64,000 bases of DNA, from contig NZ_BIFH01000024.1 of the NCBI RefSeq assembly GCF_003967355.1, forward strand, positions 62,001 to 126,000. The letters run 5' to 3'. Positions 1-64,000 of the stretch are shown here, one piece after another. A program made the translations under genes and the position numbers. Each line of letters starts with the position of its first letter. Position 1 is the first letter of the stretch. This stretch comes from Embleya hyalina. GTDB taxonomy: Bacteria > Actinomycetota > Actinomycetes > Streptomycetales > Streptomycetaceae. The notes under the pieces are model-generated. The model did not search any database. It was not told the DNA's origin and saw only the letters and a list, made by a program, of their open reading frames with translations.

Positions 1-534
1 GTCGACCTGGTGATCGCCGCCGGCGGTGTCCTCGACTGGTCGCCCGAGCCGGTCGTGGTCGCCGCGCGGGCCGCGTTCCACACCGTCGTGCACGCCGAAC
101 TCGCCGAGGGCGCGCGTTTGTTCGCCCGGGAGACGCTGATCCTGGGCCGGGCCGGCGAACCCTGCGGCGACGTGCTCTCGCGCTGGGACGCGGTGGTGGC
201 CGGGCGGCCGGTGCTGCGTCAGCAGAGCGGATACGGCCCCGCCGCCCCGCCCGGGTGGCGGGGACCGGCCGGCACCGCCGGCGGAACCGTGGTGGCCGCC
301 CGGCTGACCCTGCCCGCACCGGCCGAACCGGCGTCGAGCGCCCCCGGGCGCGCGGTGTGCGCGTTGGCCGGGGGCGGCCGGCTGATCACGGTGACCGCGG
401 CCGACGCGCCGGCCGCCCACGCCGCGCTCGCCGCCGCGACCCGGGCGGATCAGATTTCGAGCGCGACCAGTTCGGACCCGGCCGTACCGAGGAGCAGCAC
501 CTTGCCGACCCCCGCCGGGGCGGCGGTCAGGTAG
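1..534 (+). CDS. ureD: Urease accessory protein UreD, C-terminal part (5' end outside window)
   Basis: UreD (UreH) acts with UreF and UreG as a chaperone that delivers nickel to apo-urease in the cytoplasm. The frame is open from base 1 and the start lies upstream. The visible 177 residues fit the C-terminal half of the family: a 'DWSPEPVV' strand, the 'ETLILGRAGE' strand, 'GRPVLRQQ', and a late hydrophobic strand before the end. The last 85 nt overlap the 3' end of the opposing PQQ-propeller gene, so the final residues (after about 'ALAAATRA') are a tail forced by the overlap and do not look conserved. No other urease gene is in the window; they should lie to the left. The family call is confident; the exact C-terminus is less so. 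Confidence 0.82.
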   Translation, partial: VDLVIAAGGVLDWSPEPVVVAARAAFHTVVHAELAEGARLFARETLILGRAGEPCGDVLSRWDAVVAGRPVLRQQSGYGPAAPPGWRGPAGTAGGTVVAARLTLPAPAEPASSAPGRAVCALAGGGRLITVTAADAPAAHAALAAATRADQISSATSSDPAVPRSSTLPTPAGAAVR

Positions 535-1982
535 GTCGGCAGCCCGTGCCGCCAATGCCGCCCGCCGGTGATCGGGTCGAACGCGTACAGCGCGTCGGTG
601 CCGCCGGCATAGGCGGTCCCGTTCACCAGGGCCACCGGACTGGGCACCCGCGCGCCGGTGGGCTGCCGCCAGCGCTCCCGGCCGGTGCGGGCGTCGAGCG
701 CGTACAGCGCGCCGACGTCGGTGGTGTAGACGAGGTTCTCGGTCACCACCGGGACGGTCATGTCCGGGGCGCCCTGGAAACGCCACCGCACCTCGCCGGT
801 CGACACGCTCAGCGCCACCAGCGTGAAGCCCGACACCACGTAGACCAGATCGCGCATCGCGCGCGCCGGGCGGGCGATCGGCGAGTCGAGCCGGGTCGAC
901 CACCTCGGCTTCCCGCGATCGTCGCGGATCGCGCCGACCGTACCGTCGCTGTAGGTCAGGTACAGGAAGTCGCCGCCGGTCTCCGCGACGGCCGGCATCA
1001 CCCCGCCGTGTGGCATCCCCTCGCTCCACTGCCAACTCTGCGCGCCCTGGGTCATGTCGATGCCCACCACCCGGTCGTCCCGGGTGCCGACCACCAGGGA
1101 CGAGCCGTACAGCACCGGCGCGCCGAGGATCCGGTCGCCCGCGTGCTGCTGCCACAGCCGCTCGCCGGTGCCCGGATCGAGCGCGGAGACCTGTCCGGCC
1201 ACGCAGGCCAGGAACATCGCGGTGCCGGAGACCACGGGCTGGGACCACACCATCGACTCGGTCCGCGCCGTCCACAGCGCGACCCCGGTCTCGGTGCCGA
1301 CGGCCATCACCACGTTGTCCGTCGTGGTGCAGTAGGCGACGTTGTCGAAGACCTGAAGGGTGGTCACCCGACCCTCCACCGAGCGCCGCCACCGGACCCT
1401 GGGACGCGAGCGACCGTCCCCGGCGTAGCGCGCGAAGGCGACGCCGGCGGAGGTCACGGTGGCCGCGGTGAGCGCGAACCCGCCCCCGACGAGCAGGCGC
1501 CGACGGGTCAGCCCGCGCCCGGTCGGCGGATCCTGCGCGCGTGCCTCCTGCGGTACGTCGGCGCTGTCGTCCACCACCCCCGCGGGCAGCGTCAGCACGG
1601 CCGGCCTCGGGGTGAGCACCCGGTCCACGTCGACCGCCGTCGGGCGCCGCCCGGGATCGGGGTCGAGGCAGCGGCGCAGCAGCGGGCCGAGTTCGCCGCA
1701 GGACGCCCCGCCCCCGGCCAGGGTGATCAGCGTGCCGAAGGCGTACACGTCCTCCGACGGATCGCCGCCGTCGTCGGTGTCGGCGCGGCCGGCGAACCCG
1801 GTCACGCGCGGGCCGTGAGGGGTGAGCAGGACCTGGTCCGCACCGAGCCGGCCGTGCACGAGACCGATCGCGTGCACCCGGGCCAACGCGTCGGCGATAC
1901 CCGCCGCGACCTCGCGTAACGGCCCCTCGGCGAGGGGGCCGTCGTGGTCGAGCACTTCTTCGAGCGTGCGCACCCCGGGCAT
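450..1982 (-). CDS. Membrane-anchored protein: degenerate kinase C-lobe fused to PQQ-type beta-propeller
   Basis: A 510-aa protein in two parts. Residues 1 to about 125 resemble the C-lobe of a Hanks-type Ser/Thr kinase, but the ATP-binding N-lobe is absent. The catalytic loop reads 'VHGRLGADQVLL' in place of HRD..K..N, and the DFG position reads 'TGFAG', so it should be catalytically dead. After a twin-arginine/hydrophobic segment (about 159-184, 'TRRRLLVGGG') come repeated PQQ-type blades ('YALDARTGRERWRQ') to the C-terminus, presumably outside the cell. I chose ATG 1982 because 'gaagggg' precedes it by 8 nt and because a longer start at 2144 would lie in the T-tract of the terminator at 2149-2178. 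Function unknown; possibly an extracytoplasmic ligand sensor or scaffold. It converges on ureD. Confidence 0.72.
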   Translation of the reverse strand: MPGVRTLEEVLDHDGPLAEGPLREVAAGIADALARVHAIGLVHGRLGADQVLLTPHGPRVTGFAGRADTDDGGDPSEDVYAFGTLITLAGGGASCGELGPLLRRCLDPDPGRRPTAVDVDRVLTPRPAVLTLPAGVVDDSADVPQEARAQDPPTGRGLTRRRLLVGGGFALTAATVTSAGVAFARYAGDGRSRPRVRWRRSVEGRVTTLQVFDNVAYCTTTDNVVMAVGTETGVALWTARTESMVWSQPVVSGTAMFLACVAGQVSALDPGTGERLWQQHAGDRILGAPVLYGSSLVVGTRDDRVVGIDMTQGAQSWQWSEGMPHGGVMPAVAETGGDFLYLTYSDGTVGAIRDDRGKPRWSTRLDSPIARPARAMRDLVYVVSGFTLVALSVSTGEVRWRFQGAPDMTVPVVTENLVYTTDVGALYALDARTGRERWRQPTGARVPSPVALVNGTAYAGGTDALYAFDPITGGRHWRHGLPTYLTAAPAGVGKVLLLGTAGSELVALEI

Positions 1983-2148
1983 CGCCCACGCCCCTTCGGG
2001 ACCCGTCGACGTGCTTGCTGGAGAGCAGAGTAGGACCTGCGGCACGACACGGGTAGAGCGGGGAAAAACGATCCGGAAACGGTTCGCGCGCCCGCGCCGC
2101 GCAGACCCGCCGCGCGGGCGCGGGACGGAGCGGGATTCGGGCAAAGAA

Positions 2149-2178
2149 AAGGAGGCGCCCGGCCAAAGGCGCCTCCTT
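2149..2178 (-). terminator. Rho-independent terminator of the Rieske gene
   Basis: A perfect 11-bp stem (2149-2159 with 2168-2178, arm AAGGAGGCGCC) with an 8-nt loop. Read on the minus strand it is followed by a T-rich run (ttttcttt). It lies 170 nt past the Rieske stop and before the PQQ-propeller start, so these two minus-strand genes are separate transcription units. The rest of the 1983-2346 gap shows no gene; 2220-2345 is a C-rich low-complexity stretch. Confidence 0.85.
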
Positions 2179-2346
2179 CGCGAACCGCACAGCGTTTCGC
2201 GAGCGGGACGATCATAACCCGACGGTCCCCGGAGTCCCGCCCGCCGTCCCGTCCGCCCGCCCCGCCCGGTGCCGCGCCCGGCGCTCCGCCCCCCGCCCCG
2301 CCCGCCGCCCCGCCCGGCGCTCCGGCCCTCGCCCCGTCCCGAGCCG

Positions 2347-3513
2347 TCAGTCCCCGGCCGTGGCGAGCGCGTCGTCCCACACCCGGTGCCAGTGCGCCAC
2401 CGCCGACTCGCCCATGCCCACGACCATCGTCGGCAGCCCCCCGTCGAACCCGCGCTGGCAGGACTCGGCCCCCGGGAAGTCCTCGGTGACCAGCACCCGC
2501 TTGTTGGTCTCGTGGTTGGCTTTGGCGCCGGCGATGCTCCGCTCGCCGAGCGGTTCCCACGTGCCCTCGGTCATGTGCACGACCGAGCGGTTCGGCCGAT
2601 CGCCCGGGTAGATCCGCAACATCGTGGTGCTCAGCGGGCTCTCGATCAGCACGGTCGAGGGCAGCACGGTCTGGACGTTGACCATCGGCAACCGGGCGGG
2701 CCAGGACTCCTCGGGCACCTCGGCCAGCCGCTCGAAGCCGACGATCGGCACCGCGAAGCGGGTGTGCGGTCCCCACGTGTCGACGATGCCGTGGTTGAGC
2801 ACGATGCCGTCGATCGTCGCGGTGTGCAGGAACGGAACGTGGTAGGCCTCGACGTTGACGTCGACGGTGAGCTTCCAGTTGCAGTCGAGTTCGAACCGCT
2901 CGCTCACCACCGCCCGGGTCCGGTCGTAGGGGAAACCGGCGTAGGCGTCGGCGAGTTCGTCCAGCGCGCCGGCCACGTCGACCTCCGGCCGCAGGCCGAC
3001 CACGACCAGGCCCGCGGACAGCGCGACCGGAAGCCGGCGCAGACCGAACTCCTTCGGGTCGATGCCGGGGAACTGCGGGCGCGAGGGCAGGCCGGTGAGC
3101 TCGCCGCCGTTGCCGAACGTCCACCCGTGGTAGCCGCAGCGGAATCGCCGCGCGCTGCCGCAACCGGTCCCGGACAGCCCCTCCGGCTCGGGCGTGTCCC
3201 GGCTGACCCGCATCCCCCGGTGGGTGCACGCGTCCAGGAACGCGTGCAGCTCGCCGTCCCGGTCGCGGGTGACCAGGACGGGCACGCCGTCCACGTCGCG
3301 CGCGATGAAGTCGCCCGGCTCGGCCACCTCGCCCGCCCACCCGATCACCTGCGGCGTGCGTCGGAACAACACCTCGCGCTCGCGGGCGTGCCGGACCGGA
3401 TCGGTGAAGGCCGAGCCGTCCAGGACGACGGGGGCCGCGCCCAGGTCGAGCGTGCGGTGGGTGATGTGCTCGATGATGCGCCGCCCGGTGGCGACCACGT
3501 CCCGGTGTTTCAA
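2347..3513 (-). CDS. Rieske [2Fe-2S] aromatic-ring-hydroxylating oxygenase, alpha subunit
   Basis: 388 aa. Oxygenase component that uses a Rieske cluster and a mononuclear iron to hydroxylate or demethylate an aromatic, amine or sterol-like substrate. Rieske ligands are visible as C96-x-H98 ('CTHRG') and C126-x-x-H129 ('CGYHGW'). The C-terminal catalytic domain has the family 'NWKLTVDVNVEAYHVPFLH' segment, with iron ligands likely H225 and H230. The start is TTG 3513, supported by GGAG 7 nt upstream. No ferredoxin, reductase or beta subunit gene is adjacent, so electron-transfer partners must be encoded elsewhere. It is divergent from an alpha/beta hydrolase and shares a 170-nt promoter region with it. 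Substrate cannot be predicted. Confidence 0.88.
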   Translation of the reverse strand: MKHRDVVATGRRIIEHITHRTLDLGAAPVVLDGSAFTDPVRHAREREVLFRRTPQVIGWAGEVAEPGDFIARDVDGVPVLVTRDRDGELHAFLDACTHRGMRVSRDTPEPEGLSGTGCGSARRFRCGYHGWTFGNGGELTGLPSRPQFPGIDPKEFGLRRLPVALSAGLVVVGLRPEVDVAGALDELADAYAGFPYDRTRAVVSERFELDCNWKLTVDVNVEAYHVPFLHTATIDGIVLNHGIVDTWGPHTRFAVPIVGFERLAEVPEESWPARLPMVNVQTVLPSTVLIESPLSTTMLRIYPGDRPNRSVVHMTEGTWEPLGERSIAGAKANHETNKRVLVTEDFPGAESCQRGFDGGLPTMVVGMGESAVAHWHRVWDDALATAGD

Positions 3514-3584
3514 GGGGTGACTCCGTTGTCCCGTAGGGGTGAATGTCCGCGACGGGTGGGCGTCCGTGCTCCGACCTCGTCTCT

Positions 3585-3606
3585 GTTACACCGTTACATT
3601 GTTGGT
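3585..3606. promoter_or_regulatory. Phased direct repeats in the Rieske/hydrolase divergent promoter
   Basis: GTTACA at 3585-3590 and 3593-3598, followed by a partial third copy at 3601 (GTTGGT). The period is 8 bp, in a locally AT-richer patch between two divergent starts. Direct-repeat half-sites suit a regulator binding in tandem. Inference only; no regulator gene is adjacent. Confidence 0.3.
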
Positions 3607-3683
3607 CGGGGGTGATACCCCGTCAATGTCCGGCGCGGCGATGTGGTGTCATCGGGGGGCAACCGCACGTGGAGGTCAGCACC

Positions 3684-4664
3684 ATGCCCGGCCGGGTCGA
3701 GAACGTTGGCTATGACATCGCGGGTACGACCCTGTCGGGTCTGCTCGCCCGACCCGAGGCCGGCGTCCGCCCGCGCGGGCTGCTCCTGGCGATCCACGGC
3801 GGCGGCTCCCGCGCCGCCTACTGGCATCGCGACGCCGCCCCCGACGGCTCGCTCCTGCTGCTCGGCGCGGCGCTCGGCTGGACCGTGCTGGCGATCGACC
3901 GCCCCGGGTACGGCGCGTCCGCGGGCCTGGACCGGGCCCGCCAGGGACTCGACGCGCAGGCGGACGCCCTGTTCGCCCTCGTCGAGGGGTTGACGACGGG
4001 GGCGCTCGACGCGACGCCGGATCCCGGGCAGGCCCCGATCCCCGACGGCGACCCCGACCCGTCGGCCGCCGCCGGGCCCGCCGAGCCGGCGCGCCCGCCC
4101 GTGTTCGTCGTCGCGCACTCGATGGGCGCGGTCCTGGCGCTGCGCATGGGCGCCGACAAGCGTGGCCGCGATCTGCTCGGCCTGGCCGTCGCGGGCGTGC
4201 CGCTGCGGTACACCCCGGCCCGGCTCGCCGAGTTCGCCGCCGTCCCCACGGACGGCGACTTCGTCCCCTCGACCGGCGGCGCCGCCCCGGACGCCTTCTT
4301 CGGGCCACCGGGGTCCTACGATCCCGCGTTGCTGACCCGGGCGGGCCGGGTGGTGGCGCCGGTGCCGATGGCCGAGTTCGTGGATGTGCGGGAGAGCCCG
4401 AAAACGCTGCCCGACGTACTCGCGAGGGTGACGCCGGCGGTGCACTGGACCGTCGCCGAGTTCGAGCGGTCCCACCCGTCCGGACCCGAAGTACCCTCCC
4501 TGGCACGGGAGTCGCTGCGCCGGGCGCGCACGGTGGAGACGCACATCCAGCGCGGCGTGGGGCACAACATCAGCCTTCACCACGCCGCGCGCGCCTATCA
4601 CCTGCGGGTGTTGACCTTCGCCGAGGAGTGCCTGCTCGCGGTCGCCGGATCGACCGCCCCCTGA
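3684..4664 (+). CDS. Alpha/beta hydrolase
   Basis: 326 aa, cytoplasmic serine hydrolase of unknown substrate. The fold landmarks are in order: oxyanion segment 'AIHGGGSRAAYWH' (His38), 'AIDRPGYGAS', nucleophile elbow 'VVAHSMGAVLAL' (Ser146), and a late His in 'GVGHNISLHH'. A Pro/Asp-rich linker of about 30 residues (about 108-138) sits before the elbow and probably forms part of the lid. The start is ATG 3684, because GGAGG lies 8 nt before it. An in-frame ATG at 3543 has no ribosome site and would add an unconserved, promoter-encoded leader. The gene is divergent from the Rieske oxygenase, so a shared pathway such as ester release after oxidation is possible but unproven. Confidence 0.85.
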   Translation: MPGRVENVGYDIAGTTLSGLLARPEAGVRPRGLLLAIHGGGSRAAYWHRDAAPDGSLLLLGAALGWTVLAIDRPGYGASAGLDRARQGLDAQADALFALVEGLTTGALDATPDPGQAPIPDGDPDPSAAAGPAEPARPPVFVVAHSMGAVLALRMGADKRGRDLLGLAVAGVPLRYTPARLAEFAAVPTDGDFVPSTGGAAPDAFFGPPGSYDPALLTRAGRVVAPVPMAEFVDVRESPKTLPDVLARVTPAVHWTVAEFERSHPSGPEVPSLARESLRRARTVETHIQRGVGHNISLHHAARAYHLRVLTFAEECLLAVAGSTAP

Positions 4665-4665
4665 G

Positions 4666-4690
4666 CGGGCCGGGGCCGGTTCGCGGCCCG
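4666..4690. terminator. Candidate bidirectional hairpin between convergent genes
   Basis: CGGGCCG (4666-4672) pairs with CGGCCCG (4684-4690) across an 11-nt loop, directly after the hydrolase stop and before the end of the opposing ATPase gene. There is no T-run, as is common in very GC-rich actinomycetes. Confidence 0.4.
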
Positions 4691-4698
4691 GATCCGCC

Positions 4699-5100
4699 CT
4701 ACGGTGCGTCGGGCAGGGTGAACCACACCACCTTCCCCGGGGGGAGCCGGTCGGCGCCCCACGCGTGCGCCAGACCGTCGATCATCCGCAGCCCTCGGCC
4801 CGATTCCTCGTCCCAGTCGCCGACCCGGGCGATCGGCATGCGCGGCGACGAGTCGCGCACCTCCACCCGCAGCAGGTCGCCGTCGTGCAGCAGGGTGAGC
4901 GCGTGCCAGGCGCCGGGCCCGACGTGCACGAGCACGTTGGTCAGCAGTTCGGTCAGCAACACCTCTGCCACGTCGACCAATTCGGCCAGGCCCCAGTCGT
5001 GCAGGACCTTGCCGGTGGTCCGGCGGGCACGGCCCACCGCCGGTGCCGAGGCGGCCAGTTGGACGCAATAGTGACGGACGTCCTCCGCCATCACCGGCAT
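4699..5100 (-). CDS. RsbW-like ATP-binding protein (anti-sigma/GHKL ATPase)
   Basis: 133 aa, a single HATPase_c_2 domain of the type found in small regulatory ATPases that bind sigma factors or anti-anti-sigma proteins. The N-box is 'EVLLTELLTNVLVHV', and the later ATP-lid glycines are in 'GRGLRMIDGLA'. The start is ATG 5100 with GGAGG 5 nt upstream. The open frame extends back to 5343, but that part is the promoter of the divergent XRE gene and has poor codon usage. In streptomycetes such ATPases are commonly found beside XRE-DUF5753/DUF397 pairs, as here, which suggests a joint developmental or stress regulatory unit. The partner is not identifiable from sequence. Confidence 0.85.
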   Translation of the reverse strand: MPVMAEDVRHYCVQLAASAPAVGRARRTTGKVLHDWGLAELVDVAEVLLTELLTNVLVHVGPGAWHALTLLHDGDLLRVEVRDSSPRMPIARVGDWDEESGRGLRMIDGLAHAWGADRLPPGKVVWFTLPDAP

Positions 5101-5211
5101 GTCGACCTCCGGACGTGCGGCAGGGGGTCGCACGATCCGGAAACATGCACCCAGAGCGACCCGTGGACAACAGTAAGTCATGGCCGGTGTGGAGCGTGCC
5201 CGGTCGACAAT

Positions 5212-5230
5212 GAGTGTGCAACTCCCACTC
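5212..5230. promoter_or_regulatory. Inverted repeat upstream of the XRE gene
   Basis: GAGTG (5212-5216) and CACTC (5226-5230) form an inverted pair around a 9-nt spacer. The octamer ACTCCCAC (5221-5228) recurs in the nested repeats at 6541-6579 just past the XRE/DUF397 pair. It may be an autoregulatory site in the 254-nt divergent promoter (5101-5354). Short arms; low certainty. Confidence 0.25.
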
Positions 5231-5354
5231 TTGGATGCACGGGAAGATTCCGGTAGTAACCACACTTCCGCGCCCAGTAGGGCACACTGTCCCCCGATCG
5301 GACGCGCCGACGTTCCGGTTCGGTGCGTCAACAGCGTGTACATGGAGGTGCGGC

Positions 5355-6230
5355 GTGGCCATGGCGCCCAATCCGACCGTTCGGCAGCGCAGGCTCGGGA
5401 CCGAGCTGCGCCGGTTGCGCGAAGCGCGCGGCCTGAGCCTCGAGGACGTCGCCGTACGCCTGGAGTGCTCGGATTCCAAGGTCAGTCGGATCGAGTTGGG
5501 GCGCAGCGGAGTACGACCGGTGGACCTGCGGATCCTCCTCGACCTGTACGAGGTCGCGGACGAGCGGGAGCGGGATTCGCTGCTCACCCTGGCCCGCGAG
5601 GCCAAGAAGCGCGGCTGGTGGCACAGCTATTCGTCGATCCTGCCCAGCTCCTACGCCGAACTGCTCAGCCTGGAGGCCGAGTCGTCGGGCATGCGCGGAT
5701 TCGAACTCTCGCTCATTCCGGGCCTGTTGCAGACGCCCGACTACGTGCGGGCGGTGATCGCGGCGGTCCGCGACGACATGCCGGCCGAACAGGTGGACAT
5801 GCTGGTGCGGGTGCGTCAGGAGCGGCAGGCGGTGCTCGACCGGGTCGGCGCGCAGGGCGAGGCGACGTTTCGGCTCAGCGTGGTGATCTCCGAGTCGGTG
5901 CTGCGCACGGTGGTGGGCGGGCGGGAGACGATGCGGGCCCAGTTGGAGCACTTGATGGCCGCCGCGGCCCGGCCGCACGTGCGGTTGCAGATCCTTCCGT
6001 TCGCCGCCGGCGCACACCCCGCGATCGAGGGTTCATTCGCGATCATCGGATTCCCCGAACTTTCCGATCTGGATGTGGTCGTCCTCGACACGCATACGAG
6101 TAGCCTCTATCTCGAGGAGCCCGAACACGTCAGTGTCTATGAGCGGATGTTTGAGGACATCCGCGCGGCCGCACTGTCGTACGGTGAATCGTTGTCCATG
6201 ATCGAGCTCACAGCAAAGGAATTGTCTTGA
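5355..6230 (+). CDS. XRE-family helix-turn-helix regulator with DUF5753 domain
   Basis: 291 aa. An N-terminal helix-turn-helix (about residues 10-65, including 'LSLEDVAVRLECSDSKVSRIE') is followed by a DUF5753 domain (about 100-275, 'LIPGLLQTPDYVRAV'). This architecture is abundant in streptomycetes and usually pairs with a small DUF397 protein, as here. The start is GTG 5355, because GGAGG lies 6 nt upstream. ATG 5361 is spaced too far (12 nt) from it. Its stop overlaps the TTG start of the DUF397 gene, so the two are translationally coupled. Members often repress development or antibiotic genes and are opposed by a DUF397 or ATPase partner. The specific target is unknown. Confidence 0.9.
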   Translation: MAMAPNPTVRQRRLGTELRRLREARGLSLEDVAVRLECSDSKVSRIELGRSGVRPVDLRILLDLYEVADERERDSLLTLAREAKKRGWWHSYSSILPSSYAELLSLEAESSGMRGFELSLIPGLLQTPDYVRAVIAAVRDDMPAEQVDMLVRVRQERQAVLDRVGAQGEATFRLSVVISESVLRTVVGGRETMRAQLEHLMAAAARPHVRLQILPFAAGAHPAIEGSFAIIGFPELSDLDVVVLDTHTSSLYLEEPEHVSVYERMFEDIRAAALSYGESLSMIELTAKELS

Positions 6231-6496
6231 GCAACACAAAGCAGGGATCACATTTCCCGTCCGTTTCCCAAGATGCTGCGATCGATTCCCACTCCGGCGG
6301 GAAAGTCGCAGGTCACGAGGCTGCTGTCGGCCACGCCTGGCGGCGCAGCACCTACAGCGGGGCCACCAGCAATTGCGTCGAGACGGCCCCCGACACCGAC
6401 GCCGTCCTGGTGCGCGACTCGAAAGTTGCCGCCGGTCCGGTGCTCGAACTGGAATCCGGTGCGTGGCAAACGTTTATCGGTCGTGTCGGCGCCTGA
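6227..6496 (+). CDS. DUF397 family protein
   Basis: 89 aa, small cytoplasmic partner of the XRE-DUF5753 regulator. The DUF397 signature is present in the C-terminal half: 'WRRSTYSGATSNCVETA', then 'VLVRDSK', then a final 'W..F' strand. The start is TTG 6227, overlapping the regulator's TGA (TTGA) with 'aaagga' upstream, so coupled translation fixes this start. The N-terminal 40 residues are longer than the minimal domain and unconserved. The known role of the family is limited; several act as antagonists or partners of the adjacent XRE protein. Confidence 0.9.
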   Translation: MSNTKQGSHFPSVSQDAAIDSHSGGKVAGHEAAVGHAWRRSTYSGATSNCVETAPDTDAVLVRDSKVAAGPVLELESGAWQTFIGRVGA

Positions 6497-6540
6497 GTCG
6501 GCCCCGATCCGATACCGAACGGTTGATTTGTTCGGGGTGC

Positions 6541-6579
6541 TCACTCCCACGAGTGGGAATTAATCCCACGAAAGAGTGA
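6541..6579. promoter_or_regulatory. Nested inverted repeats between DUF397 gene and AfsR-like gene
   Basis: TCCCAC (6545-6550) pairs with GTGGGA (6553-6558), which also pairs with a second TCCCAC (6564-6569). The outer hexamers TCACTC (6541-6546) and GAGTGA (6574-6579) enclose the set. Two mutually exclusive hairpins or a multi-half-site operator can form. It lies 45 nt past the DUF397 stop and 140 nt before the AfsR-like start. Confidence 0.45.
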
Positions 6580-6718
6580 ATTCTCCAGATGATCGTCCCG
6601 GGTTCCCGTGCCCCGGGGCGCTCCCCAATGCGCAACTCTCCGTCGCCGACCCCCACCGCGCGCCGCGCGCCGCCGGCCGACACCCCCGGGCGACCCGTCG
6701 GGGTGGAAGAGTGGTGGG

Positions 6719-9700
6719 GTGTACATCTCGGTGCTTGGCCCGCTCCAGGCGTGGGACGACGACGGTCGATCCGTGACGATCGGCGGCGCGCGCCTGCGCG
6801 CGCTGCTGATCCGCCTGTCCCTCGACCCCGGCAGACCGGTCTCCGCCGACCGGTTGATCACGGCCGTGTGGGGTGAGGACCCCCCGTCCGGCGCGGGAAA
6901 CGCGTTGCAGTCGCTGATCTCCCGACTGCGCCGGCAACTGCCCGTCGGGCTCGAATCGGGGCCGGCCGGCTATCGGCTCGACATCCGCCCCGACGACCTG
7001 GACGCGCACGTGTTCGCCGAGTCGGCGGTGCGCGGACGCCGGCAACTCGACGGGCGCGACCCCGCCGGCGCGGCCGAGACGCTCACGCGCGCGCTCGCGA
7101 TGTGGCGCGGCCCGGCCCTGGTCGACGCCGCCGACGCGAGCTTCGCGTCGGGACCCGCGGCGCGGCTGACCGAGCAGCGGTTGGGCGCGATCGAGGACCG
7201 GGTCCAGGCGCAGCTGATCCTGGGCCGCAGCCAGGGGCTGGCCGCCGAATTGGAGCAGCTCACCCGCGAGCATCCGCTGCGTGAGCGGCTGTACGGCCTG
7301 CTGATCCGCACGCTGCACGAGGAGGGCCGCCGGGCGGACGCGCTGACGCTGTATCAGGACCTGCGCGAGCGGCTGGCGGACGAGTTGGGCATCGACCCCT
7401 CGCCCGACCTGGAGGCCGCCTACCTGGCCGTGCTGCGCGGCGGCGACTCGCGGCCCGCGCCGGTGCCCGCGCCCGTCGCCGCCTTCGCGTCGCCCGCGCC
7501 CGCCCCGCCGGCCGTCGCCCGCCCGGCCCCGGGCAATCTGCCCGCCCGGCTGACCACCTTCGTCGGCCGCGAGGACGAGGTGGACCGGGTCGACCGGCTC
7601 CTCGGCCAATCGCGCCTGGTCACCGTCGTCGGCCCCGGCGGCGCGGGCAAGACCCGACTGAGCACCGAGGCCGGCAGCCGGATCGCGACCCGCGGCGTGG
7701 GCGTGGACGGCGGCATCTGGTTCGTCGAACTCGCCCCCGTACTCGACCCGTTGGACGTACCGCAGGCCGTCCTCGGGGCGCTGGGCCGTCGCGAGGTGGG
7801 CCTGCTCGATCCGCATCTGGCCGGTGCGCGCGACCTGATCGACCGGATCGTCGACGCGTTCACCGGCCCGCCCAGCCTGCTGATCCTGGACAACTGCGAG
7901 CACCTGATCGCCGCCGCCGCGAGCTTCGCCGGTCGACTGCTCGCCCGCGCGCCGTCGCTGCGCATCCTCACCACCAGCCGCGAGCCGTTGGGCATCGACG
8001 GCGAGATGTTGTACCCGCTGGGCCCGCTGGCCCTGCCGCCGGTCGGTGTCGACGCCGCGGACGCGCTGGGCTACGCCTCGGTGCGGCTGTTCGCCGACCG
8101 GGCCCGCGCGGTGCGGCCGGGCCTGGCCGTCGACGCCGACACGATCGGCGCGGTCGGCGAGATCTGCCGCCGGCTCGACGGCCAGCCGCTGGCCATCGAA
8201 CTGGCCGCCGCCCGCACCCGCTCGCTCACCCCCGCGCAGATCGCCCACCGCCTCGACGACCGCTTCCGGCTGCTCACCGGCGGCAGCCGTACCGCGCTGC
8301 CCCGCCACCAGACGCTGCGTGCGGTGGTCGAGTGGAGTTGGGACCTGCTGGAGGAGCGCGAACGCACCGCGCTGCGCCGGTTGTCGGTGTTCGCCGGCGG
8401 CACCACCCTGGAGGCCGCCGAGGCGGTGTTGCCCGGCGACGACTTCGACCCGGCCGACGTGCTCGACCTGCTCGCCGGACTGGTGGACAAGTCGCTGGTG
8501 GATGTGATGGGCAGCACCGAGACCCGCTACCGGCTCCTGGAGACCATCCAGGCGTACGCGAGCGAGAAATCGGCCGAGGCGGGCGAGGCCGAGGCGACCT
8601 CCGCGCGGCACGCGCGCTGGTTCATCGATTACGCCGAGGCCGCCGGCGCCCGGCTGCGCGGCCCGGAACAGATCGAGGCGATCGGCCGGATCACCGCCGA
8701 GCACGACAACCTCGCCCTCCTGCTGCGCTACGCCGTCGACCACGCCGACGCCGGGCTGGCCACCCGATTGGTCGACGCGCTCTCCTGGTACTGGGCGATG
8801 CGCGGCACCCACGCCGAGGCGTATTCCTGGGGCCACGAGGCGCTCGCCCTGCCCGGCCCCGTGCCGCAGGCCCGCCGGGCCACCGCGCTCGCCTTCCACG
8901 CGCTGCACTCGTTCTCCGCGGGAGAGCGGGGCACCGCGCTGCGCTCCTACGCCCGGGCCCGGCTGATCAGCCGTCGGCTCGACCCCGGCGAGGTGCCCGA
9001 ACTGCCGGTGTTCATGGAGTTGTTGGCGTCCATCATCCGCACCGACCAGGCGGCTCTGCGGGCTGCGTTGCAGGACGCGGACGACATCGACGATCCGTGG
9101 GTCCAGGCCATGGCCCGGCTCATGCGCGGACACTTCGCGGTCAACCTGGGCAGCCCCAAGGAGGCGGTGACCTTCCTGACCGACGCCCGGGATCGGTTCG
9201 CGGCGATCGGAGACTGCTGGGGCCGGGCCTCGGCGATCTCGGGACTGGCCGAACTGTTGATGTACACGGCGGACTACGACGAGGCGCTGGCCGCCGTGGA
9301 CGAGGCGCTGGGTCTGCTGGGCGCGCTCCAGGCCGAGGACGAGATCCCGCAACTGATGGTGCGGCGCGGGATGATCCACGCCCGGGCCGGCGACATCGCC
9401 CTCGCCCGGCAGGTGATGGAGGACATCTCGCGCCGCCCCGGCGCGCCCGGCACCTCGCTCACCACCGGTCTGGGCACCACCCTGGGCCTGGCCGAACTCG
9501 CGCGCTTCGTCGGCGACTTCGACGAGGCGGGACAGCGCTACGACCAGGTGCTCGCGGCGCTGCCGCCGACGCCGCGACTGCCGCAGTTGCCGCCGCAGTT
9601 CATCTGCAGCCTGTACGTCGGCCGGGCGCACGTGGCGTGTGCGCGCGGCGACGCGGCGGCGGCGCGCGCCGACCTGCGCACCGGGCTGCCGTTCGCGTTG

Positions 9701-10066
9701 GAGAGCCAGGACATGCCGGTCCTGGCGGGCTGTATCGAGGGATTCGCCGCACTGGCGCTGGTCTCCGGCGAGCCGGAGCAGGCCGCGACCCTGCTCGGCG
9801 GGGCACAGGTGGTGCGCGGCCATCCCGATCTGGGCGACGTCGACGCGGACCGGGTGGCCGGGCGCGTCCTGGAGCGGCTGAGCGTCGAGGAGTTCGACCG
9901 GGCCCGGGCGATCGGCACGGCGATGACCCGCGAGGAGGTGGTCGCCCTGCTCGCGGCCGACATGCCCGTCGCGCCGCCACCGCTGTGGGTGTCGGGCGAC
10001 GGGTGGTCGACGCAGGAGCGGAGGGTCAGGCCCGACGGTTGTACTGACGCACCGTCAGCGGAATGA
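6719..10066 (+). CDS. AfsR/SARP-type transcriptional regulator (wHTH-BTAD-NTPase-TPR)
   Basis: 1115 aa. Domain order: OmpR-like winged helix (about 1-85, beginning 'VYISVLGPLQAW'), bacterial transcriptional activator domain (about 90-240), a Pro/Ala linker, a STAND-type NTPase with P-loop 'GPGGAGKT' near residue 304 and Walker B 'LLILDNCEH' near 388, then a helical TPR-like region to the end. This is the architecture of AfsR, which integrates signals to switch on secondary metabolism or export. The start is GTG 6719, placing the winged helix at the very N-terminus as in the family; the GGAAGAG upstream is a modest ribosome site. The last 41 nt overlap the opposing exporter permease gene. The neighbouring DrrAB-type exporter is a plausible target but this is inference. 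Confidence 0.9.
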   Translation: MYISVLGPLQAWDDDGRSVTIGGARLRALLIRLSLDPGRPVSADRLITAVWGEDPPSGAGNALQSLISRLRRQLPVGLESGPAGYRLDIRPDDLDAHVFAESAVRGRRQLDGRDPAGAAETLTRALAMWRGPALVDAADASFASGPAARLTEQRLGAIEDRVQAQLILGRSQGLAAELEQLTREHPLRERLYGLLIRTLHEEGRRADALTLYQDLRERLADELGIDPSPDLEAAYLAVLRGGDSRPAPVPAPVAAFASPAPAPPAVARPAPGNLPARLTTFVGREDEVDRVDRLLGQSRLVTVVGPGGAGKTRLSTEAGSRIATRGVGVDGGIWFVELAPVLDPLDVPQAVLGALGRREVGLLDPHLAGARDLIDRIVDAFTGPPSLLILDNCEHLIAAAASFAGRLLARAPSLRILTTSREPLGIDGEMLYPLGPLALPPVGVDAADALGYASVRLFADRARAVRPGLAVDADTIGAVGEICRRLDGQPLAIELAAARTRSLTPAQIAHRLDDRFRLLTGGSRTALPRHQTLRAVVEWSWDLLEERERTALRRLSVFAGGTTLEAAEAVLPGDDFDPADVLDLLAGLVDKSLVDVMGSTETRYRLLETIQAYASEKSAEAGEAEATSARHARWFIDYAEAAGARLRGPEQIEAIGRITAEHDNLALLLRYAVDHADAGLATRLVDALSWYWAMRGTHAEAYSWGHEALALPGPVPQARRATALAFHALHSFSAGERGTALRSYARARLISRRLDPGEVPELPVFMELLASIIRTDQAALRAALQDADDIDDPWVQAMARLMRGHFAVNLGSPKEAVTFLTDARDRFAAIGDCWGRASAISGLAELLMYTADYDEALAAVDEALGLLGALQAEDEIPQLMVRRGMIHARAGDIALARQVMEDISRRPGAPGTSLTTGLGTTLGLAELARFVGDFDEAGQRYDQVLAALPPTPRLPQLPPQFICSLYVGRAHVACARGDAAAARADLRTGLPFALESQDMPVLAGCIEGFAALALVSGEPEQAATLLGGAQVVRGHPDLGDVDADRVAGRVLERLSVEEFDRARAIGTAMTREEVVALLAADMPVAPPPLWVSGDGWSTQERRVRPDGCTDAPSAE

Positions 10067-10865
10067 ACACCAGCATCAGACCCAGCGCCCACAGCAGCGC
10101 CACCATCGCGTGGTGCGCCACCGGGCCCCCGGTCAACAGCCCGCGCGAGGCGTTGGTGACCGCGGTGACCGGGTTGACCTTCACCCACGCCTGCAACCAG
10201 CCCGGCATGGTCGAGGTCTTGGCGAACAGGTTCGAGCCGAAGGTCAGCGGAAACATCATCAGGAACGAGACGCCCTGCACGGTGCGCGGCTGCTTCATGC
10301 TCACCCCGAGCAGTGCCACGACCCAGCAGAACGCGAACGCGAAGATCAGGACCAGACCGACCGCGGCGGCCACCGCGAGCACATTGGTGTGGAACCGGAA
10401 ACCGATGATGGTGCCGAACACGAACACCGACGTGATGGCGACCAGGAAGCGCAACACGTCGCCGAGCACGGTGCCCGCGAGCGGCGCGAGGCGCGATATC
10501 GGCAGGCTGCGGAAACGGTCGAACACGCCCGTGGACATGTCCGTGCACAGCCCGACACCGGTGCCCACCGACGCGAACACCACGGTCTGCACCATGATGC
10601 CGGGCAGCACGAACTGCAGATAGTCGTGCGTGCTGCCCTCGATCGCGCCGCCGAACAGGTACACGAACATCACGATGAACAGGATCGGCTGCAGCGTCAG
10701 GTCGATCAGCTGCTCGCTCTGCTTCTTCAGCTTTACCAGGCTGCGCCAGGTGAGGGTGAGCGTGTGCCGCACCACGGCGCTCGGGTCGTTGCGGTGTGCC
10801 GCGGGCTTGTGCGCGGGGGGTGGGGTGGCGCTCGGGTCGGCCGGGCGGACGGTGGTCGTGGTCAT
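10026..10865 (-). CDS. ABC-2 type permease, DrrB family exporter subunit
   Basis: 279 aa. Membrane subunit of a DrrAB-type multidrug or antibiotic exporter. About six hydrophobic helices are visible ('LQPILFIVMFVYLFGG', 'AAAVGLVLIFAFAFCWVVAL', 'AMVALLWALGLMLVF'), and the family motif 'SLPISRLA' follows 'GVFDRFR'. The N-terminal 30 residues are Thr/Pro/Ala-rich and presumably cytosolic. Its ATG overlaps the stop of a 34-codon ORF (ATGA), which itself overlaps the ATPase gene. The three are thus one translationally coupled unit. The 3' end overlaps the AfsR-like gene by 41 nt. Confidence 0.9.
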   Translation of the reverse strand: MTTTTVRPADPSATPPPAHKPAAHRNDPSAVVRHTLTLTWRSLVKLKKQSEQLIDLTLQPILFIVMFVYLFGGAIEGSTHDYLQFVLPGIMVQTVVFASVGTGVGLCTDMSTGVFDRFRSLPISRLAPLAGTVLGDVLRFLVAITSVFVFGTIIGFRFHTNVLAVAAAVGLVLIFAFAFCWVVALLGVSMKQPRTVQGVSFLMMFPLTFGSNLFAKTSTMPGWLQAWVKVNPVTAVTNASRGLLTGGPVAHHAMVALLWALGLMLVFIPLTVRQYNRRA

Positions 10866-10966
10866 CGGGAGGCTCCAGGGATGAGGGCCAGGTGGGAGAC
10901 GATCGTGAGGAGCAGGGCGAGCATCGGCATCACACGTGTGCCGTAACGGTCCGGAAGTCGGTTCAC
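10862..10966 (-). CDS. Candidate 34-aa membrane microprotein between exporter ATPase and permease
   Basis: Too short for usual gene callers. It starts at GTG 10966, overlapping the ATPase stop (GTGA), and ends with TGA overlapping the permease ATG (ATGA). A strong ribosome site (GAGGAAGG) precedes the GTG by about 6 nt. The peptide has a basic N-terminus (VNRLPDRYGTR) and then one hydrophobic segment, 'MPMLALLLTIVSHLALIPGA', enough for a single transmembrane helix. It could be a small exporter subunit, or a translated linker that couples ATPase and permease synthesis. Homologs are not known to me. The coupling on both sides is directly visible; function is inference. Confidence 0.5.
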   Translation of the reverse strand: MNRLPDRYGTRVMPMLALLLTIVSHLALIPGASR

Positions 10967-11952
10967 GCGGCCTTCCTCTTCGGGTCCGCGCCGTCGTCCC
11001 GCTCGGCCGATTCCTGGCTGCGGTGCCCGGTGATGGTCAGGAACACCTCGTCCAGACTGGGCAGTTGCAGGGTGAACTCGTTGACCCGGATGCCCGCCTC
11101 GTCGAGCCGACGGACCACCACCGGCAGCACGTCCTCGTCGCTCACCGCGACGGTGGCCTGACCGCGCTCGTCTTCCACGAACGGCTCCCGGCCGGCGATC
11201 TCGCGCAACAGCTCGACCACGTCGGGCAGTCGGGTCGGGTCGACCGGCCGCACCTCCAGGCTCCGGCCGCCGATCTGCGCCTTGAGCTCGTCGGAGGTGC
11301 CGTTCGCGATCACCCGGCCGTGGTCGATCACCACGATGTCGTTCGCCAGATGATCGGCCTCGTCCAGATACTGCGTGGTCAGCAACACGGTCACGCCCTC
11401 GTCGCGGACCAGGTCGCGGATCATCTGCCACACGTCGCCGCGGCTGCGCGGGTCCAGGCCGGTGGTCGGCTCGTCCAGGTAGAGGAAGGACGGGCGTCCG
11501 ACCAGCGAGGCGGCCAGGTCGAGGCGCCGCCGCATACCACCCGAGTACGTGTCGGGGCTGCGCCCGCCCGCCTCGGTCAGGTCGAACCGGGCGAGCAGTT
11601 CGCGGGCCCGCGCCTTGGCCTCGGCACGGGGCAGGTCGAGCAGTCGGCCGAGCAGCAGCAGGTTCTCGAACCCGGTCATCTCCTCGTCCACCGACGCGTA
11701 CTGGCCGGTCAGACCGATCAGCCGGCGCACGTCCTGCGCCTGGCGCACCGTGTCGAACCCGCCGACCCGGGCGATCCCCGCGTCCGGCTTGATCAACGTG
11801 GCCAGCGCCCGCACCATCGTGGTCTTGCCCGCGCCGTTGGGGCCGAGCAGGCCCAGCACGGTGCCCGCCTCGGACCGCAGATCGATCCCGGCCAACGCGG
11901 TGGTGTCGCCGTACCGCTTGACCAAGCCCTCGGTCTCGATCGCGTATGTCAT
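10963..11952 (-). CDS. ABC exporter ATPase, DrrA (daunorubicin resistance) family
   Basis: 329 aa, the ATP-hydrolysing subunit that powers the DrrB-like permease. Walker A 'GPNGAGKTT' (about 39), signature 'YSGGMRRRLDLA' (about 137) and Walker B 'FLYLDEPTTGLDP' are intact. The C-terminal extension ending 'LPSLDEVFLTITGH' is the DrrA-specific domain. I chose ATG 11952, which has GGGGAG about 7 nt upstream. The in-frame GTG 11979 has a weak site. It overlaps the downstream microprotein by 4 nt. Substrate unknown; the AfsR-like regulator next door suggests a metabolite exporter. Confidence 0.9.
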   Translation of the reverse strand: MTYAIETEGLVKRYGDTTALAGIDLRSEAGTVLGLLGPNGAGKTTMVRALATLIKPDAGIARVGGFDTVRQAQDVRRLIGLTGQYASVDEEMTGFENLLLLGRLLDLPRAEAKARARELLARFDLTEAGGRSPDTYSGGMRRRLDLAASLVGRPSFLYLDEPTTGLDPRSRGDVWQMIRDLVRDEGVTVLLTTQYLDEADHLANDIVVIDHGRVIANGTSDELKAQIGGRSLEVRPVDPTRLPDVVELLREIAGREPFVEDERGQATVAVSDEDVLPVVVRRLDEAGIRVNEFTLQLPSLDEVFLTITGHRSQESAERDDGADPKRKAA

Positions 11953-12356
11953 GGGTTGCTCCCCGTGGGTGTCCGTCACATTCGTCCGGCGGGCGCTCGT
12001 CGACCGATCGACGCGGCTCGCCTCGTATGGAACCCAGCGTCGCCCGGGGCGCCGGCATCACACGCACACGCCGCCGGCATCGCCGGCAGCGGGCTGATCC
12101 ACCGGCCCGCCGCCCGGCCGATCGCAACCGGCGTCGCGGTCACGTGGGTCGCCGGCAGCGGTAGGGTCCTGGCCCTGAGGGTCTTGTGGGGAGAACGAGG
12201 GAAGACCATCGGGAGCCGTGACACGCTCGCGATAACTTCTGGGTGACGGCGTTCACCGGGCACCTCGGCGGTCGATGTTCGGCGTTCGACGAAGACCAGC
12301 AGGGTGTGTCGGGTCGACCGGCAGGGGGCACACGCGACAGTGGGGGAGGCAAGGCG
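11953..12356. other. Divergent promoter region, exporter operon versus PknG operon
   Basis: 404 nt without a convincing gene. It must hold promoters for both directions. A loose inverted pair GGTCTT (12180-12185) / AAGACC (12202-12207) and an AT-richer patch near 12222-12240 are the only features I see. The first is compatible with an operator but is not strong. Confidence 0.4.
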
Positions 12357-13766
12357 TTGGCGGCAGCCGTTCCGATTTCGCAAGCACCGGGTCCGGGGAC
12401 GCCCGCACGGGCGGCGGGCCGTTCTCCCCGTGCGTTCCGACCCCGTCGGATATCCGTGGGCCGGCTGATTCGCGTCGGCAACACCACTCCGGGGCTGATG
12501 CTCGTCACGGGCGTGGCCCTGGTCCTGATCAGCCTGCTCGCCGGACTGTTCGCGGTCCTGGCGGTGGACCGGCGCGCCGACGCGGCCAAGGCGGTGGCCA
12601 CCGGCAGCGAACCGCTCGGGGTCAAGACCCAGGACATCTACCGGGCCCTCGCCGACGCCGACGCGACCGCGGCGGCCGGCCTGCTCGAAGGCGGCGTCGA
12701 GTCGGCGGACGTGCGCGAGCGCTACCAGCAGGCGATCGAGACCGCCTCACGCAAGCTGATCGAGGCCACCGCCGCGGGCGCCTCCGGCGAGGTGGCCGAC
12801 AAACTCGCGGTCATCGGCGTGCAGTTGCCCGAATACGCGCGCCTGGTCGAGCGGGCCCGGGCGGAGACCCGGCAGGGCAACACCGTCGGTGCCGCCTACC
12901 TGCGCTCGGCCTCCAAGAACGTGATGCGGGCCAAGATCCTGCCCGCCGCCACGGCCCTGCACGACATCGCCGAAAAGCGTCTCGCGGGCGACCACCGCGA
13001 CGCGACGTCGACCCCGTGGGCCCCGCTGTCACTGCTCCTGGTCGCCCTCGCGGCCTGCGCCGGCGCCCTGTGGTTCTTCGCCCGGCGCACCCACCGCCGG
13101 ATCAACATCGGCCTGCTGATCGCGGGCCTGGCCACCCTGGTGTCGATCGGCTGGTTGTGGGCGGCCACCGGCACCTCGCGCGACCACCTCGACCGCAGCC
13201 GCAGCGACGGCTGGGGACCGGTCGAGACGCTGGCCCAGGCCCGCTTCCTGACCCTGCAGGCGCACGGCGACGAGAGCCTGACCCTGGTCATGCGCGGCAG
13301 CGACAACGGCCAGTACGAGGCCGACTTCAACGAGGTGTGGGGCAGGCTCGTCGGCGTCGACGCGCGCGACGGCCGACCCGCGGTCACCGGCATGCTGGCC
13401 ACGGCCGAGCGGGTCACCCGCTCCGACGCCGGCACGCTCGCCAAGGTCAAGGCCGCGCGAGCCGCCGCCGCCGACTGGAAGAAGGCCCACGAAGAGGTCA
13501 TCACGCTCTACGGCAACGGCCAGTTCGAACAGGCCGTCGCCAAGGTGACCAAGGCCGACGGCGCGTCGCGCGCGGCCTTCACCCGGATCGACGAGGCGCT
13601 GGCCGCCGCGGTCACCGAGGACCAGGGCGACTTCGCCCGCTCGGTCCGCCGGGGCCGCGACGCGCTCGGCGGCCTCGGCGTCGGCATGGGAGTGTCGGCC
13701 CTGATCGCCGCCGCCGCGACCGTGGACGGCGTCCGTCGCGAGGTCGGGAGGTACAACCGGCCATGA
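12357..13766 (+). CDS. glnX: GlnX-like membrane sensor protein
   Basis: About 469 aa. Membrane protein with four hydrophobic helices: near the N-terminus ('LMLVTGVALVLISLLAG'), a central pair ('LLLVALAACAGALWFF', 'INIGLLIAGLATLVSIGW') and one at the C-terminus ('GVGMGVSALIAAAATV'). Between them are two helical extracytoplasmic domains. In mycobacteria and corynebacteria GlnX links the binding protein GlnH outside to the kinase PknG inside; the same order glnX-glnH-pknG is seen here. The start is proposed as TTG 12357 (GGGGGAGG 7 nt upstream); an in-frame GTG lies further downstream. Its stop overlaps glnH (ATGA). Identity rests on context and topology more than on sequence motifs. Confidence 0.75.
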   Translation: MAAAVPISQAPGPGTPARAAGRSPRAFRPRRISVGRLIRVGNTTPGLMLVTGVALVLISLLAGLFAVLAVDRRADAAKAVATGSEPLGVKTQDIYRALADADATAAAGLLEGGVESADVRERYQQAIETASRKLIEATAAGASGEVADKLAVIGVQLPEYARLVERARAETRQGNTVGAAYLRSASKNVMRAKILPAATALHDIAEKRLAGDHRDATSTPWAPLSLLLVALAACAGALWFFARRTHRRINIGLLIAGLATLVSIGWLWAATGTSRDHLDRSRSDGWGPVETLAQARFLTLQAHGDESLTLVMRGSDNGQYEADFNEVWGRLVGVDARDGRPAVTGMLATAERVTRSDAGTLAKVKAARAAAADWKKAHEEVITLYGNGQFEQAVAKVTKADGASRAAFTRIDEALAAAVTEDQGDFARSVRRGRDALGGLGVGMGVSALIAAAATVDGVRREVGRYNRP

Positions 13767-14776
13767 GCACCCGCATCGCCCTGCCCGCACTGGTGTGCGC
13801 CCTCGCGCTGACCGTCGCCGGATGCGGCGCCGGGTCGGCCGAGCGCGCCCTCGGCCGCCCGGCCGCGCCCCCCGCCGGCGCGCCGCGCGCACCCGCCGAG
13901 GCCGTCCCGGGACCGGACACCTCGTGCCCGAACGTGCTGGCCAGCCTGCGCCCCGGCGGCTCGCTGCCCGCCCCCACCGCGCTCCCCGCCGGCAGCACCA
14001 TGGACACCCTGCGCCGGCGCGGCTTCCTGATCGCCGGCATCGACCAGAGCAGCTTCCCGTTCGGCTTCGTCGACCCCAGGAGCAACACGCTGCGGGGCTT
14101 CGACATCGACCTGCTGCGCGAGGTGGCCAAGGCGATCTTCGGCGACGCCGGGCCCAACCGCGTCCAGTTCCGGGTGGTGCGCAACGAGGACCGCACGGTG
14201 GCGATCGCGCGCGGCGACGTCGACATCGTCGCGGAGACCATGACGATCAACTGCGAACGTCGGCAGAGCGTCGAGTTCTCCTCGGTCTACTTCCGGGCCG
14301 GCCAGCGGCTGCTGGTGCAACGCGACGGCACCGCGGACCGCGCCGACTACTCGGGCGGACTGGCCGCCCTGCCGCGCGGCATGCGGGTGTGCTCGGTGCC
14401 CGGCTCCACCTCGATCGGCCTGTTGCGCCGACAGGCCCCGCAGGTGAGCGTGATCGAGGGCGACACCTGGGCGGGCTGCCTGGTCCTGCTCCAGCAGGGT
14501 CAGGCCGACGCGGTCACCACCGACGACACGATCCTGGCCGGACTCCAGGCGCAGGACCACGTCTTCACCGTCGTGGTCGGCGACAAACTCACCTTCGAGC
14601 CGTACGGCATGGCGATCGCCAAGAACCGCGGCGACTTCGTGCGATTCGTCAACGCGGTGCTCGAACAACTGCGCCGCAACGGGCGATGGGGCGAGCTGTA
14701 CCGGGAGTATCTGGGCACCTCGCTCGGGGCCGACACGCCCGCGCCGCCCGAGGCCGAATACCGGGACGCCACGTGA
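13763..14776 (+). CDS. glnH: GlnH-like amino-acid-binding lipoprotein (SBP family 3)
   Basis: 337 aa. Extracytoplasmic lipoprotein of the family-3 solute-binding fold. It has a signal peptide and lipobox 'LTVAGCG' (Cys about 21), a Pro/Ala-rich linker, then the two-lobe domain starting at 'LRRRGFLIAGIDQ' with 'GFDIDLLREVAKAIFG' and 'GDVDIVAETMTI'. In the mycobacterial system GlnH binds Asp or Glu and signals through GlnX. No amino-acid permease or ATPase follows it here, which supports a sensing rather than transport role. The start ATG 13763 overlaps the glnX stop; the end overlaps the next gene by GTGA. Ligand is inferred from the family. Confidence 0.86.
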   Translation: MSTRIALPALVCALALTVAGCGAGSAERALGRPAAPPAGAPRAPAEAVPGPDTSCPNVLASLRPGGSLPAPTALPAGSTMDTLRRRGFLIAGIDQSSFPFGFVDPRSNTLRGFDIDLLREVAKAIFGDAGPNRVQFRVVRNEDRTVAIARGDVDIVAETMTINCERRQSVEFSSVYFRAGQRLLVQRDGTADRADYSGGLAALPRGMRVCSVPGSTSIGLLRRQAPQVSVIEGDTWAGCLVLLQQGQADAVTTDDTILAGLQAQDHVFTVVVGDKLTFEPYGMAIAKNRGDFVRFVNAVLEQLRRNGRWGELYREYLGTSLGADTPAPPEAEYRDAT

Positions 14777-16047
14777 ACCGAGCCCCCCGCGTGCTCGGTC
14801 GCGACGAGATCGACGAGTCGATCGTGCGTCACGAACGCGAGTACGACGGCATCACCGCCGGCCTGATGGAGCTGGAGAGCCACCCGGGCCGGCAACTGCT
14901 CGAAGGCGGCACGCTGACCGGACGCACCGCCGAGCGCTGGGAGGTCGGCCGCCGGGCGATCGCGCTGCTGTGGGGACACCGCGAGGCGTACGGCGCGGTC
15001 CTCGACCGGGCCCGGACGCTGCGCGGACGGCGCGGCAAGCCGCAACGGCCGGAGCTGGAGGAGCTGTCCTTCCTGCTGCTCGGACAATCCGCCGAACTCG
15101 CCGCGCGCGACGTGCCGATCGGGCAGCGCGGCCTGCTCGACCCGGCCATGCACGTACACCGGATGAGCCTGGGCGAACTGGTCGCCGACATGGCGCCGGC
15201 CTGGAGCGAGGCGACCGCGGTCGTGGAGGCCGCGGACGCGGTCTGGACCCGCCTGGTGCCCACCCTGGACCGGGTCGACGCGGGCATCGCCGCCGCCGAG
15301 GCCGGGATCGCCGAACTCGGCGGTCCCGACACGATGCCGGAGCAGACCGCCGCCCTGGACGGGGTTCGCCGTCGGCTGGAGACGGCCCGTACCCTGGTGG
15401 CGAGCGACCCGCTGGCGCTGACCGCCGGCGACGACCGGCGCATCGGCGGCGTGGACGTCGCCGCCCTGGAGGCGGAACTGCGCCGAGTCGCCGACGAGGT
15501 GCGGCACCTGACCATCGTCCGGGCCCGCTTCGAGGAGCGGCTCCGGCGACTCGCGGGCGTGCTGGAGGAGTTGGACTACCAGGAGGGCGACACGATCCGG
15601 CGGCGGGCGCACGTGTTGACCCGGATCAGCGACAAGCGGGTGCCGGAGGTACCACTGCGCGCCGCCACCCTGCGCGAACGGTCGACCACCGTGTCCGGGC
15701 TCGGCACCCGGGGCGACTGGGTGCGCGTCTCGCGCGAGCTGAGCGCCCTGGAGAACGACGCGCAGGGCGCCCGGGAGCGACTGGCCGCCACGCGCGCACA
15801 CATCGACGCGCCGCTGGCCCGGCGGGACGAACTGCGCGGCCTCGTGCAGTCCTACCGGGCGATGGCCGCGCGCGGCGGGCTCGGCGAGGAGGCCGTGCTC
15901 GAGTCGCTGTACGACCACGCCAAGGAGTTGTTGTGGCGAGCACCGTGTGAACTCGACGTGGCGGTACGGGTGGTGACCCGCTATCAGGAGGCGGTCATCG
16001 CCGCACAACGCAAGGATCGTCCGGACGACAAGGGGGACCAGAGATGA
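14773..16047 (+). CDS. Helical/coiled-coil protein of unknown function between glnH and pknG
   Basis: 424 aa, almost entirely charged alpha-helix with no signal peptide or membrane segment and many Glu/Arg/Ala heptads ('LAATRAHIDAPLARRDEL'). No catalytic motif is recognised. It starts at GTG 14773 overlapping glnH (GTGA) and stops within the pknG start (ATGA), so it is tightly coupled to both. An internal 'LTAGDDRRIGGVD' loop breaks the helices near residue 220. I infer a cytosolic adaptor or scaffold linking the membrane sensor to the kinase. This gene is not part of the mycobacterial glnX-glnH-pknG set as I know it, so it deserves attention. Confidence 0.7.
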   Translation: MNRAPRVLGRDEIDESIVRHEREYDGITAGLMELESHPGRQLLEGGTLTGRTAERWEVGRRAIALLWGHREAYGAVLDRARTLRGRRGKPQRPELEELSFLLLGQSAELAARDVPIGQRGLLDPAMHVHRMSLGELVADMAPAWSEATAVVEAADAVWTRLVPTLDRVDAGIAAAEAGIAELGGPDTMPEQTAALDGVRRRLETARTLVASDPLALTAGDDRRIGGVDVAALEAELRRVADEVRHLTIVRARFEERLRRLAGVLEELDYQEGDTIRRRAHVLTRISDKRVPEVPLRAATLRERSTTVSGLGTRGDWVRVSRELSALENDAQGARERLAATRAHIDAPLARRDELRGLVQSYRAMAARGGLGEEAVLESLYDHAKELLWRAPCELDVAVRVVTRYQEAVIAAQRKDRPDDKGDQR

Positions 16048-18329
16048 TCAAGTGCAATCGCCCGCCTTGCCCGGGCGAGATCGACGACGGCTTCTGCAAC
16101 GCGTGCGGCAACGAGCCGCTGCCGACCGGCGCGCCGGTGCCCGACCCGAAGACCGGGCGGTCCGGGGTCTCCGGGACGGCGGGCACGTCGGGCACGGCCG
16201 GCACCGCCGGTTCGTCCTCCTCGCGCAGCGCCTCCGGGCGCAGTTCGCGACGCGGCAGCACCGGGACCAGTCGGCGACTGGGCGGCGGTCTGGTCGAGAT
16301 GCCGAACGTGCCGCGCCGCAACCCCGAGAGCGCGCTGGCCCGCAATCCGGTCATCCCGGAGGAGAAGCGCTTCTGCCGCAAGTGCGAACAGCCCGTCGGG
16401 CGCGGACGCGGCGGGCGGCCCGGGGTGGCCAACGGCTTCTGCCCGCGCGACCGCACGCCGTTCTCCTTCGCGCCCAAGCTCCAGCGCGACGACATGGTCG
16501 GCCAGTACCGGATCATCGGCTGTCTCGCCCGCGGCGGCTTCGGCTGGGTCTACCTCGCCCAGGACACCGCCGCGCACAACATGTGGGTCGTCCTCAAGGG
16601 CCTGCTCGGCAGCGACGACCCCGACTCGCGCGCCGCGGCCCTGGCCGAACAGCGCATCCTCACCCAGATCCAGCACGCCAACATCGTGCACATCCAGACC
16701 GTCGTCCAGCACCCCGACCCGCTCACCGGCCAGGACGAGACCTACCTGGTGATGGAGTACGTCGGCGGTCTGTCGCTGATGGACCGGCTCAAGCAGATGC
16801 GCGAGGTCGACGCCAAGGCGGTGCTCCCGGTCGAGCAGGTGCTGGCCTACGCGATCGACATCCTCCCCGCGTTCGGCTACCTGCACCAACAGAACCTGGT
16901 CTACTGCGACTTCAAGCCGGACAACGTGATCCAGACCGAGGACCAGCTCAAGCTGATCGACCTCGGCGCGGTGACCGACCTGGCCCGGCCGGGCAAGTTC
17001 ACGTACGGCACGGTCGGCTACCAGGCACCCGAGATCGAGACCGTGCGGGCCGAACCGTCGGTGGAGTCCGACCTGTTCACCATCGGTCGCACGATGGCGG
17101 TGCTCAGCTTCTACTTCGCCGGCTACACCCGCAAGTACAAGGCCTCCCTGCCGCCCGCCGGCGACGTGCCGTTGTTCACCGAATTCGAGTCCTACCACCG
17201 CCTGTTGCTGCGGGCCACGCACCCCGAACCGGAGCAGCGCTTCGCCTCCGCGGCGGACATGGCCGAGCAGTGCGTCGCGGTGCTGCGCGAGGTGGTCGCG
17301 ATGCGCTCCGGCGAGCCGCGCCCGGGCGTGTCCGGTCTGTTCGGGCCGGAGACGCGGGTGGTGCACGCCGAGGTGGCCGCGCGCAACACCGAACCCGGCC
17401 TGCTCGCGCCCGCGCCCGACCCCGCGGTGATCGCGGGCGCGCTGCCGGTGCCCCGGGTCGACCCCCTCGACCCGGCGGCCAACCTGCTGGCCACGGTCGC
17501 CACCACCGACCCCGACGAACTGCTCTCCGCGCTCACCGCCGCGGGCATCTCCTCGGCCGAGGGCACGCTGCGCCTGGTCCGGATGTGCATCGAACAGGGC
17601 GACGTGGTGCGGGCCCGGGCGTTCCTGGCCGACATCGACGCCGACGACTGGCGACTGCCCTGGTTCGAGGGGCTGGCGGCGCTGTCCCAGCACGATCTCC
17701 CGCGCGCCCACGAGTTCTTCGACGGGGTGCGGGGCGCGCTGCCCGGTGAGCCCGCGCCGCGTATCGCGCTGGGTGCCTGCCGCGAACTGATGGGCCGTCA
17801 CCAGGAAGCCGCCGCCGAGTATCGCGGCGTCTGGTCGACCGACCACGCGTACGTCTCGGCCGCCTTCGGCCTGGCCCGCTGCCTGCTGGCCACCGGCGAC
17901 CGGGCGGGCGCGGTGCGCATCCTGGAGAGCGTGCCGGACACCTCGGCCAACCATGTCGCGGCGCAGACCGCGGCGTTGCGTACCCGGATCAGCGGCCGGG
18001 CCGCGGCCGAGCCGCTCGGGGCGGATCTGACCACCGCGTCCGATCGACTCGCCGCGCTGCGGCTGGAGGGCGAGGCGCACGACCGGCTCGCCGTGGAGTT
18101 GCTGGAGACGGCCCTGGAGTGGGTGAAGGCGGGAGCGAACGGGGGAAATTCGGGCGCCGGGGGCGCGAATGGAACCGCGAAGGTGCTCGGCAGCGAGTTG
18201 AAGGAAAAGCCTCTGCGGTTCGCCCTGGAAAAGTGTTACCGCGATCTGGCCCGGCACGTGACGACGCATGCGGAGCGCATCGCGCTCGTCGACCGGGCGA
18301 ACGAAGTGCGACCGTGGACGTGGGTGTGA
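16044..18329 (+). CDS. pknG: PknG-type serine/threonine kinase
   Basis: 761 aa, soluble kinase that in relatives phosphorylates FHA proteins (GarA/OdhI) to control 2-oxoglutarate and glutamate metabolism. Order: an N-terminal zinc ribbon (C..C..C..C, 1-25), a Ser/Gly/Thr linker, a rubredoxin-like module (about 110-145), kinase domain (about 155-410), and a C-terminal TPR region. The glycine loop is 'CLARGGFGWVY', the lysine 'VVLKG' (about 184), the catalytic loop 'YCDFKPDNV' (Asp289) and the metal loop 'IDLGAV', as in PknG where DFG is DLG. In the rubredoxin module the second knuckle reads 'CPRDRTPF', with Asp where a second Cys is expected. Overlaps at both ends (ATGA, GTGA) tie it into the operon. 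Confidence 0.92.
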   Translation: MIKCNRPPCPGEIDDGFCNACGNEPLPTGAPVPDPKTGRSGVSGTAGTSGTAGTAGSSSSRSASGRSSRRGSTGTSRRLGGGLVEMPNVPRRNPESALARNPVIPEEKRFCRKCEQPVGRGRGGRPGVANGFCPRDRTPFSFAPKLQRDDMVGQYRIIGCLARGGFGWVYLAQDTAAHNMWVVLKGLLGSDDPDSRAAALAEQRILTQIQHANIVHIQTVVQHPDPLTGQDETYLVMEYVGGLSLMDRLKQMREVDAKAVLPVEQVLAYAIDILPAFGYLHQQNLVYCDFKPDNVIQTEDQLKLIDLGAVTDLARPGKFTYGTVGYQAPEIETVRAEPSVESDLFTIGRTMAVLSFYFAGYTRKYKASLPPAGDVPLFTEFESYHRLLLRATHPEPEQRFASAADMAEQCVAVLREVVAMRSGEPRPGVSGLFGPETRVVHAEVAARNTEPGLLAPAPDPAVIAGALPVPRVDPLDPAANLLATVATTDPDELLSALTAAGISSAEGTLRLVRMCIEQGDVVRARAFLADIDADDWRLPWFEGLAALSQHDLPRAHEFFDGVRGALPGEPAPRIALGACRELMGRHQEAAAEYRGVWSTDHAYVSAAFGLARCLLATGDRAGAVRILESVPDTSANHVAAQTAALRTRISGRAAAEPLGADLTTASDRLAALRLEGEAHDRLAVELLETALEWVKAGANGGNSGAGGANGTAKVLGSELKEKPLRFALEKCYRDLARHVTTHAERIALVDRANEVRPWTWV

Positions 18330-19582
18330 TCAGAGTGGCTGGATATGGACGACTGGACGCGACCGGGCTCGGGGGCGCCCCGAACGGGGGCGAGGCCGCC
18401 CCGCCGCCCGAGCCGCCCGTGACGGCCGTCCCCGACGGGTGCCCGTCCTGCGGTCTGGCCGGCGACGCCGACGACCGCTACTGCGAGTCGTGCGGCTACG
18501 ACCTGGACATCCCCGCGACCCCGGTGGCCGAACGGCCGCCGCCGCGGCGGGTACCCACGCCCAGCGGACACGGACCGGTTTGCTCCGCCTGTGGCACCGC
18601 GACCATCGGCTCGGACGGCTGGTGCGAGGCGTGCGGGCGGCCGTTCAACCCGCGCGACCACGTGGAGAGCGACCTGAGCGGCCTGGTCGCGATGGTGAGC
18701 AACCGGGGCCTGCGCCACCGGCGCAACGAGGACTCCGCGGCGCTGCGCGTATTCGAGATGCCCGACGGCAGCAAACGGGTGGTGGCGGTGGTCTGCGACG
18801 GGGTGTCCTCCTCGCCGCGGCCCGACGAGGCGTCGGCGACCGCGGCCACGACCGCGTGCGCGACGATGGCGGCGACCCTGATCGAAGGATGCGCGCCGGC
18901 CAAGGCCACCAGTGCCGGGGTGGCCGCCGCCGCGAGCGCGGTGGCCCGGATGCCCGGCATCGAGGACCAGGGCAACGCGCCCGCGTGCACCCTGGTCTCG
19001 GCGATCATGACGCCCGGCGAGATCACCGTGGGCTGGGTGGGCGACAGCCGCGCCTACTGGCTGGCCGACCCGGACAGTGGGGCCGACGACCCGGCGGACG
19101 GCGACGACACGCTGCCCGGCGCGAGCACGCTGCCACGCGGGGCGGGCGGCGAGCCGGACGGATCCGACGACGAGCAGGGCCGGCGTACCCCTTCCGCGCT
19201 GCTGACCGAGGACGACTCGTGGGCGACCCGGATGATCGCGCTCGGCGCGATGACCGAGGCCGAGGCGTACGCGGATCGGCGCGCGCACGCGATCGTGTCC
19301 TGGCTCGGCGCCGACGCCGGCGAGGTGCGGCCCCGGGTGACCAGCGTGCGCCCGACCGGGCCCGGGGTGTTGCTGCTGTGCAGTGACGGGTTGTGGAACT
19401 ACCTCTCGGTGGCGCCGACGCTGGCCGCGATGGTGCTCCCGGACGCGCTGGAACAGCCGTTGGCCGCGGCCCGGTTGCTCACCGGATTCGCCCTGGACCA
19501 GGGCGGCGCGGACAACATCACCGTCGCACTCATCCCCTACCTCCCGCCCGGGGACGCGGCGCGCGACCCCCACCACGACTGA
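18326..19582 (+). CDS. PP2C-type Ser/Thr phosphatase with two N-terminal zinc ribbons
   Basis: About 418 aa. Two zinc ribbons come first ('CPSCGLAGDADDRYCESCG', 'CSACGTATIGSDGWCEACG'), then a PP2C catalytic domain from about residue 115. Metal-binding aspartates are present: 'RNEDSAAL', 'VVCDGVSSS', 'LLCSDGLWNYL', 'GGADNITVAL', so it should be active. An acidic, low-complexity insert lies between 'GWVGDSRAYW' and the next core helix. The natural job is to reverse PknG phosphorylation. The start is GTG 18326, overlapping pknG by GTGA; a second GTG at 18335 is possible. No membrane segment is seen, unlike PstP. Confidence 0.88.
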   Translation: MIRVAGYGRLDATGLGGAPNGGEAAPPPEPPVTAVPDGCPSCGLAGDADDRYCESCGYDLDIPATPVAERPPPRRVPTPSGHGPVCSACGTATIGSDGWCEACGRPFNPRDHVESDLSGLVAMVSNRGLRHRRNEDSAALRVFEMPDGSKRVVAVVCDGVSSSPRPDEASATAATTACATMAATLIEGCAPAKATSAGVAAAASAVARMPGIEDQGNAPACTLVSAIMTPGEITVGWVGDSRAYWLADPDSGADDPADGDDTLPGASTLPRGAGGEPDGSDDEQGRRTPSALLTEDDSWATRMIALGAMTEAEAYADRRAHAIVSWLGADAGEVRPRVTSVRPTGPGVLLLCSDGLWNYLSVAPTLAAMVLPDALEQPLAAARLLTGFALDQGGADNITVALIPYLPPGDAARDPHHD

Positions 19583-19607
19583 CCCGAGACGCGAAGGAGT
19601 CGGATTC

Positions 19608-20906
19608 ATGTCAGGCGCCCCCGAATTCACCATCGAGATCAACCAGAACGCCTACCTGCCGATGGGTGGACACGAGGTCCACGCCGTGGCGCACATCAAG
19701 GCTTCCGGGTTGCCGACGGGCATGGCCTCGGCCAGGCGCGGCGCAGAGGTGATCATGGTGGACACCTCGGGCTCGATGGACTTCCCCTCCAGCAAGCTCA
19801 AGGCGGCCAAGCAGGCCACCAAGGCGGCGATCGACACGCTCCGCGACGGCACGCTGTTCGCGGTGGTGTCCGGGACCGGCATGGCGTCGATGGTCTACCC
19901 GTTCGACGAGGTGCTGGTGCCGGCCGACGACCGCAGCCGCAAGGAGGCCAAGCGCGAGGTGGACAAGCTCCGCGCGCGCGGCGGCACCGCCATGGGGCAG
20001 TGGTTGCTGATGGCGCGTCGGCTGCTCGAACCGCACCGCGACGCGATCCGGCACGCGATCCTGCTCACCGACGGCAAGAACGAGAGCGAGCGCGAGCAGG
20101 ACCTGGCCGAGGCGATCGCCTACTGCGAGGGCGTGTTCGTCTGCGACTGCCGCGGCATCGGCCTGGACTGGCGGGTGGACGAGGTGCGCAAGATCTCCAA
20201 CGCGCTGCTCGGCGACATCGGCCTGGTGAGCGAACCGGCGGACCTGGTCGCGGACTTCACCAAGATGATGGAGAACGCGATGGGCAAGGCCGTGGCCGAC
20301 GTGGCCCTGCGCGTGCGCACGATCAACAACGCGCGGGTGAAGTACGTCAAGCAGACCTACCCGGTGATCGACGACCTGACCGCCCGGCGCAGCGAGGTCG
20401 GACCGAACGCCGGCGACTACCCGACCGGTTCGTGGGGCGGCGAGAGCAAGCACTACCACATCTGTCTCGAGGTCGAGCCGGACGAGGTCAACCCGGGTGG
20501 CAAGCGCCGGCCGTGCCAGGTCTCGGTGGTCCTGCCGGACGGCTCGGGCGGGCTGGAACTGGCCAAGGCCGGCATCTTCGCGCAGTGGACCGACGACGAG
20601 GAACTGTCCACCCGGATCAACCAGGAAGTCGCCAAGGTCACCGGCCGGGAGAAACTGGCCAATGCGGTCCAGGAAGGCTTGGAGGCGCGTACGCGGGGGG
20701 ACGAGACCACCGCGACCGCACGCCTGGTCCAGGCCCTCGAACTGGCCGACGAGGCGGGCGACGAGCACACCGCGAAGCTGCTCCGCCGGGTCGTCGAGGT
20801 CGAGGCCGACGGCACCAGTCGGCTGCGCAACGACGAGGAGGGCATGATGATCATCGACGTCGAGTCGCACAAGACCGCCCGCGTCGGACCGCCCACCCGG
20901 GACTGA
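19608..20906 (+). CDS. von Willebrand factor A (vWA) domain protein
   Basis: 432 aa, cytosolic. The MIDAS metal site is complete: 'DTSGSMDF' (Asp52), a conserved Thr in 'GGTAMGQWL', and Asp in 'LLTDGKN'. The C-terminal half holds a beta-rich segment and a helical tail ('LVQALELADEAGDEHT'). The domain set vWA + PP2C + kinase recalls the TerY-phosphorylation triad described for tellurite/stress systems, where a TerY-type vWA protein accompanies a kinase and phosphatase. Start ATG 19608 has GAAGGAG upstream and a 25-nt gap from the phosphatase gene. Role inferred: metal-dependent protein-binding partner of the kinase/phosphatase pair. Confidence 0.88.
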   Translation: MSGAPEFTIEINQNAYLPMGGHEVHAVAHIKASGLPTGMASARRGAEVIMVDTSGSMDFPSSKLKAAKQATKAAIDTLRDGTLFAVVSGTGMASMVYPFDEVLVPADDRSRKEAKREVDKLRARGGTAMGQWLLMARRLLEPHRDAIRHAILLTDGKNESEREQDLAEAIAYCEGVFVCDCRGIGLDWRVDEVRKISNALLGDIGLVSEPADLVADFTKMMENAMGKAVADVALRVRTINNARVKYVKQTYPVIDDLTARRSEVGPNAGDYPTGSWGGESKHYHICLEVEPDEVNPGGKRRPCQVSVVLPDGSGGLELAKAGIFAQWTDDEELSTRINQEVAKVTGREKLANAVQEGLEARTRGDETTATARLVQALELADEAGDEHTAKLLRRVVEVEADGTSRLRNDEEGMMIIDVESHKTARVGPPTRD

Positions 20907-20962
20907 GCTTGGCCGCTCCGCAAGCGTCGGGTCGGGTAGGGGAACAGGAAGGAGGTCCGCTC

Positions 20963-21673
20963 ATGCACATCTGTCCGGTCGGCCATCAGTCCACCGCCGC
21001 GGACTACTGCGACGAGTGCGGGCGCACCATGACCGTCGCGGCGGATCCGCAGCAGCACGGCGGCGGCGACTGGGGCCCGGAGCAGCCGCCCGCGGGCACG
21101 CTGATCTGTCGGATCTGTGCCACCGAGTACACGCCCGACGACCAGTTCTGTGAGGGCTGCGGGCACGAGAACCCCTCGACGACGATCGTCGACGAGGGCG
21201 TCGCGAACGTGACGCCCACGGACCCGGAGGACGAGTCCGGGCGGCGGGAGACGAAGGTCTCGACCGCGACCCGCACCCTGTGGACCGTGCGGGTCGTGCC
21301 CGATCACGACTACTTCCTGCGGGTGCTCGAATGGGACGGCCCGGACGCGCACAACATGCACTTCCCGCATGAACAGGAGTCGTGGACGCAGGAGTTGACC
21401 GGCGAATCGATGCGGATCGGCCGGCGCAACGCCAGCACCAGCTCCGCTCCGCCCGAGATCCCGATCACCGACCCGGGCGTCTCGCGTCGGCATGCGATGT
21501 TGTTGCGCTGCGGGGACGGGACATGGGAGGTGATGGATCTCGGGTCCGCCAACGGGACCACCATCAACTCCGGTTACGACCGGGTCCGCCGCGACCCGGT
21601 GCACCTGAAGGACGGCGACCGGGTGCACGTGGGGGCCTGGACCACGCTGGAGATCCGACGCGTGGACCTGTGA
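20963..21673 (+). CDS. FHA-domain protein with two N-terminal zinc ribbons
   Basis: 236 aa. Two zinc ribbons ('CPVGHQSTAADYCDECG' and 'CRICATEYTPDDQFCEGCG') precede a Thr/Ser-rich linker ('RRETKVSTATRTLW') and a C-terminal FHA domain (about 145-236) with the phosphothreonine-binding landmarks 'MRIGRR', 'GVSRRHAMLL' and 'DLGSANGTTIN'. FHA proteins GarA and OdhI are the main PknG substrates elsewhere, phosphorylated on Thr just before the FHA fold. The linker here sits in the equivalent place, so this may be the local substrate or reader. Start ATG 20963 has GGAGG upstream; it ends the operon, followed by a strong hairpin. Confidence 0.9.
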   Translation: MHICPVGHQSTAADYCDECGRTMTVAADPQQHGGGDWGPEQPPAGTLICRICATEYTPDDQFCEGCGHENPSTTIVDEGVANVTPTDPEDESGRRETKVSTATRTLWTVRVVPDHDYFLRVLEWDGPDAHNMHFPHEQESWTQELTGESMRIGRRNASTSSAPPEIPITDPGVSRRHAMLLRCGDGTWEVMDLGSANGTTINSGYDRVRRDPVHLKDGDRVHVGAWTTLEIRRVDL

Positions 21674-21683
21674 GGCCGCCGGG

Positions 21684-21713
21684 GCGCCGGTCGGGGTGAA
21701 TCCCGACCGGCGC
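21684..21713. terminator. Perfect bidirectional hairpin between convergent operons
   Basis: A perfect 12-bp stem, GCGCCGGTCGGG (21684-21695) with CCCGACCGGCGC (21702-21713), and a 6-nt loop. It lies exactly between the FHA gene end and the livF end, so it should stop transcription from both sides. No T-run. Confidence 0.85.
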
Positions 21714-21721
21714 GACGTGGT

Positions 21722-22429
21722 TCAGCCCACGTGGGCCACACCCGGCGCCAGCGCGGCGAGGATCGGCTCCGGGTCGGCCTCCGCCTCGGCCGCGGTCATC
21801 CGTGCGGTGACCCGGCCCGTGGACAGCACGGTCAGCCGGTCCGCGATGCCCTGCACGAAGCCCAGTTGCGGCGCCGCGATCAGGATCGTCAGGCCCTCGC
21901 CGGCGAGGGTGGTGATCAGTTGCCGGATCTGCTCGGCGATCACGGGGGACAGGCCCTCCGTCGGCTCGTCGAGCAGGACCAGCCGCGGACCGCCGAGCAG
22001 CGCTCGGGCGATCGCCAGCATCTGCTGTTCCCCGCCGGAGAGTTGCGAGCCGCGGTTGCCGGCCCGCTCGCCCAGACGGGGCAGCAGTTCCAATATCCGC
22101 GCGGGCGTCCACGCGGCGTGCTTGCGGTGGGCCAGGCGCAGATGCTCGGCCACGGTCAGGCTCGCGAACACCCGCCGGCCCTGCGGCACCAGGCCGATGC
22201 CGGCGTGCGAGACCCGGTGCGCCGGGCGCCCGGTGAGGTCGACGCCGGCCAGTTCGACCCGCCCGCCCGAGGGCTTGAGCAGGCCCGCGACGGTATGGAT
22301 CAGGGTGGACTTGCCCGCCCCGTTGGCGCCGAGGAGCGCGTGTACGGTGCCCTCGGGCACGCTCAGGTCGACCCCGTGCAGCACCGAGCCGCCCTGGTAA
22401 CCCGCCGTCAGTTCGCCGATCTCCAGCAC
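21722..22429 (-). CDS. livF: Branched-chain amino-acid ABC transporter ATPase LivF
   Basis: 235 aa. Second ATPase of a Liv-type importer. Walker A 'GANGAGKST' (about 34-42), signature 'LSGGEQQMLAIARALL', Walker B 'LVLLDEPTEGLSP' are intact; the Glu-Gly in 'PTEGLSP' is the LivF-type variant. The start is GTG 22429, 4 nt after the livMG stop, so it is cotranscribed with it. It is the last gene of the operon and faces the PknG operon. Confidence 0.9.
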   Translation of the reverse strand: MLEIGELTAGYQGGSVLHGVDLSVPEGTVHALLGANGAGKSTLIHTVAGLLKPSGGRVELAGVDLTGRPAHRVSHAGIGLVPQGRRVFASLTVAEHLRLAHRKHAAWTPARILELLPRLGERAGNRGSQLSGGEQQMLAIARALLGGPRLVLLDEPTEGLSPVIAEQIRQLITTLAGEGLTILIAAPQLGFVQGIADRLTVLSTGRVTARMTAAEAEADPEPILAALAPGVAHVG

Positions 22430-22433
22430 GATG

Positions 22434-24359
22434 TCAGCCCACTTCCTGGTGCTCGGGCTCGGACGCGCCCAGATAGGTGTCGCGCACCGCCCGGTCCTCG
22501 GCGATCTCGTCCGGAGTGCCGGTGGCGAGCAGTTGCCCCGAGGCCAACACCGTGACGGTGTCGGTGACCTCGCGCACCAGCGCGAAGTTGTGCTCGACCA
22601 GGACCATGGTCACCTCGGCGGGCAGCGCCTTGAGCACGTCGGCCAGCAACTCGATGTCGGTGTCGGTCAGACCCGCGGCCGGCTCGTCCAGGAGCAGCAG
22701 CTTCGGATGCCCCGCCAGCGCCATCGCGATGTCCAGCAACCGACGGGACCCGTGCGAGAGTTCGCCCGCGATCTCGTCGGCGCGCGCGGTCAGGCCGACC
22801 GTCTCCAGGTGGATCGCCGCCTCGCCCGCGAGGGAGCGGTAGCGGCTCGGGCGCCACGCGATGCCGCCCCGTCGGGCGTGCCGCCAGGCGGCCAGCGTCA
22901 CGTTGTCCAGCACCGACAACGAGGGCACCACCGCGGGCTGTTGGAACGCGCGCGCGATGCCCAGGCGGGAGCGCCGGGCCGGGGCCAGGTCGGTGACGTC
23001 GCGACCGTCGAAGACGATGCTGCCCGAGGTGACCGGGTTCGCGCCCGCGATCATCGCCAGCACGGTCGACTTGCCCGCGCCGTTGGGACCGAGCAGCGCG
23101 TGCCGGGCGCCGCGACGCACGGTCAGATCGAGGCCGTCCACCGCGGCCAGCGCGCCGTAGCGCCGGGTCAGACCGGTGATGGTGAGCAACGCGTCGGGGT
23201 CGGGGGCGACTTCGGCGCGCGCGCCGGCCTCGTCCGAGGCCCGCTTGGCGAGGTCGGGCCCGTCCGCCGCCGCCGGCTCGCTCGCCGTCGTCTCGTCCGC
23301 TTCCGGCTCGTCCGTGTCCGCCGTGGACTTCCCGGCCGGTCGGATCACCTTGGCCAGACTTCGCCACGCCGCGCGCGGTCCGCCCGCGACCACCCCGGCC
23401 AGCCCGCCCGGCAGCGTGTACACCGCGATCAGGAACAGCAGGCCGAGCAGCAGCGGCCCGTGCCCCGGCCACGGACCGGACAGCCAGTCCCGGGTGAACA
23501 CGATCAGCGCCGCGCCGATCATCGCGCCCACCAGCGACGCGCCGCCGCCGATGACCACCGCGAGCAGGACCAGCGAGGAGGTGTCGAAGCCGATGTGCGC
23601 GGGGGAGATGTAGCGCTGGATCGAGATCAACAGGGCGCCCGCGACACCCGCGATGGCGCCGACCCCGATGTAGGTGACGGTGAGATAGCCGGTCACCGGG
23701 TGGCCCGTCGCACGCATCCGGGTCTCGTTCTCGCGCGCGCCGTCGAGCAGCAGCCCGGCGGGCGAGCGCAGCACGAGCGCGGTGAGGGCGATCACCACGA
23801 GGGTGGTGAGCAGTACGTACCAGTAGGTGTCCACGTCGTCGACGAGGTCGCCCATGCCCCAGAACGGCTCGATCGGCGGGATGCCGGACTTGCCGTCGGT
23901 ACCGCCGGTGACCGACTTCCACTTCTCGGCGGCGGTGCGCACCAGTTCGCCGACGGCCAGCGTGATCATCAGGACCGTGACACCGCGCGTGCGGACCACG
24001 ATCGGTGCGGTGAGCGCGTTGAACAGGGCGCCCGCCGCGGCCGCCACCAGGGTGTGTACGACGCCGATCCGCATGCCGTGGTCGGCCAGGATCGCCGCCG
24101 TGTAGCCGCCGACCGCGTACGGCGCGACCTGGCCGAGCGAGGGCAGCCCGGCGCCGCCGCCGAGCACCGCGACGCTGACCGCGAGCAGGCCCAGGGACAA
24201 CGCCTGGGACAGCAGGATGATGGTGAACAGGTCGACCATGTACGGCGCCGCGATCAGCCACACGATCGCCGCGACGGCGAGGATCCGACCCGCCAGGATC
24301 CCGCGCGGCGAGTGCAGCGCGGTACGCGCGCGCAGGGCCGCCGTTGCAAGGGTGGTCAT
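22434..24359 (-). CDS. Fused LivM permease-LivG ATPase
   Basis: 641 aa. Residues 1 to about 330 are a LivM-type permease with 8-10 hydrophobic helices ('LLLGLLFLIAVYTLPGGLAG' is the last). A charged linker of about 60 residues (rich in Glu/Ala/Asp) leads to a LivG-type ATPase with Walker A 'GPNGAGKST', signature 'LSHGSRRLLDIAMALAG' and Walker B 'LLLLDEPAAGLTDTD'. The signature starts LSHG rather than LSGG, as in LivG. Fusion of the two is found in some actinomycetes. The start ATG 24359 overlaps livH (ATGA). The protein pairs with LivH in the membrane and LivF in the cytosol. Confidence 0.92.
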   Translation of the reverse strand: MTTLATAALRARTALHSPRGILAGRILAVAAIVWLIAAPYMVDLFTIILLSQALSLGLLAVSVAVLGGGAGLPSLGQVAPYAVGGYTAAILADHGMRIGVVHTLVAAAAGALFNALTAPIVVRTRGVTVLMITLAVGELVRTAAEKWKSVTGGTDGKSGIPPIEPFWGMGDLVDDVDTYWYVLLTTLVVIALTALVLRSPAGLLLDGARENETRMRATGHPVTGYLTVTYIGVGAIAGVAGALLISIQRYISPAHIGFDTSSLVLLAVVIGGGASLVGAMIGAALIVFTRDWLSGPWPGHGPLLLGLLFLIAVYTLPGGLAGVVAGGPRAAWRSLAKVIRPAGKSTADTDEPEADETTASEPAAADGPDLAKRASDEAGARAEVAPDPDALLTITGLTRRYGALAAVDGLDLTVRRGARHALLGPNGAGKSTVLAMIAGANPVTSGSIVFDGRDVTDLAPARRSRLGIARAFQQPAVVPSLSVLDNVTLAAWRHARRGGIAWRPSRYRSLAGEAAIHLETVGLTARADEIAGELSHGSRRLLDIAMALAGHPKLLLLDEPAAGLTDTDIELLADVLKALPAEVTMVLVEHNFALVREVTDTVTVLASGQLLATGTPDEIAEDRAVRDTYLGASEPEHQEVG

Positions 24360-25231
24360 ACTCGGCTCCCCGTCGGGCCGAAGCGCGCGGTCCGCGCGAT
24401 CAGCATCACGGCCATCGTGGCGTACATCAGATACGGCGCGAAGTCGGGCATCAGCGTGACCCCGAGGGTCTGCACCTCGCCGACCAGGATCGCGGCGAGC
24501 AGCGCGCCGCCGACCGAGCCGAGGCCGCCGATCACCACGACCAGCAGGGACTGCAGGAGCACGGTGTTGGCCACCGACGTGGACGGGCCGATGATCGGCG
24601 CGCCCAGACCGCCCGCGAGACCGGCCAGCGCGCCGGCCGCGATCAGTACGCCCGAGCGCACCCGGGCGGGCGAGATGCCGCCGGCCGCGAGCATCTCGGG
24701 GTCGTCCACGGAGGCGCGCACGGCCGCGCCGATCCGGGTGCGGGCCAGCACGTACCAGCCGACCACGCCGAGGGCGATGGCGACCCCGATGAACGCCAGC
24801 CGGTAGCCCGGGTAGTTGTGGCCCAGGATCGATACCGGCTTCTCCAGCGCGCTCGGCACCGAGACCTGCGGGTCGTCCTTGCCGAACACGGTCATCAGCA
24901 GGTCGCCCCCGACCAGGGCGACACCGAAGGTCAACATGGCCTGCGCCATGTGTCCTCTGCCGGCGATCGGCGCGGTCATCACCGCGAGTACCCCGCCGCC
25001 GGCCGCGCCCGCCGCGATTCCCGCGAGCACCGCGAGAGCCAGGCCCGGCCAGGAGCCGTCGGCGACCTCGGTGGCGGTGTAGGCGGCGAACGCGTAGAGC
25101 GTGCCGTGCGCGAGGTTGAGGACCCCGCCCGAACCGAAGGCCAGAGTCAGGCCCGCGGCCACGACGAACAGCAGCAGCCCGTAGGCGACTCCGTCCAGGG
25201 CCGGGATGAAATTGTCGTCGAACCAGCCCAC
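24356..25231 (-). CDS. livH: Branched-chain amino-acid ABC transporter permease LivH
   Basis: 291 aa, about eight transmembrane helices with the LivH N-terminal pattern 'GVAYGLLLFVVAAGLTLAFG' and 'VLNLAHGTLYAFAAY'. The C-terminal motif 'VVIGGLGSVGGALLAAILVG' is the permease signature that contacts the ATPase. Start GTG 25231 has GGAAG 6 nt upstream and lies 30 nt from livK. Substrate is an amino acid or amide by family; specificity is not readable. Confidence 0.92.
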   Translation of the reverse strand: MGWFDDNFIPALDGVAYGLLLFVVAAGLTLAFGSGGVLNLAHGTLYAFAAYTATEVADGSWPGLALAVLAGIAAGAAGGGVLAVMTAPIAGRGHMAQAMLTFGVALVGGDLLMTVFGKDDPQVSVPSALEKPVSILGHNYPGYRLAFIGVAIALGVVGWYVLARTRIGAAVRASVDDPEMLAAGGISPARVRSGVLIAAGALAGLAGGLGAPIIGPSTSVANTVLLQSLLVVVIGGLGSVGGALLAAILVGEVQTLGVTLMPDFAPYLMYATMAVMLIARTARFGPTGSRV

Positions 25232-25261
25232 GGCACGCTTCCTTTCGCTCCCGATCCGCCG

Positions 25262-26476
25262 TCAGCCCAGGGTGCCGAGTTCGCGGACCATCACGTTGCT
25301 CAGCGCGGTGCCGTCCTGCTTGACCTCACGCAGGTACCACTTCTGCACCGGGGCGTGCGACTTGGTGTTGAACTCCCAGGGCCCGCGCGGGCTGTCCACC
25401 TTGCCGGTGTTGGCGATCTGGGCGTTGACCGTCTCCGGGGTGACCTTGTCGCCGGCGGCGGCGATCGCCTTGTCCAGCACGGCGGCCGCGTCGTACATCG
25501 TGGCCGACATCATCGTCGGCAGCGCGTTGTACTTGGCCTGGTAGGCCGAGACGAACGAGCGGTTGGCCGGGATGTCCAGCGTGGGCGTGTAGTTGAGCGA
25601 GGTGAACACGCCCTTGGCCGCGTCGCCCTCGGCGCCGAGCACCGCGCCCTCGGTCAGGAAGCCCGCCGCGTACAGCGGGATGTCCTTGATGTCGGACTGC
25701 TTGTACTGCTTGACGAAGTTCACCGCGGCGGTGCCCGCGTAGAACGTGTAGACCGCCTTGGCGCCCGAGTTCTTGATCTCGTTGAAGTACGGCTGGAAGT
25801 TGTTGGTGGCCGGGAACGGCGTCCACTTGGTCTTGCCGTCCGGGTTGGCCAGCTTGCCGCCGAGCTTGTCGAACGTCTCGGTGAAGCCGCGGAGCTGGTC
25901 GTATCCACCCTGGTAGTCCGGGCCGATCGCGTAGACCGGACCCTGCACGGCCTCCTTGATGTACGGCGCCGCCGCCACACCCGGCTCCTCGGAGAGGTAG
26001 CTGGTGTGCCAGACGTAGTCCTGCCGCTTGATCTCGCCCGGGCGACCGACGGCGCCGATCATCGGCACCTTGTTGTCGTTGACCAGGTCCACGTTGGCGG
26101 CCACCGTCGCGGCGTTGGACAGACCCACCACCGCGGTGACCTTGTCCTGCTTGATCAGCTTGGTGACCGAGGGCACCGAGGTCTGCGGACCGTCGCCCTC
26201 GTCGGTGATCACGAGTTCGACCTTGTGCCCGCCCAGCTTGCCGCCGTGCTGGTCCAGGTAGGTCTGGAAGCCGTTCTGCAGGTCCGGGCCGAGCGCCGCG
26301 TACACACCGGTGAGCGGGATCGTCAGGCCGATCTTGAGCGTGCCCGAGGACGAGCCGCCCTTCTTGTCGTCGGCCGCACTGCCGCTGCACGCGGCGGTGA
26401 ACGCGAGCGCGCCGGCGAGCAGTCCCGCGGCGGATACGCGGAACGAGCGACGGGATATGGGACTTGCCGGGGTCAT
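25262..26476 (-). CDS. livK: Branched-chain amino-acid-type binding lipoprotein LivK
   Basis: 404 aa. Periplasmic-binding-type lipoprotein (Peripla_BP_6 fold). Signal peptide with 'SRRSFRVSAAG' and lipobox 'FTAACSG'; the mature domain begins 'LKIGLTIPLTGVYAALGPD'. Start ATG 26476 with GGAG 7 nt upstream. It heads the transporter genes livK-livH-livMG-livF and lies 80 nt after the roadblock gene. The ligand could be Leu/Ile/Val, another amino acid, an amide or urea; ureD at the window edge is too distant to decide this. Confidence 0.9.
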   Translation of the reverse strand: MTPASPISRRSFRVSAAGLLAGALAFTAACSGSAADDKKGGSSSGTLKIGLTIPLTGVYAALGPDLQNGFQTYLDQHGGKLGGHKVELVITDEGDGPQTSVPSVTKLIKQDKVTAVVGLSNAATVAANVDLVNDNKVPMIGAVGRPGEIKRQDYVWHTSYLSEEPGVAAAPYIKEAVQGPVYAIGPDYQGGYDQLRGFTETFDKLGGKLANPDGKTKWTPFPATNNFQPYFNEIKNSGAKAVYTFYAGTAAVNFVKQYKQSDIKDIPLYAAGFLTEGAVLGAEGDAAKGVFTSLNYTPTLDIPANRSFVSAYQAKYNALPTMMSATMYDAAAVLDKAIAAAGDKVTPETVNAQIANTGKVDSPRGPWEFNTKSHAPVQKWYLREVKQDGTALSNVMVRELGTLG

Positions 26477-26556
26477 GACGTGCTCCAGGGTTCGGACGGG
26501 TACAGCGGTCGATCGATGGGATGGGTCGCGTCGGGAGGGACGCGGGGATGCGTCGG

Positions 26557-26982
26557 TCAGCTCAGCGCGCCGCGCTGCACGTGCAGGAAGCGCTCCCGTG
26601 CCGCGGGGGTCAGGGCCGGGCCGACCTGGTTGATCAGCTCGGCCATCTCGAACGAGACCTGACCGATGTCGCACTCGCGCGAGGCCAGCACGAGCAGCGA
26701 CGCACCGTCGCTGACCTGCATCGAGAACATGAACGCGCCGTTCATCTCGGTCAGGTTGCTGGCCACCGGGTCGGTGCCGAACAGCCGTGCGGCCCCGGCC
26801 AGCAGGCTGACCAGGCCGGACGCGACCGCGCCGAGCTGGTCGGCGCGGTCCTGCGGCAGCGAGCTGGTGTTGGCCACCACGAGGCCGTCCGCGGAGACCG
26901 CGACGGCGTGCAGCACATCGGGCACCCGCGTGGCGAAATCGTTGAGCAGCCAGCTGAGATCGGCTGCGGTGGGGTGGGTCAC
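26557..26982 (-). CDS. Roadblock/LC7 domain protein (CvnB-like)
   Basis: 141 aa, a single roadblock/LC7 domain ('DVLHAVAVSADGLVVANTSS', 'SVLAG'-type helix 'GLVSLLAGAARLF'). Conservon proteins of this type (CvnB) lie right after the sensor kinase CvnA and regulate a downstream small GTPase (CvnD). Its GTG start overlaps the kinase stop (GTGA), fixing the start. The usual CvnC (DUF742) and CvnD (GTPase) genes are absent; livK follows instead. It may therefore signal to the transporter or to a distant GTPase. Confidence 0.9.
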   Translation of the reverse strand: MTHPTAADLSWLLNDFATRVPDVLHAVAVSADGLVVANTSSLPQDRADQLGAVASGLVSLLAGAARLFGTDPVASNLTEMNGAFMFSMQVSDGASLLVLASRECDIGQVSFEMAELINQVGPALTPAARERFLHVQRGALS

Positions 26983-29591
26983 GATCTCTCCTTGGGATCC
27001 GGTTCGCCGCCGTCGGGACGGGGCGAGGGGGCGCGTCGGGCCCGGCTGTGCCCGATGCCCTGGGCGAAGGCGGACATCGCCGCGGACACCTGGCGGGCGT
27101 CTCGGCGGTCCGGCGTCGTCGGGTTCGCCCGGGCGGGTGCCCCGGCCGAGCCGACCAGCGGCGCGGCGGGTGCGGGGGGCGTGCCGGGGTGCACGGTCGG
27201 GGTGTCCCGGCGTACCCGCAGCGGCAGGCCCTTGTTGGTGGTGCGGCCGGACTCCGAGGGCTCCGGGGTCGAACGCGGGGGCAGGGGTTCGGCCCCACGG
27301 CCGGCGGACCGATCCGGCGTCGCCGGGGTCCCCGGGAGTGCCGGGTTCGCCGGGCCGGCCGGCGTGCCCGGGTTCGCCGGTGCCGCCGGGTTCGCCGGCG
27401 TGCGTGTCGGCGGGGCGAGTGTCGGCGGGGTGGGCGCCGCCGGAGCGGGCGGCCGGGAGCCGGTGAAGCGCAGGCCCGACGGCGCGGGCTCCTGCGGTCC
27501 CGGGGCGCTCGCGTCGCTGACCGGTTGCGGCTTGACCGGCGTGAACACGTTCTGCACCGGCTCGAACGGACCGGGGTCGGGGTGACCGCCGGCCCGTACG
27601 CCGCTGTCGATCGCGCGCGTGGGAGTCGGCTTCGGCAGCGCCGGCGCCTCGTTCTTCGGCGCGCCCGCGCGGTGCCGGCCGGGGCGATCGCGGAAGACCA
27701 CGATCGTCTCGGGCAGACCCACCTCGGCGACGGTGCCGCCCTGGGGTCCGGGTGTCAGGGTGATGGTGATGCCGTAGCGCGAGGCGAGGTGCCCGGCCAC
27801 GGTCAGACCCATCGTGCGCACCGCGTGCACGTCCAACTGGGCCGGCGAGGACAGGCGTTCGTTGAACGCGGCCAGTCGCTCGGGGGTGATGCCCACACCG
27901 CTGTCGGTCACGGTCAGCACCGCGCCGTCGCCGCGCCGGTTCGCCTGGAGCACCACCCAGGTCTCCGGGCGGCTGAACTTGGTCGCGTTGTCCATGAGTT
28001 CGGCGAGCAGGTGCGCGACGTCGTCGCGGGCCCGACCGGCGATCAGGATGCGCGGGTCCACCGCGCCGGGGTCGACCCGGGTGAACCGTTCGATTCGGCC
28101 GACCGCCGCGCGCGCCACGTCCAGGAGCAGGGCGTCCTCGCGCACGCGCGCGGTGCCCTCGCCGCCGAGCACGAGCAGACTGGTGTTGTTGCGGCCCATG
28201 CGCTGGACCAGGTGGTCCAGCGAGTACAGCCGCTTGAGCCGGTCCGGGTCGTGCTCGTGTGCCTCGGCCTCGTCCAGGACCTTGACCAGACCGTCGGTCA
28301 GACGCTGGTTGCGGCGGGCGAGGGCGACCAGCACGGTCGCGATACCGGCGCGCAGGACCGCCTGTTCGGCGGCGATCTTCACGGCGGAGGTGAACATGGT
28401 GTTGAACGCCGAGCTGACCTCGGCGATCTCGTCCTTGCCGCGCACCTCGATCGGGGTGCCGGCGCGTTCGGCCATCTCCTCGGCGGTCGCGCCGTCGAGG
28501 GAACGACCCTGTTGGAGCTTGGCGACCGCTTCCGGCAGACCGGTGTAGGCCACGTCGTGCGCGGTGTCGCGCAGGCGTACCAGCTCACGGGTCATCGGCC
28601 GGCCGAGGCGGAGCACGAGCAGCACGGCGGCGATCAGCGCGAGCAGCACCGCGCCGCCCTGGCCGATCGCCCACCAGCGGCGGGAGTCGCGCTCGTCGGT
28701 GACCGAGGACAGCACCGAGGCGTCGACCTTGCGCTCCACGTCGCTCATCTTGGCGATGCGGATGTCGGTTGCCCTGGACCAATCGTCCTGGGTGATGGTG
28801 AGGGCGCCGTCCGTGCGGACCCGGGAGACGTTGTCCTCGAGGCGGTGCACGTTCTGGATGTCGGTCCCGGTCTGGGCCTGTTCCAGCCAGGGGATCCAGT
28901 CCGAGTCGGCGAGCGACTCGAACGACGACTCGCTCTCGTCGTAGCCGGTGCGGGTGGCCAGGATGTCCTGCTGTTGGGCCGGCGAGACCGACTTGGCGGC
29001 CAACGCACGCAGCACCGCGCTCTGTTGCTGGCCGAGCCACTCGGTGGCGTGGGACAGTGCCGCCGCCGCGCGCAGTCGGTCCGAGTTGTCGGGGCCCGCG
29101 CCGCCGGCCTGGGCCACGCTGTCGCGGTAGTCGAGCGTGGCGGCGATCAGGATGCGGTAGCGGAAGGCGACGGCGGTCAGCGAGGTGCCCTTGGGCGCCT
29201 GGACCTGTTCGCGCAGCGCGGTCAGGTCGGTCAGACCCGCGTCCAGCCTGCGCAACCGTTCCTTCGTGTTGCCGGGGATCGAGCCGAGGTCCTTGCGCAG
29301 CTTGCGGTAGCGCGCGGCGCTCTCGTCCGTTGCGGCGGTGCGCTGGTGGTACGCCGCCAGCGCGCCGGGGTCGGGCCACAACACTGCGGTGGCCGCGGCG
29401 CGTTCGCTCTGCAGCCGGTGCGCGAGTTCGCCCGCCTCGGCGGACACCTTGGTCAGCGAGCGCAGGCGATTCGCGTCCAGGGCTTCGCCGGTCGTGGTGG
29501 ACACGGCGAGGCCCGCCGAACCCACCATCACGGTGAGCGGCACGGCGACGAGCAGGACGAGTTTGCGAGTGATGTTCAGTTTGTCCACCAC
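26979..29591 (-). CDS. Conservon-type sensor histidine kinase (CvnA-like, NIT domain)
   Basis: 870 aa. Two transmembrane helices (about 10-31 and 290-310) enclose an extracytoplasmic all-helical NIT-like sensor domain. Then follow a HAMP-like segment, a dimerisation helix ('LYSLDHLVQRMGRNN'), a HATPase domain with N-box 'LMDNATKFS' and 'DSGVGITPE', and a 240-residue Pro/Ala/Thr-rich tail (about 630-870). This is the CvnA layout; in conservons these kinases transmit to roadblock/GTPase proteins instead of a response regulator. The start is one of two tandem GTGs (29591 or 29588); no good ribosome site is seen, so leaderless translation is possible. It overlaps the roadblock gene by 4 nt. Confidence 0.88.
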   Translation of the reverse strand: MVDKLNITRKLVLLVAVPLTVMVGSAGLAVSTTTGEALDANRLRSLTKVSAEAGELAHRLQSERAAATAVLWPDPGALAAYHQRTAATDESAARYRKLRKDLGSIPGNTKERLRRLDAGLTDLTALREQVQAPKGTSLTAVAFRYRILIAATLDYRDSVAQAGGAGPDNSDRLRAAAALSHATEWLGQQQSAVLRALAAKSVSPAQQQDILATRTGYDESESSFESLADSDWIPWLEQAQTGTDIQNVHRLEDNVSRVRTDGALTITQDDWSRATDIRIAKMSDVERKVDASVLSSVTDERDSRRWWAIGQGGAVLLALIAAVLLVLRLGRPMTRELVRLRDTAHDVAYTGLPEAVAKLQQGRSLDGATAEEMAERAGTPIEVRGKDEIAEVSSAFNTMFTSAVKIAAEQAVLRAGIATVLVALARRNQRLTDGLVKVLDEAEAHEHDPDRLKRLYSLDHLVQRMGRNNTSLLVLGGEGTARVREDALLLDVARAAVGRIERFTRVDPGAVDPRILIAGRARDDVAHLLAELMDNATKFSRPETWVVLQANRRGDGAVLTVTDSGVGITPERLAAFNERLSSPAQLDVHAVRTMGLTVAGHLASRYGITITLTPGPQGGTVAEVGLPETIVVFRDRPGRHRAGAPKNEAPALPKPTPTRAIDSGVRAGGHPDPGPFEPVQNVFTPVKPQPVSDASAPGPQEPAPSGLRFTGSRPPAPAAPTPPTLAPPTRTPANPAAPANPGTPAGPANPALPGTPATPDRSAGRGAEPLPPRSTPEPSESGRTTNKGLPLRVRRDTPTVHPGTPPAPAAPLVGSAGAPARANPTTPDRRDARQVSAAMSAFAQGIGHSRARRAPSPRPDGGEPDPKERS

Positions 29592-30331
29592 CCGATCGGT
29601 GCCGAGAGGAGGGAGGGGGCGGGGGATGCGGAGTCAATTATTCCGCTTGTCAAGTACGTCATTTTCCCGATGATTCGCACTTTCCGGTCTTGCCTTTTCG
29701 GTGACGCGGATCGCGTCCTATTCCGTGCACGACGGGCAGAGCCTAGCGGCATTCGCACGTGTGCTCGCAGTGGCCGGTGGGTAATGCGCTCGTCGCCCCG
29801 CATACGGTGCCGAATGTTGACACGCGTAAGTTAACTATGCGAAGGAGAACGGATTGTGCCGCATGGCAATACAGGTCACGATATCAAGCGATTTGGGGTC
29901 GGGCGTCGGCTGTCACGGGTCTATATCCGGATTTCTGCACCCGGGCGAGGGTGCCCGTTTGCCAACCATTCGTTGGGATTTACCGGATCGTTGTGCTCCG
30001 TTTATCCGGAGACCGCGTGGGCGTGGCGCGGCGGGGGTGGCCGGGGGCCGCCCGGGTGGATTCGGCCGGGGGGCGGGGGGTCGGGAGAGTCACATGTCGG
30101 GTGGGCGCGTGGGACGGTCCTCGGGCGGACCGGGGGTGCGCGCGGGCCGTGATCCCCCGACGTCGCGGACCGGTCCCGCCCTCGCGCGCACCGGCCGCGC
30201 GTCGACTGTTCGACGGCCATTAGTCGACCTGTGCCTACATCGATCAAGTGCCGTGGCGGCCTGTCGCGTTGCGCCGCCGCGCTGCCGCAGGCATGCCGGT
30301 CCGGGGCCGGTCGGCGCCGGGCCGATGGCGA
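29592..30331. other. Intergenic region with a lower-GC island; no convincing gene
   Basis: About 740 nt between the sensor kinase start and a terminator. Bases 29635-30010 are clearly less GC-rich than the rest of the window. Inside it TTGACA (29818-29823) and AAGGAG (29843-29848) precede a GTG at 29856 that opens a 98-codon frame. That frame's codon use is unlike its neighbours and becomes Gly/Arg-rich, so I do not call a gene. The island probably holds the kinase promoter and may be a remnant of foreign DNA. Confidence 0.35.
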
Positions 30332-30385
30332 TTCGGCACCGAACCTGTCCCGTTCGGGCATGACTTGCCCCGGTTCGGTGCCGAA
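30332..30385 (-). terminator. Paired palindromes forming a 14-bp hairpin after the MFS gene
   Basis: TTCGGCACCGAACC (30332-30345) and GGTTCGGTGCCGAA (30372-30385) are exact inverted copies with a 26-nt loop that contains a small CCCG-TT-CGGG hairpin. Each arm is itself a palindrome. It lies 7 nt beyond the MFS stop, which suits a terminator; the two palindromes 40 bp apart would also suit a dimeric repressor. Confidence 0.6.
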
Positions 30386-30392
30386 CTCCGGC

Positions 30393-31631
30393 TCAGCGGC
30401 GGACCGCTCCCGCGGTGAGGGCGATGACCGCCACGAGTACCGCCGGGATGGCCAGGGCCGTGGTCAGGCTGGTGTGGTGGGCGATGAAGCCGATCACCGG
30501 AGGGCCGGCCAGCAGGCCGATGTACGCGATGCCGGTCACCCGGGAGATGGCCCATGCGGCCGGAACCCCGGGGGTGTTGCCGGCCGCGCTGAACGTCACC
30601 GGGGCGACCGGGGCCACGCCGATGCCGAACAGGGTGAAGCCGAGCACCGATACCGCCGGCCAGGGGGTGACCAGGGCGATCGTCATGCCCAGTGCGGCGA
30701 TCAGCGCGCCCACGCGCAACACGCGCACCGGACCGAAGCGTTCCACCACGTGGTCGCCCGCGAAGCGGCCGGCCGCCATGGCCACCGACATGCCCGCGAA
30801 GCCGAGGCCGGCGACACCCGCCGAACTGTCCAGCGTTTCGCGCAGGTGTACCCCGCTCCAGTCGGCGACCGCGCCCTCGCCGACGAAGGAGCACAGGCCG
30901 ATCAGCGCGAGCAGGACGACCGCACGGTAGCCGGCGAGCAGTCGGCCCAGGCCGCCTTCGGCCGGGGCGGGTGCGCCGTCCGCGTCGGTGGTCGTGTCCG
31001 GCGCGCGTGCGGTCTCCGTCGCGCGTACATGGGGGTCGTCCGCGGGACCCAGAAGTGCCCGCGACCCGACCCAGACCGCGACCGCGAGTACGCCGGCCAT
31101 GATCGACAGGTGCACCCGGGGGGTGATGCCCAGCGCCGCGGCGCCGGAGCCGACCAGGGCCCCGAACAGACCGCCCAGGCTGTAGCCGCCGTGCAGGCTG
31201 TTCATGATCGGGCGGCGCAACTGCTGTTCGATCGCCACGCCCTGGGCGTTCGCCGCGACGTCGGTGAAGCCCATCAGGCCACCCAGGACCAGCAGGCCGA
31301 CCGCGAGCGAGGGCAGGTCCCACGCGAACGCCGGCAGCAGCAGGGACAGGCAGCCGCCGATCACCGACACCCGGGCGACGCGTCTGCTGCCCCAGCGCCC
31401 GGCGGCGGTGCCCGCGAGTTGCACCGCCACCAGCGCGCCCACCGGCGAGCCCAGCAGGGCCAGACCCAACTGGGCGTCGTCCAGGTCCAGATCCTCCTTG
31501 AACTGGGGGATCCGGGCCAGGAAGTCGGCCACCGCGGCGCTGAACGCGAAGAAGACGAACAGTGCCGCGAACCGCGCGCGACGCAACCGCGCGACGGACG
31601 GTGTCTCGGCCCGTTCCCCCAGGGTGCTCAC
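30393..31631 (-). CDS. Major facilitator superfamily transporter
   Basis: 412 aa with about 12 hydrophobic helices in two halves, separated by a polar linker (about 195-230, Thr/Asp/Pro-rich). Pattern resembles FucP/YdeR-type MFS ('GLALLGSPVGALVAVQLAG', 'GGLMGFTDVAANAQGVAIEQ'). Substrate unknown. The start is GTG 31631, overlapping the frnE-like stop (GTGA); longer starts would run into that gene. It is likely cotranscribed with it and ends at paired hairpins. Confidence 0.88.
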   Translation of the reverse strand: MSTLGERAETPSVARLRRARFAALFVFFAFSAAVADFLARIPQFKEDLDLDDAQLGLALLGSPVGALVAVQLAGTAAGRWGSRRVARVSVIGGCLSLLLPAFAWDLPSLAVGLLVLGGLMGFTDVAANAQGVAIEQQLRRPIMNSLHGGYSLGGLFGALVGSGAAALGITPRVHLSIMAGVLAVAVWVGSRALLGPADDPHVRATETARAPDTTTDADGAPAPAEGGLGRLLAGYRAVVLLALIGLCSFVGEGAVADWSGVHLRETLDSSAGVAGLGFAGMSVAMAAGRFAGDHVVERFGPVRVLRVGALIAALGMTIALVTPWPAVSVLGFTLFGIGVAPVAPVTFSAAGNTPGVPAAWAISRVTGIAYIGLLAGPPVIGFIAHHTSLTTALAIPAVLVAVIALTAGAVRR

Positions 31632-32341
31632 ACCGCGCAGGAGCCGTCGGCGCACGCGTCGCCGCCGGCCGGCTCCGGGGCGGCGGACGAGGAGACATCG
31701 CGCTCGCGCATTTCGGCCCGCACCTGCTTGAGCACCCGCAGGAAGGTGGTGGACTCCTCCGCGCCCTGGACCGCCCAGGTGCCCTCGAAGACGAACGTCG
31801 GCACCGCCGTGACGCCCATCTCCCGCGCCTCGTCGATCTCCCGCCGCACCTCGGCGACGCCCTCGTCGGAGGCCAGGTAGGCGACCACCCGATCACGATC
31901 CAGACCCGCCTCGACCGCGAACTCGGTCAGACGGGCGTGGTCGGCGACGTTCTCGCCCTCGGTGAAGTACGCGGCGAGCAACCGGTCCTTGAGCGCGGCC
32001 TGGGCCGTCGGGCCGTACTCGGTCAGCGCGAGCCGCAACACCCGGTGCGCGGTCAGCGTGTTCACGGCCAGCGCGTTGGCGAAGTCGAAGGCGATGCCCG
32101 CGTCCGCGCCGACCTCGGCGAGCCGGGCGTTCATGGCGTCCAGGTTGCCCGCGCCGAACTTCTCCGCCAGTCGCTCGCGCAGCGGGGCCGGTTCCGCGGG
32201 AGTGGTCGGGTCCAGTTCGTACGGGCGGTACGTGACCTCGACGTCCTCGCCGCCGGGGAACACGGCCAACGCTCGCTCGAAGCGGCGCTTGCCGACGTAG
32301 CACCACGGGCACGCGATATCGCTGTATATCTCGACCTTCAC
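31628..32341 (-). CDS. DsbA-family thiol oxidoreductase, FrnE type
   Basis: 237 aa. Thioredoxin-fold protein with the active site 'CPWC' near residue 11 ('DIACPWCYVGKRRFERA') and the FrnE helical insertion; the cis-Pro loop is 'GVTAVPTFVF'. It lacks a signal peptide, so it acts in the cytosol as a disulfide isomerase/oxidoreductase or polyketide-tailoring protein. The C-terminus carries two extra Cys ('DACADGSCAV'), which may also be redox-active. Start GTG 32341 with GGAG 6 nt upstream. It is the first gene of a two-gene unit with the MFS transporter. Confidence 0.9.
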   Translation of the reverse strand: MKVEIYSDIACPWCYVGKRRFERALAVFPGGEDVEVTYRPYELDPTTPAEPAPLRERLAEKFGAGNLDAMNARLAEVGADAGIAFDFANALAVNTLTAHRVLRLALTEYGPTAQAALKDRLLAAYFTEGENVADHARLTEFAVEAGLDRDRVVAYLASDEGVAEVRREIDEAREMGVTAVPTFVFEGTWAVQGAEESTTFLRVLKQVRAEMRERDVSSSAAPEPAGGDACADGSCAV

Positions 32342-32631
32342 TTGCTCTCCAGCCTTCCGGATCGGGGGCCCGGGGTCGGCGCGCGGCGTCGGGCCGCGAC
32401 GGCGCGCCGGGACGCGGGAAGTTCGGGCGGTGTACGGGACGGGCGCGGGTCGGGTGTATCGGCGGGCACGGCGTCGGACACACCCGAGGCAAAACATTCG
32501 TGCGGGCGTCATCATTCCCCAACCGCGACGTATCGCGGCTTCGGGGCCTGGGCGTAGCCTGTCCGCTGCTCGTCTCCCGTCACCCGGACATCACGCCGCG
32601 TGGGCGCGGCGTCACCCCCCGAGGAGCCTTC

Positions 32632-33171
32632 GTGGACCAGATCACCCAGTACCGGCGCGCCGTCGAGAGCTTCCGCCTGCTGCTGGCCGAGGTCGGCGAC
32701 GCGGAGCTGACACTGTCCTGTCCGTGTTCCGAATGGGACGTCCGGGCCCTGCTGGCGCATACGACCGGCGCGCAGCGCGGCCTGGCGTCGGCGCTGACCG
32801 GGCCGAGCGAGCCGGTGTCCGAGGACCCCCGCGAGGACTTCGAGGCGGCGGTGGAGACGATGGTCGCGACCTTCACCCCGGAGCGGATCGCCGCCGCCAT
32901 CAAGACCCCGTTCGGCGAGCGGACCGGCGGCTTCCTGCTCGGCATGGCCACCGGCGACATCTTCGTACACGCGTGGGACCTGGCTCGGGCGCTGGGCCGG
33001 TCGAGCGACCTGGACCCCGAACTCGCCGAGGAACTGCTCGAGCGCATGCGGCAGACGCTTCCGGACGCCGCCCGCGGCGAGGGCCGCGCGTTCGGCCCCG
33101 TGCAGCCGGTCGCCCCGGACGCGCCGGCCGCGGACCGGCTCGCCGCGTTCACCGGACGCGCGGTCAACTGA
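32632..33171 (+). CDS. TIGR03086-family DinB-like metal-binding protein
   Basis: 179 aa, four-helix DinB/mycothiol maleylpyruvate isomerase-like fold. Conserved N-terminal pattern 'CPCSEWDVRALLAHTTGAQRG' and the central 'GDIFVHAWDLARALG' supply likely metal-binding His residues. Such proteins use mycothiol or bind a divalent metal; exact reaction unknown. Start GTG 32632 with GAGGAG upstream. Divergent from the FrnE-like gene. Confidence 0.8.
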   Translation: MDQITQYRRAVESFRLLLAEVGDAELTLSCPCSEWDVRALLAHTTGAQRGLASALTGPSEPVSEDPREDFEAAVETMVATFTPERIAAAIKTPFGERTGGFLLGMATGDIFVHAWDLARALGRSSDLDPELAEELLERMRQTLPDAARGEGRAFGPVQPVAPDAPAADRLAAFTGRAVN

Positions 33172-33190
33172 CCGCAAATCGCCGATCGGG

Positions 33191-33206
33191 CCCGGGACAT
33201 CCCGGG
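33191..33206. terminator. Short candidate terminator
   Basis: CCCGGG (33191-33196) pairs with CCCGGG (33201-33206) over a 4-nt loop, 20 nt past the DinB-like stop. Small stem, no T-run. Confidence 0.35.
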
Positions 33207-33228
33207 ACAAGACCTCCCGGACGCGGCA

Positions 33229-33245
33229 ACTGACGGTACGTCAGG
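33229..33245. promoter_or_regulatory. Palindromic operator upstream of MBL hydrolase
   Basis: ACTGACGGTACGTCAG (33229-33244): arms CTGACG/CGTCAG around GTA. It lies 66 nt before the MBL-fold gene. A copy with one base different is at 50225-50240 upstream of an MFS exporter. The form is typical of TetR-family operators; the regulator is not in the window. Confidence 0.55.
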
Positions 33246-33310
33246 CTGCGCGGAGGGCGGTCGGCGGTGTAAGCACGTCAACGCACACCCCCAGTCGATC
33301 GGGAGTATCG

Positions 33311-34246
33311 ATGAGCACGTCGCAGCACGATCACGGCCGGATGGATCCGCCTCGCGTCCAGGAGGTGGCCGACGGAGCGTACGCGTACATCCAGCCGGAC
33401 GGCACCTGGTGGATCAACAACACCGGGTTCCTGGTCGGTCCGGAGGGCGTCGTCGCGATCGACGGCTGCGCCACCGAGGCCCGCACCCGGACCTTCCAGG
33501 AGACGATCGCCAAGCACACCGACGCACCGGTGCGCACGCTGATCAACACGCACCACCACGGGGACCACACGAACGGGAACTACCTGTTCGAGACGGCCAC
33601 GATCGTCGCGCACGAGAAGACCCGGACCGAGATACTGAATCTCGGGATCATGGAGGTCGAGTCGATCTGGCCGGGTGTCGGCTGGGGCGGCGTGCGGGCG
33701 GTGCCGCCGTTCCTCACCTTCACCGAGGGCGTCACCGTGTACGCGGGCGATCTGCGGGCCCAGGTCCGGCACTTCGGTGCCGCGCACACCTCGAACGACT
33801 CGGTGGTGTGGCTGGAGGAGCAGAGTGTCCTGTACACGGGCGACCTGATCTTCAACGGCGGTACTCCGTTCCTGCTGATGGGTTCGCCCGCCGGCTACCT
33901 CGAAGTGCTCCGGAAGGTGAAGGAGTTGGGCGCGACGACGTTGGTCCCCGGGCACGGCGAGGTGTGCGGTCCGGACCAGATCGACTACGCCATCGGGTAC
34001 ACCGAATTCGTGCTGGAGACCGCGCGCAAGGGTCGTGAGGCGGGTCTGGACCCGTTGAGCGTGGCGCGGGAGACGGATCTGGGCGAGTACGCGGCGCTGT
34101 CCGACTCGGAGCGGATCGTGGGCAACCTGCACCGGGCCTACGCGGAACTGGGTGGGGTGGAGCGGGCGGGGGCGATCGATGTCTACGCCGCGCTCGGGGA
34201 CATGGTGGCGTTCAACGGGGGCAAGCCGCTCTCGTGCTACGCGTAG
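33311..34246 (+). CDS. MBL-fold metallo-hydrolase
   Basis: 311 aa, metallo-beta-lactamase fold. Zinc ligands: 'THHHGDHTNGN' (His81, His83, Asp85, His86), a His in 'FGAAHTSNDSVVWL', Asp in 'LYTGDLIFNGG' and His in 'LVPGHGEVCGP'. Cytosolic, no signal peptide. Related proteins hydrolyse thioesters, lactones or similar bonds, sometimes in polyketide biosynthesis. Start ATG 33311. A palindromic operator lies just upstream. Exact substrate not readable. Confidence 0.88.
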   Translation: MSTSQHDHGRMDPPRVQEVADGAYAYIQPDGTWWINNTGFLVGPEGVVAIDGCATEARTRTFQETIAKHTDAPVRTLINTHHHGDHTNGNYLFETATIVAHEKTRTEILNLGIMEVESIWPGVGWGGVRAVPPFLTFTEGVTVYAGDLRAQVRHFGAAHTSNDSVVWLEEQSVLYTGDLIFNGGTPFLLMGSPAGYLEVLRKVKELGATTLVPGHGEVCGPDQIDYAIGYTEFVLETARKGREAGLDPLSVARETDLGEYAALSDSERIVGNLHRAYAELGGVERAGAIDVYAALGDMVAFNGGKPLSCYA

Positions 34247-34309
34247 TTGCGGTTGGTCGGCCCGGTGGTCTGGCCGGCCCCATGCGCTCGGGCCGTGCGG
34301 CTGCCGGGT

Positions 34310-34640
34310 GGCCTCATGCGCCGGCCGGGCTGCTTGGCCTCAGGCGCCGGCCGGGCTGATGGGTTCGGCCTTGGGTCGGGTGGCCTCAGGCGCCGGCCGG
34401 GCTGATGGGTTCGGCCTTGGGTCGGGTGGCCTCAGGCGCCGGCCGGGCTGATGGGTTCGGCCTTCGGCCGGGTGGCCTCAAACGCCGGCCGGGCTGATCG
34501 GTTCGGTCCTCGGCTGAGTCGCCTCATGGGGCGGCCGAGCTGATCGGTTCGGCCTCGGCTGCTTGGTCTTATGTGTTGGTCGGGCTGATCGGTTCGGTTC
34601 TCGGGTGAGTCGTGTCATACGCCGGCCGGGCTGGGGGTTT
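34310..34640. repeat. Degenerate 46-bp tandem repeat array
   Basis: Seven or so head-to-tail units beginning at 34336, 34382, 34428, 34474, 34520, about 34565 and about 34612, with an extra partial unit at 34310. Each holds a core CCTCA(G/A)(G/A)CGCCGGCCGG, then a TGATSGGTTCGG part. The first three units are nearly identical and later ones decay. No spacer structure, so it is not CRISPR. The rest of the 34247-34777 gap has no gene. Confidence 0.85.
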
Positions 34641-34777
34641 GGCCCGGTCGGCGTTGTTGTGTGGTGGGTTGGCTTGGTTGTTGCCTGCTCCTGGGCTTCC
34701 GGTGAGTGGAAGGGGTTTGCCGGGGGGCCGGGGATCCGGGGCTAGCGTCCAGGGGCGGGTCGGTGATTGGAGATGGC

Positions 34778-35566
34778 GTGGACAAGGTGGTCGGGGCGGC
34801 CGCTGACGCGGTTTCGGATGTGTGGGACGGGGCCTCGATTGCCGTCGGGGGGTTTGGCCTCTGTGGGATTCCCTCGGTGTTGATCGGTGCCCTGCACGCG
34901 CAGGGAGCCACCGGGCTGAGGGTGGTTTCGAACAACTGCGGGGTCGATCGGTGGGGGCTCGGCGTCCTGTTGCATGCCGGGAGGATCGCTCGGGCGACCG
35001 GTAGCTACGTCGGGGAGAACAAGGAGTTCGCCCGGCAGTACCTCTCCGGGGAACTGGAGCTGGAGCTGACCCCCCAGGGAACGCTGGCCGAGCGGTTGCG
35101 GGCCGGCGGTTGTGGGATCCCGGCGTTCTACACGCCGGCCGGGGTCGGGACGCAGGTGGCCGAGGGCGGACTCCCCTGGCGCTACGACTCGGCGGGCAAC
35201 GTGGTGGTGGCCTCGCCGCGCAAGGAGGTCCGCGTCTTCGACGGCGTCGAGTACGTCCTGGAAGAGGCGATCACCACCGACTTCGCCCTGGTCCGGGCGG
35301 CCCGCGGCGACCGGCACGGCAACCTGGTGTTCGACAAGTCGGCACGCAACTTCAACCCGCTCGCGGCGATGGCCGGTCGCATCACCGTCGCCGAGGTCGA
35401 GGAACTGGTCGAGCCGGGCGGGATCGATCCCGACGCGATACACCTGCCCGGGGTGTTCGTCCAGCGCGTGGTGGCGCTGACCCCGGCCCAGGTCGCCGAG
35501 AAGCCGATCGAGAAGAAGACCACGAACGGCGCGCCGGCGGTGCGCGGAACGGTGCGCGACCGATGA
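34778..35566 (+). CDS. scoA: CoA transferase subunit A (SCOT/ScoA type)
   Basis: 262 aa, alpha subunit of a 3-oxoacid (succinyl-CoA:acetoacetate-type) CoA transferase that activates beta-keto acids with CoA. The CoA-binding pattern '[19 protein letters not shown]' follows the N-terminus and '[14 protein letters not shown]' and '[11 protein letters not shown]' fit the family. Start GTG 34778, with GGAG a few nt upstream; it comes just after the repeat array. It overlaps scoB by ATGA, so the two subunits are made together. Confidence 0.92.
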
Positions 35567-36192
35567 CGCTGACCAGGGACGAGATGGCCGCCCGGGCGGC
35601 GGCCGAGCTGACCGACGGCTCCTACGTCAACCTCGGGATCGGCCTGCCCACCCTCGTGCCCAACCACATCCCGGCCGGCGTACACGTCGTGCTGCACTCG
35701 GAGAACGGGCTGCTCGGCGTCGGGCCGTACCCGACCGAGGACGCGGTCGACCCGGACCTGATCAACGCCGGCAAGGAGACCGTCACGGTCCTGCCGGGCG
35801 CCTCCTGCTTCGACTCGGCGCTCTCCTTCGGGATGATCCGAGGCGGCCACATCGACACCGCGATCCTGGGCGCGATGCAGGTCAGTGTGGTCGGCGACCT
35901 GGCGAACTGGACCGTCCCCGGCAGCATGATCAAGGGCATGGGCGGCGCGATGGACCTCGTGCACGGCGCCCGCCGGGTGATCGTGCTGATGGAGCACGTG
36001 ACCAGGAAGGGCGAGCACAAGATCGTCGACGAGTGCTCCCTGCCGCTCACCGGGAAACGCTGCGTGCGTCGGATCATCACCGACCTCGCGGTGCTCGACG
36101 TGACCGATCGCGGCCTGCTCCTGGTCGAGACCGCCCCCGGGGTGACCGAGGACGAGGTGCGCGCGAAGACCGGGGCACGACTGCTGACCTGA
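35563..36192 (+). CDS. scoB: CoA transferase subunit B (SCOT/ScoB type)
   Basis: 209 aa, catalytic beta subunit. The nucleophilic glutamate is in 'LHSENGLLG' (Glu47), and '[13 protein letters not shown]' and '[21 protein letters not shown]' are family landmarks. Start ATG 35563 overlaps scoA's stop. With ScoA it makes acetoacetyl-CoA or another beta-ketoacyl-CoA. The FAH-family hydrolase gene 120 nt downstream on the same strand is consistent with a ketone-body or aromatic catabolic unit. Confidence 0.94.
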
Positions 36193-36312
36193 CGCCGATC
36201 GCCGAGGTCGCGGCGGGTGCGCTCGGGATCGGCCGGCGCCGATGTGATCATTTAGCGATACCGACGCATCGTCGCCGGTCCTCGGCACGTACCGGAACAA
36301 GGAGCACCAATC

Positions 36313-37287
36313 GTGAAGTTCGCGACCTTCGACCTTGATGGCTCGATCCACGCCGGAGTGGTGTCGGGCGAGGACGCGGTACATCCGCTGCCGGCCGGCG
36401 AGACCCTGCTCGGCCTGATCGAACGTGGTGCCGAGGCCCTGCGCGCGGCGGGCGAGCGGGCCCTGGCCGGTCCCTCGGTCGCGCTCGCCGACGTACGCCT
36501 GCTGCCGCCGCTCCAGCCGCCCACGGTCCGCGACTTCGTGGCGTTCGAGGAGCACGTCGAAGGGGCCATGATCACCGTGCAGGGACCGGGCGCGGTCGTG
36601 GTTCCGGAGTGGTACGAGCTGCCCACCTTCTACTTCACCAACCCGTACGCGATCATCGGCCCGAACGACCCGGTCCCGATGCCGCCGGGGTCGGCCGTGC
36701 TCGACTTCGAGTTGGAGGTCGGCATCGTGATCGGCCGGGCGGGTCAGGACCTGACGGTGGATCAGGCCGCCGAACACATCATCGGCTACACCATCTTCAA
36801 CGACTGGTCGGCCCGTGACCTGCAGTCCCGGGAGATGCGGGTCGGCCTCGGCCCGTGCAAGGGCAAGGACACCGCGACCACGCTCGGCCCGTGGCTGGTG
36901 ACGGCGGACGAGTTCGAGGAATACCGGGACGCGGACGGCTTCCTGGACATCGCCATGCGCGCCTCGGTCAACGGCGTCGAGGTCGGTCGGGACTCGCTGG
37001 TCAACATGGGCTGGCCGCCCGCCGAACTGGTCGCCTACGCCTCGCGCGGCACCTGGATCCGGCCCGGCGACGTGCTCGGCACCGGCACCTGCGGCAACGG
37101 TGGTTGCCTGGGCGAACTGTGGGGCCGGGGGCGGGAGTTGCCGTCGCTGCGCCCCGGTGACACGGTCTCCCTGACGGTCGAGGGCATCGGTACGGTGGCC
37201 AACACGGTGGTCGAGGGCGCGGCGCCGCGACCCATCCCGGCGGCGCGCAAGCGCCCGCGCACCCGCAGGGACTCCTTCGACGCGTGA
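36313..37287 (+). CDS. Fumarylacetoacetate hydrolase (FAH) family protein
   Basis: 324 aa. Metal-dependent C-C bond hydrolase or decarboxylase of the FAH superfamily. Metal-ligand acidic residues are in 'LDFELEVGIVIG' (Glu) and 'IFNDWSARDLQSREM' (Asp), and the C-terminal 'RPGDTVSLTVEGIGTVANTV' is typical. Start GTG 36313 with AAGGAG upstream. In true FAH the product is fumarate plus acetoacetate, which would feed the adjacent ScoAB transferase; the substrate here cannot be confirmed. It ends at a strong hairpin facing the response regulator. Confidence 0.9.
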   Translation: MKFATFDLDGSIHAGVVSGEDAVHPLPAGETLLGLIERGAEALRAAGERALAGPSVALADVRLLPPLQPPTVRDFVAFEEHVEGAMITVQGPGAVVVPEWYELPTFYFTNPYAIIGPNDPVPMPPGSAVLDFELEVGIVIGRAGQDLTVDQAAEHIIGYTIFNDWSARDLQSREMRVGLGPCKGKDTATTLGPWLVTADEFEEYRDADGFLDIAMRASVNGVEVGRDSLVNMGWPPAELVAYASRGTWIRPGDVLGTGTCGNGGCLGELWGRGRELPSLRPGDTVSLTVEGIGTVANTVVEGAAPRPIPAARKRPRTRRDSFDA

Positions 37288-37295
37288 GCCGGCGA

Positions 37296-37335
37296 CGCCC
37301 GGCCGGCGGCCCCGCTCGGGGCCGTCGGCCGGGCG
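37296..37335. terminator. 18-bp bidirectional hairpin between convergent genes
   Basis: Arms 37296-37313 and 37318-37335 pair over 18 bp with a single G-T wobble and a 4-nt loop (GCTC). It sits between the FAH stop and the response-regulator stop, so it should serve both. Confidence 0.85.
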
Positions 37336-37340
37336 CGGGT

Positions 37341-37985
37341 TCAGCCGTTCAGGTAGGCCAGTACGGCGAGCACCCGGCGATGTCCCGCCTCGTCGGGGGC
37401 CAGACCCAGCTTCGCGAAGATGTTCCGGATGTGCTTGTTGACCGCGCCCTCGCTGATCACCAGGAGCCGGGCGAGATCGGTATTGGATCGGCCCTCCGCC
37501 ATCAGCGCCAGCACCTCGCGCTCGCGCGGGGTCAGCTCGCGCAGCGGGTCGTCGGAGCGCCGCCGGACCAGGAGTTGGCCGACCACCTCCGCGTCCATCA
37601 CCGTGCCGCCCGCCGCCACCCGGCGCAGCGCGTCGGCGAACTCCTCGACGTCGCCCACTCGTTGCTTGAGCAGGTAGCCGATCGCGCCGCGGCCGTCGGC
37701 GAGCAGTTCGGCGGCGTACCGGTCCTCGACATAGGCGGACAGGACCAGCACCGGCAACCCGGGTCGGCGCCGCCGGGCCTCGATCGCGGCGCGCAGCCCC
37801 TCGTCCCGGAAATCCGGCGGCAACCGCACGTCGACCACCGTCGCCTCCGGCGCGTGGGTGTCCACCGCGGCCAGGAAGTCGGTGCCGTTGTCGACCGCCG
37901 CGACCACCTCGAAGCCCTCGCCGGCCAGCAGCAGGGTCAGCCCCTCGCGCAGCAGCGCGTCGTCCTCGGCGATCACCACCCGCAC
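37341..37985 (-). CDS. NarL/LuxR-type response regulator
   Basis: 214 aa. Receiver domain with acidic pocket 'IAEDDALL', phospho-acceptor Asp in 'VVDVRLPP' and Lys in 'GYLLKQRVG'. C-terminal LuxR helix-turn-helix 'LTPREREVLALMAEG' and 'SEGAVNKHIRNIFAKLG'. It is the partner of the overlapping histidine kinase. Start GTG 37985 overlaps the kinase stop by 13 nt; other in-frame GTGs (37979, 37976) are also possible. Confidence 0.92.
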   Translation of the reverse strand: MRVVIAEDDALLREGLTLLLAGEGFEVVAAVDNGTDFLAAVDTHAPEATVVDVRLPPDFRDEGLRAAIEARRRRPGLPVLVLSAYVEDRYAAELLADGRGAIGYLLKQRVGDVEEFADALRRVAAGGTVMDAEVVGQLLVRRRSDDPLRELTPREREVLALMAEGRSNTDLARLLVISEGAVNKHIRNIFAKLGLAPDEAGHRRVLAVLAYLNG

Positions 37986-39253
37986 GGCAACTCCGCCCGC
38001 AGTCGGGTCGGTCCGCCGGCCGGACTGCGCAGCGTCACCCGGCCGTCCAGGGCGTCCGCACGGCGGCGCATGCCCACCACGCCGCTGCCGGCGCGCTCGT
38101 CGGCGCCGCCGCGTCCGTCGTCCTCGACCTCGATCACCAGCGTGCCCTCCTCGTTCGCCAGCCGTACCCCGACGTGCTCGGCCCGACTGTGCCTGGCCAC
38201 ATTGTTCAACGCCTCGGCGACGATGAAGTACGCGGCGGTCTCCACGGCGGCCGGTGCCCGGCCGAGGCAGGCGGTGTCCACCACGCAGGGCACCGGGGAG
38301 CGGGCGGCGAGCGCGGCGACGGCGCCGTCCAGGCCGCGTTCGTCCAGGATCGGCGGATAGATCCCGCGCACCACCTCGCGCAGTTCGTCCAGGGCACCGG
38401 TCGCCGCCTGCCGGGCGCGGCGTACCAGCGGCGGCGCCTGCTCCGGGTCGCGCTCCAGGGCCCGTTCGATCAGCCCGAGATGCATCACCACCGCGAGCAG
38501 CCGGTTCTGCGTACCGTCGTGCAGGTCCCGCTCGATCCGCCGCAGTTCGGCGGCGTGCGCGTCCAGCGCGGCGGCCCGACTCGCCGTCACCTCGGCCAGC
38601 CGCTCGGCGACCGAACGATTCGCCGGCGGCGTGAGCAGCCTGCGGCTGAGCCGGGCCTGGCCGCGCAGCAGCGGCGGGATCAGCGCGCAGGCGAGCACCG
38701 CGACCAGCACGCCGATCGGCAACATGACCGCCGCCCGCCCCCACGAGTCGACGGCGAAGCCGACACCGGACGGCGACCGCCCGGGGATCGCCCACCACCA
38801 CAGCGGCATGGTCACGTCGTTGACCGCGGCCAGGGCCAGGCCGAGGCCCAGCGAGGCGGCGAGGGTACCGGTGAGCGCGTGCACCGGAAGCCAGCACAGA
38901 TCGCGCATGCCCGCCCGGTCGGTGAGCAGGCCGCGGGCGCGGGCGACCGGCGAGCCCTCGACGGGGCGATAGCGCTCGGGCACGGGCGGCCCACCGAGCA
39001 CCGCCCCGACCCGGCGGCGCTCCATCCCGGCCAGGCGGCGCACCCCCCGCATCAGCGGCGGGAGCAGCGGCACACCGAGGCCGGTGAGGCAGAGCACCCC
39101 GACCACGACGACCGCGGGCAGCGCCGACAGGGCGAGCAGGCCGCCGGCGCCGGCCCGCGCGAGCAGACCCGACTGCGTGGGGAGGCGCCGGAGCGCGGGC
39201 AGGAGGCCGGGCAGGGCGAGCGGGCGGCGCGGCTCGCGGGTCGTCGGCACCAT
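37973..39253 (-). CDS. Sensor histidine kinase (HisKA_3/NarX-type)
   Basis: 426 aa. N-terminal membrane part with paired hydrophobic helices ('LLALSALPAVVVVGVLCL', 'TGTLAASLGLGLALAAV', 'AAVMLPIGVLVAVLACALI'), then the HisKA_3 helix 'RIERDLHDGTQNRLLAV' with the phosphoacceptor His, and a C-terminal ATPase ('EALNNVARHS', 'DDGRGGADERAGSGVVGM'). Start ATG 39253 has AAGGAGG 6 nt upstream. It transmits to the adjacent LuxR-type regulator. Signal unknown; membrane loops are short, so it may sense the bilayer or a small ligand. Confidence 0.92.
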   Translation of the reverse strand: MVPTTREPRRPLALPGLLPALRRLPTQSGLLARAGAGGLLALSALPAVVVVGVLCLTGLGVPLLPPLMRGVRRLAGMERRRVGAVLGGPPVPERYRPVEGSPVARARGLLTDRAGMRDLCWLPVHALTGTLAASLGLGLALAAVNDVTMPLWWWAIPGRSPSGVGFAVDSWGRAAVMLPIGVLVAVLACALIPPLLRGQARLSRRLLTPPANRSVAERLAEVTASRAAALDAHAAELRRIERDLHDGTQNRLLAVVMHLGLIERALERDPEQAPPLVRRARQAATGALDELREVVRGIYPPILDERGLDGAVAALAARSPVPCVVDTACLGRAPAAVETAAYFIVAEALNNVARHSRAEHVGVRLANEEGTLVIEVEDDGRGGADERAGSGVVGMRRRADALDGRVTLRSPAGGPTRLRAELPCGW

Positions 39254-39392
39254 GGCGGACCTCCTTGCGCGTTCGTCGTGGTGCCCGCACCGTCTTCGGG
39301 ACGCGCGCATGCGGGTCGTCGCCGGCCCGCTCCCGGATCCTACGTTCGTACGGGTCGACGACCCGCCCCCGAACCCGTCGACGCGATCCGGC

Positions 39393-40589
39393 TCACGCCG
39401 TGACCGGCGCGGGCCGGTCGCGCCGCGTCGGGTCCACCACCCACAGCAGCAGCGCGAGCGCGCCGAAACCCGCGCCGAGCAGGCAGACGGCGGTCCAGCC
39501 CGCCGCCGCGTACAGCGCGGTCGAGGCGATCGCGCCGCCCGCGCTGCCGATCGAGTAGAAGATCATGTAGCCGCCGATCAGCCGACTGCCGGCCTCCGGA
39601 CGGAGCGGGTAGATCAGGCTCTGGTTGGTGACGTGTACCGCCTGGACGGCGAGGTCGAGCACGATCGTGCCCACCACCAGGGCCCACAACGACTGGCGGG
39701 TGAACGCGAGCGGCAGCCAGGACACGGTCAGCAACACCAGCGCGACCCCGGTGACCCGGTGTGCGTGACCGAGGTCGCCCAGCCGCCCGGCCGGGATCGC
39801 GCCCAGCGCGCCCGCCGCGCCGGCCAGGCCGAAGGCGCCGATCGCGGTGTGCGACAGGGACAGCGGAGGTTCGCTGAGCGGCAGGGCGATGCTGCTCCAG
39901 AGCGTGCTGAACGCGGCGAAGATCAGCAGGGCGAAGCCGGCCCGCACGCGAAAGACCGGTTCCTCGACGAACAGCCGCACGGTCGAGCCGAGCAGTTCGC
40001 GATACGACAGCGGGGGAGTGTCGACGCGCCGCCTCGGGAGCACGCGATACAGCGTCGCCGCCAGGACCAGGGTCAGCGCGGCCGAGCACAGGTACACCGC
40101 GCGCCAGCCCGCGAGGTCGGCCAGCAGGCCCGAGACCGTGCGGGCGAGCAGGATGCCGAGGACCACGCCGCTGGTGACCGCGCCGACCACACGCCCTCGT
40201 TCGGCGGGGGCGGCGAGCGAGGCGGCGTAGGCGACCACCGCCTGGGTGACCACGGCGAGCAGGCCGACCGCGATCATCGCCAGGAACAGCGGGGCGGCTC
40301 CCCGGGCCGTACCGACGGCCACCAACGCGACGGCGAGCAGGGCGAATTGACCCACGATCAGGCGGCGGCGGTCGATCAGGTCGCCCAGCGGGACGAGCAG
40401 GAACAGGCCGAACCCGTAGCCGACCTGGGTGAGGGTGACCACGACGCCGACGGTTCCGGGCGCGAGGCCGAGGTCGTGGCCCATGGTCACCAGGAGCGGC
40501 TGGGCGAGGTAGACGTTGGCGACCGCGACACCGGCGGCGATCGCGAAGAGCAGGGTGAGGGCGCGAGATATCTGGTTGCAAGTTGCCAC
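39393..40589 (-). CDS. MFS transporter (DHA1 type)
   Basis: 398 aa with about 12 transmembrane helices. Motif A-like 'LGDLIDRRRL' and 'GYGFGLFLLVPLGD' in the first half, a basic loop ('LPRRRVDTPPLSYREL') between halves, and 'GRLGDLGHAHRV' in the second. Likely drug or metabolite efflux. Start GTG 40589: no Shine-Dalgarno, and the start lies inside the inverted-repeat region, so the mRNA may be leaderless and repressed directly. Divergent from an HxlR regulator. Confidence 0.88.
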   Translation of the reverse strand: MATCNQISRALTLLFAIAAGVAVANVYLAQPLLVTMGHDLGLAPGTVGVVVTLTQVGYGFGLFLLVPLGDLIDRRRLIVGQFALLAVALVAVGTARGAAPLFLAMIAVGLLAVVTQAVVAYAASLAAPAERGRVVGAVTSGVVLGILLARTVSGLLADLAGWRAVYLCSAALTLVLAATLYRVLPRRRVDTPPLSYRELLGSTVRLFVEEPVFRVRAGFALLIFAAFSTLWSSIALPLSEPPLSLSHTAIGAFGLAGAAGALGAIPAGRLGDLGHAHRVTGVALVLLTVSWLPLAFTRQSLWALVVGTIVLDLAVQAVHVTNQSLIYPLRPEAGSRLIGGYMIFYSIGSAGGAIASTALYAAAGWTAVCLLGAGFGALALLLWVVDPTRRDRPAPVTA

Positions 40590-40627
40590 CAGGTGACCAT
40601 AGGCAACCTTGGTAGCATGTTGCAACC
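40574..40627. promoter_or_regulatory. Nested inverted repeats, HxlR/MFS divergent operator
   Basis: GGTTGCAA (40574-40581) pairs with TTGCAACC (40620-40627), and inside it GTTGCC (40583-40588) pairs with GGCAAC (40602-40607). The set spans the MFS start and the promoter of the HxlR gene. HxlR proteins usually bind such inverted repeats near their own divergent promoters. Confidence 0.6.
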
Positions 40628-40652
40628 GGAGGGGTGAGCGAGAGGACGGGCC

Positions 40653-41114
40653 ATGGTGCAGCGCACGCGGTTGGACGAGGACAGTTGTCCGGTGGCGCGA
40701 TCGGTGGACGCGATCGGTGACTGGTGGTCGCTGCTGATCGTGCGCGACGCGTTCGACGGAAGCCGCCGGTTCGGCGAGTTCCAGCGCAGTCTCGGGGTGG
40801 CCAAGAACATCCTGACCGCCCGACTGCGGGCCCTGGTGGCCGGCGGGATCCTGGAGACGGTGCCCGCGTCGGACGGCAGCGCCTACCGGGAATACGTGCT
40901 GACCGTGAAGGGGCGCGACCTCTTCCCCGTGGTCGTCGCGCTGCGGCAGTGGGGCGAGGCACACTGGTTCGGGCCCGGCGAGCCGATGTCCAGGCTCCTG
41001 GACCGACGCGACGGCCGCCCGCTGCGCACCCTGGAGGTGCGTGCGGCGGACGGCCGCGCGATCCGGCCGGAGGACACCGAGGTGGAGCGGGTCGGCGAGG
41101 TCGGCGAGGACTGA
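40653..41114 (+). CDS. HxlR-family transcriptional regulator
   Basis: 153 aa winged-helix protein: 'CPVARSVDAIGDWWSLLIVRDAFDGSRRFGEFQ' region (the HxlR N-terminus with Cys near residue 12), recognition part 'KNILTARLRALVAGGILE' and wing 'YREYVLTVKGRDLFPVV'. Some HxlR proteins sense redox or aldehyde through the N-terminal Cys. Start ATG 40653. It probably represses the divergent MFS gene and itself via the inverted repeats between them. Confidence 0.92.
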   Translation: MVQRTRLDEDSCPVARSVDAIGDWWSLLIVRDAFDGSRRFGEFQRSLGVAKNILTARLRALVAGGILETVPASDGSAYREYVLTVKGRDLFPVVVALRQWGEAHWFGPGEPMSRLLDRRDGRPLRTLEVRAADGRAIRPEDTEVERVGEVGED

Positions 41115-41133
41115 CCGACCGGGCGAACCCGCC

Positions 41134-41700
41134 CTACTCGCCCGGGACTTCGGCGAGCCCGAGGTGGTTCAGCAGGGTGAAGAACAACTGCTCGACGAAC
41201 GGATCCCGGCGCAGGCTCAACAACTCCAGGATCGGTTCGGGCCGCACCTCGTAGCCGGCCGCCGCCGCCCACCGCACCGCCGCCTCGGCCACTCGCGGCC
41301 GATCCTCCTCCAGCCACGCGGCGGCCTCGCCCCGGAACCGGGCGAGGTCACCCCGGTCCCCGCCCCGGTGCCACCGGTTCCGCGCCAACCGCGAGGCGGC
41401 GGTGCCCGGGTCGAGCCACCCCTCCCAGAAGTCCGTCCCGCTCAGTCCCTGGACATGCGCGACGTCGCTCTCGAACACCCCGCACACCAGCACGGGGGAG
41501 CCGGTCCGGGCGGCCAGGTCGGTCAACCACGGGCCCTGGAAGGCGTACGGATCCTCGAAGTGGCGCACGTGCACCGCGCGCCAGCCGTCGCGGTAGGCCC
41601 ACTCGGCGTAGACCGGATGGCCCTCCCCGCCGACATACGGCGCCAGGTCGGCCAGCGGCGTGTCCGCACGTAAAACGACGATGTCCCCGTTGAACCCCAT
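41134..41700 (-). CDS. Hypothetical protein
   Basis: 188 aa, soluble, mixed alpha/beta, with no family that I recognise. The N-terminus 'GFNGDIVVLRADTPLADL' reads as a beta strand followed by a helix; the C-terminus is helical ('DPFVEQLFFTLLNHLGL'). Trp- and Tyr-rich central part ('YAEWAYRDGWRAVHVRHF'). Start ATG 41700 has AAGGGG 5 nt upstream; GTG 41706 is less likely. It converges on the HxlR gene with a 19-nt gap. Codon use is normal for the window, so it is a real gene. Confidence 0.75.
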   Translation of the reverse strand: MGFNGDIVVLRADTPLADLAPYVGGEGHPVYAEWAYRDGWRAVHVRHFEDPYAFQGPWLTDLAARTGSPVLVCGVFESDVAHVQGLSGTDFWEGWLDPGTAASRLARNRWHRGGDRGDLARFRGEAAAWLEEDRPRVAEAAVRWAAAAGYEVRPEPILELLSLRRDPFVEQLFFTLLNHLGLAEVPGE

Positions 41701-41850
41701 GGCCACCCCTTCGGTCGCGATGTCCGTTGCGGCCCAACGTAGATACCGCGTCCGACAACCGACCGGGTGCCGGGGACGGGGGTGTGCCGGGGTCTTCGCG
41801 CGACGGCTCCGGGCGACTCTCCCGTCGTGGCCCGGATCCGCCGTCGGCGG

Positions 41851-42204
41851 TCAGTTCCCGGTCTCGGCGACCTGCTCCACCGCGCTCGTCCCGTTGCCTT
41901 CGCGGGACTCCCACTCCCAGGTCTCGTCCAGCCGGATCCGACCGTCCGGCAACACGACGACGGCGCTCACGCAGTGCCCGGACGCGGTACCCCCGGAGCG
42001 GTTCAGCTGCACATAGCGGAAGTCCAGCGTGTCCCCGTCGCGGGTACCGACGAGGTGACCGTGCACGATGTCGCCCCCGTCGTACTCGGCCCAGATCCGG
42101 CCGTCCGCCTCGTGGTACGCGAACAGCGTGGACGCGTCCACCTCTCCGTGCTCGGGGCGGCCGAGCGGGGCGAATCGAAGTCCATCCAGGGAAGGTGCGG
42201 TCAT
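41851..42204 (-). CDS. Conserved small hypothetical protein
   Basis: 117 aa, mostly beta-strand, soluble. Repeating strand-turn pattern: 'TLFAYHEADGRIWAEYDGG', 'DTLDFRYVQLNRSGGTASGHC', 'LDETWEWESREG'. I recall near relatives in actinobacteria and proteobacteria, sometimes labelled 'n-acetylglutamate synthase' without good reason; that function is not supported here. Start ATG 42204 has AAGGAG 6 nt upstream. Monocistronic. Confidence 0.75.
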   Translation of the reverse strand: MTAPSLDGLRFAPLGRPEHGEVDASTLFAYHEADGRIWAEYDGGDIVHGHLVGTRDGDTLDFRYVQLNRSGGTASGHCVSAVVVLPDGRIRLDETWEWESREGNGTSAVEQVAETGN

Positions 42205-42336
42205 CGCGGGCTCCTTGGGCGAAGGCGAGGCGCGTCGGCGCTTGGTAGCCCGCAGCGTAGGTGGCGTGTCCGGGGGCCCGATTTCGGGGTCGGGGCGTCG
42301 ACCGGGGAAGATTTCCGCGCTCGAAGGATTCCCGCT

Positions 42337-42930
42337 CTACTCGTCCGGGGTGCCCTTCCAACGCCACTTGCCCACCCGGCGCGGATGGCCCGGCAACTCG
42401 GCGCGGCCGGTACACCACAGCAGGGCCGGCCAGGGCTCGAAGCCGGCGGGGGCGTCGGGGAACATCCGGGCCAGTACGCGGGCGCAGATCTTCGGGTCGG
42501 GCCGGTAGTCCAGGCCGAGCCCCGCCGCCATGTCGTGCGTGTGGACCATCACCTCGACCATGCCCATCGCGGCGAAGCCGTCCGGGTCGGAGACGCCGTA
42601 CGGGTGGTAGGCGCGGTTCGAGTCCGGGTGCGTGGTGACCACCGACGCCAGGATCGTGCCGCCGGCGCGGACCGCGTGCAACATCTGGGCCGGCGTCGGG
42701 TCGTCCTCGGCGTGGATGTCGACCGGGACGTAGTCGTCCATCCGACTCGACGCGACCTGACCCGCGTAGGCGTACAGATCCCCGACCACGTGGACCAGCG
42801 TGTACCAGCAGTCCCATTCGAGGTCCCCGGCCGGCCGCGACCAGTCCCGATCACCCACGGTGGCCTCGGCCAGGACCGCGACGGCGTGCGCGACCGTCGC
42901 CTCCACATCCCGCGCTGCGTGTGCTCCCAT
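42337..42930 (-). CDS. Maleylpyruvate isomerase/DinB-like mycothiol-dependent protein
   Basis: 197 aa, DinB-like four-helix bundle. 'DLEWDCWYTLVHVVGDLYAYAGQ' supplies the first conserved His; 'GMVEVMVHTHDMAAGLG' supplies two more, forming the probable metal site. Related to mycothiol-dependent maleylpyruvate isomerases and TIGR03083-type proteins. Start ATG 42930: no ribosome site, but TATAAC lies 7 nt upstream of the ATG, which fits a leaderless transcript. Reaction not established. Confidence 0.75.
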   Translation of the reverse strand: MGAHAARDVEATVAHAVAVLAEATVGDRDWSRPAGDLEWDCWYTLVHVVGDLYAYAGQVASSRMDDYVPVDIHAEDDPTPAQMLHAVRAGGTILASVVTTHPDSNRAYHPYGVSDPDGFAAMGMVEVMVHTHDMAAGLGLDYRPDPKICARVLARMFPDAPAGFEPWPALLWCTGRAELPGHPRRVGKWRWKGTPDE

Positions 42931-42937
42931 CCGGCGA

Positions 42938-42943
42938 GTTATA
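42938..42943 (-). promoter_or_regulatory. -10 element for a leaderless gene
   Basis: TATAAC on the minus strand ends 7 nt before the ATG at 42930. That is the spacing at which transcription begins at the start codon itself. No clear -35 partner is visible. Confidence 0.45.
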
Positions 42944-43182
42944 CCGGCGCGGCCACGGGAACGCACGCGACTATCGCGGGCGCCGCCGCGACCGTGTCGT
43001 CGCGGGTGCCGAGCGGTCGACGAGAACGCGCCGGGTCGACCCGGTGGGCCCGGCGGCCACCCCCGTGTGGAGCCCGTGGGGGCGCGGGTGAGGATGGAGA
43101 CGTGCCCGTGGCTCCGCTCACCGTCCCGTCGATCGCTGCCGACGGCCGTGTTCGCCGGATCGTCCCGTCCTCGGAGAACGCC

Positions 43183-43719
43183 ATGACCTCGACTGCCCCA
43201 GCCCCCGACGGCCGCGATTTCGCCGCCGTCACGATCGTGCCGATGCGCGCCGAGCACGCGGAGTCGGTGCTCGCGATCTATCAGTTCGGCATCGACACCG
43301 GCAACGCCACGTTCCAGGAACACGCGCCCGACTGGGCCGAGTTCGACGCCGGCAAGCTGCCCGACCACCGCTTCGTCGCGCTCGACGGGGCCGCCGGCGC
43401 GGTGCTCGGCTGGGTGGCCGCGAGCGCCACCTCGCGCCGCCCGGTCTACCACGGCGTGGTGGAGACCTCGGTATACGTCCACCCCGACGCGGCCGGCCGG
43501 GGTGTCGGCCGCGCGCTGCTCGGCGCTCAGATCGCCTCGACCGAGGCGGCCGGCGTGTGGACCATCCAGGCCGGCGTCTTCCCCGAGAACGCCGGCAGCC
43601 TCGCCCTGCACGCCGCCCTCGGCTTCCGCACCATCGGTGTGCGCGAACGTGTCGGCCGCCACCGCGACCGCTGGCGCGACGTCACCCTCCTGGAGCGCCG
43701 CAGCCCCACGGTGGTCTGA
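43183..43719 (+). CDS. GNAT N-acetyltransferase, phosphinothricin-acetyltransferase-like
   Basis: 178 aa. Acetyl-CoA-dependent N-acetyltransferase. The acetyl-CoA loop is 'GRGVGRALLG' after strand 'VVETSVYVHPDA'; 'IYQFGIDTGNATFQEHAPDW' near the N-terminus and 'GFRTIGVRERVGR' near the C-terminus are typical of the phosphinothricin/methionine-sulfone acetyltransferase branch. Start ATG 43183 with GGAG upstream. It would acetylate an amino acid or amine; resistance function is inference. Confidence 0.9.
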   Translation: MTSTAPAPDGRDFAAVTIVPMRAEHAESVLAIYQFGIDTGNATFQEHAPDWAEFDAGKLPDHRFVALDGAAGAVLGWVAASATSRRPVYHGVVETSVYVHPDAAGRGVGRALLGAQIASTEAAGVWTIQAGVFPENAGSLALHAALGFRTIGVRERVGRHRDRWRDVTLLERRSPTVV

Positions 43720-43761
43720 CCCGGCGATCCGACGGCCCGTCAGATCCCACCTCGGTATGCC

Positions 43762-43791
43762 TTGACCTCTCCGGGCACCGATGAATAATCG
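43762..43791 (+). promoter_or_regulatory. Promoter of the alcohol dehydrogenase gene
   Basis: TTGACC (43762-43767) and TAATCG (43786-43791) with an 18-nt spacer, 112 nt before the dehydrogenase start in an AT-richer patch. Form fits the main vegetative sigma factor. Confidence 0.4.
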
Positions 43792-43902
43792 AGATCGGTT
43801 GTAGTGACCAAGGATGTGAGTGTTCGGCTTGGGGTGGGCCGGTCCGGGGCGCGGCGAAAACACCTCGCGGCGGGCCGTCCGCCCGGAACGAGGAGACGGT
43901 AC

Positions 43903-45009
43903 ATGCGCGCGATCCTGCACACCGCCACGGGCGCCGAGATCCGGGACGACGTCACCGTACGTGATCCGGAGGCCGGTGAGGTCCTGGTGCGGATCGTCGC
44001 CACCGGCGTCTGTCACAGCGACGTCAGCGTGCTCGAAGGCGTGATCGAGTGGCCCACGCCGGCCGTGCTCGGCCACGAGGGCGCGGGCATCGTGGAGAAG
44101 GTCGGCGCGGGGGTCGGCGCGGTCGCGCCGGGCGACCACGTCGTGATCACCACGATCGCCGCGTGCGGGATGTGCCGGCACTGCCAGACCGGACACCCGA
44201 ACCGCTGTCGGCAGACGCTGGGCAACCGCGGTACGCCGTTCGCGATCGGCGACGAGCCGGTGTGGAACTTCGCCGGCGCCTCCACCTTCGCCGAGCTGAC
44301 CCTGGTCAAGGAGATCCAGTGCGTGACCATCCCCAAGGACGTGCCGCTGACCTCCGCGTGCCTGGTCCCGTGCGGCGTGGTCACCGGCGCGGGCGCCGTA
44401 CTCAACCGGGCCAACGTGCTCCCCGGGCAGACCGCGGCGGTGATCGGCCTCGGCGGCGTCGGCCTGTCCGCCGTCCAGGCGCTGCGCCTGAAGGGCGCGG
44501 GCCGGGTGGTCGGCATCGACACCGTGCCCGGCAAGTTCGAACCGGCCGGCGCGTTCGGCGCGACCGACTTCGTCAAGTCCGGCAAGGGCGTCGACGTCGC
44601 CGACGAGATCCGCACCCTGTTCCCGTACAGCGACGAGGTCAAGGTCGGCGTGTTCGGCGCGGGCGGCGTGGACTGGATCTTCGAGTGCACCGGCATCCCG
44701 GCCGTGCTCGAGAACGCCATGGAGGCGCTGGACTGGGGCGGCACGCTGATCGCCGTCGGCCAACCGGCGCAGACCGCGACCGCGAACATCCGGATCGCCA
44801 ACCTGCTCCAGTGCGACCGGGGCATCCTGGGCACCCGGGCCGGCGGCGTACGTCCGCACGAGGACATCCGGACCATCATCGAGCTGTACCGCCAGGGCAA
44901 GTTCGACCTGGACGCGCTGGTGTCCAAGGTCTATCCGGCGGAGGGCTTCCACGACGTCCTCGACGACATGCACCACGGACGGATCGCCCGCGGGGTCATC
45001 GCGTTCTGA
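43903..45009 (+). CDS. Zinc-dependent alcohol dehydrogenase (class III / mycothiol-dependent type)
   Basis: 368 aa medium-chain dehydrogenase. Catalytic zinc ligands in 'TGVCHSDVS' and 'LGHEGAGIVE', structural zinc cysteines in 'CGMCRHCQTGHPNRC', and the NAD-binding loop 'GLGGVGLSAVQ'. The overall pattern fits the S-(hydroxymethyl)mycothiol or class III alcohol dehydrogenase group, which oxidises alcohols or thiol-formaldehyde adducts. Start ATG 43903 with GAGGAGAC upstream. First gene of a same-strand run with a cyclase, MarR, crotonase and LLM enzyme. Confidence 0.9.
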   Translation: MRAILHTATGAEIRDDVTVRDPEAGEVLVRIVATGVCHSDVSVLEGVIEWPTPAVLGHEGAGIVEKVGAGVGAVAPGDHVVITTIAACGMCRHCQTGHPNRCRQTLGNRGTPFAIGDEPVWNFAGASTFAELTLVKEIQCVTIPKDVPLTSACLVPCGVVTGAGAVLNRANVLPGQTAAVIGLGGVGLSAVQALRLKGAGRVVGIDTVPGKFEPAGAFGATDFVKSGKGVDVADEIRTLFPYSDEVKVGVFGAGGVDWIFECTGIPAVLENAMEALDWGGTLIAVGQPAQTATANIRIANLLQCDRGILGTRAGGVRPHEDIRTIIELYRQGKFDLDALVSKVYPAEGFHDVLDDMHHGRIARGVIAF

Positions 45010-45109
45010 CCGATCACCCGACCCGGAACGCCGAGCCCGGCCGGATCGCCGATCCGCCCACCCGCCGATTTGTTCACCCGTTCACCCGTTCGAGAGGACC
45101 GCGGCAGGC

Positions 45110-46060
45110 ATGACGGAGACTCGCTCGACCGAAGGGGCCACGTCGTCCGTCGCCCCACCCCCCGCCGGCAACTGGGGCCGCTGGGGCGCGGAGGACGAGC
45201 GCGGGGCGCTGAACCTGATCGAACCGGAGGGGGTGCGAACGGCCGCGCACGAGGTCCGGACCGGGCGGACCTACTCCCTCGCGCTGCCCATCGCGCGCGG
45301 GAACCAGCCGGCCTTCGACTTCCGAGGCTCGCCGCAGCGGTTGACCCTGGTGAGTCAGACCGACGCGATGTACGACGGCTTCGAGGGCGGCGGCGACGTC
45401 GGGTCCAACGAGGACGTCCTGATCATCCCGTCGCACAACCTCACCCACATGGACGCGCTCTGCCACGTCCAGGCCAAGGGCCGCTTCTACAACGGTTTCC
45501 CGGCCGACACGTTCCGCTCGCACACCGGTGCGGGCCGCTGTGGAATCGACAAGCTGGGCGCGTTCGCGACCCGGGCGGTGCTGCTCGACCTGCCCCGCCA
45601 CTTCGACACGCCGCATCTGGAGGGCGGCTACCGGATCACCGCCGCGGATCTGGCGGGTTGCGCCGAGCGGCAGGGGGTCGAGGTGCGATCCGGTGACGCG
45701 TTGCTGGTGCGGACCGGCTACCTCGACGAATACCGCGCGATCGAGGCGTCCGGCCGCGAGCCGTCCTTCGCGCAGCCCGGTCTGTCGCTCGACGCGGTCG
45801 ACTACGTCCGGGCCCGGGAGATCAGTGTGGTGGGCGCCGACAACAGCGCGATCGAGTGCATTCCGTTCGACGATCGGTTCCTGTCGGTACATATCGCGTT
45901 GCTGGTGGAATCGGGTGTACCCCTGCTCGAACACCTGTGGTTGACCGATCTTGCCGAGGGCATGGCACAGGCGGGTACCTATTCGTGCCTGCTGTGCGTA
46001 TCCCCGCTTCCGGTCACCGGTGCAACGGGCAGTCCCATCAATCCGGTTGCCATTGTCTGA
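45110..46060 (+). CDS. Cyclase-family (kynurenine-formamidase-like) hydrolase
   Basis: 316 aa. Metal-dependent hydrolase of the cyclase family. The signature metal motif 'SHNLTHMDALCHV' corresponds to HxGTHxDxPxH, with a later His/Glu pair in 'GADNSAIEC' and 'LSVHIALLVE'. Such enzymes hydrolyse formamides, lactones or cyclic amides. Start ATG 45110. Lies 100 nt after the dehydrogenase, probably in the same transcript. Substrate not readable. Confidence 0.87.
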   Translation: MTETRSTEGATSSVAPPPAGNWGRWGAEDERGALNLIEPEGVRTAAHEVRTGRTYSLALPIARGNQPAFDFRGSPQRLTLVSQTDAMYDGFEGGGDVGSNEDVLIIPSHNLTHMDALCHVQAKGRFYNGFPADTFRSHTGAGRCGIDKLGAFATRAVLLDLPRHFDTPHLEGGYRITAADLAGCAERQGVEVRSGDALLVRTGYLDEYRAIEASGREPSFAQPGLSLDAVDYVRAREISVVGADNSAIECIPFDDRFLSVHIALLVESGVPLLEHLWLTDLAEGMAQAGTYSCLLCVSPLPVTGATGSPINPVAIV

Positions 46061-46362
46061 TCGTCGGACGACTGACATAGTCCATGGGCAGGTCGTCTCG
46101 GTCTCGTTTCCTCCGTCGGGACCGAGGCGACCGCTCGGATCGAGCCCGCAGCCCTCGCCGATCCACACCAATCCCCCGGCAATTCCCGGCAAATCCCCGC
46201 CTCCGGTACGCCTGTGCGCACCCGTACGCACGCCCGTGCATCCGTCGAGGCGCCCACCCGCAATGCGCGGCATTTGCCGAGGCGCCCGGCGGGCCGATCC
46301 GCCCCCTCGGCGCGGAATCCGGAATCCGATACGGGTAATGCACGTTATCGCACAGTATTAAA
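46061..46362. other. Intergenic region before marR; nothing found
   Basis: About 300 nt of non-coding DNA with C-rich tracts. No gene or strong hairpin is apparent; its right end turns AT-rich as it enters the marR promoter. Confidence 0.4.
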
Positions 46363-46375
46363 TTGACGTAGTCAA
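46363..46375. promoter_or_regulatory. MarR-type operator (site 1) over the marR promoter
   Basis: TTGACGTAGTCAA, a perfect 5-bp-arm inverted repeat with 3-nt centre, followed by GGA. It lies 20 nt before the GTG start and overlaps a -35-like TTGACG; TATCAT (46383-46388) is a -10-like element 6 nt from the GTG. A matching site is at 47011-47023. Confidence 0.6.
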
Positions 46376-46394
46376 GGACTGCTATCATGGCGGG

Positions 46395-46877
46395 GTGAAC
46401 TCCACCGAAAACGTCGAAGCGATCCAGCGGGCGCTGGAGGCCCTGCTTCGGCGCCACGCCAGCCGCCGAGTGTACGCGGGCCAGGCCGCCGCGGCGGGCG
46501 CGACCATCTCGCAGCCCGCCTATGTGCTGCTGCGCCGAATCGAGAAGCAAGGCCCGCTCCCCATGGGGGAGTTGGCGCGCATGACGAACATGGACCCGGG
46601 CGCCACCGCGCGTCAGGTCGGCCAGTTGGAGCGGGACGGCTACGTCCGGCGCTCGCCCAGTCCGGACGACGGTCGGGTCAGCCTCGTCTCGCTCACCCCG
46701 CGCGGTGACTCCGTGCGGCGCCGGTTGAACGACGTCATGGATCGACGGATGAGCGAGATGCTGGACCGCTGGAGCGACGAGGATCGCGAGACGTTCGCCA
46801 CGCTGCTGCAGCGATTCGTCGAGGAGATGGCCCAGGGTGAGATTCCCGCGGCCGAGGTCGAGGACAGCGCGGTCTGA
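46395..46877 (+). CDS. MarR-family transcriptional regulator
   Basis: 160 aa winged-helix dimer: 'SQPAYVLLRRIEKQGPLPMGELARMTNMDPGATARQVGQLE' region holds the recognition helices, and 'RRSPSPDDGRVSLVSLTPRG' is the wing with the family Asp-Arg pair. Start GTG 46395 without a clear ribosome site; a -10-like hexamer 6 nt upstream suggests a leaderless mRNA. It probably controls itself and the crotonase-LLM pair through paired TTGA..GTCAA sites. Confidence 0.9.
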   Translation: MNSTENVEAIQRALEALLRRHASRRVYAGQAAAAGATISQPAYVLLRRIEKQGPLPMGELARMTNMDPGATARQVGQLERDGYVRRSPSPDDGRVSLVSLTPRGDSVRRRLNDVMDRRMSEMLDRWSDEDRETFATLLQRFVEEMAQGEIPAAEVEDSAV

Positions 46878-47010
46878 GCATCAGACTATTCGTCATATTC
46901 CATATCGATTGCCGGGGTCGGCCGTCCAGGCGTTCGCAGCAGCTGCGTTCGTGACATTCGACGGCGGGCCCCGGCAATTTTTGTCGGGAATCGAATGCGC
47001 GAGGCATCAC

Positions 47011-47023
47011 TTGATTTGGTCAA
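47011..47023. promoter_or_regulatory. MarR-type operator (site 2) before enoyl-CoA hydratase gene
   Basis: TTGATTTGGTCAA followed by GGA, the same layout as site 1 (TTGA, 5-nt core, TCAAGGA). It lies 22 nt before the GTG start of the hydratase gene and overlaps its -35-like TTGATT. Confidence 0.55.
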
Positions 47024-47045
47024 GGATTCCGCTTACCGTCCCAGG

Positions 47046-47900
47046 GTGATCAAGTTCGACATCCGCGACGGGGTCGCCGTCGTCACGTTGGATCGGCCCG
47101 ACGAACTCAATGTGTTCTCCGGGGGCATGGGTTCGGCCCTGGGGGACGCATACGCGCGGTGTGACGCCGACGACGCGGTGCGCGCGGTGGTACTCACCGG
47201 CGCGGGGCGGGCGTTCTGCGCGGGCGCCGACATGTCGCCGGAGGCGGACAGCTTCGCGGGGCCGGGAGAAACAACGGCGCGGTCGCGGGAGTTCAGCGCG
47301 TCGCCGGTGCGGCCGGCCGCCTGGGAGGTGCGCAAGCCGGTGATCGCGGCGATCAACGGGCATGCGATCGGCATCGGGTTCACGCTGGCGATGCAGTGCG
47401 ACATCCGGCTCGTGGCCGAGGACGCCAAGCTGGCGATTCCGCAGGTACGGCGCGGCATGGTCCCCGACGCCCAGTCGCACTGGACGGTACCGGCGGCCAC
47501 GTCACGGGCGGTGGCCGCCGACATCCTGCTGACCGGGCGCACCTTCCGCGGTGCCGAGGCGGCCGTACTCGGCCTGGTGTCCCGGGCGTTGCCCGCCGAC
47601 GAGGTACTGCCCGCCGCGCTGGAGATCGCGCACGACATCGCGACCAACGTGCACCCGGTATCGGCGGCGCTCACCAAACGACTGCTGTGGGCCGACGCCG
47701 GGCTCGACGAGGTCGAACGCCTGGAAACCGCCTACCACCGGGTGCTGATGGGCACCGACGACGCACGTGAGGGCCCGCGCGCGTGGTCCGAACGGCGCAC
47801 CCCACGCTGGACCGGCACGGTCACCGGCGCGTGGGACGGTGTACTGGCGGCGGAATCGTCGCAGCGGCCGGCCCCCTCGGTACGACAGGAGCACCAGTGA
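47046..47900 (+). CDS. Enoyl-CoA hydratase/isomerase (crotonase) family protein
   Basis: 284 aa. Crotonase fold for acyl-CoA substrates. Oxyanion-hole segments are 'GAGRAFCAGADMSPE' and 'INGHAIGIGFTLAMQCD'; 'QVRRGMVPDAQSHW' has Pro-Asp where hydratases often have catalytic Glu, so the reaction may be isomerisation or another variant. Start GTG 47046, with a -10-like TTACCG 7 nt upstream suggesting a leaderless transcript. It overlaps the LLM oxidoreductase gene by GTGA. Confidence 0.9.
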   Translation: MIKFDIRDGVAVVTLDRPDELNVFSGGMGSALGDAYARCDADDAVRAVVLTGAGRAFCAGADMSPEADSFAGPGETTARSREFSASPVRPAAWEVRKPVIAAINGHAIGIGFTLAMQCDIRLVAEDAKLAIPQVRRGMVPDAQSHWTVPAATSRAVAADILLTGRTFRGAEAAVLGLVSRALPADEVLPAALEIAHDIATNVHPVSAALTKRLLWADAGLDEVERLETAYHRVLMGTDDAREGPRAWSERRTPRWTGTVTGAWDGVLAAESSQRPAPSVRQEHQ

Positions 47901-48976
47901 CCCCCTCTCCGCCGACACCGCGTCGCCTGACACCCCCTCAGCTCGATGTCATGGCAGCCGGTCTCACCCTCCGCGACATGCAACGTGCGGCGGCCGCCAC
48001 CGAACACGCCGGGTTCGACGGCCTGTGGCTCACCGAGGGCGGTCGTACCGCGTACACCGCCGCGACGGCCGCGGCGCTGGCCACCGAGAACCTGACCGTC
48101 GGGACGGGCATCGCGGTCGCGTTCGCCCGCAGCCCGATGGTCACCGCGTCGGCGGCCTGGGAGTTGGCCGAGGCGACCGGCGGCCGGTTCGTCCTGGGCC
48201 TGGGCACCCAGGTGCGGCCGCACATCGAGCGGCGCTACTCGGCCGAGTTCGACCGGCCGGGCCCGCGACTGCGCGAGTACGTCGGCGCGCTGCGGGCGAT
48301 CTGGGCGGCCTTCCGGGGCGAGGAACGGCTGCGATTCAAGGGTGACTTCTACCGGTTCACCCTGATGACGCCGGAATGGACGCCGGGCGGCTCGATCGCC
48401 GACCCGCCGATCTACCTGGCCGGGGTCAACCCGTGGATGTTGCGGATGATCGGCGAAGTGGCCGACGGCCTGCACGTCCACCCGCTGCACAGCGTGCGCT
48501 ACATCGAGGAGGTGGTCCGCCCCGAACTGGCCGCCGGCGGCGCGGCCGACGACTTCGCGCTGGTCTGCCCGGTGATGACGGCCACCGGCGACACCGACGA
48601 GGAGATCGAGACCGAACGCGAGAAGTTGCGCCTGCGGTTGGCCTTCTACGGCTCGACCCCCGGCTACTCGAAGGTCTTCGAAACCCACGGCTGGAACGAT
48701 CTCCAGCCCCGCCTCAACCGCCTCTTCGCCGCCAAGGACCGCACCGGCATGGCCGCCGCGATCCCGGACGAGGTCCTCGACACCCTCACGGTGAGCGCCC
48801 CGTGGGACGACCTGGCCGAGTCCCTGATGACCCGCTACCGAGGCGTGGCCACCCGGGTGGTGGCCTACTCGGCGGTGAGCAACTGGCGCGAATCCCCCGA
48901 CGTGGTCGAGCGCTGGGCGGGCGTGGCGAGGGCGTTCCACGCACCGGGTCAGCGGAAGGGGACGCCTGCCGGCTGA
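47897..48976 (+). CDS. LLM-class flavin/F420-dependent oxidoreductase
   Basis: 359 aa TIM-barrel of the luciferase-like monooxygenase family, F420 branch (TIGR03617-like). 'GFDGLWLTEGGRTAY', 'NLTVGTGIAVAFARSP', 'GRFVLGLGTQVRPHIERRY' and 'PPIYLAGVNPWMLRMIGEVADG' are typical. It would reduce or oxidise a substrate with F420. GTG 47897 overlaps the crotonase stop with AGGAG upstream, so both act in one pathway, possibly with the dehydrogenase and cyclase upstream. Confidence 0.9.
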   Translation: MTPSPPTPRRLTPPQLDVMAAGLTLRDMQRAAAATEHAGFDGLWLTEGGRTAYTAATAAALATENLTVGTGIAVAFARSPMVTASAAWELAEATGGRFVLGLGTQVRPHIERRYSAEFDRPGPRLREYVGALRAIWAAFRGEERLRFKGDFYRFTLMTPEWTPGGSIADPPIYLAGVNPWMLRMIGEVADGLHVHPLHSVRYIEEVVRPELAAGGAADDFALVCPVMTATGDTDEEIETEREKLRLRLAFYGSTPGYSKVFETHGWNDLQPRLNRLFAAKDRTGMAAAIPDEVLDTLTVSAPWDDLAESLMTRYRGVATRVVAYSAVSNWRESPDVVERWAGVARAFHAPGQRKGTPAG

Positions 48977-50224
48977 TCCGGGCGGGCGGCGGTGCGGGAT
49001 TGCCGACGCCGTCACGGGGCGCCGGGATGGGGTCGGTTTGGTGATGTGGAGCGGCCTCTCCTCCGCTTCGCTGCGCTCCACAGTCCGGCCGGCGCGAGAT
49101 GGCGATGGTGGGCGCGTCCGGTCCGGTGCCGGGGCGGTCGGGTCTCCGGGTCCCGGGCGTGGGTCGAGTGTCGGGGCGGAGTCTGGGCGCGACGGAGTGG
49201 ATTGCGGCTCCGCTGCGCTCCACCGCCGGCCGGGATGGGGCGCCGAGGGGCGGGTCGCGGTCCCGCCGGGCACTTTCGCTCTCCGGCGGCTCAGCCATGA
49301 CCCGGGATGCACGAAACCGGCACTCGGCACCCACTCCTGCCGCTTCGCGCGGCAAATCCGCAGGTCGCAGGAGATGAGGGGCCGGTCCTGGCTCTTCGGG
49401 ATCCGGTGTGGTCCCTTACTGGGCACTTTCGGTTTCCGGCGGGCTTGGCCGTGGCCTGGGATGCACGAAACCGGCACTCGGCACCCACCCCTGCCGCTTC
49501 GCGCGGCGAATCCGCAGGTCGCGGAAGGCGAGCGACCGGTTCGGGGGCTTCGGGATCCGGTTGTGATTTCGCTGGGCGCTTTGGTTCTCGGTGCGGTCGG
49601 TTGGGCCCGGGATGCCTGAAATCGACACTCGGTGTGCTCATCTCAGCCGCCCCACCCCGCATAACCGAGGTCACGGAGACGCGAAGTCTCGAAAATGCGT
49701 ACCGCCATCCGGGATCGGGGTCGGACCGTCGGGCTCCGCAAGCCGCCCGCCGTCCCCCGACCATCCACCGCAACGACTCGGGCCCGTTGGGGGAGCCTGC
49801 GCGGCGGACCCGACCGCACCCGACCCGTGTCCTCCACCCCAACCGCGCCCGGAAACCGCATGCCCGCCGCCCCCGATCCCTGGCCGATCCACTCGACCCT
49901 GACCACCTCGCCCTGGCCGGGCGGTGGAGCGCGGCGGAGCCCTCATTCCCCGCTTTCGCCCCCGACGGAGCGAAGCGGAGGAGAAACCTCGCCATCTCTT
50001 CGAATCGCCCCCGCCCACCCCACCACCCACACCACCCCGACCCGGACAGGCGGTGGAGCGCGGCGGAGCCGCAACGCACTGCACCGCCGCCGCTACGACC
50101 CGGCTCGACTCCCCACCCGTGTTCGGAAGCCCCACGGCCGGTCGCCGACCCCGGCCCGCCCCCACCCCGGCGCCCCCGGATTGCCGGCAGTCACCCGCTA
50201 TCCCTCGATCCACCCCGACATTGA
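48977..50224. other. 1.25-kb repeat-rich non-coding spacer
   Basis: No coding frame has sensible codon use. It contains a 154-bp tandem repeat (separate entry) and a dispersed element read as GGCGGTGGAGCG / GCGGCGGAGCC. Copies lie at 49920-49941 and 50049-50074 in one orientation and at 49202-49227 inverted (25 of 26 bases matching the 50049 copy). A further GTGGAGCG...CGCTCCAC hairpin is at about 49046-49082. Left and right halves thus carry the element in opposite orientation. Confidence 0.7.
49262..49640. repeat. 154-bp tandem repeat, two good and one decayed copy
   Basis: The motif GGGATGCACGAAACCGGCAC begins at 49304 and again at 49458, and a decayed form begins at 49609. About 65 nt after each start are almost identical in the first two copies, including a GCCGC-TTCGC-GCGGC hairpin. 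No ORF is preserved between copies. Confidence 0.75.
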
Positions 50225-50240
50225 ACTGACGGTCCGTCAG
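50225..50240. promoter_or_regulatory. Perfect palindromic operator upstream of MFS exporter
   Basis: ACTGACGGTCCGTCAG: arms CTGACGG/CCGTCAG around one base. It is 254 nt before the exporter start and differs by one base from the site at 33229-33244. TetR-family style. Confidence 0.55.
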
Positions 50241-50320
50241 GGAATTTCCCGGCCAAAGTGGAACCAAAGCCTCATTCGCCCCGCCTCCACCCTTCCCCGC
50301 ATCCCCGCGTCGTGCTAAAC

Positions 50321-50333
50321 ACTGTCAAACAGT
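50321..50333. promoter_or_regulatory. Inverted repeat in the MFS promoter region
   Basis: ACTGTCAAACAGT, arms of 5 bp with CAA centre, inside the wider AAAC..GTTT symmetry of an AT-rich patch 160 nt before the exporter start. Candidate repressor site. Confidence 0.4.
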
Positions 50334-50494
50334 TTGGCCGGTGAGCACCGATCCGGTTGGCGATGTCCACGAGACATGCCGACCTCGTCGCGACCGAGTG
50401 GCGTTTTGCCCCGCATATTCCGTACAAAACCGGGCGTGTCGCCCTAGTGACACGTGTCCGGTGCGCGTCCCTGCACAGAACGGAAAGTACCGGT

Positions 50495-52165
50495 ATGTCT
50501 GCGACCGTTGAAGTATCCGCGAAGCCGCCGGAGCCCGGATCCGACCCGTCCTCGGTCGACACCGGTCGGCTGGAAGGGGTCTCCAAGGGCCGGGTGTTCG
50601 CCGTCCTGGCCGTCGTGGTGATGTTCTCCGAGGTCGTACCGCTCCAGTACGCGATGATCTCCTCGGCCGTGCCGGAGATCGCCCCGTCGTTCCGGTCCGT
50701 CGGCGAGAGCATTTCGTGGATGGTGGTGATCCTGGGCCTCGTCGGCGGCGCGGTCAGCCCGCTGATCGGCAAGCTTTCCGATGTCTACGGGAAGAAGCGG
50801 CTGCTGCTCGCGACCAGCGTGTCGTTCCTGGTCGGGTCGTTGATCTGCGCGGTGACCGGTTCCTGGCCGCTGTTCCTGGTCGGCCGGGCGCTTCAGGCGG
50901 TCGCCTTCGGCATGACCGCCGTGGTGTACGGGCTGATTCGTGACCTGATGCCGCGCAAGTTCATCCCGGTCGCGATCGGTGTCTCGGCCACCGGGCTCGG
51001 ATTGTCCGCCGCGCTCGCGCCGGTCGTCGGCGGGCTGCTCACCGAGCACTACTCCTGGCGCTCGTTGTTCTGGTTCCTGGTCGTGTACATGGTCGTGCTG
51101 ATCCCGCTGCTGATCATCGTGGTGCCCGAATCCAAGCTGCGGGTGCCGCAGAAGGTGGACTACGTCGGCGGCGTCATCCTCGGTGTCGGGCTCGCGCTGA
51201 TCCTGCTGTACATCAGCCAGGGGGAGGCCTGGGGCTGGGGCAAGCCCTCGGCGTTCGGGTACGCGCTCGCCGGCGTGGCCGTGATCGGGCTGTGGGTGCT
51301 GTGGGAGAAGCGGGTGGAGAACCCGATCATCGACCTGAAGCTGCTCACCGCGCCGCGTGTGGCCCTGGTGCTCGGGATCGCGTTCCTGGCCAACATGATC
51401 ATCGGCATCCAGAACTACCTGACCAGCTACATGGGCCTGACCCCGGACAACGTCAAGCAGAGCACGCTCGACAAGTACGGCGACGGCGCCGTCCAGGGCG
51501 CCAAGGCCATGGGCGCGCCCGAGGCGATGTGGGCCGGTATCGCCGACCAGGTCAAGGCGGCGGTGTCGTTCAACGACTCGCTCGACTACGCGCTCGGCTT
51601 CACCCTCCTCGGTCTCGCCCTGCACGTGTTGATCTGGCAGTCGATGTCCAGCATGATCGCGGGCCCGCTGGCCGGCCTCTGGGGGCAGCGCAGCGGGTTG
51701 CGGATGCCGATGATCGTGGGCGTCACGACCCTCACCCTGGCCGGCTTCATGTACGTGTTCATGCACGACTCGTGGCAGCTCATGCTGATCTGCGGCGTGG
51801 TCTACGGCATCGGCTTCGGGATGTACTACGCCGCCGCGCCGAACCTGATCATCGAGGCCGTGCCGCAGGAGCAGCAGGGCATCTCGTCCAGCATGCTGGT
51901 CGTCGCCCAGTCCTTCGGCGCCTCGGTCGGCGTCGCGCTGCTGTCGCCGATCTTCACCAACAACCGCCTGCGGATCACCGGTCCGGCGCCGAGCGGCCAG
52001 GGCCTGGCCACCCAGGACGCCTGCGATCCGCGCGGCTGCACCTACACCACGGACGCCTTCACCACCGGCTTCTGGATCCTGATCGTGTGCGGTCTGCTGG
52101 CGCTGGTGATCGCGCTGGTCATGCGGCACGGCCGCAAGCCCGCCACGGGCGGCCTGCTCCACTAG
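50495..52165 (+). CDS. MFS exporter, DHA2 (14-TM drug:H+ antiporter) family
   Basis: 556 aa with about 14 hydrophobic helices. Motif A is 'GKLSDVYGKKRLLL'; motif C-like 'GLGLSAALAPVVGGLLTEHYSWRSLFW' region is typical of EmrB/QacA-type antiporters. A long loop (about 325-370) between helices carries a charged insert. N-terminal 40 residues are acidic and cytosolic. Start ATG 50495 with GGAAAG upstream. Two palindromes in the 270 nt upstream suggest TetR-type control, but no regulator gene is adjacent. Confidence 0.9.
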   Translation: MSATVEVSAKPPEPGSDPSSVDTGRLEGVSKGRVFAVLAVVVMFSEVVPLQYAMISSAVPEIAPSFRSVGESISWMVVILGLVGGAVSPLIGKLSDVYGKKRLLLATSVSFLVGSLICAVTGSWPLFLVGRALQAVAFGMTAVVYGLIRDLMPRKFIPVAIGVSATGLGLSAALAPVVGGLLTEHYSWRSLFWFLVVYMVVLIPLLIIVVPESKLRVPQKVDYVGGVILGVGLALILLYISQGEAWGWGKPSAFGYALAGVAVIGLWVLWEKRVENPIIDLKLLTAPRVALVLGIAFLANMIIGIQNYLTSYMGLTPDNVKQSTLDKYGDGAVQGAKAMGAPEAMWAGIADQVKAAVSFNDSLDYALGFTLLGLALHVLIWQSMSSMIAGPLAGLWGQRSGLRMPMIVGVTTLTLAGFMYVFMHDSWQLMLICGVVYGIGFGMYYAAAPNLIIEAVPQEQQGISSSMLVVAQSFGASVGVALLSPIFTNNRLRITGPAPSGQGLATQDACDPRGCTYTTDAFTTGFWILIVCGLLALVIALVMRHGRKPATGGLLH

Positions 52166-52173
52166 GCCCGGTC

Positions 52174-52195
52174 CGGCCGCTCGCGCGAGCGGCCG
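52174..52195 (+). terminator. Perfect 22-bp palindrome after the MFS gene
   Basis: CGGCCGCTCGCGCGAGCGGCCG, i.e. a 9-bp stem with GCGC loop, 9 nt past the exporter stop. Strong hairpin, no T-run. Confidence 0.75.
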
Positions 52196-52229
52196 CGCAC
52201 CGCCGATCGCACACCCGCTCGTGGTGTGT

Positions 52230-52285
52230 GACGCGGCGTCAGGACCCGTGGATCCGAGGGGGATTCACGGGCCTGACGCCGCGTC
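52230..52285 (-). terminator. Very long hairpin downstream of cysC
   Basis: Arms 52230-52255 and 52261-52285 form about 25 bp of pairing with one bulged A (52244), one G-T wobble and a 5-nt loop. It lies 28 nt past the cysC stop on the minus strand. With the adjacent palindrome it separates two convergent genes. It includes the TGACGCGGCGTCA palindrome. Confidence 0.75.
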
Positions 52286-52312
52286 GGCGCTCCCCGTCGG
52301 CGATCCCGCCGA

Positions 52313-52906
52313 CTACCCCTCGCCCAGCATCGTCTCCAGCAGCGCCAGCAGCCGCTCCGCCTGCTGCTCCGGGTCGCCGTCCGCCGGGGTGAGGCGCAAC
52401 TCCGGCCTCTCCGGCGCCTCGTACGGGGCGGAGATGCCGGTGAAGTCGCCGATTTCCCCGCGCCGGGCCTTCGCGTACAGGCCCTTCGGGTCGCGGCGTT
52501 CGCACTCCTCGATCGGCGTGTCGACGAACACCTCCAGGAACGGCAGACCGTCCCGGGCGTGCAGGGCGCGGACCCGGTCGCGGTCGGCGCGGTACGGGCT
52601 GATCACCGGGACGATCGCGACCACGCCCGCGTCGGCGAACAGCCTGGCCACCTCGCCCACCCGGCGGATGTTCTCGGTCCGGTCCGCGGCGCCGAAGCCC
52701 AGGTCGCCGTTCAGGCCGAGCCGCACGTTGTCGCCGTCCAGGCGATACGTGGTGACCCCGCGCTCGACCAGCAGCCGTTCGGCGATCACCGCGACCGTCG
52801 ACTTGCCCGAACCCGACAGGCCGGTGAACCAGACCGTCGCCCCGAGCGACGGGCGCTGCTCGCGTGTCACTCCGCCCTCGTGCCAGACCACGTTGCGCTC
52901 GCTCAC
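52313..52906 (-). CDS. cysC: Adenylylsulfate (APS) kinase
   Basis: 197 aa. Phosphorylates adenosine 5'-phosphosulfate to PAPS, the universal sulfuryl donor. P-loop '[12 protein letters not shown]', '[18 protein letters not shown]' and '[14 protein letters not shown]' are family hallmarks; '[22 protein letters not shown]' completes the fold. Start GTG 52906 with GGAG upstream; longer frames run into the divergent promoter. It is divergent from a PAPS-dependent sulfotransferase, so the two probably form a donor/acceptor pair. No ATP sulfurylase genes are present. Confidence 0.93.
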
Positions 52907-53015
52907 GACTCTCCATCCACCCGTTCGCATCGATCCGAGGATTCGTACCGTACGGGGCGACCCGGCGCGACCCGGCCCCGGGCCGGCACCCGGACGCCGA
53001 AAAGCCGGACGGCGC

Positions 53016-53034
53016 ATCTGACGCCTCTTCAGAT
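53016..53034. promoter_or_regulatory. Inverted repeat in the cysC/sulfotransferase divergent promoter
   Basis: ATCTGA (53016-53021) and TCAGAT (53029-53034) with a 7-nt spacer, between divergent cysC (start 52906) and the sulfotransferase (start 53157). An AT-rich patch follows. Suits a dimeric regulator that controls both. Confidence 0.45.
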
Positions 53035-53156
53035 TTACCTTCACAAAGAGCTAACCTGCGCCCGGGGCCGAGCCACACCCGCCCGGACCCGAGACGTGAG
53101 ACCCAAGACGCGAGTCGCGAGCCGCGAGACCCGAACGTGAGGGAGGCCGACCGGCC

Positions 53157-54446
53157 ATGGCCTGGACACCACCACAACGCGCCGCCTGGACCGAGACCCT
53201 GGCGGCCGGCGCCATCCCGCCGCTCACCGACGACCTCGACCGCCCGTTCGACGCCGACACCCTCCTCGGCGAGGCCCGGGCCCGGGCCGGCGACGCGGCG
53301 GACCCGGCCGGTGGCCCGGAGACCGCCGACCTCGCCCTCGCCGACACCGACCCGGTCTTTCGCGAGGGCCTGGACCGCCTCCTCCACTCCCTCGAACACG
53401 AGGCCGACCTGGACCGGGTCGGCCGCTGGTGGGCGTACACCTGGGTGAATCGGCTCCTGGACGTCCGGCTCCGGATCGCCCGCTACGTCCGCGACGACCC
53501 GGGCGTGCGCGACGAGCGGATCGAGCGCCCGATCTTCGTCACCGGCGGCCCCCGCACCGGCACCTCGATCCTGCACGCGCTGCTCGCCCGCGATCCGGCC
53601 AACCGGGTGCCCACCACCTGGGAGTTCCTGCGTCCCGTTCCGCCGCCGGAGCCCGCCACGCGCGACACCGACCCGCGCATCGGACTCGCCGAGCGGGAGA
53701 TTCGCTTCGTCACCGCGGCCGTTCCGGCGATGGACGCGATCCACGAGAAGAGCGGCACGCTGCCCAAGGAGTGCATCAGCGCGCACGCGCTCGCGTTCCG
53801 TTCCGAGGACTTCACCGGGCAGTTCGCGATCCCGTCGTACGCCGCGTGGCTGGCCGACTGCGACATGCGGCCCGCGTACGCCTATCACCGGCTGGTCCTG
53901 CAGATCCTGCAGCGACGTACGCCGGGGGCGACCCGCTGGGTGCTCAAGTCGCCCGCGCACCTGCTGACCCTGGACGCGCTGGTCGACGTGTATCCCGACG
54001 CGCGCCTGGCGGTGACCCACCGTGATCCGCTCACCGTGCTGGCCTCGCTGAGCAGCCTGATCGCCACCATCCACCACGCGTACGGGAATCGTTCCGACAT
54101 CCGGGACGTCGCGCGGACCCAGAGCGACCTGTGGTGCACCGCCTATGCCCGGCTCACCGCGTTTCGCGACGCGGGCCGGGTCGCCGAATCCGACTGGCAC
54201 GACTCGACCTACGCGGACTTCATGCGCGATCCGATCGCGGTGGTACGGGAGTTGTACGCCGGGTTCGGGCTGGAATTCGGTGCGGAGGCGGAGGGGCGGA
54301 TGCGTGCGTATCTGGCCGCGCGCCCGCAGGGGCGGCACGGGCGGCACGCCTACACGTTCGACGACCTCGGTCTGGATCGGGAGGACGTACGATCTCGACT
54401 GACGGACTATCAGAAGCGGTTCCGGGTTCCGACGGAAGAGATCTGA
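53157..54446 (+). CDS. PAPS-dependent sulfotransferase family protein
   Basis: 429 aa. 5'-phosphosulfate loop 'VTGGPRTGTSILHALL' (about 127) and the 3'-phosphate-binding strand-helix 'LAVTHRDPLTVLASLSSL' are both visible, so PAPS binding is likely. An N-terminal helical domain of about 110 residues precedes the fold, as in mycobacterial Stf-type proteins. Acceptor unknown (lipid, sterol, glycan or phenol). Start ATG 53157. The DUF1214-like gene begins 1 nt after its stop, and cysC is divergent. Confidence 0.88.
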   Translation: MAWTPPQRAAWTETLAAGAIPPLTDDLDRPFDADTLLGEARARAGDAADPAGGPETADLALADTDPVFREGLDRLLHSLEHEADLDRVGRWWAYTWVNRLLDVRLRIARYVRDDPGVRDERIERPIFVTGGPRTGTSILHALLARDPANRVPTTWEFLRPVPPPEPATRDTDPRIGLAEREIRFVTAAVPAMDAIHEKSGTLPKECISAHALAFRSEDFTGQFAIPSYAAWLADCDMRPAYAYHRLVLQILQRRTPGATRWVLKSPAHLLTLDALVDVYPDARLAVTHRDPLTVLASLSSLIATIHHAYGNRSDIRDVARTQSDLWCTAYARLTAFRDAGRVAESDWHDSTYADFMRDPIAVVRELYAGFGLEFGAEAEGRMRAYLAARPQGRHGRHAYTFDDLGLDREDVRSRLTDYQKRFRVPTEEI

Positions 54447-54447
54447 C

Positions 54448-55665
54448 GTGCAACTGGACCCGAACGACCGTCCCCGGCCGGATACTTCCGCATCCGACGT
54501 GGTCGACGGCAGCGCCTGGCGCGCCTATTGCGAGCGGATGGCCGCGCTGGGCGATCGTATTCTCGAGGCCGACTTCCCGGGCGCGACCGACGCCGATCGG
54601 GCCGAGGGCATCCGGCACCTGGCCAATCAGGTCGCCTGCTGGCTGACCTACCAACTCGCCGCGACCGACCCGGAGAACCCGGCGTTCTTCACCCACAACG
54701 ACCTGGCCTACCGCTGGGGCGGCCCGAACGTGGACCAGAACGCGCGTCGTGCGCCGATCGCCGGGGACGGCGTGTACCGGCTCACCGTGACCATGAACGC
54801 GTGCGAGAAGTTCGTGCTCCAGGTCAAGCCGGGGGACATGCACGCAGGGCGCACCGAGGTGTTGGCGGAGACCTCCTCCGCCGCGCTGGGCGTGGGGCCG
54901 GGCGATACGGTCGAGATCGTGCTGAGTGCCGACCGGCAGCCCGGCAACTGGATCGAACTCACGCCGGACGCGCGGGTGTTGCATGTGCGCGACTACTACT
55001 TCGACTGGACGCCGGAACAACCCGCGATGCTCGCTCTGGAACGCCTGGACACCCAGGGGCGACCGGCCGAGCGGGTCACCCCGGAGCGGGTCGCGGGCAT
55101 GCTGGCCGGCGCGGCGACCTCGGTGGAGAACTCGATCGAGGTCTGGAACGACTGGGTTCGGGCGACGGGTGATCGGCAGCCGGTGAACACGTTCAGCACG
55201 CCCTCGACGGTGGCGGGTGGGGTCAAGGAGGTCGTCTACGGCTTCGCGCGGGTGCGGTTGACGGATGATCAGGTCCTGGTGGTGGAGACCGATCCCCGGG
55301 TTTCCGGGCAGTGGGACCTGCAGCTGTACAGCCCCGGCTGGTTCGAATCGCTCGACTTCGCCAACCGGCAGACCTCGCTGAACCACGTGCAGGCCGAGCA
55401 CGATCCGGACGGGTGGATCCGGGTCGTGATCGGGGCGGTGGATCCGGGCGTGCCGAACTGGCTGGACACCGAGGGGCGGGCGGAGGTCTTCGCCACGCAC
55501 CGGTGGCTCGACCCGTACGCGCAGCCGGGAGTCCGGGCGGTGGTGGTTCCGCACGAGTCGGTGCGGGAGTACTTGCACCCGGACACGCGCACGGTCGGGG
55601 CCGGGGAGCGGCACCAGTCCTTGCGGAGGCGCGCGGAGCACGTGGCGTGGCGGTTCCGGGCCTGA
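54448..55665 (+). CDS. DUF1214-like protein paired with sulfotransferase
   Basis: 405 aa, soluble. A central beta-rich region includes 'YRLTVTMNACEKFVLQ' and 'PGNWIELTPDARVLHVRDYY', which resemble the DUF1214 'NWLP' strand; a C-terminal part repeats the theme ('WDLQLYSPGWFESLDF'). No catalytic motif recognised. Start GTG 54448, one base past the sulfotransferase stop, so it is cotranslated. Sulfotransferase/DUF1214-like neighbours are also known in mycobacteria. Function inferred only as a partner in the same modification. Confidence 0.7.
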   Translation: MQLDPNDRPRPDTSASDVVDGSAWRAYCERMAALGDRILEADFPGATDADRAEGIRHLANQVACWLTYQLAATDPENPAFFTHNDLAYRWGGPNVDQNARRAPIAGDGVYRLTVTMNACEKFVLQVKPGDMHAGRTEVLAETSSAALGVGPGDTVEIVLSADRQPGNWIELTPDARVLHVRDYYFDWTPEQPAMLALERLDTQGRPAERVTPERVAGMLAGAATSVENSIEVWNDWVRATGDRQPVNTFSTPSTVAGGVKEVVYGFARVRLTDDQVLVVETDPRVSGQWDLQLYSPGWFESLDFANRQTSLNHVQAEHDPDGWIRVVIGAVDPGVPNWLDTEGRAEVFATHRWLDPYAQPGVRAVVVPHESVREYLHPDTRTVGAGERHQSLRRRAEHVAWRFRA

Positions 55666-55694
55666 GCCCGGCCCCGGCGGCGGCCCGGGACGGG

Positions 55695-56140
55695 CGTCCT
55701 CGAACGCCGGACGGGCCGGGATCGGCCGCGTTCGGTGCCTCCGGTTGCGGCCCGTTGCGCCTGCGGCGGGCGTCCTCAAACGCCGGACGGGCTGTATGGA
55801 TGCGGTTCCGTTTGGGGTGTGTGTTTCGTATCGGGTGGGTTGGGGTTGGTCGCGTTCGGTGCCTCCGGTTGCGGCCCGTTGCGCCTGCGGCGGGCGTCCT
55901 CAAACGCCGGACGGGCTGGATGGGTGCGGTTTCGTTTGAGGTGTGTGTTTCCTATTGGGTGGTTGGGGTTGGTCGCGTTCGGTGGGCCTGGTCGCGGTTC
56001 GTTGCGCTTGTGATGGGCGTCCTCAAACGCCGGACGGGCTGGATGGGTGCGGTTTCGTTTGAGGTGTGTGTTTCGTATCGGGTGGGTTGGGGTTGGTTCG
56101 TTGCGCCTGCGGCCGGTGTTCTCAGGCGTCGGACGGGCCG
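55695..56140. repeat. Tandem intergenic repeats around a CGCCGGACGGGCTG core
   Basis: The core CGTCCTCAAACGCCGGACGG recurs at 55695 (variant), 55771, 55895, 56018 and about 56117 (variant). The middle full units are 123-124 nt, and each includes a TGTGTGTTTCG..TTGGGGTTGG segment. GT-rich parts are non-coding. The 55666-56158 gap has no gene. Confidence 0.85.
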
Positions 56141-56158
56141 CGATGGTGCGGCGTCGTC

Positions 56159-57628
56159 TCAGACCTTGGCGGGTTCCGTCGACGGGTTCGTGGGTGTCGG
56201 CGTGACCTCGGTCTTCTTGCGGAGCGTGGAGGCCGCGTCGCCGTCGCGGATGGTCAGGGCGGCGACGGCGCCCAGGACTGCCAGGGCCGCGGCGACCAGG
56301 AAGGCCACGTGGTAGGCGTGCAGGTTCGGGCTCGGCGCGCCACCTCCGCCGGTGGTCATCGTGCCGATGCCGGCCAGGACGCTGGCCAGGAGGGCTACGC
56401 CCAGGGCCGAGCCGAGTTGGCGCTGCACGTTGAAGATCGTCGAGGCGCGGCCGTTGTCCGCCAGCGCGGTCCGCGCGAACGCCGCCGCCTGCATCGGGAT
56501 CATCACGTGCGCCATCGAGGCGCCGGTGCAGAACATCAGCACCACGATCAGTACGGCCGCGGTGTCCCCGTCGACCAGCGCGAGCAACGCCGCACACGCG
56601 CCGATCCCGAGCAGCCCGCCCGCCATCAGCCGGCGCGGGCCGATCACCGGGTACAGGCGCGAGACCCATTGGGTGGCGATCACCACGCCGAACGCCTCCG
56701 GGAAGGTGAGCAGGCCGGTCTCCAGCGCGGACTTCCCGAACGCCTGCTGCTGCATCAGCGGGAAGACGTACAGCACGCCCAGGAACGCCGCCGAGTTGAC
56801 CATCGACACCACGTTGGTGCTGACGAACAGCCGGTCCCGGAGCAGCCTCAGGTGCAGCATCGGCTCCTCGACCCGCAGCTCGACGAAGACCATCGCCACG
56901 CACAGGATCAGACCCGCGATCCCGGTGGACAGGATGATCGGCGAGCCCCAGCCCTTGGTCGCGCCCTCGCTCAGCGCGTACATCAGCAGTGCGAAGCCGG
57001 CCCCGGAGAGCACGAAGCCGGGCAGGTCGAAGCGGCCCGCCTTGGGGTTGCGGTACTCCTCCAGGAACATCAGGCCGAACACGAATGCGGCCACGCCCAC
57101 CGGCAGGTTGATGTAGAAGACCCAGTGCCAGGACACCTTGTCCACGAGCAGGCCGCCGAGCACGGGGCCGAGCGCCGGGGCCAGCGCGGTGGGCACCATC
57201 AGGATGCGCGAGGCGCGGACCCGCTCCTCGGGCGGGAAGACCCGGAACATCATCGCCATGCCGACCGGCGTCAGCATGCCGCCGCCCGCGCCCTGGAGGA
57301 TGCGGAAGAGCACCAGCTGGTCGATGCTCTGCGCCAGGCCGCACAGGGCGGACGCGCCGGTGAACAGGGCCAGCGCGATCAGGAAGATGCGCTTGGTACC
57401 GAACCGGTCGCCCAGCCACCCGGACGCGGGGATGAACACCGCGAGGCTGACCAGGTAGCCGACGGCGACCGTGGCCAGCGCCGCCTGGGACGCGCCGAGG
57501 TCCTTGCCGATGGCGGGCAGCGCGACGTTGATGATGGTGACGTCGAGGATGTTGACGAACATCGCGGAGACGAAGACGGCGCCGACCACGACCTTCTGGC
57601 TGAGACGTGACGCGGATATGGGCGGCAT
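56159..57628 (-). CDS. MFS exporter, DHA2 (EmrB/QacA) family
   Basis: 489 aa, about 14 helices. Hallmark 'LDVTIINVALPAIG' in helix 1, motif A 'GWLGDRFGTKRIFL', and motif C-type 'ALAPALGPVLGGLLVD'. Drug:proton antiporter by family. C-terminus is short and basic/Pro-Thr rich. Start ATG 57628 with GAAGG upstream. A 23-bp perfect palindrome lies 34 nt upstream across the promoter, indicating tight repression by a TetR-like protein not seen in the window. Confidence 0.92.
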   Translation of the reverse strand: MPPISASRLSQKVVVGAVFVSAMFVNILDVTIINVALPAIGKDLGASQAALATVAVGYLVSLAVFIPASGWLGDRFGTKRIFLIALALFTGASALCGLAQSIDQLVLFRILQGAGGGMLTPVGMAMMFRVFPPEERVRASRILMVPTALAPALGPVLGGLLVDKVSWHWVFYINLPVGVAAFVFGLMFLEEYRNPKAGRFDLPGFVLSGAGFALLMYALSEGATKGWGSPIILSTGIAGLILCVAMVFVELRVEEPMLHLRLLRDRLFVSTNVVSMVNSAAFLGVLYVFPLMQQQAFGKSALETGLLTFPEAFGVVIATQWVSRLYPVIGPRRLMAGGLLGIGACAALLALVDGDTAAVLIVVLMFCTGASMAHVMIPMQAAAFARTALADNGRASTIFNVQRQLGSALGVALLASVLAGIGTMTTGGGGAPSPNLHAYHVAFLVAAALAVLGAVAALTIRDGDAASTLRKKTEVTPTPTNPSTEPAKV

Positions 57629-57661
57629 ACGGGTGGGGCCTTCAATCGGGAGGCGCGAACT

Positions 57662-57684
57662 TATACTGAGCGAAGCTCAGTATA
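57662..57684. promoter_or_regulatory. 23-bp perfect palindromic operator of the EmrB-type exporter
   Basis: TATACTGAGC (57662-57671), GAA, GCTCAGTATA (57675-57684): 10-bp arms without mismatch. It lies 34-56 nt before the exporter start in the promoter, including TATA-rich ends that may form the -10. Typical TetR-family operator. Confidence 0.75.
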
Positions 57685-57761
57685 TCTTTTCGTACGTGTG
57701 TAGCCGACAGGTTATTTGCGGCGTGCCCGCGTTCCCGGCCCCCCATGCGCCGGACACCACA

Positions 57762-57803
57762 ACGCCGACGGTCCGGGAGACCTTCCTCCCGGGCCGTCGG
57801 CGT
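57762..57803 (-). terminator. 18-bp hairpin after the DUF2470 gene
   Basis: Arms 57762-57779 and 57786-57803 pair over 18 bp (one G-T wobble) with a 6-nt loop. It lies about 90 nt past the DUF2470 stop and ends the surface-protein operon. Confidence 0.75.
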
Positions 57804-57894
57804 GACGTGTGTTACGTGATGCGTGTTGCGTGGTCTTGCGGGTGGTCGTCCTACAGGTGGTCGGGCCGCTCGGCCCGCCGGTTCCCGCTCGTGC

Positions 57895-58218
57895 TCAGTG
57901 CTCGCCCTCGCCCCGCGGCGGCAGGCCCAGGGCCTCACACGCCGCGTTGTACTGCGCGACGACCTCGATCCGGACGTCTCGGCGCTCGGTGATCGAGCGG
58001 CTCCACGGCACCCGGATCTCGACCGGCGCCCCGGCCACGATCGCCGAGTAGTAGGCCGCGTCGCCGTCCAGGCCGGTCATCGTCGCCGAGGTGGCCTCCG
58101 GCCGGCCGCCCAGACCGCGCGAGATCAGCAGGCAGTCGTCGGGGTGGTCGTCGTTCATGTGCTTGCAGACGGCGGTGATCGCGTCCGCTCCGAACGGGTT
58201 GACGCTCGCCTCGCTCAT
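57895..58218 (-). CDS. DUF2470 (HugZ C-terminal-like) protein
   Basis: 107 aa, a stand-alone DUF2470 domain: 'ITAVCKHMNDDHPDDCLLI' supplies the conserved His residues near the N-terminus and 'MTGLDGDAAYYSA' and 'VRIPWSRSITERRDVR'-type strands follow. In heme-degrading HugZ proteins this domain helps bind heme. ATG 58218. Last gene of the three-gene minus-strand operon that runs from an iron box at 59722. With the divergent heme oxygenase nearby, a heme-handling role is likely. Confidence 0.85.
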   Translation of the reverse strand: MSEASVNPFGADAITAVCKHMNDDHPDDCLLISRGLGGRPEATSATMTGLDGDAAYYSAIVAGAPVEIRVPWSRSITERRDVRIEVVAQYNAACEALGLPPRGEGEH

Positions 58219-58265
58219 GCGGGTTCGCCTCCGGCGGTAAGCGGTGGGGTGGGGGTGGTGGGTGG

Positions 58266-58904
58266 TCAGCCGGACACGGAGTCGCGGCGCCGACGCGACG
58301 CGAACACCGCGCCCACGCCGACCACCAGCATGCCCGCGCCCACGTAGCCGAGCTGCGTGCTCGACGCGCCCGTCTTCGGCAGCTGCGGCTGACCGGCCTC
58401 GTTGGTGGTGCCGGTCTGCGGCGGGGTGCCGGTCGGGGCCTTGGCGGCGGGCGCGCCGGCCGCGCCGGCGAAGGACACCGGGAGCCACACGTCCTGGTCG
58501 CGGTTGGCGAGGTCGGTGTGGTCGTTGAAGGTGGCCACGAAGCACGCCGTGGTGGCGCAGTCGACCTTCGCCTTGTCCTTGCTCTCGAAGCTCTGCGTGG
58601 GCTTGAGCTTGACCGTGAACGTGCCGTCCGGGCCGACCTGCGGGACGTAGCCCGCGTTGCCGTACTGGGTCGGCACGCCGCCGGCCGGCTTGGCCACGGT
58701 CTGCGCGACGTACACGCCCTTGCCCGGCTTGTAGCCCTTGCCGGTGACGGTGATCTCCTCGCCGCCGGCGGCCAGGCCGGTCGACTTGGACAGGGTGATC
58801 GTCGGCGCGTCGGCGGCCGAGGCCGGAGCGCTCGCGAACGCGGTGAGGCCGAGGCCGGCGATCGTGGTCGCGGCGACGGCCGCGGCCGTACGGGACTTGT
58901 GCAT
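58266..58904 (-). CDS. Cell-wall anchored neocarzinostatin-fold surface protein (LPKTG)
   Basis: 212 aa. Signal peptide (about 1-30), then an immunoglobulin-like neocarzinostatin-type domain ('ITVTGKGYKPGKGVYVAQ', 'DCATTACFVATFNDH' with a Cys pair), a Pro/Gly/Thr linker, then sortase motif LPKTG, a hydrophobic helix and an Arg-rich tail. It is therefore exported and linked to peptidoglycan. Start ATG 58904 with GGAG upstream. Lies between an iron-box-controlled relative and the DUF2470 gene. Ligand not proved; heme or siderophore is my inference. Confidence 0.85.
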   Translation of the reverse strand: MHKSRTAAAVAATTIAGLGLTAFASAPASAADAPTITLSKSTGLAAGGEEITVTGKGYKPGKGVYVAQTVAKPAGGVPTQYGNAGYVPQVGPDGTFTVKLKPTQSFESKDKAKVDCATTACFVATFNDHTDLANRDQDVWLPVSFAGAAGAPAAKAPTGTPPQTGTTNEAGQPQLPKTGASSTQLGYVGAGMLVVGVGAVFASRRRRDSVSG

Positions 58905-58960
58905 GTGTACTCCGAACGAAGACTGGCGGGTGAGGGAGGTGCGGGAGCGGGGCCGGCGGA

Positions 58961-59677
58961 TCAGGCGCTCGGGCGGCGGCGCTTGACCACGACGCCGGCG
59001 ACGACCAGGACCACCACGACGCCGGCGACCACGCCGATGATCAGGCCGGTGTTGCCGCCGTCGTCATCGTCGTCCTTCTCCGCGGCCGAGGTCTTCGCCG
59101 GGGCGGAGGCGGCTGCCCCCGGTGCGCCGGCGGAGGCCGAGGGCTGCGCCGCGCCGCCCGCGCCCGGGGCGCCGGCCTGCGGTGCGGCGGTGGCCGGACC
59201 CGGCGTGGCCGGCAGGCCCGCGACCTCGCCCTCGAAGCCGATCGGCAGGTAGACCTCCTGGGTCCGGTCCTTGCCGTTGGCCGAGTTCGAGGTGGCGATC
59301 GCGCATCGTGTCTTCAGGCAGTCGACCGCGCCGAACTTGGCGGCCACCTTGATGTCGGTGCTGAACGAGCCGGTCGCGTCCGCCTCGGTGGGGCCGGCGA
59401 ACGAGCCCATGTCGCACGCGCGGCCCGCGCCCTGGGCGGGGTCGCAGGGGAGGATGAACAGCCGTACGCCCGGCGTGAAGCCCTTGCCGACCAGCTTGAC
59501 CACGTCGCCCGCCGGGTTCAGGCCGGTGGTCTTGACCGCGCTCAAGGTGGCCTTGCCCGCCGCCGGGGTACCGGTCGCGTGTGCCGGGCCCGCGAGGCCG
59601 AGGACCAGCCAGGCGAGAAGGAGGGTCGCGGTGGCGGCGACGGCGCCGCCGAGGCGTCCGGTGCGGGCTGGGCTCAC
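58961..59677 (-). CDS. Membrane-anchored neocarzinostatin-fold surface protein
   Basis: 238 aa. Signal peptide, then a domain like that of the next protein ('LVGKGFTPGVRLFILPCDPA', 'VDCLKTRCAIATSN', two Cys pairs), an Ala/Pro linker, an Asp-rich run, and a single C-terminal transmembrane helix with 'KRRRPSA' tail. It stays in the membrane and so could hand a ligand from the wall protein inward. Start GTG 59677 with GAGGAA upstream. First gene of the operon; the iron box lies 45 nt upstream. Confidence 0.85.
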   Translation of the reverse strand: MSPARTGRLGGAVAATATLLLAWLVLGLAGPAHATGTPAAGKATLSAVKTTGLNPAGDVVKLVGKGFTPGVRLFILPCDPAQGAGRACDMGSFAGPTEADATGSFSTDIKVAAKFGAVDCLKTRCAIATSNSANGKDRTQEVYLPIGFEGEVAGLPATPGPATAAPQAGAPGAGGAAQPSASAGAPGAAASAPAKTSAAEKDDDDDGGNTGLIIGVVAGVVVVLVVAGVVVKRRRPSA

Positions 59678-59721
59678 GTTGTTTCCTCTGGGCCGACCGT
59701 ACGCTTGCGTACGGAATGATT

Positions 59722-59740
59722 GGAGGTGAGGCTATCCTAA
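59722..59740 (-). promoter_or_regulatory. Iron box (DmdR/IdeR/DtxR-type)
   Basis: On the minus strand the 19 bases read TTAGGATAGCCTCACCTCC and match 14 of 19 positions of the DtxR/IdeR-type consensus TTAGGTTAGGCTAACCTAA. It is 45 nt before the surface-protein start and fits iron-dependent repression. Confidence 0.7.
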
Positions 59741-59886
59741 GACCGGGTCGGGTCGCCGGAAGGTTCGGGGGTGGCTCCGAGCCGCGTTCGAACGCGTTCC
59801 GGTGGGCCCTGTAGGCGCGTTGCCATGTTCCTCCCGGGTCGCCTCCGGGTTTCCCCCGGCCCGTCGACCCGTCGAATGTGACCCCG

Positions 59887-59912
59887 CCGACAACGTGCCG
59901 ACAAGTTGTCGG
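59887..59912. promoter_or_regulatory. Triple half-site, CCGACAA, upstream of heme oxygenase
   Basis: CCGACAA at 59887-59893 and 59898-59904, the second forming a perfect palindrome with TTGTCGG (59906-59912). It lies between the two divergent transcription units, 215 nt before the heme oxygenase start. Regulator unknown; the remainder of 59741-60126 holds no gene. Confidence 0.45.
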
Positions 59913-60126
59913 TAACTTATTGACGACACCGTACGGCGCCGCACAGACTGCGGGGGCCGGCGGAAACGGGCGAAGAACCGATTCCCCGCAGATGCTTTGT
60001 CATGGGCTTCGCCATGGCCGAAGCGCCGACTCCGCACGGGCAATGGCGCCCGATCCTCCACAGTTCGCACCGTCCGCACCCATACGTGCGTGTCCGGTAG
60101 ATCTTGTCGCACCTAGGGGAAACCTC

Positions 60127-60816
60127 ATGACCACGACCGAGACCGCCGAAACCGCCGGTGCCACCCCGACCTTCGCCGAGACGCTGCGCAAGCGCTCGTG
60201 GGCCTTCCACCAGGAGGCCGAGGGCTCGGGCTTCCTGGAGGCCCTGATGAAGGGCGAACTGACCCGCGACGCCTACACCGCGATGGTGGCCCAGCACTAC
60301 TGGGCCTACGTGGTGCTCGACGACGCCGCGGACACCATGCGCGAGCACCCGATCGGCGCCCCGTTCGCGGACGCGCGCCTGGACCGCCGGGCGATCCTGG
60401 AGGCCGACATGCTGTTCCTGGCCGGCGAGGGCTGGCAGGAGCGGTGGCCCGCCAACGAGGCGACCCGGCGCTACGCCGCCCGGATGCGGGAGAAGTGCTA
60501 CGACTGGGCCGGCGGCTTCGTCGCCCACCACTACACCCGCTACCTCGGCGACATGTCCGGCGGCCAGTTCATCGCCAAGCAGATGCGCAAGCACTACGAC
60601 CTGCCCGGCACGCGGGGCAGCGACTTCTACGTCTTCGACGGGCTGGGCGACCTGACCGCCTGGAAGGACGCGTACCGCGCGGCGATGAACGACGCCCCGT
60701 GGGACGAGGCCGAGCAGGAGCTGGTGATCCAGGAGGTGCTGTTCGCGTACGACATCAACAGCGCCGTACTGCGCGAGCTGGGCCGGGACCTGGACCGCTA
60801 CCGCAAGGCCGCCTGA
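60127..60816 (+). CDS. hmuO: Heme oxygenase (HmuO type)
   Basis: 229 aa, cytosolic. Cleaves heme to biliverdin, CO and ferrous iron. The proximal heme ligand is His28 ('SWAFHQEAEGSGF'), and the distal-helix glycine motif is 'YLGDMSGGQFIAKQM' (about 138). Length matches bacterial HO-1-like enzymes. Start ATG 60127 with AGGGGA upstream; earlier in-frame codons lie in the promoter. It is divergent from iron-box-controlled surface proteins and followed by a Dpp-type transporter. Confidence 0.94.
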   Translation: MTTTETAETAGATPTFAETLRKRSWAFHQEAEGSGFLEALMKGELTRDAYTAMVAQHYWAYVVLDDAADTMREHPIGAPFADARLDRRAILEADMLFLAGEGWQERWPANEATRRYAARMREKCYDWAGGFVAHHYTRYLGDMSGGQFIAKQMRKHYDLPGTRGSDFYVFDGLGDLTAWKDAYRAAMNDAPWDEAEQELVIQEVLFAYDINSAVLRELGRDLDRYRKAA

Positions 60817-60841
60817 CCCGGACGCGGCCCTTCGGACACCG

Positions 60842-60861
60842 GCCGGGACACCGCTCCCGGC
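60842..60861 (+). terminator. Hairpin after heme oxygenase
   Basis: GCCGGGA (60842-60848) with TCCCGGC (60855-60861), 6-nt loop, 26 nt past the stop. Likely separates the heme oxygenase transcript from the transporter genes at least partly. Confidence 0.55.
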
Positions 60862-60964
60862 ACCGTCCCGAACCCGCCGCTCCGGACACACCGCACGACC
60901 CGGGGGCCCACCGTCCGATGCGCCGTCCGACAATGGATGGCGCATCGGATCGGCAGGGGGAGCA

Positions 60965-61948
60965 ATGACGAACTACCTGGCACGGCGCGTCCTGGGCGTC
61001 GTGGTGGTGATGTTCGCCGTCCTGACCGGCCTGTTCCTGCTGCTGCACGCCTCCCCGGTCAGCCCGGTCAACCAGCTCGCGCCGCAGGTCGCGGCCGATC
61101 CCGCGGCCCGGGCCGCGGTCGAGCACCGGATGGGTCTGGACCGGCCGCTGGTGACCCAGTACCTCGACTACGTCGGCGACGCGCTGCGCGGCGACCTCGG
61201 CACCTCGCTCTACGACGGCACCTCGGTCGCCGACCAGATCGGCCGGGCGCTGCCCGTGTCGCTCGAACTGGGGCTGATCGCCTCGGTGTTCGCGGTGATC
61301 CCCGCCGCCGTCCTGGGCGCGTGGTCGGTCCTGCGCCGGGGCGGGGCGATCGACCACGGCACCCGCGTGCTGACCGTGCTCGCGATGTCCCTGCCCGGCT
61401 ATTGGCTCGCCGTGGTCGCCCTCGTGGTGGTCGGCGACAGCCATCCCGAGCTGCTGCCCAACGCCGGCGGCTTCGTCACCTTCGGCGAGGATCCCGCGGC
61501 CAACCTCCAGGTGCTCGTGCTGCCCGCGATCGTGCTCGGCCTGGCCACCTTCGCGATGCTCACCCGCTCGCTGCGCGGCGGCCTCGCCGACGCGATGGCC
61601 TCCGACCACGCGATGTTCGCCCGCGCGATGGGCGGCTCGCGGCTGCTCACGCTGCGCCGGGTGGCGCTGCGCGGGGCACTGGTGCCGACGCTGACCGTGG
61701 CCGGCGTACTGATCGGCGGCCTGCTCTCGGGCACCGTGCTGATCGAGAACGTGTTCCAGATCCCCGGGATCGGCCAGCTCATGGTCACCGCCTTCCAGCG
61801 GCAGGACTATCCGCTCGCGCTCGGCGCGTGCGTCGCGACCTCGGCGATCTTCCTGCTGCTGAACCTGGTGGTCGACCTGCTCTACCCGCTCGTCGACCCG
61901 CGCACCGCCGCGGGCGTGACCGGCGACCTCGCGGGGCGGACCGCGTGA
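60965..61948 (+). CDS. Dpp/Opp-type ABC transporter permease (DppB-like)
   Basis: 327 aa, about six transmembrane helices with the BPD permease pattern; 'RRVLGVVVVMFAVLTGLFLLLH' and the ATPase-contact loop 'DHAMFARAMGGSRLLTLRRVALRGAL' (EAA-like), then 'FQIPGIGQLMVTAF'. First permease of a peptide/nickel/oligopeptide-type importer. Start ATG 60965 with GGGGGAG upstream. Overlaps the next permease (GTGA). Confidence 0.92.
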   Translation: MTNYLARRVLGVVVVMFAVLTGLFLLLHASPVSPVNQLAPQVAADPAARAAVEHRMGLDRPLVTQYLDYVGDALRGDLGTSLYDGTSVADQIGRALPVSLELGLIASVFAVIPAAVLGAWSVLRRGGAIDHGTRVLTVLAMSLPGYWLAVVALVVVGDSHPELLPNAGGFVTFGEDPAANLQVLVLPAIVLGLATFAMLTRSLRGGLADAMASDHAMFARAMGGSRLLTLRRVALRGALVPTLTVAGVLIGGLLSGTVLIENVFQIPGIGQLMVTAFQRQDYPLALGACVATSAIFLLLNLVVDLLYPLVDPRTAAGVTGDLAGRTA

Positions 61949-62886
61949 GGGCCCGGACAAGGCCGCCGCACCCGGGCGTGGCCGGGTGGATCGGCGTGGT
62001 CTGCGTACTGCTCTATCTCCTGGTCGCCACCGTCGGCCGGCTTCAGGGCGATCCCGCCGCGCTGGTCGCCCCCGGACCCGAGGCGCCCTCGCTCGGACAC
62101 CCCTTCGGCACCGACCACCTGGGCCGCGACCTGCTGGCCCGGACCGCCGAGGGCGCCTGGACCTCGCTGCTGATCTGCCTGTCCTCGATCGGCTTCGCGA
62201 TCGTGGTCGGGGTGCCGCTGGGCGTGCTGGCCGGGCGCCGGCACGGCGGCCGGCTCGACGGGCTGCTGATGCGCGCGGTGGAAACCCTCCAGGCGCTGCC
62301 GCAGTTCGTCTTCGTGATGTTCCTGATCGGTCTGATGGGCACGGCCGACATGCACTTCGGGCCGCTCACCGTGGGCAACGGGGCCCGGGTCGCGTTCGCC
62401 ATCGGCCTCGGCTTCGTGCCCTACTTCGCCCGGGTCGCGCGCGCCGCGACCGTGGTGGAGATGCAGGAGGACTACGTGGCCAACCTGCGCGGCCTGGGCG
62501 TGCCGGAGCGGGAGATCCTCTTCCGCGAGGTGCTGGTCAACGTCTGGCCGCCGGTGCTCGGGCAGGCCTGTCTGGCGATGGCCATCGCGGTCTTCGCCGA
62601 GGGGGGCCTGAGCTTCCTGGGTCTGGGCGTGGCCCCGCCGCATGCCACCCTGGGCAATCTGATCGCCGACGCGGGCGGGCAGATCATCGGCGGCGACTGG
62701 TGGTACGCCACGCTGCCCGGCACGGTCCTGGTGCTCGGCATCCTGGGCTTCAACCTGCTCGGCGACACGGTCGGCGGCCGATCGGGCCGCCGCGCGCGAC
62801 CTGCCCCGGGCGTCCGGCGCGTCCCGGGCCGGCGACCGAGTCCGTCCGTCCCGACCCCCACCCCCAACCCCAAGGAGACCCAGTGA
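61945..62886 (+). CDS. Dpp/Opp-type ABC transporter permease (DppC-like)
   Basis: 313 aa, six helices, second permease. 'HPFGTDHLGRDLLARTAEGAW' is the signature of DppC/OppC permeases and 'QEDYVANLRGLGVPEREILFREVLVN' is the EAA loop. C-terminal tail is Pro/Arg-rich and cytosolic. GTG 61945 overlaps dppB-like; stop overlaps the binding protein gene. ATPase genes are probably beyond the window edge. Confidence 0.92.
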   Translation: MRARTRPPHPGVAGWIGVVCVLLYLLVATVGRLQGDPAALVAPGPEAPSLGHPFGTDHLGRDLLARTAEGAWTSLLICLSSIGFAIVVGVPLGVLAGRRHGGRLDGLLMRAVETLQALPQFVFVMFLIGLMGTADMHFGPLTVGNGARVAFAIGLGFVPYFARVARAATVVEMQEDYVANLRGLGVPEREILFREVLVNVWPPVLGQACLAMAIAVFAEGGLSFLGLGVAPPHATLGNLIADAGGQIIGGDWWYATLPGTVLVLGILGFNLLGDTVGGRSGRRARPAPGVRRVPGRRPSPSVPTPTPNPKETQ

Positions 62887-64000
62887 CCCCGGTGCGCAGA
62901 GTCGGCCTGAACCGTCGAGGCTTTCTCGGCCTCGCGGCGCTCGCGGCGGCCGGCGGCACCGGCGTGCTCACCGCGTGTTCCGGCTCCTCGGGCGACAAGC
63001 GGGTGGCCGATCGGCACAAGGACGGCATCCTGCGGATCGGCGTCGCCTCCGCGCCGAGCAGCCTCAATCCGCTCGACTCCGGCTCGGAGATCACCCGCTG
63101 GATCGCCGAGCCGATCATGGAGAGCCTGTACCGCTACGACGCCGGCCTCGCCTCGGTGCCGCTGCTCGCCGACGGCGAACCGCTGATCAGCGAGGACGGG
63201 CTGGCCTGGACCATCCGGCTGCGCCAGGGCGTGCTCTGGCACAACGGCACGCCGTTCACCGCCGACGACGTGGTGGCCACCCTCGCGCACATGCTCGACC
63301 TGTCGGCCGGCAGCGAGTGGATCACCTACATGCTCGGCTACCTCTCCCGGTTCGAGAAGGTCGACGAGCACACCGTGCGGATCGTGCTCGGCAAGCCGTA
63401 CGGCCTGCTGCGTTCGCATCTGACCAACCTGCCGATCACCCACCGGGACTTCGTGGCCCGCAAGGACACGATGATGGGCACCGGCCCGTACCGGCTCGAC
63501 ACCTTCGTGGCCGGCCAGAGCTTCACCCTCTCCCGGTTCGACCGCTACCACGGCGGCCAGTACCCGGCCGGCTCCGCGCCCGCGTTCGCCGGCATGCAGT
63601 ACACCGTCTTCACCGACGCCAACACGCGCGTGCTGAGCCTGCGTCAGGGCAAGGTCGACCTGATCACCGCGCCGTCCTTCGCCACCTTCGACACCATCCG
63701 CAAGGACCGCTCGCTCGCGCTGGTGCTCACCGAGGCGCCGCTGGACGTGCTCAGTTACGTGATGATGCGCAAGGAGCCGTTCAGCGACCCGGACTTCCGC
63801 AAGGCGGTCGCGCTGTCGATGGACCGCCAGGGCGTGTTGCAGCGGGTGTACGGCGGCGAGGGCACCATCGGACAGGGCCCGATCGGGCCCGCCGAACTCG
63901 GCTGGGACGCCGGGCTCACCCCGTTCGCGCCCGCGCCCGACCTCGCCCGGGCCCGCGAACTGCTGGCCCGGGCCAAGACCGGCAAGCGCTCGTTCACCGT
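62883..64000 (+). CDS. Dpp/Opp-type substrate-binding lipoprotein, 5' part (cut by window end)
   Basis: Open to the last base; about 372 residues visible. Twin-arginine-like N-terminus 'LNRRGFLGLAALAAAGG' with lipobox 'VLTACSG', then the SBP_bac_5 fold ('LRIGVASAPSSLNPLDSGSE', 'LRQGVLWHNGTPFTADDVV'). It captures a peptide, nickel chelate or other solute for the two permeases. GTG 62883 overlaps the permease stop (GTGA). The remaining C-terminus and the ATPases lie outside. In Escherichia coli the Dpp system can take up heme, so its place after heme oxygenase is suggestive but not proof. Confidence 0.92.
   Translation, partial: MTPVRRVGLNRRGFLGLAALAAAGGTGVLTACSGSSGDKRVADRHKDGILRIGVASAPSSLNPLDSGSEITRWIAEPIMESLYRYDAGLASVPLLADGEPLISEDGLAWTIRLRQGVLWHNGTPFTADDVVATLAHMLDLSAGSEWITYMLGYLSRFEKVDEHTVRIVLGKPYGLLRSHLTNLPITHRDFVARKDTMMGTGPYRLDTFVAGQSFTLSRFDRYHGGQYPAGSAPAFAGMQYTVFTDANTRVLSLRQGKVDLITAPSFATFDTIRKDRSLALVLTEAPLDVLSYVMMRKEPFSDPDFRKAVALSMDRQGVLQRVYGGEGTIGQGPIGPAELGWDAGLTPFAPAPDLARARELLARAKTGKRSFT

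Follow-up and report, generated by a model that had tools for sequence, protein, structure and literature searches.

A short frame with exact stop-start overlaps bridges the ATPase and permease genes of a DrrAB-type exporter in Embleya and probably encodes a membrane peptide

The stretch of DNA analysed here, referred to as the window, comprises 64,000 nucleotides of Embleya hyalina (contig NZ_BIFH01000024.1, positions 62,001 to 126,000) and carries the two genes of an ABC exporter on its minus strand (Table 1). The ATPase contains the Pfam domains ABC_tran and DrrA1-3_C and scores 343.7 bits against the NCBIfam model TIGR01188 (DrrA), above the cut-off of 312.45. The permease passes the cut-off of the general ABC2_membrane family and, with 67.8 bits, stays under the curated cut-off (223.05) of the DrrB model TIGR01247. 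Its start is firm, since the stretch that separates the ATG at 10865 from the nearest upstream stop of the same frame contains no in-frame ATG, GTG, TTG or CTG. This ATG lies 98 nt beyond the ATPase stop. Among the plasmid records, none covered 80% of the exporter pair at a single place. A large frame for a regulator of the SARP/AfsR type, in which regulator domains were identified, runs on the plus strand (6608-10066) and converges with the permease gene, so that the tails of the two overlap by about 40 nt at 10026-10066.

Table 1. Coordinates of the exporter genes, the bridging frame and its signals in the window.
Feature	Position	Strand	Details
ABC ATPase, DrrA type	10963..11979	minus	listed start GTG 11979; alternative ATG 11952
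Possible microprotein ribosome site AGAGGAAGG	10971..10979	minus	purine-rich, inside ATPase tail
GTGA, ATPase stop/microprotein start overlap	10963..10966	minus	GTG 10966-10964, ATPase TGA 10965-10963
Bridging microprotein frame, 34 codons + stop	10862..10966	minus	GTG start, TGA stop
GGAG, likely permease ribosome site	10873..10876	minus	inside microprotein frame, 7 nt before ATG
ATGA, microprotein stop/permease start overlap	10862..10865	minus	own TGA 10864-10862, permease ATG 10865-10863
ABC-2 type permease, DrrB-like	10026..10865	minus	Pfam ABC2_membrane 85.3 bits, cut-off 26.9

The insert between the two genes is spanned by a short frame (minus strand, 10966-10862) that encodes the peptide VNRLPDRYGTRVMPMLALLLTIVSHLALIPGASR, followed by a stop. 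An earlier note, made from the letters of the window, had described this frame with a GTGA overlap towards the ATPase gene and an ATGA overlap towards the permease gene, and the coordinates confirm both. The frame has the geometry of a relay, its start and stop overlapping the stop and the start of its neighbours. The strong ribosome site that had been claimed for its GTG was borne out in part: a purine-rich site, AGAGGAAGG, is present 4 nt upstream of the GTG, with its AGAGG part 8 nt upstream, and it is plausible as a ribosome site, but it is not outstanding and varies among relatives. The GGAG in front of the permease is kept in all four Embleya sequences. With this site of its own, the permease may also start without coupling, which counts against the reading that we prefer below.

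The single hydrophobic segment noted earlier was found as well, the best 18-residue Kyte-Doolittle mean of the 34-residue peptide being 2.29. The hydrophobic content of the peptide is unusual: among 7025 stop-free 34-codon frames, a set that includes real genes, 1.5% reached at least 1.9. An AlphaFold2 model of modest confidence (mean pLDDT 75.6, pTM 0.38), built on a five-sequence alignment, has a helix at residues 7-33. From its hydropathy and this modest model, the peptide can be regarded as a putative single-span protein, with one hydrophobic helix and fewer than 50 residues. It had no match in Pfam or NCBIfam at E 0.001. When five peptides were compared with Pfam at E 10, the sole match was DUF7503, for the locus L015, at E 0.09 and under the cut-off of that family.

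The earlier note had held such exact coupling at both ends to be unlikely by chance, an argument that proved weaker than claimed. As a control we used 464 kb of the same genome, consisting of 20 stretches of 20 kb and the window, in which a simple gene finder, not the annotation, gave 225 same-strand gene pairs. Pairs were taken as comparable when they lay on the same strand with a gap of 20-300 nt and the upstream gene ended in a start-capable NTGA stop. Eight of 27 such pairs are bridged from stop to start when the exporter pair is included, and 7 of the 26 others. The double overlap alone is therefore weak evidence and not rare, being found in about a quarter of the comparable gapped pairs of this genome. 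Gapped pairs with a CTGA stop were bridged in 9 of 73 cases and those with TAA or TAG in 3 of 25. The difference between start-capable and other stops (7/26 versus 12/98) is not significant (p 0.07), and relays are thus not established as a genome-wide rule. Hydropathy sets the exporter peptide apart, as the best value among the 19 other bridging peptides of the control, one of which was too short to score, was 1.11 versus 2.29 here.

Comparison with related genomes, which had been proposed as a check, came out in favour of the frame. All four Embleya genomes, this one included, keep it at the same length, without indel or stop and with the 98-nt spacing; the overlap at its start is ATGA or GTGA and the one at its end is ATGA. 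Two of the peptides are identical, and the remaining two are MNALPDLYGTRVLPLLAVLLLTISHLALVLGASR and MNRLADLYGTRVLPMLALVLLTIAHLGPVLGATR. Differences at codon positions 1/2/3 in the six Embleya pairs are 0/0/3, 8/5/11, 9/6/11, 8/5/9, 9/6/10 and 8/3/11. When the same changes were placed at random, the probability of as few amino-acid changes was, in the same order of pairs, 0.015, 0.018, 0.13, 0.06, 0.22 and 0.015. These tests of amino-acid constraint are weak, with P below 0.05 in three of the six pairs and between 0.06 and 0.22 in the others, the pairs being non-independent. The dN/dS of the frame was 0.31-0.58 in the five diverged pairs, and in the closest pair none of the three changes is nonsynonymous; for the same five pairs the permease gave 0.22-0.32 and the last 30 codons of the ATPase 0.30-0.56. 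Judged by these ratios, the constraint on the frame appears moderate, resembling that of a variable protein tail and below that of the transporter core.

Real genes in GC-rich actinobacteria tend to have a higher G+C content at codon position 3 than at position 2. We found GC3 to exceed GC2 in the frame of all six sequences from Embleya and two genomes of its sister genus (p 0.02 to <0.0001), with L009 and L010 near-identical among them. In L009 and L012, where the remaining two frames of the insert were tested as well, these lacked the pattern. The same index is used in PMC9094748. Conservation and this coding signature support the suggestion of the earlier note that a short gene had been missed because of its length, even though the argument from chance overlaps is weaker than claimed. 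Moreover, a hydrophobic stretch is present in all five distinct peptides of these six sequences (Kyte-Doolittle 1.89-2.49), hydrophobicity and low GC2 being non-independent signals. Simulated neutral change at the divergence seen within Embleya (22-25 changes) kept the stretch in 13-28% of the runs, so its retention within this genus is weak evidence. When the microprotein was searched for in 394 genomes of the family, the four Embleya loci were the only matches below E 0.001. There were many matches from E 0.0025 upward, of which the six next-best loci (L125-L130) had no related permease nearby.

We also traced four other bridges of the same genome into the other three Embleya genomes (G001, G002 and G003). 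The bridge of L240 is kept in G002 and lost in G003 through indels that put both frames in phase, and it has no full match in G001. The bridge of L245 persists in G002 and is broken in G001, and G003 has an unrelated bridging frame of 55 codons in its place. For that of L249, a full match and a bridge were found only in G002, the nearest of the three genomes. The fourth, at L256:11999-12463 (minus strand) between genes that we take to be nuoL and nuoM, spans a 65-nt gap with 23 codons from GTGA to ATGA; its frame is kept without indel in all four Embleya genomes, with CTG as the first codon in one of them. Conservation of a bridge is thus not unique to the exporter, and two of the three bridges that could be traced further break or change. 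The G003 counterpart of L245:14121-14612, L273, has a 161-nt gap of unrelated sequence in which the 55-codon frame runs exactly from GTGA to ATGA, and the upstream product of this pair looks, by eye, like a sigma factor.

These comparisons bear on the idea that the frame arose by chance in GC-rich DNA, or is translated without consequence. It would fit the frequency of bridges in the control, with both start-capable and other stops, and short frames of M. tuberculosis have been described as pervasively translated and mostly free of signs of selection, as far as the available text of PMC9094748 goes. We consider it very improbable, since all four Embleya genomes conserve the frame together with its coding signature, whereas the bridges of L240, L245 and L249 are lost, replaced or poorly matched among the same relatives. 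The persistence of the presumed nuoL-nuoM bridge tempers this point, as some other bridges persist too.

In two of three genomes of the sister genus the gap holds a longer, diverged frame, of 43 codons in one and 58 in the other, with NTGA at both ends. These two frames were missed by the microprotein search and were found by reading the gaps between the ATPase and permease genes. Both are hydrophobic near the C-terminus, and they are more alike each other than either is to the Embleya frame; their homology to the latter is assumed from position and character. If they are homologous, neutral change at 40-50 of 99 sites, a figure that is an assumption and not a measurement, would keep the hydrophobic stretch in 1-4% of the runs. 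The third genome (L014) has a gap of 101 nt, whose frame, with CTG as its would-be start, is neither hydrophobic nor higher in GC3 than in GC2. The peptide is therefore dispensable there.

To see the frame in the wider setting of its operon type, we surveyed related exporter loci. From the 231 loci examined, the weakest matches having been left out, 8 were removed because the related permease or the upstream ATPase was missing and 8 as duplicates, which left 215 distinct loci. ATPase and permease overlap directly by NTGA in 177 of the 215 by our counting rule, or in 178 with the misfiled L115; in-phase inserts behind a start-capable stop were scored as direct overlap, in the survey and the control alike. 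A gap of more than 20 nt behind a start-capable ATPase stop was found in 14 loci, and 13 of these are exactly bridged by frames of 17-58 codons. A locus was counted as bridged when the frame stop overlaps any in-frame start candidate of the permease, and L013, L015 and L235 offer a second possible permease start, in frame and upstream of the start to which the bridge leads. The lone unbridged locus of the 14 is L200, where the 5' end of the permease gene looks frameshifted just past a direct-overlap start, by sequencing error or by a real change. With Embleya counted as one lineage (collapsed by eye, for this genus only and without a tree), 10 of 11 are bridged versus 7 of 26 control pairs (Fisher p 0.0005), and outside Embleya and the sister genus 7 of 8 gapped loci are bridged (p 0.004), an excess to be read in view of a control that comes from one genome, whereas the survey spans many. 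Six gapped loci with a CTGA stop were kept outside the 14, and two of them (L014 and L180) have an in-phase open frame from the CTG. Gaps of 20 nt or less occur in 17 loci, with a single start-capable stop, in L103 (13 nt), which is unbridged. Within this sample, a bridge is nearly always present where a gap has taken the place of the coupling overlap and the ATPase stop is able to act as a start.

The peptides of the seven bridged loci outside the two genera are unrelated. None of their frames has GC3 above GC2, and the same holds for L180, as for L014; the six of these peptides that were scored lack a hydrophobic stretch, the seventh, in L157, having 17 residues and being unscored. Since frames for unrelated peptides bridge the gap just as exactly in these relatives, the bridge itself may also be the function. 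In Embleya, too, the frame could be translated solely to pass ribosomes on to the permease, with a functionless peptide whose hydrophobicity is incidental. The seven loci agree with such a role, as does the sister-genus genome without a hydrophobic peptide, and uORFs that purely deliver ribosomes are a recognised idea in the available part of PMC12548453. For Embleya we nevertheless hold this explanation to be rather unlikely, because GC3 exceeds GC2 in six of six sequences and the hydrophobic stretch is retained despite divergence, both in Embleya and in two sister-genus genomes.

KdpF is an example of a small single-span protein that acts on a transporter. AcrZ likewise has fewer than 50 residues and one hydrophobic helix and is linked to a transporter, AcrB, on which it acts (PMC7267776, as far as excerpted). 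By analogy, and in line with the coding signature and the hydrophobic helix, the peptide might be an accessory subunit or regulator of the exporter whose overlaps reflect ordinary operon packing, coupling being unimportant. The exact bridges with unrelated peptides in seven of the eight gapped loci outside the two genera speak against this, and we regard it as improbable. Unlike AcrZ and KdpF, the peptide matches no Pfam or NCBIfam family, its frame sits between two exporter genes, and its interaction with the exporter is a prediction made here.

Further candidates were rejected. For a structural RNA switch, the consensus fold of the four Embleya sequences had only 1 of 38 pairs changed on both sides. 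A frameshift fusion of ATPase and microprotein is permitted by the frames and was rejected because a slippery-looking heptamer is found in L011 only and is not conserved among the remaining three sequences from Embleya. In L011, inspection by eye shows GGGAAAA in the ATPase tail, directly ahead of the stop and phased as a -1 slippery heptamer would be. A mobile repeat was considered as well. Mycobacterial interspersed repetitive units (MIRUs) share with the present insert the -4 nt overlap of the insert frame with a neighbouring gene, here as GTGA and ATGA, and are repetitive and apparently mobile in the account of PMC12548453 available to us. The insert is single-copy in the 12.05 Mb genome (next-best match E 0.05 over 26 bases) and is therefore not a MIRU by the repeat criterion. 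It further differs from MIRUs in that its peptide has a coding signature and a hydrophobic helix.

Coupling in DrrAB has been the subject of published work, and tap-repA of plasmid R1 is a well-known uORF of the termination-reinitiation kind. The exporter described here has the same gene pair and order as DrrA-DrrB exporters with a direct 4-nt overlap; it differs in having two overlaps instead of one, joined by a frame of 34 codons. With the coupling uORFs treated in the accessible part of PMC12548453 it shares a short frame whose stop overlaps the start of the main gene. Unlike these, the frame is coupled at both ends and lies between two subunits of one complex. Among the titles and abstracts that our searches of the open-licence literature covered, none describes a gene lying between drrA and drrB or bridged operons of the DrrAB type. 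Hence the geometry is already known from MIRUs and coupling uORFs, while the gene and the DrrAB bridge appear undescribed in that literature.

Taken together, we favour, with a probability of about 0.6, a genuine short gene with two roles, as a translational relay and as the source of a selected membrane peptide in Embleya and two of the three sister-genus genomes. A ribosome finishing the ATPase at the GTGA would restart immediately on the overlapping GTG, read the 34 codons, terminate at the ATGA and restart on the permease. In reporter experiments with native gene pairs of E. coli and Haloferax, reinitiation falls steeply with distance and is almost abolished in E. coli at +38 nt, and the -4 overlap is the commonest spacing (PMC10666635, available part). 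The relay would thereby preserve the 4-nt stop-start coupling usual in this exporter pair in spite of a 98-nt insert, which by itself would disrupt it. Its product would be a single-span membrane peptide under selection at the protein level in the genomes named. Given the position of its gene, it most likely sits beside the permease or aids the insertion, assembly or activity of the latter. The frame, its exact overlaps, its conservation with a coding signature and the surplus of bridges among gapped loci are observations; from these we infer translation, coupling and membrane insertion of the peptide, and its contact with or effect on the exporter.

A double stop-start overlap in a single genome is insufficient by itself as evidence for a gene. 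Read across relatives, these loci form a natural series, from the direct overlap through gaps whose bridging peptides look random to one whose bridging membrane peptide looks selected. We tentatively put forward, as a possibility, that gapped two-gene exporters of actinobacteria are repaired by bridging minicistrons, through which the hand-over of ribosomes is regained, and that membrane microproteins can arise from such neutral relays, the peptide being already an exporter subunit in Embleya and the sister genus and a random peptide elsewhere. The natural series therefore makes both selection on the coupling of subunits and coupling minicistrons as a source of small proteins testable in one operon type.
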